A model generated the notes under the pieces. It ran no database searches, had not been told where the DNA came from, and was given only the letters and a program-made list of their open reading frames with translations. From contig JAPPNA010000104.1 in assembly GCA_028873925.1 (NCBI GenBank), positions 504 to 35,117 on the forward strand: a DNA stretch of 34,614 nt, given 5' to 3'. Shown in pieces: positions 1-34,614 of this stretch. How positions within the stretch are numbered: the first letter of the stretch is position 1; each line of letters begins with the position of its first letter. The position numbers and the translations under genes were made by a program. The stretch is from Bacteroidota bacterium (GTDB taxonomy: Bacteria; Bacteroidota; Rhodothermia; Rhodothermales; Bin80).

Positions 1-106
1 CCCCGCGGCCCACTTCCACCCATTTTTCGGCCCCTCCCCCCCCCCAAACCCCAAACCCCAAACACCCCCCCCCCCCGCCGGGGGGGGGGGCCCCCCCCCC
101 CCCCGT
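1..106. other. Low-complexity poly-C/poly-G contig end
   Basis: The stretch is almost entirely C and G homopolymers, including a run of ten G followed by a long run of C, with a few short A/C words. It encodes nothing recognisable and it abuts a gene whose coding sense begins abruptly at about base 107. It is most likely an assembly or sequencing artefact at a contig end rather than real chromosomal sequence. Confidence 0.75.
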
Positions 107-1147
107 CCGGTACTCCAGACACGACTCGTGGGCGGCAATCCGCCGGATACCTGGCAGACCCATCACGGAGCGGAAGTCCAGACTCAGTACATCGGCCCCG
201 GCTTTACGGAGTCTCTGCACGATCTCTATGTGGAGGAGGGCTGGTACGAGCTGTTCACACCGGAGCTGCTCCAAACCGTAAGCCATGACGGCGTGCCGCA
301 TATGGTGCTCATCAACCTGCACCGCAGCAACATACTGTGGTACAACAAACCGCTCCTGATCGAACATGCCGTACGGGTGGGCGAGACACTCAGTTATGAC
401 GAGCTCTTTGAGATCGCCGACCACCTGCAAAATTCCGGGGTAGCCGCGCTGTGCATGGGGGATGCAGGTATCTGGGCCAACGGCATCATGTTCGAAAACA
501 CGCTTGTCGGAGTCATGGGGCCTGAGCGGTATCTCGGACTCTGGGAGGGCACTACCGCCTTTACTGATGCCGACATTCGGCAGGCTATCACCACCTACAG
601 CCGGCTTTTGGACTACCTCAATGCGGATCATGCCGCCCTATCCTGGGATCAGGCCGTAGATAAGCTGCTGGATGGCGGCTGCGCATTCTATTCCATGGGG
701 GACTGGGCCTACGGTGAACTCACCCAGGCCGGGATGATTGACCATGAAGACTTCGGATGGGTCCCCCACCCCGGCACCGAAAACACGAACATCCTGGTAA
801 CCGATGGCTTTACGCTCGCGAAAGGAGCGCCGAATCCCGAAGCCGCGCGCAATATGCTGCGCGTTATGGGACAGCGTGCCGTACAGCAGGAATTCAACCT
901 GCTGAAGGGGTCCATTTGTGCGCGGTCCGACTGTGACCGTTCCGCGTTTTCCCCTTACCTCCAATGGGCCATGGATTCCTACAATACAACCGTCAGTATC
1001 CCCACCGTAGTGCACGGATCTGCGGCTCCGGCTGATTTCCGGCAGGCACTTAATGATGCACTGACGGATTTTGTGGTCCGACGCGATGAAGAAGCGTTTG
1101 CCGCTACACTGGCGCGTGAAGCCAAGGCATCCGGCTTCGGGCAGTAG
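107..1147 (+). CDS. Sugar ABC transporter substrate-binding protein, 5' truncated
   Basis: This is the periplasmic solute-binding component of a carbohydrate ABC importer (extracellular family 1). The block around GGNPPDTWQTHHGAE and the later HRSNILWYNK are typical of family members that bind glucose or related sugars. Only about 345 residues are present against 400-450 usual, and the signal peptide and first ~80 residues are missing. A GTG at 128 could be called as a start, but the frame stays family-like upstream (VLQTRLV before GGNPPD) back to about base 107, where it dissolves into poly-C. So the start is lost and GTG 128 is internal. Two permease genes follow directly, the first beginning 4 nt after this stop. 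The exact sugar cannot be read from sequence. No ATPase gene is in the window; it may lie upstream or be a shared one elsewhere. Confidence 0.88.
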   Translation, partial: PVLQTRLVGGNPPDTWQTHHGAEVQTQYIGPGFTESLHDLYVEEGWYELFTPELLQTVSHDGVPHMVLINLHRSNILWYNKPLLIEHAVRVGETLSYDELFEIADHLQNSGVAALCMGDAGIWANGIMFENTLVGVMGPERYLGLWEGTTAFTDADIRQAITTYSRLLDYLNADHAALSWDQAVDKLLDGGCAFYSMGDWAYGELTQAGMIDHEDFGWVPHPGTENTNILVTDGFTLAKGAPNPEAARNMLRVMGQRAVQQEFNLLKGSICARSDCDRSAFSPYLQWAMDSYNTTVSIPTVVHGSAAPADFRQALNDALTDFVVRRDEEAFAATLAREAKASGFGQ

Positions 1148-1151
1148 TCGC

Positions 1152-2150
1152 ATGCCGACAGCAGCCGTTCGGCTATGGGCATCTCGCCACAAGGCACTCA
1201 TCATTCTGGTGCCTTCGCTGCTGCTTACAGCCATATTTGTGTACGGCTTCATCGGCACCAGCTTCTTTTTTTCACTTACCAACTGGCGCACGCTCGCAGT
1301 CGACCTGAGCCTCCGGGATCCCATCTGGCAGACGTATGCCGACATGATGGCCATGCCCCGGTTTCAGGCCGATCTGCGCAATACGGTCGTCTTTACCGTG
1401 CTGTTTATCGCCCTGGCGATTGCGTTGGGCCTCTTCCTTGCCATTCTGCTGGACCGGCAGTTTAAAGGACGCAGTTTCTTTCGGAGTGCCTTCCTGTTCC
1501 CCTACGCCCTATCATTCATCGTGACCGGAGTCGTCTGGCGCTGGATCTTCAACCCTGAGACTGGCATCAACCTGTTCTTTGACATGTTGGGCATCAACCG
1601 GGGCCTTGAAGCTTTGGGGATGGATCCGCTCAGCCCCGGCTGGACCACTGATCCTGAAGTAATCCTGTCTATCAATCAGGCTCTGGCCGCACTGTGGCCG
1701 GGTGGGGCCAGCTTTCAGATAGAATGGGGCATCCCGGTCGCTCTGATCCCGGTGGCCATCGCAGCCACCTGGCAGCTTTCCGGTTTTGTCATGGCAATGT
1801 ACCTAGGTGGGCTGGCGAGCATTGAAGCGTCGGTACGAGATGCCGCCCGTATCGATGGTGCCGGTGAATGGCGCACCTACCGATCAGTGATTATTCCCAT
1901 GCTGACCCCCATTACGATCTCCACGGCCATTATCCTGCTGCATGTGTCGCTGAAGATCTTTGATCTGGTGTTCGCCATGTCCGGTGTCGGGCCCGGCTTC
2001 GCTACCGATGTGCCCGCCATCTTCGTCTTTGAAATGATGTTCACCGCCGCCCGCTATAATCTCGGAACGGCCGCCTCCATCGTCATGCTGGCCGCTTCCT
2101 GCCTAGTTATTGTCCCCTACCTCATTCACACTTTCAAAAGCCGCGAATGA
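1152..2150 (+). CDS. Sugar ABC transporter permease, MalF/UgpA-like
   Basis: Inner-membrane permease of the carbohydrate importer, 332 residues. It has an N-terminal membrane segment (about residues 15-35), further hydrophobic segments, and the permease coupling loop near its C-terminal third, seen as DAARIDGAGEW followed by PMLTP, which contacts the ATPase. A longer-than-usual extracytoplasmic stretch lies between the second and third segments of the core. The frame is open back to 1071, inside the binding-protein gene; I chose ATG 1152 because it lies 4 nt after that gene's stop and yields the expected short cytoplasmic lead. The stop overlaps the next permease's start as ATGA. It should form a heterodimer with that permease. 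Confidence 0.93.
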   Translation: MPTAAVRLWASRHKALIILVPSLLLTAIFVYGFIGTSFFFSLTNWRTLAVDLSLRDPIWQTYADMMAMPRFQADLRNTVVFTVLFIALAIALGLFLAILLDRQFKGRSFFRSAFLFPYALSFIVTGVVWRWIFNPETGINLFFDMLGINRGLEALGMDPLSPGWTTDPEVILSINQALAALWPGGASFQIEWGIPVALIPVAIAATWQLSGFVMAMYLGGLASIEASVRDAARIDGAGEWRTYRSVIIPMLTPITISTAIILLHVSLKIFDLVFAMSGVGPGFATDVPAIFVFEMMFTAARYNLGTAASIVMLAASCLVIVPYLIHTFKSRE

Positions 2151-2965
2151 AAGGAACCCACCGAATACTGTTGTGGGGGGTACTGGGGATTGCGCTGATC
2201 TTTTACGCGCTGCCCGTCTATGTGATGGTCATTAACGGCCTTAAAGATGCTACCAGCGTGAGCCTGGCGACGATGTGGACACTGCCCGGGAAACTGAGCA
2301 GCGGGGGCTTCGCGGAAGCCTGGGCCATGCTGTCCCCCAATATGCGCAACAGCCTGGTCATGGTGATCCCGGCAGCCCTGCTTTCCTCCCTGGTGGGAGC
2401 CCTCAACGGCTACGTCTTCTCCAAATGGCGTTTTCGGGGGTCGGAAGTCCTCTTTGCCCTGCTTCTCTTCGGTTTCTTTATTCCCTACCAAGCCATCCTT
2501 CTGCCGCTGGTGCGGTTTCTCCAGTGGATCAATCTGTATGGAACCATACCGGGTCTGGTATTGACGCATGTGGTATACGGGATTTCTGTGACGACGCTGA
2601 TATTCCGCAATTTCTATATCAATGTGCCCAATTCGATCGTTGAGGCCGCAACCGTTGATGGAGCGGGCGTAATGCAGACGTTCCGTAAGGTCATGCTGCC
2701 GCTGTCGCTGCCAGCATTCGCAGTCACACTCATATTCCAGTTCACCAACATCTGGAATGATTTCCTATTCGGCATCACGGTGGTGCCTAATCCCCAGTCC
2801 CAACCGATCACAATCGCGCTCAACAACCTCTCCGGCTCCTTCTCGGTGGATTGGAATGTGGTGATGGCGGGTGCGGTGGTTGCCGCGCTTCCCACCGCCC
2901 TGATCTATCTGGGCCTGGGGCGACTGTTTGTCAGGGGGCTGGTATCCGGCGCGGTCAAGGCATGA
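2147..2965 (+). CDS. Sugar ABC transporter permease, MalG/UgpE-like
   Basis: Second inner-membrane permease, 272 residues, the usual length for the MalG-like partner. It shows an N-terminal membrane helix, further membrane segments, and the coupling loop as EAATVDGAGVMQTFRKV followed by PLSLPAF. It starts inside the stop of the upstream permease (ATGA) and its own stop overlaps the start of the GMC oxidoreductase, so the operon is translationally coupled across all these genes. It works with the upstream permease and an unseen ATPase to import the sugar delivered by the binding protein. Confidence 0.93.
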   Translation: MKGTHRILLWGVLGIALIFYALPVYVMVINGLKDATSVSLATMWTLPGKLSSGGFAEAWAMLSPNMRNSLVMVIPAALLSSLVGALNGYVFSKWRFRGSEVLFALLLFGFFIPYQAILLPLVRFLQWINLYGTIPGLVLTHVVYGISVTTLIFRNFYINVPNSIVEAATVDGAGVMQTFRKVMLPLSLPAFAVTLIFQFTNIWNDFLFGITVVPNPQSQPITIALNNLSGSFSVDWNVVMAGAVVAALPTALIYLGLGRLFVRGLVSGAVKA

Positions 2966-4434
2966 CATCATTTGACATTATCATTGTCGGAACCGGTGCC
3001 GGCGGCGGCACGCTGGCCTGGGCGCTGCGGGACTCGGCGGCCCGAATACTTGTGCTTGACCGTGGCGGCTTCTTACCGCAAGAGCCGCAGAACTGGAAGG
3101 CTGGAGAAGTCTTCGGCCAGCAGCGCTACAAGCCGAATGAGACGTGGGAATCCGCATCGGGGGAATCATTCAAGCCTGGGGTCCATTACTGTGTGGGCGG
3201 CAACACCAAGGTGTACGGAGCGGCATTGCCGCGTTTCCGGCGGGAGGATTTTGATGCCCTTGAGCACGAAGGCGGCACCAGTCCGGCATGGCCGATCACC
3301 TACGAAGATCTTGCCCCCTACTATACGCAGGCCGAACAGCTCTATCAGGTGCGTGGCAATCGGGGTGAAGACCCTACCGAGCCGCAACCCGCGCCGCCGT
3401 ATCCTCATCCGGCGGTGCCCCATGAGCCTCAACTCAAGCGCATGTCCGAAGCCTTCCGGTCGCAGGGGCTGAAACCGTTTCATTTGCCGATGGGCATCGA
3501 TCTTGGCGGCAAGTGTATTCGCTGCCATACCTGCGACGGCTTCCCGTGCTTTGTGCACGCCAAGAGCGATGCCGAAGTGTGCTGCGTGCGCCCGGCCAGC
3601 CAGCACCCCAAAGTTACGTTGTGGACCAATACGCTGGCTGTGCGGCTTGTGGCCTGCGATAATCGGGTAGCGGCCCTTGAAGTCAACCGGGAGGGTACCA
3701 CCCAACGTATCAGTGCAGACACCTATGTGGTGGCCTGCGGCGCGGTCAATTCGGCTGCACTGCTGCTTCAATCCGACAACCTGGCCAACTCATCCGACCA
3801 GGTGGGCCGCAACTACATGGTGCACAACAATTCAGCGCTGATGACCATCCGCCCCTGGGAACGCAATTCAACGACCTTCCAGAAGACGCTATCCATCAAT
3901 GACTGGTATCTGGAAGGCCCCGACTGGCCCTGGCCGCTGGGCAACCTCCAACTGATCGGCAAAGTCCAGGCATCCATGCTCAGAGCCGCCCGTCCGAGGG
4001 TGCCGCATCCTCTGCTTTCGTGGCTGGCCCGCCACAGCATGGACTGGTGGGTTATGAGTGAAGATCTGCCGATTGCAGACAATCGGGTCACGCTCACTTC
4101 CTCCGGGCGCATCCGCATCCATTGGACACCCACCAACACCAGATCCCACCGCCATCTGTTAAAGTGTACGCGCCGGATAATGCGCCGTGCCGGTTATCCG
4201 GTTACATTTGTGGAAACCATGGGTATCGCGACCAATTCTCATCAGTGCGGTACGCTGCGCATGGGCGCAGACCCGACTACCAGCGTGGTTGACCCGTGGT
4301 GCAGAACGCACGATATTGCGAACTTATATGTGGTGGATGCATCATTTTTTCCGTCATCTGCCGCCATGAATCCGGCCCTGACAATTGCCGCACAGGCCCT
4401 GCGCGTCGGCGATCATCTCAAAAGCACAATGTAA
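2962..4434 (+). CDS. GMC-family FAD-dependent oxidoreductase with Cys-rich insert
   Basis: A 490-residue flavoenzyme of the glucose-methanol-choline family, expected to oxidise an alcohol or sugar hydroxyl with FAD. The N-terminal dinucleotide-binding motif is at residues 6-16 (IIVGTGAGGGT). The C-terminal GMC_oxred_C domain carries the catalytic pair, His427 in NSHQCGT and Asn470 in NPALT. Residues 185-196 hold four cysteines (CIRCHTCDGFPC), followed by a Cys-Cys pair at 207-208; I recall this insert from one bacterial GMC clade but its role is not certain. ATG 2962 is chosen because it overlaps the permease TGA; the frame is open further upstream inside the permease. No signal peptide is evident. 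Coupling to a sugar importer suggests that it acts on the imported sugar or cyclitol. The precise substrate is unknown. Confidence 0.9.
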   Translation: MTSFDIIIVGTGAGGGTLAWALRDSAARILVLDRGGFLPQEPQNWKAGEVFGQQRYKPNETWESASGESFKPGVHYCVGGNTKVYGAALPRFRREDFDALEHEGGTSPAWPITYEDLAPYYTQAEQLYQVRGNRGEDPTEPQPAPPYPHPAVPHEPQLKRMSEAFRSQGLKPFHLPMGIDLGGKCIRCHTCDGFPCFVHAKSDAEVCCVRPASQHPKVTLWTNTLAVRLVACDNRVAALEVNREGTTQRISADTYVVACGAVNSAALLLQSDNLANSSDQVGRNYMVHNNSALMTIRPWERNSTTFQKTLSINDWYLEGPDWPWPLGNLQLIGKVQASMLRAARPRVPHPLLSWLARHSMDWWVMSEDLPIADNRVTLTSSGRIRIHWTPTNTRSHRHLLKCTRRIMRRAGYPVTFVETMGIATNSHQCGTLRMGADPTTSVVDPWCRTHDIANLYVVDASFFPSSAAMNPALTIAAQALRVGDHLKSTM

Positions 4435-4436
4435 TC

Positions 4437-4889
4437 ATGCGACTTGCCTCCCTACTCCTTCTCGTACTGCTGGTCCCTGGTGCCCTGGCACAGGGCGATG
4501 TGGATACCGTGCTGGATGACTTTCATCTGGCCGCCTCTGATGCGGACTTTGAACGGTACTTCGGCCACTTTGCCCTGGAAAGCATCTTCATCGGCACCGA
4601 CATCACAGAGCGTTGGACCGTAGAGGAATTCAAGGAATACGCGCGCCCCCATTTTGAGGCTGGAAATGGATGGTCGTATGTGCCCGAAGAGCGATTTGTG
4701 TATGTGGCCGGGGATCAGCAAACCGCCTGGTTTGACGAGATTCTCCACAATGCGAGCTTCGGCCGCACGCGCGGCACAGGTGTTCTGGTCATGGAGGAAG
4801 GTGTCTGGAAAGTGGCCCAGTATCACCTGACCCTGCCGGTTCCGAATGAATTGATCTATGATCTGGTGGACATGATCGGGGGCCGGTAG
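4437..4889 (+). CDS. Secreted SnoaL-like/NTF2-fold protein
   Basis: A 150-residue protein with a clean signal peptide (hydrophobic residues 4-16, likely cleavage after GALA, before Gln19). The mature part follows the SnoaL/DUF4440 pattern: an early helix (VDTVLDDFHLAASDADFERY), the FIGTDITERW strand region, and the closing VLVMEEGVWKVAQYHLTLPV. Such NTF2-like folds bind small molecules or act as enzymes; no function can be assigned. It starts 2 nt after the GMC oxidoreductase stop and is the last gene of that operon. Its stop lies only 3 nt from the stop of the convergent aldolase gene, leaving no room for a terminator. The frame is open upstream, but ATG 4437 is the start that gives the signal peptide. 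Confidence 0.85.
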   Translation: MRLASLLLLVLLVPGALAQGDVDTVLDDFHLAASDADFERYFGHFALESIFIGTDITERWTVEEFKEYARPHFEAGNGWSYVPEERFVYVAGDQQTAWFDEILHNASFGRTRGTGVLVMEEGVWKVAQYHLTLPVPNELIYDLVDMIGGR

Positions 4890-4892
4890 CGG

Positions 4893-5927
4893 CTACGCCA
4901 CAGTCACCTCATCACTGAGGTAGACATCCTGGATGGCGTGCAGCAGTCGGACACCCTCCGCCAAAGGTGCCTGGAACGCCTTGCGTCCGGCAATCAGTCC
5001 AGTCCCGCCACCGCGCTTGTTGATCACCGCAGCCCGCACCGCCGACTTGAGTGCATTGCCGCTTCGTTCGCCGCCGGAATGAATGAGACCGCTGCGCCCG
5101 CAATAGCTAAGAAGTACCTGGTACCGCGTCAGATCTATCGGATGTGCCGTGGTCAGCTCCTCGTACATGGCCGGCACCGTGCGTCCGTAATTGCTGTCCA
5201 CAGCCATGAACCCACCCGTGGAGCGCGGCTGCTTCTGCTTGATCAGGTCCGCCCCGATGGTTACCCCCTGATGATTGGCTTCCGCGGTCAGATCGGCCGC
5301 GAACATCAGATCCTGATTCTTGAACAGCCCGGGGTGCAGATAACAGAACAGCATGGTAAACAGCCCCGCCCGTCGGGCGGAGGAGAATACGCTGGACACC
5401 AGCTGAAGCTCGCGCCGCGCATTCGGCCCGCCGAAGTATACCGTAGCCGCGACTCCGGCGGCCCCCAGGTTCAGTGCACCCTTTAATCGGGCAAAAAGAA
5501 TGTTCTCATGATGGCTGAGTCCGACAAACTGCATGTCATGGTTGAGTTTGAGAATCAGCGGCAGCCGGTGGGCCGCGCTCCGCGCTATAGCACCCAGCAC
5601 CCCATAGGTGGTTACAATTCCGCTGCTGCCGCCGGCGAGTGCTAATTCCACCATCGCCCGGGGATCCAGATAAGCGGGATTCGGCGCGAACACCATGCCC
5701 GCGGTGTGGGCGATTCCGTGATCCACCGGCAGCAGACTCAAATAGCCCGTACCAGCCAGCCGCCCGGAATCGTACAGCCGGTGCAGCGATGACCGTGTCG
5801 ATGGATTGCCATCGCTGCAATCCAGATGATCCGGCCCCGGCACCTCAATATGATCCGCCGGGATACAACTGCAGGTGTGCTCAAGCAGCACCTCCGCCTC
5901 ATCACCCAGCACCGCCGCCACATCCAT
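4893..5927 (-). CDS. fbaB: Class I fructose-bisphosphate aldolase (FbaB/DhnA family)
   Basis: A 344-residue TIM-barrel aldolase of the FbaB (DhnA-type) class, which forms a Schiff base and needs no metal. It normally cleaves fructose-1,6-bisphosphate to glyceraldehyde-3-phosphate and dihydroxyacetone phosphate. The family signature IGADLIKQK (residues 224-232) holds the Schiff-base lysine. LPVDHGI (66-72), LKLNH (126-130) and the phosphate-site region SYCGRSGLIHSGGERSG also match. Length agrees with E. coli FbaB (about 350). It lies 2 nt downstream of the inositol-dehydrogenase-like gene on the same strand, so the two are probably one operon. The context of cyclitol or sugar oxidation leaves open a related aldol substrate rather than the glycolytic one. 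Confidence 0.88.
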   Translation of the reverse strand: MDVAAVLGDEAEVLLEHTCSCIPADHIEVPGPDHLDCSDGNPSTRSSLHRLYDSGRLAGTGYLSLLPVDHGIAHTAGMVFAPNPAYLDPRAMVELALAGGSSGIVTTYGVLGAIARSAAHRLPLILKLNHDMQFVGLSHHENILFARLKGALNLGAAGVAATVYFGGPNARRELQLVSSVFSSARRAGLFTMLFCYLHPGLFKNQDLMFAADLTAEANHQGVTIGADLIKQKQPRSTGGFMAVDSNYGRTVPAMYEELTTAHPIDLTRYQVLLSYCGRSGLIHSGGERSGNALKSAVRAAVINKRGGGTGLIAGRKAFQAPLAEGVRLLHAIQDVYLSDEVTVA

Positions 5928-5929
5928 GG

Positions 5930-6952
5930 CTACGCGGCCGTGATTTCCGTCAGCGGTACCGGGCGACCCGACTCCAGGGATCGCTGCGCAGCCAGCCCCA
6001 ATACCACCGGCATGCGGCCTTCCATTCCAGACAGCGCAGAGTCACTGCCATCCAATACCGCATCCACAAATGCCTGCAGCTCGGCGATGTACGCATCCTT
6101 GTACCGATCCAGGAAAAAATGAAACGGCACATCCCTCTGGATGCCCTGCTTTGAGGATACCACCGCGGTGTGGGGATAAGCGTGACCGATACGCACACTG
6201 CCCCGACTGCCGAATACCTCTACACGCTGATCATACCCGAACGTGCAGAGGCGGCTGTTCTGGATGGTTACCAGTGTGCCATTGTGATACTGTACCACGA
6301 CCGTTGCGGTATCCACATCGTTGATCTCGCCGATCGCTGGATCCACACGCACCGAGCCCGCCGCGTACACCGATGCTACTTCATGGCCCAACAAATAGCA
6401 AACCATGTCAAAGTCATGGATCATCATGTCCAGGAACAACCCGCCGGACGAGCGCAAAAACTCTATCGGCGGCGGAGCCGGATCGCGGCTGGATAAGTGA
6501 GCGGCATGGGGCTCACCGATTTCTCCGGAATCAATAGCCTGGCGCACCCGCCGGTAACTGGGATCAAACCTCTTCTGGAATCCGACCTGCAGCAGGATCC
6601 CGGCCTTTTCCACCGCCTCCAGTGCCCGGTCAATCCGGCTCAGATCCAGATCGATGGGCTTTTCACAGAAGATATGCTTGCCAGCCGAGGCTGCCTGCTC
6701 AATGATATCGGTATGGGTGGGGCTGGAGGTACAGATCGCAACCGCCTCCACATCCGGCCGCGACAGCACATCTGCTACCGACTCCCCGTAATCGTCAATC
6801 CCGCAGGACCGTGCGCAGGACTGCGCGAGCTCGCCCTTCAGGTCCACTACAGTTACCAGTTCCGCGCGGGCCACCCGCCGGGCAACATGCTCGGCATGCA
6901 TGGACCCGATACGGCCGGCTCCGAGTACGGCGATGCGAAGTCGTTGGCTCAT
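5930..6952 (-). CDS. iolG: Gfo/Idh/MocA oxidoreductase, inositol 2-dehydrogenase-like
   Basis: A 340-residue NAD(P)-dependent dehydrogenase. The N-terminal Rossmann motif is at residues 7-12 (GAGRIG), the catalytic EKP sits in HIFCEKPIDLDL, and IHDFDMVCYLLG, typical of inositol 2-dehydrogenases, lies in the C-terminal substrate domain. It would oxidise myo-inositol or a related cyclitol or sugar to the keto form. I chose ATG 6952 (MSQRLRIAVLG) over the in-frame start at 6979, which adds nine residues unlike the family. It is first in a two-gene minus-strand unit with the aldolase. The iolG symbol rests on motif resemblance; other Gfo/Idh/MocA activities are possible. Confidence 0.87.
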   Translation of the reverse strand: MSQRLRIAVLGAGRIGSMHAEHVARRVARAELVTVVDLKGELAQSCARSCGIDDYGESVADVLSRPDVEAVAICTSSPTHTDIIEQAASAGKHIFCEKPIDLDLSRIDRALEAVEKAGILLQVGFQKRFDPSYRRVRQAIDSGEIGEPHAAHLSSRDPAPPPIEFLRSSGGLFLDMMIHDFDMVCYLLGHEVASVYAAGSVRVDPAIGEINDVDTATVVVQYHNGTLVTIQNSRLCTFGYDQRVEVFGSRGSVRIGHAYPHTAVVSSKQGIQRDVPFHFFLDRYKDAYIAELQAFVDAVLDGSDSALSGMEGRMPVVLGLAAQRSLESGRPVPLTEITAA

Positions 6953-7034
6953 AACAACAGTTGATTGGCCTGATCGCAAAAATACCGCCTTGCGATCAAT
7001 AGATGGGTCAATTCAACTGCCGATGCCGCCGGAC

Positions 7035-9218
7035 TCAGTTCACAAACAGCATTTCGGTATACGTCGGCAGCGTCCACCTGTCGGCCGGCACCAGTCCTTC
7101 CAGATGATCGCATGCCTCGCGAACCTTGTTCATGGCAGGAATGACCTCATCCCGTTTCCGCGTCGCTTCGGCGAACAAGTCATCGCTGCCATGCCCCAGA
7201 GCGGCCTTAAGCTCCTCAATTGCTGCCCGCAAGGCCGTAATGCCCTTGCTCAGCTCTTCAGCCGTGGCGTGAACCCCATCGGCCTCCACATTCGCCTGAC
7301 TGGCATTGAGCACCGTCTGCAGCAGCTCGTGCAGGTATCCTGCGGCGGCCGGGAGCACGCGTGTGCGTGCCATGGATTCCGCGGTACGCCCCTCAATATC
7401 AAGTGCGATTTCATACTGCTCCAGAGCCACTTCCTGGCGGCTGTGCAATTCTTCTTCCGAGAGCACACCATACCGATCGAACAGATCCACATTCTTCCTG
7501 CTCGTCATCACCGTGAGCGCGTCCACAGTAGTGCGCAGATTCAAAAGCCCGCGACGCTCAGCCTCCTCATGCCAGGCCGTTGCATAGTTGTCCCCTTCAA
7601 ACAGGATGGCCTCGGACTCCCGAGCCATGTCCGCAATCAGGTCCAGCACAACGGTCCTGAACTGGGCTCCGTTGCCATCGCCGGCCCTCTTCAGCGCATC
7701 CCGGAGCTTGTTGGCTACATAGTCCAGCGACTCGGCCACCGCAAGATTAAGCACGACATTAGGAAAGGCAATCGACTGACTTGATCCCACCGACCGGAAC
7801 TCGAACTTATTGCCGGTAAAGGCAAACGGTGAGGTCCGATTGCGGTCCCCCGTATGGCTCGGGACCAGAGACAGCATCGTCACACCCAGGAACAGGTCCA
7901 GCGCTTTCGCGCTGCTCAGCGGATCACCATTGATCAGCTGATCAAAAATCCCTTTCAGCGCCTTGCCCAGAAATACACTCAGAATCGCCGGCGGTGCTTC
8001 GTTGGCCCCCAGGCGATGATCATTGGCGGCGGATGCCACCGCACTTCTCAGCAGGTCCTGATGCCGATAGACAGCCCGGACGACCGCCGCGCAAAACACA
8101 AGAAATATGAGATTCTCGTGCGGCTTATCCCCCGGGTCCAACAGGTTCCTGCCGGAGTTGGTACCAATGGACCAGTTGACATGCTTGCCGGAGCCGTTGA
8201 TGCCCGCAAACGGTTTCTCATGAAGCAGACACACCAGGCCGTGCTTCCGCGCCACACTCTTGAGCGTGATCATCATCAGCTGCTGATGGTCCGCAGCGAT
8301 GCCGGAGGTCTCAAACACCGGGGCAACCTCGTACTGGCTCGGCGCGACCTCATTGTGCCGGGTCTTGACCGGGATGCCGAGCTTGTACAGCTCCTTTTCC
8401 ACTTCCAGCATACAGGCCAGAATACGGGCCGGAATTTCGCCGAAGTAATGGTCATCCAGCTGCTGCCCCTTGGGGGGTGCCGCCCCAATCAAAGTCCGAC
8501 CGCAGTTGACCAGGTCAGGGCGCCTATAATAATATTCCTCGTCAATGAAGTAGTACTCCTGCTCAGGCCCGCAGGTGGTCTGCACCCGCGTAACGTCTTC
8601 GCCGAAGAGCGCCAGCACACGCCGGGCATGGCGGTCCAAGGCATCAATAGACCGCAGCAGCGGGGTCTTGTGATCCAGCGCATCGCCCTTCCAGGACACA
8701 AAGCAGGTGGGGATCGCCAGATAACAGCCGTTCACATTCTCCACCAGAAATGCAGGTGAGGAAGGATCCCACACGGTATAGCCCCGAGCCTCGTGCGTAC
8801 CTCGCAGGCCGCCATTGGGGAAACTTGAGGCATCCGGCTCGCCCCGAATCAGATCCGCACCGCGCAGCGCGGTCACCGCCTTACCGACTGACGACGGATT
8901 GATGAAGCTGTCATGCTTGCCGGCAGTCCCGCCGGTCAGTGGCTGAAACCAGTGCACAAAGTGCGTCGCTCCACGCTCAATCGCCCACTCCTTCATCGTC
9001 AGCGCCACAATCTCGGCATGCTTTGAAGCCAGCGGTGCACTCAATTCAATGGAGTTGCGCATACCCACAAACACATCCTTCGGCAGCCGCTTGCGCATCT
9101 CCTCCAGACTGAAGGTGTTCTGCGCAAAATCATCCTCCAGATGGGGCGGCTCGATGGCCATCAGATCATGCGTGCGGGCTTTCGTCGCAGCGGACAGATT
9201 AAACAGGTGATCGCTCAT
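7035..9218 (-). CDS. glnA: Glutamine synthetase type III
   Basis: A 727-residue type III glutamine synthetase (GSIII), the long form typical of Bacteroidota and some cyanobacteria, making glutamine from glutamate, ammonia and ATP. Motifs seen include MRNSIELSAPLASKHAEIV near the N-terminus, GPEQEYYFID (metal-binding glutamates), NGSGKHVNWSIGTN and FEFRSVGSSQS. Length matches the family (about 730). The frame is open to 9320, but ATG 9218 (MSDHLFNL) is preferred: residues before it are not family-like and overlap an A/T-rich presumed promoter. It is monocistronic, with a 5' region of more than 200 nt carrying a TATAAT-like box and an inverted repeat. No PII or nitrogen-regulator gene is adjacent. 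Confidence 0.96.
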   Translation of the reverse strand: MSDHLFNLSAATKARTHDLMAIEPPHLEDDFAQNTFSLEEMRKRLPKDVFVGMRNSIELSAPLASKHAEIVALTMKEWAIERGATHFVHWFQPLTGGTAGKHDSFINPSSVGKAVTALRGADLIRGEPDASSFPNGGLRGTHEARGYTVWDPSSPAFLVENVNGCYLAIPTCFVSWKGDALDHKTPLLRSIDALDRHARRVLALFGEDVTRVQTTCGPEQEYYFIDEEYYYRRPDLVNCGRTLIGAAPPKGQQLDDHYFGEIPARILACMLEVEKELYKLGIPVKTRHNEVAPSQYEVAPVFETSGIAADHQQLMMITLKSVARKHGLVCLLHEKPFAGINGSGKHVNWSIGTNSGRNLLDPGDKPHENLIFLVFCAAVVRAVYRHQDLLRSAVASAANDHRLGANEAPPAILSVFLGKALKGIFDQLINGDPLSSAKALDLFLGVTMLSLVPSHTGDRNRTSPFAFTGNKFEFRSVGSSQSIAFPNVVLNLAVAESLDYVANKLRDALKRAGDGNGAQFRTVVLDLIADMARESEAILFEGDNYATAWHEEAERRGLLNLRTTVDALTVMTSRKNVDLFDRYGVLSEEELHSRQEVALEQYEIALDIEGRTAESMARTRVLPAAAGYLHELLQTVLNASQANVEADGVHATAEELSKGITALRAAIEELKAALGHGSDDLFAEATRKRDEVIPAMNKVREACDHLEGLVPADRWTLPTYTEMLFVN

Positions 9219-9339
9219 TGCTGAACTCAGGTTTGGTGGAAAAATCTCAACGCGCCCAAGATACGAATCAGCACATTGAATGGATTCAGAAATTACGGAA
9301 ATTTGCCGAAACCACCGCACTTTTTACAGAATCTCCACA

Positions 9340-9345
9340 ATTATA
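9340..9345 (-). promoter_or_regulatory. Possible -10 box for glutamine synthetase
   Basis: On the minus strand this reads TATAAT, about 120 nt upstream of the chosen ATG of the glutamine synthetase, in a locally A/T-rich stretch. No -35 hexamer with 16-18 bp spacing is convincing, and the Bacteroidota -33/-7 pattern is only partly met (TATAATTG against TAnnTTTG). This is a weak assignment. Confidence 0.25.
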
Positions 9346-9370
9346 CGCACTTTTTTGATGCTACCGCGCC

Positions 9371-9388
9371 AAATTGCCTAAACAATTT
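9371..9388. repeat. Inverted repeat AAATTG-N6-CAATTT
   Basis: Six-base arms AAATTG and CAATTT are separated by six bases, about 25 nt upstream of the TATAAT-like box for the glutamine synthetase. It sits where an activator or repressor of the gene would be expected. It could also be a small hairpin in the gap between two minus-strand genes. The regulator is unknown. Confidence 0.35.
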
Positions 9389-9431
9389 AGTCTGCCCCCC
9401 GTGAAGCCGCCCTGCTCATTACCGCCGCGTA

Positions 9432-9989
9432 TCAGGCATTCAGGTAGTGCCGGAGCGCCAGTTCCACGCGCTCGCGCCGGGCCCGCGGAAACAGCTGTCC
9501 CGCTTCCGCCGAGGCATCCAATCCGAATCGCTGCAGCAGCCGCTCCATCAGGTCATGGTGGCTCTCCAGCTGCCCGCTCCTGAGGATGTGCTGGACATGG
9601 ACCCCTTCACCCGCAAGCGCCTCTGACACCAGAAAGGTGCGGTGACAGCTCATGGGATCCTGCTCGGCGCACATCACAGCGGTGGGCGTAGCGGCTGCAG
9701 TCCGCGTTAGCGTCTTTAGGCCCGTCTGAAATAACCCGGTACAGCGCACCGCCGCATAGCCGCTGTATCGATCACCGTTTGCCAGGTCGCCGGTCAACAG
9801 GCCACCCAGCGCATCCCCCAGGTACAGATACGTCAGGCCAGCCTCGCGCACCGAATCTGCAAGGGGCTCACGATTGAACTGGGGATTGTACCGACTGTAG
9901 GGCATTGACCGGACATCGGCCAGTACCGCCACCTGGTGCAGACCCAGCAGCCGAAGAAACGCCTCGGTCGTCCGGGTGGAATGCCCCAC
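9432..9989 (-). CDS. DUF488 family protein
   Basis: A protein of about 185 residues from the DUF488 family, whose function is not established. Family hallmarks are GHST near the start, SMPYSRYNPQFNRE, and CAEQDPMSCHRTFL with its two cysteines. The only standard start is GTG 9989, which would make the first residues MGHST. However the conserved leading strand ITVYTVGHST is encoded in frame just upstream, back to 10025 where a stop closes the frame, with no ATG, GTG or TTG there. A CTG at 10010-10008 would give LRITVYTVGHST and overlaps the upstream gene's TGA as CTGA, so the true start may be non-canonical. It follows the aldolase/dehydrogenase gene in the same direction. Confidence 0.88.
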   Translation of the reverse strand: MGHSTRTTEAFLRLLGLHQVAVLADVRSMPYSRYNPQFNREPLADSVREAGLTYLYLGDALGGLLTGDLANGDRYSGYAAVRCTGLFQTGLKTLTRTAAATPTAVMCAEQDPMSCHRTFLVSEALAGEGVHVQHILRSGQLESHHDLMERLLQRFGLDASAEAGQLFPRARRERVELALRHYLNA

Positions 9990-10006
9990 TGTGTATACCG
10001 TAATTC

Positions 10007-12205
10007 TCAGCGCAGAAATGCTTCCTTAATGCCGCCATCCACGGTCAGAATCTGCCCGGTGGTCTTGGACAACTGGTCGCCGACCAATAATGAAATCGCC
10101 CGGGCCTGATCTTCAACCGTGACCGACTGTCGGGTCAGCGTCCGTGACGCATAAAATGCCGCAAGGCGGTCGGTCAACTGTTTGTCGTCTTCCTCAGGCC
10201 CGAACGACAGTCCGTACTTGGTCAGCGACGCTTCCACCCTGGAACGGCTGAACATGCTGCTGCCAGCAATTACCGTAGCCGGTGCCAGCCCGTTTACCCG
10301 GACATTAGGGGCCAGTATCAGCGCCAGCTCACGGATCAGATGGTTAACCGCGCTTTTGCTGGCATCGTACGCCAGACTGCCCGCTTTGGGCACAACGGCA
10401 TTAACGCTGCTGGCGATAACCAGACTGCCGCGCAGATTCTGGGCTGTCCAGATTCGGGCCGCTTCCATGGCGACCATAAACGGACCCTTTACGTTGACCG
10501 CATACATGGCATCCCAAGCCCGATCCGGTACATTCCCGTCCTGACCCGGGCTGATGTACAGGCCTGCCGTAATGATGACATGATCCAGTCCGCCATAAGC
10601 GGTGACCACCTGACCCAGCGTTTTACGTACAGCTTCACGGTCAGTTACATCACACTGCAGCCCGATGACGTTGCCGCAACCGGCAATTCCGCTGCCAGCC
10701 ACTCCGATACCCTGACCTATGTCGGACAATATTCGGTCAGCCGTCTGCTGCGCGGCCTCCGCATCCAAATCAATGGCAGCGACCACCGCCCCCTGCTGTG
10801 CCAGCCTTTCGGCCGTGTGCCGGCCGATACCGCTGCCGGCACCGAATACGGCGGCTATCTGACGAGACATCGGCTGTTCCGGCGGCATTCGGCGCAGTTT
10901 CGCCTCCTCCAGCTGCCAGTACTCAATATCAAATGCCTCCTGCCGGTCCAGCGCCGTGTACGACGAAACACATTCCGCCCCCTGCATCACACCGGCAGCC
11001 GCCTTGTAGAACTCTGCGGTAACACGGCTTTCGCTCTTGCTCTTGCCCCAGGCCACCATGCCCAAGCCCGGTATCAGAATCACGGTCGGAGAAACGGCAC
11101 GTACCGGAGGCGAATCCGGGCGCTTACAGGTCCGGTAGTACGCGGCATAGTCCGCTCTGTAACGCTCCAGTCCTGCATCCAGCGCCCGCTTGAGACCTTC
11201 CACATCATTGTCGGCAGGATCCCAGTCAACCAGAAGGGGCTTGATTTTGGTGCGCAGGAAATGATCCGGACAGGAAGTACCCAGATTGGCCAGCCGCTCC
11301 GCGTCACGGGAACCGGCCAGCTTCCGCACCAGCGCGTCGGTCTCCAGGGTGGCAATCACCTTTCGTGGTGTGCTGAGCCGGCCGCGCAACCACGGCAGCA
11401 GGTCCACCAGCATCCGCTGACGTTCGGTATCCCCAATATCGCCGCGGCACTCGCCGCCAAACGCGTACTTCGGTGCACCCCGGGTCGCCAGGAACGCCTC
11501 TGCACGATCAATGAGCGCCAGTGACAATTCGTAGCAGGCCCGATCGGTGTCGGCCCAGTTGATCAAACCATGCCCGCCAAGCAGCACGCCTTTAGCTGCC
11601 GGATATCGGCGGCAGACCTCCTGCATCTGCAACCCCAATTCGAATCCCGGGCGCTGCCAGTCCACCCAAATGACATCCCCTCCGTAAATCTCGCGGGTCA
11701 GTTCCGGGCCATCCTTTGCGGTGGCCAGCGCAATACAGGCAATCGGATGGGTATGATCCACATGGGAATACGGGACAAAACTGTGTAGCGGCGTGTCAAT
11801 CGATGGCGCACGGGGATTGAGATTGAAGACACAATGTGCGTACGTCTGCACCATCTCGTCCTCGGCCTCGGTCTTGGGGCCGCGATTCGGTTTGCGCAGG
11901 TAGATGTCCTGCAGCGCCAGCATACGTTCCTGGTAGAGCGAGGCAAAATTCGCCCGCCGCGCGGTGCGCAAATCACCGCCCGACCCTTTGATCCAGAGAA
12001 CAGGCACGGACCTGCCGGTGATGGGGTCGGTTTCCATAACCTTGCTGGAGGTGTTGCCGCCACCCGTGTTTACAATGCGCACATCCTGCCCCAGCAGGTT
12101 GGACCGGTACACCAGGCGATCCAGCGGAATCATCCCGCGGGCCTTGCTTGCATCCCACAGGTTGGTGACAAATTGCAGCGCCGGCCGCTGCGTCAGGTCT
12201 GACAT
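10007..12205 (-). CDS. rhaD: Bifunctional rhamnulose-1-phosphate aldolase / short-chain dehydrogenase
   Basis: A 732-residue fusion. The N-terminal part is a class II aldolase (NTGGGNTSSKV, HSFVPYSHVDHTHP with metal-binding histidines, LLGGHG), expected to split L-rhamnulose-1-phosphate into dihydroxyacetone phosphate and lactaldehyde. The last ~270 residues are a short-chain dehydrogenase with FGAGSGIG for NAD binding, a catalytic serine in IASSVN, and YDASK, thought to oxidise or reduce the lactaldehyde. This two-domain arrangement and length are known for bacterial rhamnose catabolism. Rhamnose isomerase and rhamnulokinase are not in the window. It is divergent from a sodium:solute symporter across a 141-bp gap, and the pair may be co-regulated with that symporter as the sugar entry route (inference). 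Confidence 0.92.
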   Translation of the reverse strand: MSDLTQRPALQFVTNLWDASKARGMIPLDRLVYRSNLLGQDVRIVNTGGGNTSSKVMETDPITGRSVPVLWIKGSGGDLRTARRANFASLYQERMLALQDIYLRKPNRGPKTEAEDEMVQTYAHCVFNLNPRAPSIDTPLHSFVPYSHVDHTHPIACIALATAKDGPELTREIYGGDVIWVDWQRPGFELGLQMQEVCRRYPAAKGVLLGGHGLINWADTDRACYELSLALIDRAEAFLATRGAPKYAFGGECRGDIGDTERQRMLVDLLPWLRGRLSTPRKVIATLETDALVRKLAGSRDAERLANLGTSCPDHFLRTKIKPLLVDWDPADNDVEGLKRALDAGLERYRADYAAYYRTCKRPDSPPVRAVSPTVILIPGLGMVAWGKSKSESRVTAEFYKAAAGVMQGAECVSSYTALDRQEAFDIEYWQLEEAKLRRMPPEQPMSRQIAAVFGAGSGIGRHTAERLAQQGAVVAAIDLDAEAAQQTADRILSDIGQGIGVAGSGIAGCGNVIGLQCDVTDREAVRKTLGQVVTAYGGLDHVIITAGLYISPGQDGNVPDRAWDAMYAVNVKGPFMVAMEAARIWTAQNLRGSLVIASSVNAVVPKAGSLAYDASKSAVNHLIRELALILAPNVRVNGLAPATVIAGSSMFSRSRVEASLTKYGLSFGPEEDDKQLTDRLAAFYASRTLTRQSVTVEDQARAISLLVGDQLSKTTGQILTVDGGIKEAFLR

Positions 12206-12346
12206 GATGGATCAGGTTCTTGATGGTAACAGTATGCCGCCTGCACCGGGAAACATCCGACGGAGGGTCTTGGGGCCGTTACAGGCGGTCCGTGCAGACA
12301 ATGCGCCCGCAATGCGCTACATTCATGGAGAATCTCAATTGACCGC
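12206..12346. promoter_or_regulatory. Divergent promoter region between rhaD-like gene and symporter
   Basis: A 141-bp gap separates two genes that start away from each other, so it must hold both promoters. No strong -10/-35 pair, Bacteroidota-type box or clear operator palindrome could be picked out by eye. Confidence 0.5.
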
Positions 12347-14137
12347 ATGACGCTATTGGACTGGACCATCATTGGCTGCTACTTCCTATTCGCCTCCTTC
12401 ATTGCGGTTTACTACTATCGCCGTGCCAGCCAAAATACGACTGAATTCTTCCTCGGTGGGCATCAGATGCCCTGGTGGCTGGCCGGTATCAGCATGGTGG
12501 CCACCACTTTTGCCGCGGATACCCCGCTGGCGGTTACGGAGCTCGTTGCCCAGAACGGCATCGCCGGCAATTGGCTCTGGTGGAATTTTGCCCTGGGCGG
12601 GATGCTTACGGTGTTCTTCTTCGCACGGCTCTGGCGCCGCTGCGGGATTCAGACCGATGTTGAATTTGTGGAATACCGGTATTCGGGCCGTGCGGCAGCC
12701 TGGCTGCGGGGGATCAAGGCGATGTACTTCGGACTGCTGATGAATGTCGTCATTATCGGCTGGGTTTCCCTGGCCATGGAGACCGTCATTGAAATCCTGA
12801 TGCCGGATCTGACCCTGTTCGGGCACGAAGCATTCACCTTCGGCCCGATAGAGGTATCCAGTGCACTGGCCATCGTCGCTGCCCTGGTAGTGCTGGTTTC
12901 TGTCTACGCGCTGCTTTCCGGATTGTGGGGCGTAGCGGTGACTGATGTGGTTCAGTTTGTACTGGCAATGGGCGGCTGCATCCTGATGGCGATCCTGGTG
13001 CTGAGAGATCCGGCGGTCGGCGGCATTGCAGGGCTGAAGGCTCAGCTGCCTGCCGAAACATTCCGCTTTCTGCCTACCCTTGGCGGATCTGTTGAGGCTG
13101 CCGGCGTACTTGCATTGTCTGTTCCGGCGTTTATCGCCTTTATCGGCATGCAGTGGTGGAGCAGCTGGTATCCGGGGTCAGAGCCGGGCGGTGGCGGTTA
13201 TGTGGCCCAGCGCATGCTGGGTACGCCGGATGAGCGCGGGTCCATGTTTGCCGCGCTGCTCTATACGATTGCCCATTACTGCATCCGCCCGTGGCCCTGG
13301 ATTCTGGTCGCGCTGGCTGCCCTGGTCTTGTATCCGGACCTGACCGACAGCCGTGCCGGGTTTGTCCTGGTTATGCGGGACATCCTGCCCGCCGGTGTGC
13401 TTGGACTTATGGTGGCTGCATTCCTGGCGGCCTTCATGAGTACCGTGTCCACCCAACTCAACTGGGGCGTGTCCTATCTGATTAATGATGGCTGGCGCCG
13501 GTTTATCCAGCGGGACCGGTCCGAACGCTACTATGTCGGCCTTTCCCGCCTGTTCACGGTGCTGCTGGGTGGCGTAAGCATTATCGTTGCCACCCGTCTG
13601 AACTCCATCAGCGAGGCTTGGACCCTGATATTGACCGCGTCTGCGGGGCTTGGCCTGGTGCTGATTCTGCGCTGGTACTGGTGGCGCGTCAATGCCTGGT
13701 CCGAGCTTACTGCGACGCTGGTACCGATCGCGATGGTTACCCTCCAGTTGCTGGGCGTGCCGGTTCCCGGGCTGGAGGCACCCTTCCCGAACAATCTGTT
13801 CATCGTCGTCGCCGTAACGACCGCCTGCTGGCTTGCGGTCACGTATCTGACTGCGCCAACGGATCCCCAGGTGCTTAACCGCTTTTATGCCTCCGTGCGT
13901 CCCGCCGGGCCGGGATGGCATCCGGTTGCCGGCCTTCATCCCGATATCCGGCCCGCCGAATCTGTCATCCAGATGGCCAGGCACTGGCTGGCAGGCGTTA
14001 TATTGGTTTACAGCTCCCTGTTCGGCACCGGATATATACTGATGGGCCGGACGCTTCCGGGTCTATTATGCATGTGCCTGATCGCCGGCTCGGCCAGTTA
14101 TCTCTGGTGGGCGCTGGGGCACCGTCAACCTGCCTGA
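12347..14137 (+). CDS. Sodium:solute symporter family protein
   Basis: A 596-residue, highly hydrophobic transporter of the SSS family, moving a solute (sugar, cyclitol or acid) with Na+. The N-terminal region has the pattern seen in the family: TTEFFLGGHQMPWW in the first loop, then GISMVATTFAADTPLAV, where small and polar residues form part of the sodium site. Many membrane segments continue to the C-terminus, with an extended hydrophilic loop before the last helix. Divergent placement next to the rhamnulose-phosphate aldolase suggests a sugar substrate, but sequence alone does not fix it. The GroES-like gene begins 6 nt after its stop, so the two are probably cotranscribed. Confidence 0.93.
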   Translation: MTLLDWTIIGCYFLFASFIAVYYYRRASQNTTEFFLGGHQMPWWLAGISMVATTFAADTPLAVTELVAQNGIAGNWLWWNFALGGMLTVFFFARLWRRCGIQTDVEFVEYRYSGRAAAWLRGIKAMYFGLLMNVVIIGWVSLAMETVIEILMPDLTLFGHEAFTFGPIEVSSALAIVAALVVLVSVYALLSGLWGVAVTDVVQFVLAMGGCILMAILVLRDPAVGGIAGLKAQLPAETFRFLPTLGGSVEAAGVLALSVPAFIAFIGMQWWSSWYPGSEPGGGGYVAQRMLGTPDERGSMFAALLYTIAHYCIRPWPWILVALAALVLYPDLTDSRAGFVLVMRDILPAGVLGLMVAAFLAAFMSTVSTQLNWGVSYLINDGWRRFIQRDRSERYYVGLSRLFTVLLGGVSIIVATRLNSISEAWTLILTASAGLGLVLILRWYWWRVNAWSELTATLVPIAMVTLQLLGVPVPGLEAPFPNNLFIVVAVTTACWLAVTYLTAPTDPQVLNRFYASVRPAGPGWHPVAGLHPDIRPAESVIQMARHWLAGVILVYSSLFGTGYILMGRTLPGLLCMCLIAGSASYLWWALGHRQPA

Positions 14138-14143
14138 TTGCTG

Positions 14144-14533
14144 ATGCCTGAACTTATCGTAGTAGGTGACCGTGTACTTGTTGAGCCCGATGAGGGGGAC
14201 CGACAGACGGACTCCGGTCTCCTGCTTCCGGCATCGGTCGCGGAAAGAGAGTCCGTCGGGTCCGGCCGGATCGTACGCGTGGGTCCGGGGCATTTGATTC
14301 CCAATCCCGAATACACCGAAGAAGAGCCCTGGAGCAAACCGAAACAGTTGGGCCGCTATCTGCCCCTGCAGGCCAGCCCGGGAGACCACGCATACTTCGT
14401 GCGCAAGGAGTCCATTGAATTTCTCTACCACCAGAAGAAATATCTCGTTATGCCGCACCACGCGATTCTGGTGCTTGTCCGGCAGGCTCGGGAGGATGTG
14501 CTGAGCGAACTGTTGGACGAGAGCAGCCGGTAG
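14144..14533 (+). CDS. GroES-like (Cpn10-fold) protein
   Basis: A 129-residue protein resembling the co-chaperonin GroES: VVGDRVLVEPDE at the N-terminus, SGLLLPASVAERESVGSGRIVRVGPG in the middle, and a C-terminal strand region. It is longer than GroES (about 97), with an insert around residues 50-75 (NPEYTEEEPWSKPKQLG) and a charged C-terminal tail. No groEL is adjacent, so it is probably a stand-alone paralogue rather than the housekeeping co-chaperonin. ATG 14144 is preferred over TTG 14138. It lies just after the symporter gene and just before the oppositely oriented tRNA. Confidence 0.8.
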   Translation: MPELIVVGDRVLVEPDEGDRQTDSGLLLPASVAERESVGSGRIVRVGPGHLIPNPEYTEEEPWSKPKQLGRYLPLQASPGDHAYFVRKESIEFLYHQKKYLVMPHHAILVLVRQAREDVLSELLDESSR

Positions 14534-14563
14534 ACCCACAATGGCGGACCCGACCGCAGTGGG

Positions 14564-14637
14564 TGGCGTGGGAGAGACTCGAACTCTCGACCTTGCGATT
14601 ATGAGTCGCACGCTCTAACCGACTGAGCTACCACGCC
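14564..14637 (-). tRNA. tRNA with anticodon CAT, probably elongator tRNA-Met
   Basis: A complete 74-nt cloverleaf on the minus strand: acceptor GGCGTGG pairing with CCACGCC, D stem GCTC/GAGC, anticodon stem TGCGA/TCGCA around loop CTCATAA, T stem GAGAG/CTCTC with loop TTCGAGT, discriminator A. The CCA tail is not encoded (ACCC follows the stem). Anticodon CAT fits elongator Met or, if modified to lysidine, Ile2. The G1-C72 pair and lack of three G-C pairs next to the anticodon loop exclude the initiator. The acceptor lacks the C4/C5 pairs of E. coli Ile2, which favours Met. Confidence 0.95.
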
Positions 14638-14708
14638 GATCACACCGTTTAACGCACCAGCCGAATTCCCGGTTGCACCGCGAGCCACCTGCATATACCC
14701 GATTATCC

Positions 14709-15875
14709 ATGCACTGGACCGACATAATCAATCAGCGTAAGGTGATTGATTTGCTTCAGCGGGCCCTTGAATCGGGCCGCGTCGCCCATGCTTACCTGTT
14801 TCACGGACCCGATGGGGTCGGGAAACGGGCGGTGGCCCTTGCGCTTGCCCGTGCACTGCAGTGTGAAGGCTGCTCAGAAACCCTGCCGTGTGCGGCGTGC
14901 CTGAAAGTCATGCGCTTTGAGCACCCGGATGTGGACTATTACATGCCCCAGCCTACGGATGCGGCCGTAGAAGCGGTAGCCGAGCGCATTCAGCTGCTGG
15001 CCCGAAACAACTACGCATTCGTTGATTTTGTGCGATCGCCCGTAATTGAAGGCCTAACGCCTACCGCCTCAAATAAGCAGGCACTTTACACGATAGATCG
15101 CATCAATTCATCAATTCGACGGGTCATGGTCAGGCGTCCGCGGGAAGGGCACTGCCGTATGGCCATCATAACGGACGCGGACGCGCTGCAGACACAGGCC
15201 GCCAACGCGTTCTTGAAATTGCTTGAAGAGCCCGGACCGCAGACCTGCTTTGTCCTGACAACCAGCCGACCGGATGTGCTGCTGCCCACTATCCTCTCGC
15301 GTTGTCAGAAGATCATGTTTGCACCGCTTTCACAGGACACCATCCGCGATGCCCTGATCCGTCAGTTGTCCCTTGCGGAATCCGAAGCTCAGACCGCGGC
15401 TATACTGGCCGATGGGTCTTACAGCCGTGCACTGGAACTGGCACGCAATTCAGAGCTCCAGGTCGACCGGGAAAACGTACTGCTGTTATTCCGATTAGCC
15501 TGGACCGGCAGGATCCGGGATCAGGCTGCTCTCGTTGAGGATCTCTCCGGTGCCAGCCGGGAGCATCTGAAGAATCAATTCTCGCTAATGTTGAGCTGGG
15601 TTCGGGATGCTGTTCTTTTTCGGGAGATTCAGGAGGATGCGCCGGTACTCAACCGGGACCAGCTGCCCCAGCTCAAGCGATTCTGTATGAACCTGCCGAA
15701 TGCGGACCTGGAGGCCATGGCCCGGCTGATTCAACGAGCGCGGGATCTGGTGGAATTCAGAGTGCAGCCACGGCTGATCATCATTGCTCTGATCCAAAGT
15801 CTGGGACAGGCCATGCGAGGACCCTTGCCGGACACACTGGCGGAACCCCTCACCCAGGTCCTCCCGGCCCGGTAA
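14709..15875 (+). CDS. holB: DNA polymerase III clamp-loader subunit delta'
   Basis: A 388-residue AAA+ protein of the replicative clamp loader. It shows an intact Walker A (GPDGVGKR, residues 33-40), four zinc-binding cysteines (52, 55, 61, 64), the Walker B-like IITDAD, NAFLKLLEEP, and the SRC motif in TILSRCQKI. The C-terminal part matches the oligomerisation domain. ATG 14709 is preferred over 14673 because MHWTDIINQRKV matches the usual start. The same order holB-ricT is conserved in Firmicutes. The delta' name is favoured over DnaX because of the short length. Confidence 0.93.
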   Translation: MHWTDIINQRKVIDLLQRALESGRVAHAYLFHGPDGVGKRAVALALARALQCEGCSETLPCAACLKVMRFEHPDVDYYMPQPTDAAVEAVAERIQLLARNNYAFVDFVRSPVIEGLTPTASNKQALYTIDRINSSIRRVMVRRPREGHCRMAIITDADALQTQAANAFLKLLEEPGPQTCFVLTTSRPDVLLPTILSRCQKIMFAPLSQDTIRDALIRQLSLAESEAQTAAILADGSYSRALELARNSELQVDRENVLLLFRLAWTGRIRDQAALVEDLSGASREHLKNQFSLMLSWVRDAVLFREIQEDAPVLNRDQLPQLKRFCMNLPNADLEAMARLIQRARDLVEFRVQPRLIIIALIQSLGQAMRGPLPDTLAEPLTQVLPAR

Positions 15876-15949
15876 TCTGCAGAAAGATCCGCCCCCCGCG
15901 TGAACGTAGCAGGCGCAACTTCGTACAGTCCAAAAAACGGGTTCAGTGG

Positions 15950-16942
15950 ATGGCGTGCGGAACATGCAGCGGCGGCGCAGGATGCGGATGCAGCAGCAAG
16001 CCGGGCGGGTATACATCTTGTGGAGATGGCTGCCCGTCAGTGAATGTATACGACTGGCTGCCGGCTTCAGCCCGCCAGGCGCAGGTTGACCACCATCACT
16101 TTGTGGAAGTCGTCTTCAAGGCCCGCCGCACCAGCATCTATCGAAACCGGAGCCAGCTGCCGGTACGGGCAGGCAGCGGTGTCGTGGTAACTGCACCCCG
16201 CGGGGTGGATTACGGACAGGTAACCCTGACCGGGCGCTCGGTCCAGTTGCGCACCAGATCCACCAAGAGCTCCGGCACTATTATCCGGCTGGCCACAGAC
16301 AGGGATGTTGAACGTTATGAGATCAACCGGTTGGATGAGGAGGAGGCATTGGCCATGGCTCAACAGTCGGTGCGCAGAAGAGGCCTGCCCATGAAAGTCG
16401 TAGATGCCGAATGGCAGTTTGACCGCAAGCGGATCTCCTTCTACTATGTGGCGGAGCGGAGAAACCTGGATCTGAAGAAGCTCATCGGCGAGTTTATTTT
16501 CCGTTACAAGAAGCACCATGCCCGCGTGGAATTGCGGCGGCTTAGCCCTCGCCGTGAGGCCGCGCGTGTCGGCGGTATAGGTGTCTGCGGACGTGAATTG
16601 TGCTGCTCATCCTGGATGCAGTCCTTCCCGCGTGTGCCCTATGACCATGCACGGAAGCAACTGCTGCCACTGAATCCTGAGCGCCTTTATGGACGCTGCA
16701 ATCAGCTCAAGTGCTGCCTCAACTATGAGCTTGACCATTACTTGGCCGCCTTGAAGGACTTCCCCCGTATAAACGCGCGCGTACAGACACCCGCCGGGAT
16801 CGGCTTTGTGGATAAGGTGGATATCTTTGCGCGCACCGTTCTGGTACATTACAAGGAAGAGCAGATCATCGATGATGTGCCGGTGGAGGATGTGGAAGTG
16901 CTTCCCCGGAAGAAACGACAGCGCCCGCCGCGCAGAAAATGA
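15950..16942 (+). CDS. ricT: RicT/YaaT-like PSP1-domain protein
   Basis: A 330-residue protein with the PSP1 C-terminal domain. In Bacillus RicT forms an Fe-S complex with RicA and RicF that affects RNA processing; whether that holds here is not known. The N-terminus is unusually rich in cysteine and glycine (Cys3, 6, 12, 14, 24, 28). Conserved blocks follow: FKARRTSIYRN, RRLSPRREAARVGGIGVCGRELCCSSW, GRCNQLKCCLNYE, and a basic tail. Position directly after holB matches the known gene order. Its stop overlaps the start of the amidase gene (ATGA), so the three genes form an operon. Confidence 0.92.
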   Translation: MACGTCSGGAGCGCSSKPGGYTSCGDGCPSVNVYDWLPASARQAQVDHHHFVEVVFKARRTSIYRNRSQLPVRAGSGVVVTAPRGVDYGQVTLTGRSVQLRTRSTKSSGTIIRLATDRDVERYEINRLDEEEALAMAQQSVRRRGLPMKVVDAEWQFDRKRISFYYVAERRNLDLKKLIGEFIFRYKKHHARVELRRLSPRREAARVGGIGVCGRELCCSSWMQSFPRVPYDHARKQLLPLNPERLYGRCNQLKCCLNYELDHYLAALKDFPRINARVQTPAGIGFVDKVDIFARTVLVHYKEEQIIDDVPVEDVEVLPRKKRQRPPRRK

Positions 16943-18336
16943 GCGCGGAGGACTCTCCGGCCTTCTGGCCTGCGTGCCGCCTGCGGCAACACCTTCGCGA
17001 TCGCACATTGTCTCCGGTTGATGTGGCCGAGGCGTGCCTGGAGCAGATTACACGCCATAATCCGGTACTGAATGCGGTCGTGACGCTCAACGACCGACTG
17101 CTGGACGAGGCCCGAGCACTTGCCCAAGAGCCAGTACAGGGAATGCTGTACGGTCTGCCTGTCGGCCTCAAGGATACTACCGATACGCGCGGGCTGCGCA
17201 CCACCTTCGGCTCAGTCGCACTGAAAAACAATACACCGGCCCGGGACGCGCTCGTGGTTCGACATCTTAAGGCCCAGGGTGCCCTCGTGCTGGGCAAGAC
17301 CAATACATCAACTTTTGCCGCCGGTGCGGTAACCTGGAATGCCGTTTTCGGTCATACCCGCAATCCGTGGAACACAGCACTCACGCCCGGAGGCTCTACC
17401 GGAGGGGGTGCCGCCGCGCTGGCAGCCGGCATGGTTGCACTGGCTGACGGCACCGACCTGGGCGGTTCCCTTCGCATTCCTGCCGCATTTTGCGGCGTGG
17501 TGGGTATCCGTCCGACTGCCGGGCAGGTACCGATGTATCCGACCCCCGACGTATGGGATACGCTTTCGGTGGCTGGCGGCATGGGGCGCACCGCGGAAGA
17601 TGTGGCGCTCTTTCTGCAGACCACCGCATTGTCCGCACCGGAATGCGCGGTCAACCCGCCGAACGGCCGCATCGATTACCTGACCGCGGTGCACCAGGGA
17701 CCGCGGGCGGATCTTCGACTGGCGTGGTGTCCTGATCCGTCCGGCATCGGTATTGAATCGGACGTGCTGAACCCCTGTCTTGAAACAGTCCGTCAACTCA
17801 ATCGGGAGGGCTGGTCGGTGGAAGAGCCGGTGCTTGACCTGTCGGAGGCCCGGGAGGCATTCGCGGTGCTGCGGGGCCATCATCTGCTGGCTGTCCATTA
17901 TGACCGGCATCACGACACGCGCGCACTGGGACCCCACCTGAGCGGCAATCTGCGCGAAGCGGAGCGTATTACCAGCCTGGAGACGGCCGCTGCGGTGCGT
18001 GTTCGCAGCCGATTGTGGGAACGGATGCGCACCCTGTTCAGACGCATTGACTGCCTGATTACCCCAACCACGGCGGTAGCCCCATTCCCGGTTGAAGCCC
18101 CCTACCCCGACCGGATTGACGGCCGCACGATGGAGAAATATTACGACTGGCTGGCACCAACTTCAGTGTTCTCCGTCACCGGATATCCTGCCGTGAGTGT
18201 GCCTTGCGGGCTGGATGCACGTCAGATGCCGACGGGACTGCAGCTTATCGGGTGTCCCGGTGAAGAGGCAGGCCTCCTGGCCCTGGCCCAACACATCCAG
18301 CAGCTGCGCCCGATAGGGCGGCCACCCTGCGACTGA
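16939..18336 (+). CDS. Amidase signature family hydrolase
   Basis: A 465-residue amidase signature enzyme. The Ser-cisSer-Lys triad is visible: the lysine in GLPVGLKD, the middle serine in GGSTGGGAAA, and the nucleophilic serine in DLGGSLRIPA. It is shorter than GatA and no gatB or gatC is adjacent, so a general amidase is more likely than the tRNA amidotransferase subunit. The substrate is unknown. The start overlaps the ricT stop (ATGA). Its 3' end converges on the EF-G-like gene across 21 bp that hold a small GC-rich hairpin. Confidence 0.9.
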   Translation: MSAEDSPAFWPACRLRQHLRDRTLSPVDVAEACLEQITRHNPVLNAVVTLNDRLLDEARALAQEPVQGMLYGLPVGLKDTTDTRGLRTTFGSVALKNNTPARDALVVRHLKAQGALVLGKTNTSTFAAGAVTWNAVFGHTRNPWNTALTPGGSTGGGAAALAAGMVALADGTDLGGSLRIPAAFCGVVGIRPTAGQVPMYPTPDVWDTLSVAGGMGRTAEDVALFLQTTALSAPECAVNPPNGRIDYLTAVHQGPRADLRLAWCPDPSGIGIESDVLNPCLETVRQLNREGWSVEEPVLDLSEAREAFAVLRGHHLLAVHYDRHHDTRALGPHLSGNLREAERITSLETAAAVRVRSRLWERMRTLFRRIDCLITPTTAVAPFPVEAPYPDRIDGRTMEKYYDWLAPTSVFSVTGYPAVSVPCGLDARQMPTGLQLIGCPGEEAGLLALAQHIQQLRPIGRPPCD

Positions 18337-18343
18337 TTCAGAA

Positions 18344-18354
18344 GGCGGACCGCC
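18344..18354. terminator. Possible small bidirectional terminator hairpin
   Basis: GGCGG-A-CCGCC is a perfect palindrome between two convergent genes, flanked by AA on one side and a few T on the other. The stem is short and the T run weak, and it ends a few bases from the EF-G-like stop. It is a candidate only. Confidence 0.25.
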
Positions 18355-18357
18355 GCT

Positions 18358-20475
18358 TTACGCGTTATCCTTTTCCCTTGCAGCGTCTGCGACGACCTTC
18401 TGCTGAACATTGCGCGGCATGGGCTCATACCGGCTGAAGACCGAACTGTGAATGCCGCGCCCCTGCGTCATCGACCGTACCGCTGTAGAATACTGATACA
18501 ACTCCGCCTCCGGTACATCAGCCAGGATCTTCTGCATAGTCCCCTCCGCCTCAATGCCTTTGATCCGCGCCCGGCGCGTATTCAAGTCCCCCATCACATC
18601 ACCGGTATAGGTGTCCGGAATGGAAACCGTCACATCATGAATCGGCTCAAGAATCACGGGTCGCGCATCATTGAAGGCCTGCCGGAAGCACATCCGCGCC
18701 GCCGTCCTGAAGGCATTCTCATTGGAGTCTACCGAGTGCATGCCGCCATCATAAATGACGAGTCTCACGTTACCGACCGGATAGGCTGCGACCGGGCCCT
18801 TCTGCATGCCCTCCAACACCCCCTTCTGGATGGCTCCGAAAAATCGGCGCATATCAATGACACCCCCGACAATGGCATCAATAAACTCAATGGTGGACCC
18901 CCAACCGGTGGTCGCCTGGACGGTATTGCGCACCGAAATATCCGGTCGCGGCTGAAAATCACCATCCAGCGGCTCAATCAGCACCGAAATGTCCGCAAAC
19001 TGTCCCGCACCGCCGGTCTGCTTCTTGTGGCGGTATGACGAGCGGGCTTCGCGGGTTACGGTTTCGCGATAGGCTACCTTGGGGCGGCTGAATGCAACCT
19101 CCACATTGACCTTGTTTTTGAGCCGATACTGGGCGACGCGCAAATGCAGCTCGCCCTGCCCACCAAGTGTGATCTGACTCAGATGCGGATCATGGACCAC
19201 CTGAAGTGAAGGGTCCTCGGCCGTGATCTGGTGCAGTCCCTGGGCCAGTTTTTCCTCTTCGCCCTCCGCCATCGGGCGGATGGCCGCCCGATATCTGGGC
19301 TGCGGAAAGTCAATCAGCTGTATGACCGTGCGATCCCCCTTTTTGCGCAGCGTATCGTTGGTGTTGGTGGACCGGAGCTTCACCAGCGTACCCATATCTC
19401 CGGTAATCAGGCGGGAAACCGTGTCCCGATCCCGCCCGCAGAGCGTATAGATCTGCCCCAGACGCTCTGATGAACCGGATTGGGCGTTCTCCAGGTCCAT
19501 ACCTGACTCCAGTGTGCCGCGGTACACCCGGAAGTAGGAATAATCTCCGACATGGTGTTCCGCCATAGTGCGGTAGACCAGGGCTACCGGGCTACCATCC
19601 GGCGTACCGGTCAGCTCGCCTTCCGACTCCGTGAGGGGCGGCGGCATCAGATCCGGTGAGGGCGTAACGCTGATCACAAAGTCCAACAGCCGCGCCGCAC
19701 CCGCAGATGTGGATGAGGCGCAGCAGAAAACTGGAAACAGAGCTCTTGACAGCATCGCCTCTCTGAGTCCGCCCCGCATCTCCTCTTCGGTCAGCTCACC
19801 GTTTTCAAAATAGAGCTCCATCAGCTCTTCATCATTGACCGCGATGTCCTCCACCAAGGCGCTGTGCAACTCTTCCGCGCGGTCCTGGAATTCATCCGGA
19901 ATTGCCTCCGCCGCCATCGCTCCGGTATCCGTAAAGGTGAGCTGTTTCATCAGCAGCACATCAATAATGGCACCATCCGCACCCGCAAACTGCACTACCG
20001 ATGCCCCCGCTCCGAATCGCTCCTTCATCAGCCCGATGAGTCGGTCGGGATCCGCGTGCTGGCGATCAATCTGATTGATCACGAACATGGACGGCCTGCT
20101 GTTTTCCGCCGCATATGCCCACGCAAGCTCGGTTCCGACCTCAATACCCTCCTGAGCATTCATGACGAATACGGCGGTGTCGGCCACGCGCATGGACGCG
20201 GCCACCTCTCCTACAAAGTCCGGGTAGCCGGGTGTGTCCAGGATATTGACTTTTTGCCCCTTCCACTCGGCGTTCAGCAGGGAGGAGAAGATTGACATCT
20301 GCCGCTCCTTCTCACTGGGGTGATAGTCGCTTACGGTATTGCCATCGGCAATGCTGCCGAGCCTGCGGATTCTGCCGCTCGCGAGCAGCATGGACTCAGC
20401 CAGAGAGGTCTTACCGCTTCCCTGATGTCCAACCAGGACGATATTGCGGATTTGCGCGGTCTCGTATACCTTCAT
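18358..20475 (-). CDS. EF-G-like translational GTPase (second EF-G paralogue)
   Basis: A 705-residue protein with the five-domain layout of elongation factor G. G1 is GHQGSGKT (residues 16-23), G3 is DTPGYPDF (80-87) and G4 is NQID (133-136). The histidine that follows DTPG in canonical EF-G and activates GTP hydrolysis is replaced by Tyr84, and the G4 lysine is replaced by glutamine. These changes, and SGK instead of DHGK in G1, are typical of the EF-G-like paralogue family with unclear function. The later domains are intact (LGGQGELHL, YRHKKQTGGAGQFAD, GDVMGDLNTRRARI). ATG 20475 (MKVYETAQIRN) is preferred over 20505. It is monocistronic and divergent from accD. Confidence 0.92.
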   Translation of the reverse strand: MKVYETAQIRNIVLVGHQGSGKTSLAESMLLASGRIRRLGSIADGNTVSDYHPSEKERQMSIFSSLLNAEWKGQKVNILDTPGYPDFVGEVAASMRVADTAVFVMNAQEGIEVGTELAWAYAAENSRPSMFVINQIDRQHADPDRLIGLMKERFGAGASVVQFAGADGAIIDVLLMKQLTFTDTGAMAAEAIPDEFQDRAEELHSALVEDIAVNDEELMELYFENGELTEEEMRGGLREAMLSRALFPVFCCASSTSAGAARLLDFVISVTPSPDLMPPPLTESEGELTGTPDGSPVALVYRTMAEHHVGDYSYFRVYRGTLESGMDLENAQSGSSERLGQIYTLCGRDRDTVSRLITGDMGTLVKLRSTNTNDTLRKKGDRTVIQLIDFPQPRYRAAIRPMAEGEEEKLAQGLHQITAEDPSLQVVHDPHLSQITLGGQGELHLRVAQYRLKNKVNVEVAFSRPKVAYRETVTREARSSYRHKKQTGGAGQFADISVLIEPLDGDFQPRPDISVRNTVQATTGWGSTIEFIDAIVGGVIDMRRFFGAIQKGVLEGMQKGPVAAYPVGNVRLVIYDGGMHSVDSNENAFRTAARMCFRQAFNDARPVILEPIHDVTVSIPDTYTGDVMGDLNTRRARIKGIEAEGTMQKILADVPEAELYQYSTAVRSMTQGRGIHSSVFSRYEPMPRNVQQKVVADAAREKDNA

Positions 20476-20658
20476 TCTGCGTCTTTCATGGGAACCATCG
20501 GGCATTCAACGGCCAAAATATAAGCCACGCGCATTAAATACGGACCTAACGTGCGGCTTCCGGTCGAATTAATGCATTCTGCACAGTACCCTTTCGTAAC
20601 ATAGGCAGTTGTGCGCGGCAGTCTTAGCGCCTGTGTTCCTGTAGAATGATGCGCGTGT
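20476..20658. promoter_or_regulatory. Divergent promoter region of EF-G-like gene and accD
   Basis: A 183-bp gap between two divergently transcribed genes. A TAGAAT box at 20642-20647 lies close to the accD start, and an A/T-rich TATATTTTG lies on the minus strand towards the EF-G-like gene, but neither has a convincing upstream element at the right distance. Confidence 0.4.
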
Positions 20659-21504
20659 ATGGCCTGGTTCCATCGTAAAGATAAGGGGATCCTGACCCGA
20701 CAAAAAGGGCAGCAGGAGATTCCGGACGGTTACTGGATCAAGTGCCGCGGTTGCACGCAGGTGTACAACCACCACGAGTTCAAGAACACGCTCTGGGTTT
20801 GCGGCAAATGCAATTTTCACATGCGGCTGGGAGCTGAGGACTATTTCAACCTGCTGCTGAACGAGGGCTCCGCTGAGCTGCAGGACCGGGATGTCCGATC
20901 TACGGACCCGCTTGGGTTCAAGGACCGCAAGTCCTATGCGGACCGCCTCCAGGCGGCTGCGGCCAAGACGAAACTCAGTGATGCCGTACTCAGTGCGGTC
21001 GGATTCATTGAGGACCACAAGGTCTCCATCGCCTGCATGGACTTCCGGTTTATCGGCGGCTCAATGGGCTCGGTGGTCGGCGAACTCATCGCCCGCGCCA
21101 TCCGGCGGGCCACGGACCTGGAAATCCCGCTGATTGTGATTGCCCAGAGCGGCGGTGCACGAATGATGGAGGGTGCCCTCAGCCTGATGCAGATGGCCAA
21201 GACGAGCGCCAATCTGACGCGCCTCCACGCCAAGAAACTCCCCTACATCGCGGTATTGACGAATCCGACCACCGGCGGAGTTACCGCGTCATTTGCCATG
21301 CTTGGGGATATTGCGATCGCCGAGCCGGGGGCCCTGATCGGATTTGCCGGCCCGAGGGTGATCCGTGAGACTATTGGGCAGGATCTGCCGCCCGGATTCC
21401 AGAGCTCAGAATTCCTGAAGGAGCATGGCTTTGTGGATTTGATCGTTGATCGCCGACATCTGCGGAGTACGCTTGCCGGGCTGCTCCGGCTTCTGGCTGA
21501 ATAG
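20659..21504 (+). CDS. accD: Acetyl-CoA carboxylase carboxyltransferase subunit beta
   Basis: A 281-residue AccD, the zinc-containing half of the carboxyltransferase that moves CO2 from biotin to acetyl-CoA to make malonyl-CoA. The zinc ribbon is Cys29, Cys32, Cys48, Cys51. The crotonase-fold core shows SGGARMMEGALSLMQMAKT and NPTTGGVTASFAMLGDI. The C-terminal FLKEHGFVDLIVDR is standard. Length is normal. It leads an operon with nagB, whose start is 5 nt after this stop, and a DAHP synthase. Confidence 0.97.
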   Translation: MAWFHRKDKGILTRQKGQQEIPDGYWIKCRGCTQVYNHHEFKNTLWVCGKCNFHMRLGAEDYFNLLLNEGSAELQDRDVRSTDPLGFKDRKSYADRLQAAAAKTKLSDAVLSAVGFIEDHKVSIACMDFRFIGGSMGSVVGELIARAIRRATDLEIPLIVIAQSGGARMMEGALSLMQMAKTSANLTRLHAKKLPYIAVLTNPTTGGVTASFAMLGDIAIAEPGALIGFAGPRVIRETIGQDLPPGFQSSEFLKEHGFVDLIVDRRHLRSTLAGLLRLLAE

Positions 21505-21509
21505 GTTCC

Positions 21510-22226
21510 ATGATCAAGTACACCGTCTTTCCGGACTACTTTTCACTCAGTAAAGCAGCCGCCGAACGTATTATCCGCCAGATCAAGCATAATCCTCTGA
21601 CCCTCCTGGGACTCGCGACCGGCAGCACCCCGATAGGATTGTATGCCCGCCTCATCGACCAGCACCGGCGCGGAAAGCTGAGCCTGTCCCGGGTGACCAC
21701 ATTCAACCTGGATGAGTATGTGGGAATACCCAAGGACCACCCTCAGAGCTACCATGTGTTCATGCAGAAGCACCTGTTTGACCATGTGGACATTCCGCCT
21801 GCCCGGCGGCATTTCCCGGACACGGATAAGTCGGGTACGCAATATGACCTGCAGATCATGCGGTCCGGCGGACTGGACGTGCAGATTCTCGGTATTGGAG
21901 CCAACGGGCATATCGGTTTCAATGAGCCCGGAGCGGCGTTTGACTCAAAAACGCGTGTGGTTGAACTGGCCGAATCCACGATCCGGGACAATGCCCGCTT
22001 TTTTGATCATTCCGACGAAGTGCCCCGCCAGGCGATTACCATGGGTATTGCCACCATACTTCAGGCGCGTCATATCATCCTTATGGCCAACGGTGCCAAT
22101 AAAGCGGCAGCTGTAGCGGCCGCATTCCAGGAGCGTCCCTCGGTCAATGTGCCTGCCAGCTGCCTCCAGACGCATCACTCGGTGCATGTACTGCTGGATA
22201 CGGCTGCCGCCGGCGATCTGTCATAG
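21510..22226 (+). CDS. nagB: Glucosamine-6-phosphate deaminase
   Basis: A 238-residue NagB, converting glucosamine-6-phosphate to fructose-6-phosphate and ammonia. Motifs are GLATGSTPIGLY (phosphate loop), FNLDEYVG with the catalytic aspartate, and GIGANGHIGFNEPG. It is near the short end of the family, lacking the C-terminal extension of the allosteric E. coli enzyme. It sits between accD and the DAHP synthase gene, with gaps of 5 and 20 nt. No nagA or sugar regulator is nearby, so its role may be general amino-sugar balance rather than an inducible pathway. Confidence 0.95.
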   Translation: MIKYTVFPDYFSLSKAAAERIIRQIKHNPLTLLGLATGSTPIGLYARLIDQHRRGKLSLSRVTTFNLDEYVGIPKDHPQSYHVFMQKHLFDHVDIPPARRHFPDTDKSGTQYDLQIMRSGGLDVQILGIGANGHIGFNEPGAAFDSKTRVVELAESTIRDNARFFDHSDEVPRQAITMGIATILQARHIILMANGANKAAAVAAAFQERPSVNVPASCLQTHHSVHVLLDTAAAGDLS

Positions 22227-22246
22227 TCCACCAAACTGTAAGTCCC

Positions 22247-23368
22247 GTGATCCTGATTCTCAAACCTGATGCCGAGCATAGTTCAGCTGATTATCAGCTG
22301 CTCATACGCTATCTGGACTCCCTCAGCGGCATCACCCAAAAGGTCCGTCATGTCCAAGGTACCGAGCAGCGACTGACCGAAATCTACCTGCTCGGCGATA
22401 CGGCACGGCTTTCGCTGAACTTCATGAAGAGCCTCCCGTGTGTCCGTCGCGTGGTCCGGGTCCAGGAAGCCTACCGGGTGCTTGGCCGGCACGGGCAGGA
22501 TGATTTTCCGTACAGTTTTGAATACAAGGGCGTGCGATTCGATCAGGACAGTCTGCACATTTTTGCCGGGCTCTGCGCGGTGGATACGCGTGAGCATGTG
22601 GAAATGATGATGCGCACGCTGAAGCAGCATGGGCAGGTCTGCACCCGCATGGGGGCTTACAAGCCTCGGACCAGTCCCTATTCATTCCAAGGCCACGGCA
22701 AGGTCTGCCTGCCCTATGTTTTTGAGCTGGCAGGCAAGTACGGCATTCGGATCATCGCCATGGAGGTAACCCATGAATCCCACATTGCGGAGATCGATGA
22801 AGCGCTGACCCAGGCGGGGCATCCCACCGGTGTACTGCTGCAGATCGGCACGCGCAACACGCAGAATTTTGAGCTGCTCAAGTGTGCCGGTCGCCAGCAG
22901 GAGCACCCCGTACTGATCAAACGCGGGTTCGGCATTACGCTGAACGAGTCTTTGAACGCGGCGGAATATCTGGCCAGCGAAGGTAACAGCAAGGTGATTT
23001 TCGCGCTGCGCGGCATGAAGACCAATCTGGGAGACCCACACCGCAACATGGTCGATTTTTCTCACGTTCCGGTAGTCCATCGGCTCACCCGAATGCCCGT
23101 CTGCATTGATCCGTCGCATTCTGTGGGCAGCCGCCACAAGAGCCCCGATGGTATTCTGGATGTGATGCATGTAACGGCGCAGGGGGTCATTGCCGGTGCC
23201 AACATGGTTTTGGTTGACTTCCACCCCAGACCCAGCAAGGCCTTGGTGGATGGTCCTCAGGCCCTGCTGCCCGAGGAACTCCCGTTGTTCATTGAAGACA
23301 TCCGGATTGCGCGGGAGGCGTACGAAAAACGGCGTGCTCTGGTGCGCAGTTATCAGGCGGCCGCGTAG
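22247..23368 (+). CDS. aroF: 3-deoxy-7-phosphoheptulonate synthase, divergent type
   Basis: A 373-residue DAHP synthase of the single-domain class with an N-terminal regulatory-like extension (residues 1-95). It joins phosphoenolpyruvate and erythrose-4-phosphate, the first shikimate step. Conserved blocks include RMGAYKPRTSPYSFQG (134-149), PVLIKRG (221-227), CIDPSHSVG (286-294) with metal-binding His291, and KALVDGPQ (331-338). Departures from the usual family are AGLC at 107-110 (AGPC is common; the metal cysteine 110 is kept), ALRG at 253-256 instead of CERG, and DFHP at 324-327 instead of EVHP. Start codon is GTG. The 3' end overlaps pepF, on the other strand, by 16 bp. It may be a specialised paralogue or a lineage variant. 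Confidence 0.88.
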   Translation: MILILKPDAEHSSADYQLLIRYLDSLSGITQKVRHVQGTEQRLTEIYLLGDTARLSLNFMKSLPCVRRVVRVQEAYRVLGRHGQDDFPYSFEYKGVRFDQDSLHIFAGLCAVDTREHVEMMMRTLKQHGQVCTRMGAYKPRTSPYSFQGHGKVCLPYVFELAGKYGIRIIAMEVTHESHIAEIDEALTQAGHPTGVLLQIGTRNTQNFELLKCAGRQQEHPVLIKRGFGITLNESLNAAEYLASEGNSKVIFALRGMKTNLGDPHRNMVDFSHVPVVHRLTRMPVCIDPSHSVGSRHKSPDGILDVMHVTAQGVIAGANMVLVDFHPRPSKALVDGPQALLPEELPLFIEDIRIAREAYEKRRALVRSYQAAA

Positions 23369-25134
23369 AGCGACTCGGCCTGGCCGATCATGGCCTCAAT
23401 GGTCGCGAGGCCCTGCAGCCAGAAGGAAGGACTCTTGAGGTCCACACCCAGTGACCCCACCAGCACATGGGGCCAGTCTGAGCCCCCGGCGGCCAACAGC
23501 TGCAAATAGCGGTGCGGGAAATCTTCCGGTGCTGACTGGTACCGGCCATGCAGCGCTAGCACCAGCAGTTCCCCGAAGGCATACGCATACACATAGCCCG
23601 GTGTGTGCAGAAAATGCGGAATGTAGCTCCACCAGTGCCGATAGTGTTCGCCCAGGGTTACGCTCCCCTGAAACATTTCCGATTGCGTCGCCATCCACAG
23701 GTCACCAAACTGCTCCATGGAGAGTTCCCCGCTGTTGCGCCGGGCGGTATGGATGGCATCTTCAAAGCGGTTCATGGCGATCTGCCTGAATACCGTGGCC
23801 ATAGTATCATCAATCTTCCCCATCAGCAGGGCCAGCTGCCCGTCGGCACCGGACTCCGCAGACAGGAGTTGTTGAAACACCAGCATTTCGCCGAAGACGG
23901 AGGCTGTTTCGGCCGTGGTAAGCGGCGTACCCGCCTGAAAAAGGCCCTGTTCCGATGCCAGATACTGATGGATGCCGTGGCCCAGCTCATGGGCGAGCGT
24001 CTGTACATCACGGGCCCGGCCGGTATAGTTGAGCAGCACATACGGATGCACCGAAGGTACTGCGCCGTGGCTGAACGCACCTGCCTGCTTACCCTCCACA
24101 ACGGCCGCATCGATCCAGTTTTCGGCAAAAAACCGTTCGGCGATCTGCCCCATCCGTGGATGGAAGCTTTGGTAACTGCTCAGGGTCAGATCGCGCGCAT
24201 CACTCCACGAATAGAATGTCGCGCTTTCGGCTACCGGCGCGTAGCGGTCGTAATCATGCAGTTCTTCAAGCTGCAGCACCTTCCGCTTGAGCCTGTAATA
24301 CCGTGCAACCAGATCATACCGGGAGGTGACCGCGTCGATCAATGCCTGCGCCATGGCATCTGTGATCTCATTTGCCAGATGCCGCCCGGCGATCCATGAG
24401 GGCAGATGGCGGAGGCGGTCACGGGACGCTTTGTCGGCCAGCAGCGTATTAAAAATGTAGGTCAGGGGCCGCGCTGCGGCCTGCAGTCCATCGGTAAAGC
24501 TCAGGGCCGCCTTGCGGCGTACGCTTCGGTCGGACTCATACAGTTTGGCCAGGATTTCCTGCTGCGTGACCGATGTATCCTCGTAGTCATACCGGATCGC
24601 GCCGACCGATTCAGCAAAGAAACGCTTCCAGGCGTTGCGCCCGGTCACGCCAGTCTCCTGCAGGATTTTTTCTTCGGGTTCGGAAAGGGAGTACGGCTCA
24701 AACAGCCGCTCACGCGTCAGATGATGACGATACCGGTCCAGCTCCGTTCGGGCGAGCAGCATCGCGGCCCGGTCTGAGGGGACCTTCCTCCACTCGAGCT
24801 CAAAGAACAGCACCTGCTGATTAATGGCGGCACTGGCTTCCCGGACATGCTGCAGCAGCGCACCGCGCGCCGCGTCGTTAGTTGCGGTCGCCCAGGACAA
24901 ATAGGCGTAGGTAGCGGCGCGACCTGCGCGTTCGTGAACGTCCTCCAAGTGCTCCAGCGCGGTTCTCATTTCCGTCACATTCAATTGCCGCACGCGGTCG
25001 TGGTATTGTTCGGCAAATGTGCGGGCGGACTGATGAGCGGTCTGGAGGTCCTCCTCCAGCGCATCCGGGGCGGGATACAGGTCCGAAAGATCCCAGCGGA
25101 CCTGTTCTGCCCCCGTCGGTAGGGAATCGATCAT
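23353..25134 (-). CDS. pepF: Oligoendopeptidase F (M3B family)
   Basis: A 593-residue zinc metallopeptidase of the M3B family, which cleaves short peptides in the cytoplasm. The zinc site is HELGHGIHQYL (HExxH). The N-terminus has WDLSDLY, the usual opening of the family, and the C-terminus keeps the thermolysin-like domain (YVYAYAFGELLVLALHGRY). Length is normal. There is no signal peptide. It is monocistronic, its start faces the ytxJ operon across 106 bp, and its last codons overlap the DAHP synthase gene on the other strand. Confidence 0.95.
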   Translation of the reverse strand: MIDSLPTGAEQVRWDLSDLYPAPDALEEDLQTAHQSARTFAEQYHDRVRQLNVTEMRTALEHLEDVHERAGRAATYAYLSWATATNDAARGALLQHVREASAAINQQVLFFELEWRKVPSDRAAMLLARTELDRYRHHLTRERLFEPYSLSEPEEKILQETGVTGRNAWKRFFAESVGAIRYDYEDTSVTQQEILAKLYESDRSVRRKAALSFTDGLQAAARPLTYIFNTLLADKASRDRLRHLPSWIAGRHLANEITDAMAQALIDAVTSRYDLVARYYRLKRKVLQLEELHDYDRYAPVAESATFYSWSDARDLTLSSYQSFHPRMGQIAERFFAENWIDAAVVEGKQAGAFSHGAVPSVHPYVLLNYTGRARDVQTLAHELGHGIHQYLASEQGLFQAGTPLTTAETASVFGEMLVFQQLLSAESGADGQLALLMGKIDDTMATVFRQIAMNRFEDAIHTARRNSGELSMEQFGDLWMATQSEMFQGSVTLGEHYRHWWSYIPHFLHTPGYVYAYAFGELLVLALHGRYQSAPEDFPHRYLQLLAAGGSDWPHVLVGSLGVDLKSPSFWLQGLATIEAMIGQAESLYAAA

Positions 25135-25152
25135 GTTTCAGCGGATGTGAGG

Positions 25153-25172
25153 CCCAAGATAATCAACTTGGG
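25153..25172. repeat. Inverted repeat CCCAAG-N8-CTTGGG
   Basis: Six-base arms CCCAAG and CTTGGG are separated by eight bases in the divergent pepF/ytxJ promoter region. The inner half-sites CAAG and CTTG are the same as those of the palindrome at 25203-25218, which suggests that both may be seen by one regulator. Confidence 0.35.
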
Positions 25173-25202
25173 GAAAGACCCGAATGCATCAAAATTGAAT
25201 TC

Positions 25203-25218
25203 TTCAAGTATACTTGAA
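25203..25218. promoter_or_regulatory. Perfect 16-bp palindrome, candidate operator
   Basis: TTCAAGTATACTTGAA is identical to its reverse complement and lies 22 nt upstream of the ytxJ start, between the divergent pepF and ytxJ-tlpA units. Its length and symmetry fit a dimeric helix-turn-helix regulator. With a redox operon downstream, a thiol- or redox-responsive repressor is a reasonable guess. No regulator gene is adjacent. Confidence 0.5.
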
Positions 25219-25240
25219 ATGTCAAAACGCAACGGAAAAG

Positions 25241-25579
25241 ATGAGCGCTTACCAGCAGATCTCCGGCGAGCCGGAATATGCCGCTGCCGTTGAGCAGTCG
25301 CACAGCCAGCCGATCGTAGTATTCAAGCACAGCCAGTTGTGCGAGCTGTCCGCCATGGCCTGGCAACAGGTGCAATCTGTTCGCCTCCCGATCTTTGAAG
25401 TGGTAGTCCAGACGGCCCGACCGCTTTCCAATCATATAGAGCAGGTTCTGGGTATCCGGCACGAGACCCCGCAGGTGATCGTGCTTTATCGGGGTCGACC
25501 GGTGTTCGATGCGTCTCACCGGGGCGTAACAGCTGCGGCAATCCACGACGCAGCCGACGCGGTCCGACCGGTGTCATGA
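25241..25579 (+). CDS. ytxJ: YtxJ-type monothiol bacilliredoxin
   Basis: A 112-residue thioredoxin-fold protein of the YtxJ (DUF2847) family, which reduces bacillithiol-protein mixed disulphides. The active-site region is VVFKHSQLCELSAMA with a single cysteine at residue 34; many relatives have Cys-Pro here. The second family block, GIRHETPQVIVLYRGRPVFDASHRGV, is clear. ATG 25241 gives the family length. The frame is open to 25214, but that would run into the operator palindrome. Its stop overlaps the start of the TlpA-like gene (ATGA), so the two are coupled. Presence suggests that the organism makes bacillithiol, as several Bacteroidota do. Confidence 0.88.
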   Translation: MSAYQQISGEPEYAAAVEQSHSQPIVVFKHSQLCELSAMAWQQVQSVRLPIFEVVVQTARPLSNHIEQVLGIRHETPQVIVLYRGRPVFDASHRGVTAAAIHDAADAVRPVS

Positions 25580-26295
25580 GGTGGGCCTGGGTGGTGCTGG
25601 CCCTGATTATTTGTGCCCGATGCCATCAGGCTGACTCCCAAACCGGGGCCGCCGGGGCCGCGCGGGCTTTGGCAGACGCGTCGGAGCGTGTGCCGGCACC
25701 GGATTTTCATTTGCCTACTCTGGCCGGAGACTCCCTTACCTTATCTTCCCTGCGCGGCCGGGTCGTGGTACTCAATTTCTGGGCCACCTGGTGCAAACCC
25801 TGCCTTAAGGAGATGCCGGCACTGGAGGAATTACACCGTACGATGGCCTCGCAGGGGGTGTCCATTGTGGGGGTTTCCGTGGACACTGCCGATCCGTCGT
25901 TCATCAGTCATTTTGTGGAGCGATTGAGCGTCAGTTACCCGGTAATCGTGGCGAATCACAGTCTTACGGATGCCTACAGTCAGCTTCCCGCGCGTTTATC
26001 CCTGCGCATAGGGAGCCTGCGTATCCACCCGACTGTCCCGATAGTTTCGGCGTTGGATGCCCTGCCGACCACCATCCTTGTTGACCCGCAGGGCCGAATC
26101 GCCGCCAGCCTGCTTGGGTTACTGCACATCGAAGACCTGAAGGCTATGGTGAATCACCTGCGCGAAAGCCAGCCCGCGCAGTTGCGTCTCACGAGCTGGC
26201 AGCCGGCTCAGCCCCATTGGAGAGTCCCTCTGCGGCGCGGACGCGTTGTCTCACCTCCGCCTGCATGTCGGCGTTTTCGGCCAGCCAGTTCTTAA
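25576..26295 (+). CDS. TlpA-like thioredoxin, exported or membrane-anchored
   Basis: A 239-residue TlpA/ResA-type thiol-disulphide oxidoreductase. A hydrophobic N-terminal segment (residues 3-13) suggests export; the nearby CARC does not fit a lipobox well because arginine precedes the second cysteine. The catalytic WCKPC is at Cys73/Cys76 in [10 protein letters not shown]. An insert of about 25 residues separates the core strands before the cis-proline region [12 protein letters not shown]. The last ~35 residues are basic and Pro-rich and are encoded antisense to the 3' end of recA (107-bp overlap), so they are probably an unnatural run-on past a lost stop. It starts in the ytxJ stop codon and is the second gene of that redox operon. 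Confidence 0.87.
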
Positions 26296-27205
26296 CAGCC
26301 TCCCGGCCCTGCCCGATACGCACGGTCCCGTAGCTGTACCAGGAACCGCTCTTGCGCAGTACTTCGTTCTTAACACCCAGATCAACCAGCTCACCCAGCA
26401 GAGAGACACCTTCTCCGAAAACGATGTCAAACTCCGCCGTACGGAACGGTGGGGCCACTTTATTCTTGACGACTCGTACGCGCGTCTTGTTGCCTACTAC
26501 CTCCACGCCGCTCTTGATGGAGGAAATACGCCGGATATCCAGGCGCACTGAACTGTGAAACTTGAGCGCCCGCCCACCGGGGGTGACCTCGGGGTTACCG
26601 AACATGACACCGATTTTCTCTCGCAGCTGATTGATGAAGATCAGCACGGTATTGGTTCGGCTGATCACGCCGGTCAGCTTCCTGAGCGCCTGACTCATAA
26701 GGCGGGCCTGGAGCCCGACATGGCTGTCACCCATATCGCCTTCAATTTCCGCCGAGGGTACCAGTGCCGCCACGGAATCCACCACAATCATGTCCAGCGC
26801 ACCACTGCGTACGAGCATTTCGCAGATGCTCAGGGCCTGTTCTCCGGTGTCGGGCTGTGACATCAGCAGCGCATCAATATCAACGCCCAGTTGTTCCGCA
26901 TAGACCACATCAAAGGCGTGCTCGGCATCAATAAAGGCACATACGCCTCCGATTTTTTGCGCCTCCGCAATGCAGTGGGTAGCTATGGTGGTCTTGCCGG
27001 AAGACTCAGGCCCGAACACCTCCACAATTCTCCCACGCGGCAGTCCGCCCACACCCAGTGCAGAATCCAGCGCGATGGAGCCAGTGGAGATTACCGACGC
27101 AGCCACGGGTGGCGCGTCCCCCATGCGCATGATGGAGCCTCTGCCGTACTGCCGCTCAATGCTCTTGAGCGCCTGGTCAAGCGCTTTCTCTCGTGCCGCT
27201 TCCAT
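26189..27205 (-). CDS. recA: Recombinase A
   Basis: A 338-residue RecA, the DNA strand-exchange and SOS-coprotease protein. Walker [49 protein letters not shown] and [14 protein letters not shown] are all present. ATG 27205 ([13 protein letters not shown]) is the start; the frame is open to 27421 but the extra 72 residues are unlike the family. The acidic C-terminus is short. No LexA-type box was found upstream. The 3' end overlaps the TlpA-like gene. It marks the boundary between housekeeping genes and the accessory island. Confidence 0.97.
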
Positions 27206-27532
27206 GAATCTGTGTCGATCTTTTGTTGGAACGTTGCAAGATACCACAAATTGCCCGTCCATCACCGCCCCGGGCACCATCAATTGTAACGATTCTGCAA
27301 AAACCGCTGCGTGATGCCCCGTGAGGCGGTCAGGATTCTGGAGAGTAGGTCTCGGCAGGCACCTCAAAACGGCGCGGAGACCGTAGGCCGAAGCCGCCCC
27401 TGTGCATTGCCGCCTCACCATCCCGCGATCCGCACCGAACGACTCTCAACGGGCTGGCTCACCTGGTAGGTCGGGTTGAGTATTCCTCGGATAAGTGGGG
27501 TTACGGAATACGGTCAACCGAGCCGTTAACAG
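27206..27532. other. Non-coding gap between recA and the accessory island
   Basis: A 327-bp stretch with no supported gene. It must contain the recA promoter (reading leftwards) and the 3' end of the island operon. No clear promoter boxes, SOS box, strong terminator, tRNA or direct repeat that would mark an attachment site could be seen. Confidence 0.6.
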
Positions 27533-28477
27533 CTATTTAACGTCAATGTCCACGCCCCTGTCGCGGGCAGCTGCGATCCATTCCCGCAGCCGTTCATCAA
27601 GTCCGTCAACTGATGATCCAGAGTACAATGCCGAGATGCGACAGCGGTCAAGCAGGATCTGATTCTTCCCGTAATGGTCTGCGTCTTTTTCCGACAGGGC
27701 TCTTGGGACGAAGAAAGCCGGAACTGGATCCACCGCAAATGTTCCAATGAGGTTATTCTTGCACCACACGTCCGGGCGCAACTCATGTGCCTTTTCCTTC
27801 CACCTTCTGCCGGTAGCGCACTGGCCAAAAAGTATGAGCTTGGAGGCTCTTCGGTCGGGGAATTCTCGCCACGCCACGATATCAAGGCCATCGTCCTTTA
27901 ACTGATGTAATCCTTCGCGGTCCTTGCACCCTTCCCCTTCACGCAGAAGCCCGACCAAGTCTCTCACCGCATCACGGAATCCCGTTGAGAGGGGGTGCCT
28001 CCTGGGCCATCCGAATACTACGGCCATATTGCCGCTACCGAGATACTGGCCAGCCGCCGAGGCACTCAATTCCTCAAACAGTTTGTAGACGGATGTTCCA
28101 TCGTGATGGGCATCATTGCTGCCAAGGGATACCAGGAGTTGGAACGCGTAGGCGGGCGAAACACCATCCCGAAACTCAATCCCCTCTTTCGTCACGAAGA
28201 AAGGATATCTCATATCCAACCCACAGGCCTTTGCCCGGTAGGTGAGGACCTCCTCCCAATTATTGAGGATGGTCTCGTACGGTTCCATGCTCCGCTCCCC
28301 CTCGGCTGTGATACCGTTTGCAGGTTCTTGAAGGGTTTCAGTCGCTTCGTCCTCTGACATCGCACTCCGCAGCTGCCCGATAATATCTGTCCAAGCCACA
28401 AAACCTTCAGGGTCGGCCATGCACGCCCATTCAAGGAGATCGACAGTGTCCTCCTCCGCCAAGCTAGGATCCACCAT
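27533..28477 (-). CDS. PD-(D/E)XK-like nuclease candidate paired with ParB-domain protein
   Basis: A 314-residue protein of unknown function. The central region has a nuclease-like arrangement: FEELSASAAGQYL (residues 134-146), then DDGLDIVAWREF (195-206), then LILFGQCATG (214-223) and RRWKEK. This resembles the D...(E/Q)xK core of Mrr-like restriction nucleases (Asp in DGLDIVAW, Gln in GQC), but the usual lysine after Gln-Cys is alanine, so a catalytic lysine would have to come from the nearby RRWKEK. I have a general memory of uncharacterised proteins with this DGLDIVAW/FGQCATG pattern, but no name. Its ATG shares one base with the stop of the ParB-like gene (TAATG), so it is translated with that gene. 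A defence role is inferred from that pairing and the neighbouring restriction system. Confidence 0.72.
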   Translation of the reverse strand: MVDPSLAEEDTVDLLEWACMADPEGFVAWTDIIGQLRSAMSEDEATETLQEPANGITAEGERSMEPYETILNNWEEVLTYRAKACGLDMRYPFFVTKEGIEFRDGVSPAYAFQLLVSLGSNDAHHDGTSVYKLFEELSASAAGQYLGSGNMAVVFGWPRRHPLSTGFRDAVRDLVGLLREGEGCKDREGLHQLKDDGLDIVAWREFPDRRASKLILFGQCATGRRWKEKAHELRPDVWCKNNLIGTFAVDPVPAFFVPRALSEKDADHYGKNQILLDRCRISALYSGSSVDGLDERLREWIAAARDRGVDIDVK

Positions 28478-29586
28478 TATGACTCATTTGATGTCATGTG
28501 CCGGTGGAGCGATTTCGCAAGTTTTACCAACTTTTTCGCTGTTTCAACTAAGTCCTCCTCGCCGCTGAACCCAGTTGAAACAAATCGCATGGATTCCTTC
28601 GCGCTTGTCTCGGCCCTGGTCAGCGCTGCACGGAAAAGACGTGCATCGCCGCGCGAAGCGTCCAGCGCTACAGAAAGCTGGTTCCCGTCCTCCAGTAACG
28701 CTACACCCTTTGGCTCCGATAGGGCCTGTGCAAGGTGACGCAGATCAGGATTCTGACGGCGAATCTTCGGCTCAATTTCCTGGCTCACACTTCCGAAGAG
28801 CCAGCGCATTAGGTGTTCCAGAGCGCCTCGGCGTTCGTGTGGGACTGGAGCCTCATTCTCAAGGTCCGCCGCTCCAACACTAAGGTATTCCCGCACGGAC
28901 CTATAGCCCAATGCAGTCCACAGATGGGAAAAGGGGAATCGGCGATGCAGAGTATCATTCGGATCAAAGTTGATCTCGTCTTGTGCCTGCCGGAGGACCA
29001 CATAACCCCGGTAAAGGCGAGTCACTGTTTCGTGGCGGTCGCCGATCCCCGACGCAATTTTCGCGAGACTGAGGCCGAAATCTCTTCTCACTCGGAATAC
29101 GTATTCGGCCTTAGCAATTGAGTCCCACGCCTGCGCTCCATTGATATGCTTGAATCCGACGAACCCCCACAGCCGCTCTCTTGTAGCGCGAATCACCGGC
29201 AGCGTCTGGATTGAATCAAGTACCTCCTGTGTTGGGTCGCTCTCCAATTGGATCCTCAATTGCTTGCGGAGGGCTGGATCCGAAAGGATCTTCACTGCCG
29301 CGAGTCGTCGGTTGCCCTCAACCACAATCAGGTGCCCGCCCTCCTCAATTACGAATAGCTCTTCATGCTTCCAAAAGCCGTTTGCAAGGATTGAATCCAC
29401 CAACTCGTTCACCGACTTATTTCGCCAGAGCCAGCCGAGGATCTTCTCCTGATCCTCAATCGCGAAACTCTTGTCCACCAACCGCGGGTTTTCGGGGTCA
29501 AAGTATAGAGCACAAGGGGGGCGTTCAATGACATCCAAATCGGTCATGATGCGGGATTTACTTGGTTGAATTGATGCCATGCCCAT
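28477..29586 (-). CDS. ParB N-terminal domain protein
   Basis: A 369-residue protein with a ParB/Sulfiredoxin-like N-terminal domain. The strand-turn LYFDPENPRL (residues 28-37) precedes the hallmark EGNRRLAAVKIL (90-101), the nucleotide-binding box of ParB-type CTPases and ParB-like nucleases. The middle has HTH-like features (LSLAKIASGIGDRHETVTRLYRGY); the C-terminal half matches nothing I know. No ParA is nearby, so chromosome partitioning is unlikely. Its stop overlaps the start of the nuclease-like gene. Candidate starts are ATG 29586, 29580 and 29547 (MTDLDVIERP); the longest is given. It begins 63 nt after the NotI-like gene, on the same strand. Confidence 0.78.
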   Translation of the reverse strand: MGMASIQPSKSRIMTDLDVIERPPCALYFDPENPRLVDKSFAIEDQEKILGWLWRNKSVNELVDSILANGFWKHEELFVIEEGGHLIVVEGNRRLAAVKILSDPALRKQLRIQLESDPTQEVLDSIQTLPVIRATRERLWGFVGFKHINGAQAWDSIAKAEYVFRVRRDFGLSLAKIASGIGDRHETVTRLYRGYVVLRQAQDEINFDPNDTLHRRFPFSHLWTALGYRSVREYLSVGAADLENEAPVPHERRGALEHLMRWLFGSVSQEIEPKIRRQNPDLRHLAQALSEPKGVALLEDGNQLSVALDASRGDARLFRAALTRAETSAKESMRFVSTGFSGEEDLVETAKKLVKLAKSLHRHMTSNES

Positions 29587-29649
29587 AAGTCTGCAAGACA
29601 GAGATCCCTGAGTCGGGCACTCTCGGTCAGGTGCCAGAGTGGGCCTGGG

Positions 29650-30499
29650 TTAGTGCTTCCCGTGGCCATTTTGGGTTTCAGGCTTTTTCTCATGGCAATC
29701 GGGGGAGTCTCTGCCGCAAATTGCTTTCGGACTCATGGCACCTAATGGTCTCTGCGGAATTCCGCATGCTGAAGTACACTCCAAAGATACGACTTCCCAG
29801 TGATGCGGTACCAACCGTAATCTGGGATTCACGCGTACTAGAAGCCAGATGATGTCACCATCATTCAGGTCCGTAGACTCAGCTCCGAATTGTCCTCCGG
29901 TAGCTTCAAAAAGCGGTTGATCAACCGCCACGGCAAGCTTCGCTCCCCAACGCCGCATGGTTGGACCCTTCACCTGCAGCTGCGGCATGAGTCGCTGAGC
30001 GCTTGAATACCGCCAGTCGGGATGCCGATTTGGTGTTGGCTGCGGTACCTCCGCAGTATCGCTTGACAGCAATTGCTCAAAATCTGCCCGCATACCCGAG
30101 CCCGAAAAATAGACAGCCTGAACCTCAAGCCCGAACCATGATGCTGCCTCTCTATCGCCTGCGATGACCAAATCAATTCGACCTGCAGGTCTCCCAGTGA
30201 TCGGGGATTTCATGAATGGAACTTCACATGCCATGTGCACCTCCCTGAAGCCCGCTATTCGGGCAAGCCATTTCGGCACAATATCCGCCTCTCCCAGCCG
30301 CTTGGGGCAAATGGTCACAGGCGGGCCGCTGGGGCCCCGGATCGAGCAGACACCGCCCTTCTTGCTGCACGGCGAATTCCTTTGGATAAATGGGCAATTC
30401 GGTCCCCTGTAAGGCAGATTTGGCTAGAGATTGCCTTTCCGGGGCTGGCAGACTCTCAAGTGGGCGACCAAACCACTCAGCGATTTGGTATCGAGCCAT
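29650..30499 (-). pseudogene. NotI-family type II restriction endonuclease, frameshifted
   Basis: A restriction endonuclease of the NotI family split over two frames. The first piece (from ATG 30499) begins MARYQIAEWFGRPLESLPAPE. The second frame carries NCPF, PCSKKGGVCSIR and TICPKRL (metal-binding cysteines), IDLVIAGD, GLEVQAVYFSG (catalytic region), RLMPQLQVKGPTMRRWG and IIWLLVRV. Removing one G from the GGGG run at 30404-30407 joins the frames as LQGPNCPF without a stop, giving about 282 residues. An intact second part alone is open from GTG 30318. The break is either a sequencing error, a real inactivating mutation, or slippage at the G run. Its ATG shares a base with the methylase stop (TAATG), so the two form a restriction-modification pair. 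The recognition sequence is unknown; NotI itself cuts GCGGCCGC. Confidence 0.8.
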
Positions 30500-31368
30500 T
30501 ATTCAAAGAGCGGTTTCGGAGTGATGACGAGCTCAAGTTGCTTGCGACGATGGGTATTCTTCATCGAAAGCGTTACCGCGTGAAAGCCGAAATGCCGAAC
30601 CATGGACTTAATCTCAGGCACCGCATCGTACGTCATGAGGAAATTATTCTGAAACTTAGCCATAAGGCTGAACAGTGCTCGGTGATCAACACCGGCATGA
30701 GCGTACAATCGTAGGCCCGCTTGTTTGCCACCCTTTGCGGTGTAAGGTGGATCGACAAATACGGCTGCTCGGCTCCCCCATCCTCGGAGAATGAAAGGCA
30801 GCAGCTTCATAGCATCGCCCTCTACAAATGAAATTCGATCCTCCACCTTGCGGATAGCCTCCAGACGGGCACACAGGGTGCTCGGATACCACCTTGAACG
30901 CAGCCCTCGCCCGCCTTCGCCATGGCTCAATAATGAAGCCCCCTGCGCGAGAATACCGCCCCGCCGAGTCCTGTTGAGCACAAGTGTTCGAAATCCCTGA
31001 TCCAGGACCGACTTCGGGGTGGCCTCCATAAGATTTCTCATGGAATCTGGAGTGGGATCAAATGCTCCGATACGCTCAATCAATCCGTCCGGACTTTCAA
31101 GGGCTGCACGCCAGAATGCAGCCACTTCGCGATCCAGTTCCACCAGCAATACTCGATCCACAAGGTCCTCCATAACTGCCGTAAGGGCCACCACACCCCC
31201 TCCGGCAAAAGGCTCAATCAGCACTTCGGACCGATTCAGCTTAAGCCACTCTCTTACATGAGGTACAAACCATGTCTTTCCGCCGGGGTACCTCAGCGGG
31301 CTACGCTGTGGTACGCTCGCCACATTCACAACCGGAATGCGAGATACAGCAAAATCCACATCTTCCAT
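30499..31368 (-). CDS. Dam-family DNA adenine methyltransferase
   Basis: A 289-residue N6-adenine methyltransferase of the D12/Dam class. SPLRYPGGKTWFV (residues 23-35) and EPFAGGG (52-58) form the AdoMet site and FVDPPY (204-209) is the catalytic motif. KNTHRRKQLELVITPKPLFE closes the fold. The frame is open to 31740, but residues before MEDVDFAVSRIP are Cys- and Pro-rich and not family-like, so ATG 31368 is chosen. The stop overlaps the NotI-like gene's start, as expected for a restriction-modification operon with the protective methylase first. No controller (C) protein gene is seen upstream. Confidence 0.88.
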   Translation of the reverse strand: MEDVDFAVSRIPVVNVASVPQRSPLRYPGGKTWFVPHVREWLKLNRSEVLIEPFAGGGVVALTAVMEDLVDRVLLVELDREVAAFWRAALESPDGLIERIGAFDPTPDSMRNLMEATPKSVLDQGFRTLVLNRTRRGGILAQGASLLSHGEGGRGLRSRWYPSTLCARLEAIRKVEDRISFVEGDAMKLLPFILRGWGSRAAVFVDPPYTAKGGKQAGLRLYAHAGVDHRALFSLMAKFQNNFLMTYDAVPEIKSMVRHFGFHAVTLSMKNTHRRKQLELVITPKPLFE

Positions 31369-31922
31369 GGGTCCTGGCGCGCTTGGATATAATCTACGGA
31401 CTGGCGGTCGCAACGAACACATCGGCATTCTTGCCAGAGCGGCCGAAAAAACAAGCCGCACAGAACACCATGGTGGGTACCACGGAGCTCGGGCGGCACT
31501 GGGGATCAGGCGGCGACATTCCGACAAGTCCAACGCGATGTGCGGGCCGTGGTCTGCCACCGCGCGGCTCACAGCTGCCCCCATCCGGCCCAATTGTTGA
31601 TAGCAACATCTGCAAAGCGAATAGTGCGATTCATTCCGGCAGCTCAAGCAGCCATTCCCACCGCAATTCATGACCGAAACCATTGCGCTACCGGGTCCGG
31701 CGATACTGATTCCAAGCGACATCTTTGGGGCTGCTCTCACCCGGAAGCTCCATTCGTCATCGTCAACAACATGACTAGGCTGAATGGTGGCTGCATGTGC
31801 AGATTTACCACGAAATCTGAAACCCGAGCGTTACCGCGCCAAAAGGCTGATTGGGCGATTTGAGCCGCCCGCCACGCTCGTCAGAAAGGGGCCACAGACC
31901 ACAGTCCTTGTGCTGGATTGAG
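31369..31922. other. Stretch without a supported gene upstream of the methylase
   Basis: 554 bp with only short open frames on both strands, none resembling a known family. It presumably holds the promoter of the methylase operon, and the base composition resembles decayed accessory DNA. No repeats, tRNA or clear promoter were found. Confidence 0.5.
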
Positions 31923-32291
31923 TCAAGACCCAGCCTGAACGGACCAGCGTGTCAGAGCCCAAGCCATTTCTGCAGGATTAGCCCCAGCAGGGGTCAAGCT
32001 GGCAGCGGGTACGCCCCCGAGTATCCACATAGACATCGTAAAGCGCTTATAAACTCCATCAAACCGGGCATCCCTGTGCTCGCGCAAACCCGCAGCATCC
32101 CGGCTCTGCGCCTCAAAACGCTCGTAGGTGCGCTTGCACAGACATCGAACTTCGGATTCCATGGCAGTCAGACGATCCGCGGCATAGTCGGATCCGGCTG
32201 TTGGGGGTGCGATGTCTTCAGCCAAGCGCCTTTGACTGATCGATTTGAAGGATGGGTCCAAGTGTGTAGACGGGACGGTTAAGTTCCACAA
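31923..32291 (-). CDS. Possible small coiled-coil membrane protein
   Basis: A 122-residue open frame. From residue ~44 it reads MESEVRCLCKRTYERFEAQ, then RDARFDGVYKRFTMSMWIL and a mildly hydrophobic stretch. The pattern of repeated RF-containing helices followed by a membrane segment resembles small coiled-coil tail-anchored proteins common in bacteria and phages. The N-terminal part overlaps the HNH remnant, and the hydrophobic segment is broken by Pro and Gly, so it may itself be decayed. No function can be named. Confidence 0.3.
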   Translation of the reverse strand: MWNLTVPSTHLDPSFKSISQRRLAEDIAPPTAGSDYAADRLTAMESEVRCLCKRTYERFEAQSRDAAGLREHRDARFDGVYKRFTMSMWILGGVPAASLTPAGANPAEMAWALTRWSVQAGS

Positions 32292-32433
32292 TTGTCAGAA
32301 AGCCCAAGTACCGATTGGTCACATCCCCACCCTCTGACCAAGGCCTGACATGATCCACTCCCATGTCCTCAAAGGGGAGTGGCTGCCGAATGATGGCACA
32401 AATCCTGACTTGCCATCCATATGAGCCCGGCAT
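32218..32433 (-). pseudogene. HNH endonuclease remnant
   Basis: A 71-codon frame that contains MGVDHVRPWSEGGDVTNRYLG, matching the core of McrA-type HNH nucleases (DH...PxSxGG.....NL). The preceding CAIIRQPLPFED stands where these proteins have a zinc CxxC, but only one cysteine remains. The closing CxxCN-K part is absent: the frame runs instead through FLTIVELNRP. It looks like the decayed tail of a nuclease gene. Confidence 0.42.
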
Positions 32434-32569
32434 TGCGCAGGACCGGACCCTCGTGAGAAATCATGAATCCATCATCGCGTCAAACAGGGCCACTGCCCCA
32501 GAATGATTACATCTTCGCTTTGAGCTCGCGGCACTCAAAAGCGTAAGGGTCTGCTTGGGTAGAGGCCCG

Positions 32570-32700
32570 TTACGCGGCCGCCTCTTTCTTCAGCCGCATT
32601 TGCCGTTCAGTTTGTGAGCTCATGCCGCACTTTGGCTTGCATCGCGCGCAACTATACAGCAGATGGAAAGGCCCCTCATGACATTCGGTATACTGCGAAT
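32570..32700 (-). pseudogene. Possible zinc-ribbon protein fragment
   Basis: An open frame without a standard start reads QYTECHEGPFHLLYSCARC, KPKCGMSSQTERQMRLK and KEAAA before a stop. Spaced cysteines around an FHL motif and a basic, alanine-ended tail resemble small zinc-ribbon proteins of accessory regions. It starts just past the stop of the 32700-33209 gene, in another frame. It may be chance or the end of a broken gene. Confidence 0.22.
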
Positions 32701-33209
32701 CACGCTACCCCAAGGTCCCGGGCCGTCCGATCCCATCGAACCATCAATGGCACATCATCCTCCCATCCGTCTTCAGATTCGCTCGTATTGGACGGCGTAG
32801 CAGGTTTCTTGGATGCCACCCCCGATTTGATCTGGAGCCCCACCACACTCATATCGTCCATTGACCAACCCAGGTGGTCCATAGCCTTGCAGATCCGTTC
32901 CAGCAATGCGGCAAACTCCAAAAAAGGTATGCTGCGGGCATCATCATAACCCTTGCTAACGGCGTAGCTGAGAAAGGCGTGGTGCATTTCAGAAACCGTT
33001 GCACGCCCGCCAGGGGACGGATTCGTAGATAATTCCAGCCAGGCCGCCACCGTTATCGCAAAGCGCACCCGGTCCAGTCCCACCTCCAGACAGTGATTGA
33101 ACAGCTCGCTTACCGGTGCGCCCGTGACCTGCGCCAGCAGGTTAGCGTTCTCGATGTGCGCCGAATCAATCTCAAGCGCTTGGACCGTGAAATCCTTCTT
33201 ATCTACCAT
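32700..33209 (-). CDS. Unknown protein with RHH-like N-terminus, third gene of an operon
   Basis: A 169-residue protein. The N-terminus (FTVQALEIDSAHIENANLL, then TGAPVSELFNHCLEVGLDRV) has a strand followed by two helices, as in ribbon-helix-helix proteins, and lines up with the start of the first operon gene (33620-34018). The middle (TVSEMHHAFLSYAVSKG, then PFLEFAALLERICKAMDHLGW and VVGLQIKSG) resembles winged-helix domains at the ends of phage or plasmid primases; that is a loose resemblance. The C-terminus is acidic, Ser- and Thr-rich. ATG 33209 lies inside the end of the preceding gene (11-nt overlap). The frame is open to 33386, but that part overlaps the middle gene. Confidence 0.6.
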   Translation of the reverse strand: MVDKKDFTVQALEIDSAHIENANLLAQVTGAPVSELFNHCLEVGLDRVRFAITVAAWLELSTNPSPGGRATVSEMHHAFLSYAVSKGYDDARSIPFLEFAALLERICKAMDHLGWSMDDMSVVGLQIKSGVASKKPATPSNTSESEDGWEDDVPLMVRWDRTARDLGVA

Positions 33210-33594
33210 TAGAATTATGGGCTTGGTTCGCCAGTCTCTGGTTTTGCGGGCTTTTGTTTTCGGGCAGGCTGATCCCATTGCCAGCATACTCCAGAGGCCA
33301 CAGCATGATCGGCAGCATGGGGCGCACCTGCTGCTCGGCTTCCACCGCGGCTGCCCAGCCAGCGGCCCGATCTTGCCTGTGAGCAATGGTTACTGCAGCG
33401 TTGCGCGGGACGAAGCATCCCTGAAGATCGGACCTAGGGTGTCCGCGGATGAATTGCAGCGCAATACAGCCACCACCCAACTCCCAAATCCCGAATTCCG
33501 CCATCAAGTGATCTGTACCCGTGACGCGCCACGGGATGCCCGGATTGGTCGGGATGTCCGTGTTGACCGAAAGATGGCGTTCTCGCTTGCCCAA
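33199..33594 (-). CDS. Unknown protein, middle gene of the operon
   Basis: A 131-residue protein I do not recognise. It starts with TTG and has a hydrophilic, basic N-terminus, a more hydrophobic middle (FGIWELGGGCIALQFIRG), an Ala/Glu-rich helix (AAGWAAAVEAEQQV) and a polar Asn/Gln-rich tail. It starts 25 nt after the stop of the upstream gene and overlaps the start of the downstream one by 11 nt, which is the main reason to believe that it is real. Confidence 0.5.
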   Translation of the reverse strand: MGKRERHLSVNTDIPTNPGIPWRVTGTDHLMAEFGIWELGGGCIALQFIRGHPRSDLQGCFVPRNAAVTIAHRQDRAAGWAAAVEAEQQVRPMLPIMLWPLEYAGNGISLPENKSPQNQRLANQAHNSNGR

Positions 33595-33619
33595 TTCAGT
33601 GCTGTACAGTTGTGTTCAT

Positions 33620-34018
33620 TCAGTTGAGTCGGAAGTTGTGCAAAACGCCATCGGTAAAGCACATCTTGGCCTTATCGCGGTACATGAACGATAATGCGTC
33701 AAAAAATTCGTACTCGCTCACTCCAGGCCCTCCGAGTTCGCGGTCACGTGCCAAATACAGATACAGCAGATGCTCACCGTCCTCAGATGCACCGGGACAG
33801 GGCGCTCCTGCCTCGCTCAAAAAATCCTCAACATCAAACATGATTACCTGCTTGAAGTAGCCCAGCACCACGGCATGCTGGAGCAACTCGTCGAATGTCC
33901 TGCCGCGTTTCGCGGCCGTTCCCTTCATGCGCTCAACTATATCCCCGTCAACCCTTACCCGCCTGGTCCGCACGCGGGGTTTGGAGTTCGGGGGCGAACC
34001 GCTTTTTCGTTTTATCAT
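33620..34018 (-). CDS. Unknown protein with RHH-like N-terminus, first gene of an operon
   Basis: A 132-residue protein. After a basic, Pro-rich lead (MIKRKSGSPPNSKPRVRTRR) comes RVRVDGDIVERMKGTAAKRG, then RTFDELLQHAVVLGYFKQV, a strand plus two helices like ribbon-helix-helix DNA-binding domains. The C-terminal part (FDVEDFLSEAG, LLYLYLARDREL, YEFFDALSFMYRDK) is unfamiliar. ATG 34018 is chosen over 34057 because the lead then resembles a DNA-binding tail. It heads the three-gene operon; its product may autoregulate it (inference). Confidence 0.6.
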   Translation of the reverse strand: MIKRKSGSPPNSKPRVRTRRVRVDGDIVERMKGTAAKRGRTFDELLQHAVVLGYFKQVIMFDVEDFLSEAGAPCPGASEDGEHLLYLYLARDRELGGPGVSEYEFFDALSFMYRDKAKMCFTDGVLHNFRLN

Positions 34019-34369
34019 TGGCCACGATGACATGCCCGCTTTCAACCTACGCCGCAAGAGAGGGTTTCAGGGGCATCACACACAACGCCCCCCCCCGCCT
34101 AAGCTGCCCAGTCCACGCGGATGCGACCCAAGAGCATTTCGGGCAAATATTATCCGGCAGACTCGGCAACTGCGAATGTGTCCGCAACCGGCTTCAGCTA
34201 TCTGGTGCACGCGCAACTTGGTCCCCATCGCAGACGGCTGCGCATCGTATTTATGGCAAGAATCATTCCACTGCGGGGCGAGATCCAACAGGACCGGCCG
34301 CATCGCACTCGGGCGTTGGCCTGCATATTGAGCAATTGCAGGTACCGAACGGATGCCTTTACATCCAGG

Positions 34370-34609
34370 TGCGGAGGCTACATTCAAGCCATCGGGCGTA
34401 AATGCTGCGGAATCTACCCCGCGAGCATGCCCTTCTGCCATCCAAACCAACGAACAATCTGCGGACACCTCAGCGTAACGGCCCAGGTGCCCCGGGGAGA
34501 AGGCAGACTGATTTCTGCGTTCGCAAGTTATAGCATCCATAACAAAGATACGCACGGACCTAGTCTGGTGTTCCGCAAATACGCGTAGTAAGGCGTTCAA
34601 GCTTTCCAA
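34370..34609 (-). pseudogene. Degenerate WD40-repeat fragment, 5' beyond window
   Basis: The frame is open to the window edge and reads like decayed WD40 units: VRIFVMDAITCE (compare VRIWDAATGE), then SAFSPGHLGRYAEVSADCSLVW, then EGHARGVDSAAFTPDG and NVASA. The two AF(S/T)P units are 33 residues apart against about 40 in intact repeats, and the tryptophans and DG turns are partly lost. The frame continues to 34076 but is no longer WD40-like. Probably the tail of a broken WD40 gene. Confidence 0.38.
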
Positions 34610-34614
34610 AGATG

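Follow-up and report, generated by a model that had tools for sequence, protein, structure and literature searches.

The overlapping gene pair described here, which encodes a ParB-family protein and a predicted nuclease designated X, probably supplies restriction in a restriction-modification (R-M) system as yet without a name, with modification supplied by the adjacent DNA methyltransferase. The window, i.e. the whole stretch of 34,614 nucleotides that was analysed, comes from a genome assembly of 3.9 Mb in 185 contigs, and the features discussed below are as follows:

27533-28477, minus strand: X, 314 aa, with a predicted winged-helix N-terminus (residues 1-105) and a predicted PD-(D/E)XK nuclease domain (residues 106-300)
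27791-27883, minus strand: nuclease core of X, D199...Q219-x-A221-x-G223-x-x-W226-x-x-K229, from the family alignment, codons checked on the sequence
28477-29586, minus strand: ParB-family protein, 369 aa, with a ParB/sulfiredoxin NTP-binding fold (residues ~18-150), a ParB-type helix-turn-helix (HTH) domain (residues ~153-300) and a helical C-terminus
29296-29319, minus strand: P-motif EGNRRLAA of the ParB-family protein, residues 90-97
29650-30499, minus strand: NotI-like restriction endonuclease gene (Pfam NotI, E 1.4e-27), frameshifted near 30407-30411
30499-31368, minus strand: D12-class DNA methyltransferase (Pfam PF02086), start assigned by homology (ORF extending to 31740), with intact DPPY and FAGGG motifs

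Both parB and X are open and intact, and the overlap between them is a single base, TAATG at 28479-28475, just as an earlier note on this DNA had described. The coupling of a ParB fold with a PD-(D/E)XK fold in a defence-like context, also put forward there, is borne out by the conservation of the pair and by the predicted folds.

Searching with the ParB family gave 413 relatives from GTDB contigs and 149 from IMG/VR, from which the best 80 of each were taken; the resulting 160 loci are thus a selected set of best-scoring relatives, and the figures describe this ParB subfamily and not all ParB-like proteins. In 153 of these 160 ParB-selected loci, ParB is directly followed by X in the same orientation, in most cases at a distance of a few bases, and the co-occurrence that the earlier note had wished to see counted is far above chance. 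As for the seven others, ParB is near a contig end or followed by scant sequence in L070, L085, L144 and L184, and in L094 X is truncated. Dereplication at 85% ParB identity leaves 139 non-redundant pairs, the ParB-X pair spanning at least 18 bacterial phyla as well as plasmids and P2-type prophages. At the level of genomes, profile searches find X patchily, in 9/99 genomes of the order and 10/394 of the phylum. Plasmid-borne relatives of X are found in Rhizobium, Neorhizobium, Mesorhizobium and Persicobacter; those of the latter three genera directly follow ParB, and the ParB search added Vibrio to the carriers. A scan of genome contigs with X alone found no relative, and a pattern search from a six-row X alignment proved unworkable, the sequences being too diverse. 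In two related genomes (L033 in G007:C15 and L034 in G009:C82), degraded X fragments near similar neighbours are probable remnants of lost copies. On a Neorhizobium plasmid (L003, 1-9000), the pair is found downstream of genes for a cytosine methylase, a DUF262 protein, a Z1-domain protein and a protein with a PD-(D/E)XK motif, i.e. a defence-like cluster.

Detected with profiles made from the three largest neighbour clusters, a methyltransferase is present within 3 kb of the pair in 128 of the 139 non-redundant loci and within 300 bp in 124, with a median gap of 1 bp. The earlier note had taken the pair for a stand-alone module lying behind an R-M operon, a view that does not hold since the methyltransferase is the constant third partner in the family. 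Among the 128 loci, this partner is drawn from three unrelated classes, namely D12 m6A (69), C5 (35) and N4/N6 (24), and Pfam searches of representatives confirm the assignments (PF02086, PF00145 and PF01555). Each class has its own placement: in most cases D12 enzymes precede the pair in the same orientation and C5 enzymes lie downstream and convergent, and N4/N6 enzymes are downstream on the same strand. Across the ParB tree, the methylase class switches at least 11 times. We read the constancy of the pair alongside an exchangeable methylase as the signature of a restriction half, so that the D12 methylase upstream of the pair in the window is likely part of the module; the pattern would be that of a restriction module acquiring a new cognate methylase whenever its specificity changes. 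The window methylase, which matches PD-Lambda-5_B (E 3e-49), is the probable modification enzyme cognate to ParB-X. Two features expected of an R-M system are seen in the family: an adjacent methyltransferase (128/139), and a predicted nuclease fold with conserved catalytic residues.

Eleven of the 139 loci have no nearby methylase, about eight of which are not accounted for by contig ends. Such loci would suit a stand-alone or abortive-infection system, in which ParB-X would respond to phage DNA or nucleotides, X would then kill the cell or cleave phage DNA irrespective of methylation, and the methylase would be antitoxin-like or accidental; PD-Lambda-5, which has a ParB front and a D12 methylase in common with the window system, protects E. 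coli and has been described as an RM+Abi system in compacted, prophage-borne form (Vassallo et al., 2022, PMC9519451). This reading is nevertheless improbable when set against a methylase from three unrelated classes in 128/139 loci at a median gap of 1 bp, and against the resemblance of X to DNA restriction nucleases. As for PD-Lambda-5 itself, its shared parts and its experimentally shown defence also speak for the R-M reading. The ParB front of its A protein aligns with the window ParB over residues 19-260 (hhalign probability 99; PD-Lambda-5_A homologue P0001), but PD-Lambda-5 encodes one fused A protein of 430-500 aa in place of a separate X gene, and the window ParB matches only N-terminal positions of the A profile. 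X as the counterpart of the PD-Lambda-5_A C-terminus was considered and rejected (hhalign probability 0.3 percent), and the window system is therefore not filed as PD-Lambda-5, the C-terminal half of the A protein being unrelated to X. On a Bradyrhizobium contig (L048, 8173-9513), a PD-Lambda-5_A homologue directly follows a ParB-X pair, so that two related ParB systems adjoin one another.

In the window, the methylase has a second possible owner. The R-M operon that the earlier note had seen behind the pair is real as regards its D12 methylase and its NotI-like gene, but the latter is frameshifted: the intact NotI-like homologue of L094 aligns to the two halves of the window gene in two different frames, hence the gene is broken in this assembly, through either mutation or sequencing error. 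Judging from its reading frames, it is probably non-functional here, and the NotI-like protein as an active restriction enzyme in the window is disfavoured. For the window only and not for the family, it could be argued that the D12 methylase is the partner of the NotI-like enzyme, with ParB-X as an unrelated neighbour, given that the start of the NotI-like gene overlaps the methylase stop (TAATG, translational coupling) and that L094 combines an intact NotI-like gene, a methylase of the same clade and a truncated X. In close relatives such as L009, however, a methylase of this kind immediately precedes ParB and no NotI-like gene is present, and in the window it is the NotI-like gene that is broken and ParB-X that is intact, which leaves this attribution rather unlikely. 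L094 (7098-9166) is the reciprocal case of the window: X is reduced there to its N-terminal part, after which come an intact NotI-like gene in convergent orientation and a methylase of the window clade. The comparison, comprising two cases only, would fit a competition of two restriction modules for a single methylase. Of note, an intact NotI-like protein of 358 aa is also encoded near a ParB-X-C5 methylase locus on a viral contig (L166, 9236-10312).

Regarding X, the AlphaFold model built from 60 family sequences (pLDDT 91, pTM 0.90) exhibits a PD-(D/E)XK nuclease domain, in agreement with the nuclease fold that the earlier note had expected from structure prediction. With VIA-align, residues 106-300 match predominantly restriction or related nucleases (Z up to 7.3), including N.BspD6I, MspJI, FokI, AspBHI, EcoT38I, Bse634I and HindIII (Z 4.5-7.3) as well as PaqCI, Can2, BsmI, BsaWI and SgrAI, and residues 3-105 match winged-helix proteins. 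Foldseek gives MspJI as best match (E 1.3e-3), with no match at E <= 0.001. Since Z does not exceed 7.3, a value not decisive for any single match, and the Foldseek E value is at best 1.3e-3, the nuclease call draws on the consistency of the list and on the conserved residues. Taken together, they support the PD-(D/E)XK fold of the modelled protein well. The other searches gave no strong match to a named family: the X profile has no match among PDB sequences, X has no covering model in PADLOC, Pfam or NCBIfam, PADLOC run on five divergent X proteins gives no match, and a BFVD fold search yields nothing strong, the top match being an Mrr-like domain (E 0.026). In PHROGs, X corresponds to 14650/3984, where its function is unknown.

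The predicted fold of X is the one found in MspJI, AspBHI, FokI and N.BspD6I (Z 6-7, 131-142 residues aligned), but X has no sequence match to these enzymes, has a ParB partner, and in most members is devoid of a lysine at the classical position. The top rank of MspJI in Foldseek and the presence of AspBHI among the VIA-align matches could point to a type IV-like enzyme cutting DNA methylated by others, in the manner of MspJI. The likeness is, however, limited to a catalytic domain common to many enzymes, and a resident methylase of varying class would turn self DNA into a target, such that we regard a type IV-like activity as highly improbable.

The motifs DDGLDIVAW and LILFGQCATG highlighted in the earlier note are both found in X and contain D199, invariant in 134/134 X homologues, and Q219, a glutamine in 128/134. 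The same note considered the expected lysine replaced, which is right insofar as A221 stands where this lysine is expected, but the lysine is not lost, K229 being present instead. In the family, position 221 is a lysine in 47/134 homologues and otherwise A, G, T or S, and position 229 is a lysine in 87/134; 46 homologues have only the classical QxK lysine K221, 86 have only K229, eight residues later, one has both and one neither (R229). A lysine thus occupies either position, but never both, in 132/134 homologues. This exclusivity does not amount to many independent tests because the swap represents about two events on the tree; a reading as many independent co-variations was accordingly rejected, independent pairs being unable to reach significance. 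From the alignment, the window X most likely uses the relocated lysine K229 and is not dead, K229 presumably acting as functional substitute for K221.

The replacement of the classical lysine by A221 in the window, along with the membership of its partner in the ParB family, would be compatible with a regulatory or partition role, in which ParB-X controls methylase expression or the segregation of the element, with X as an inactive nuclease fold. Two observations leave very little room for it. On the one hand, D199 is kept in all 134 homologues and a lysine at 221 or 229 in 133/134, a retention indicative of a selected active site; on the other hand, no ParA-like family was recognised, by eye, among the recurrent neighbours of the 139 pairs.

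As for the ParB-family protein, its profile retrieves ParB (4umk, E 6e-5) and Noc among solved structures by sequence, and its model (pLDDT 92) matches KorB, ParB and Noc (Z 9-10), with KorB covered over residues 18-313 including the DNA-binding domain. The ParB box singled out by the earlier note, EGNRRLAAVKIL, is present as residues 90-101; the GxRR P-motif is near invariant, with E90, G91, N92, R94 and L95 invariant in 48 homologues. In PHROGs, the protein is 3694, again of unknown function there. The fold, the P-motif and the combination of an N-domain with an HTH DNA-binding domain are those of the ParB, KorB and Noc CTPase clamps, from which the window family differs by its coupling to a nuclease and a methylase and by the lack of a ParA neighbour recognisable by eye. 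As the ParB fold is able to bind CTP, ATP or GTP (PMC12704722), a role as CTP-gated clamp or sliding sensor is plausible from the fold, though we put it forward tentatively. Among the segments of ParB, the HTH shows the strongest conservation at moderate to high identity, and segments of X change faster. The HTH as variable target reader is thus disfavoured; because it is the most conserved segment and is not diversifying, target reading is more likely located in X, or in the X-ParB complex.

Coupling of a ParB-superfamily domain to a nuclease has precedent in defence with the GmrSD-type ParB-HNH type IV enzymes (PMC12839542), but these are of HNH fold and modification-dependent, whereas ParB-X combines a PD-(D/E)XK fold with a resident methylase. 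The PADLOC candidate PDC-M38A is alike in its ParB part, the window ParB aligning to positions 57-357 of the 715 of its profile (E 3.5e-15), but X is without any PADLOC match; no paper on PDC-M38 was found in the literature search. Among the openly readable papers searched, no description of the ParB-X-methylase trio was found either. The earlier statement that no named system contains this pair therefore stands for the profile libraries and papers searched, where no named system matches X.

The trio is also part of phage genomes. About 15-16 of the 139 loci adjoin P2-type terminase, portal or gpA genes, and a ParB-X-C5 methylase trio is carried by the named phages WPhi (gp98-gp96-mth), vB_EcoM-12474III, where portal and gpA flank it, and Pseudomonas phage vB_PaeM-D14A. 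The gp96 of WPhi is a member of the X family (hhalign probability 100), and its trio is located as follows:

L195, 96-3266: ParB-X-C5 methylase trio of phage WPhi

In papers of the 1960s, lambda was reportedly restricted in E. coli W, and prophage W is said to affect T-even phages. The laboratory strain E. coli W carries the WPhi trio, as do KO11FL and LY180, which derive from it; matches to the trio occur in 139 of 5,426 complete E. coli genomes, 103 of which cover at least 80% of it. The paper on the E. coli W genome terms the strain restriction-minus (PMC3032704).

In the R-M reading of ParB-X and its methylase, the methylase would mark host DNA, and on unmarked DNA, ParB as a nucleotide-gated clamp would load and spread, and would bring or license X to the DNA, where X, as a predicted PD-(D/E)XK nuclease, would cut by means of D199, Q219 and K229 (or K221 in sister proteins). 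The data show a constant gene pair, a methylase neighbour from three unrelated classes, nuclease and ParB folds in the models, a conserved catalytic pattern, and mobile and prophage locations; the cutting by X, the protection by methylation, the gating of ParB by CTP and the part that reads the site are inferred. A further step, which goes beyond the probable R-M assignment and which we judge possible but somewhat short of an even chance, is that of a new R-M architecture in which a nucleotide-gated ParB clamp would load onto unmethylated DNA and spread along it, and would switch on a separate PD-(D/E)XK nuclease with a relocated lysine. Such a module would work irrespective of the kind of methylation and would have changed partners among m6A, C5 and N4/N6 methylases at least 11 times.

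If true, this reading would add a widespread R-M architecture, which the profile libraries searched leave unnamed or count only as an orphan methylase, and would place ParB-type clamps among the components of immunity. Considering PD-Lambda-5 and ParB-X side by side, it would also suggest that a ParB sensor came to be joined with effectors of different kinds.
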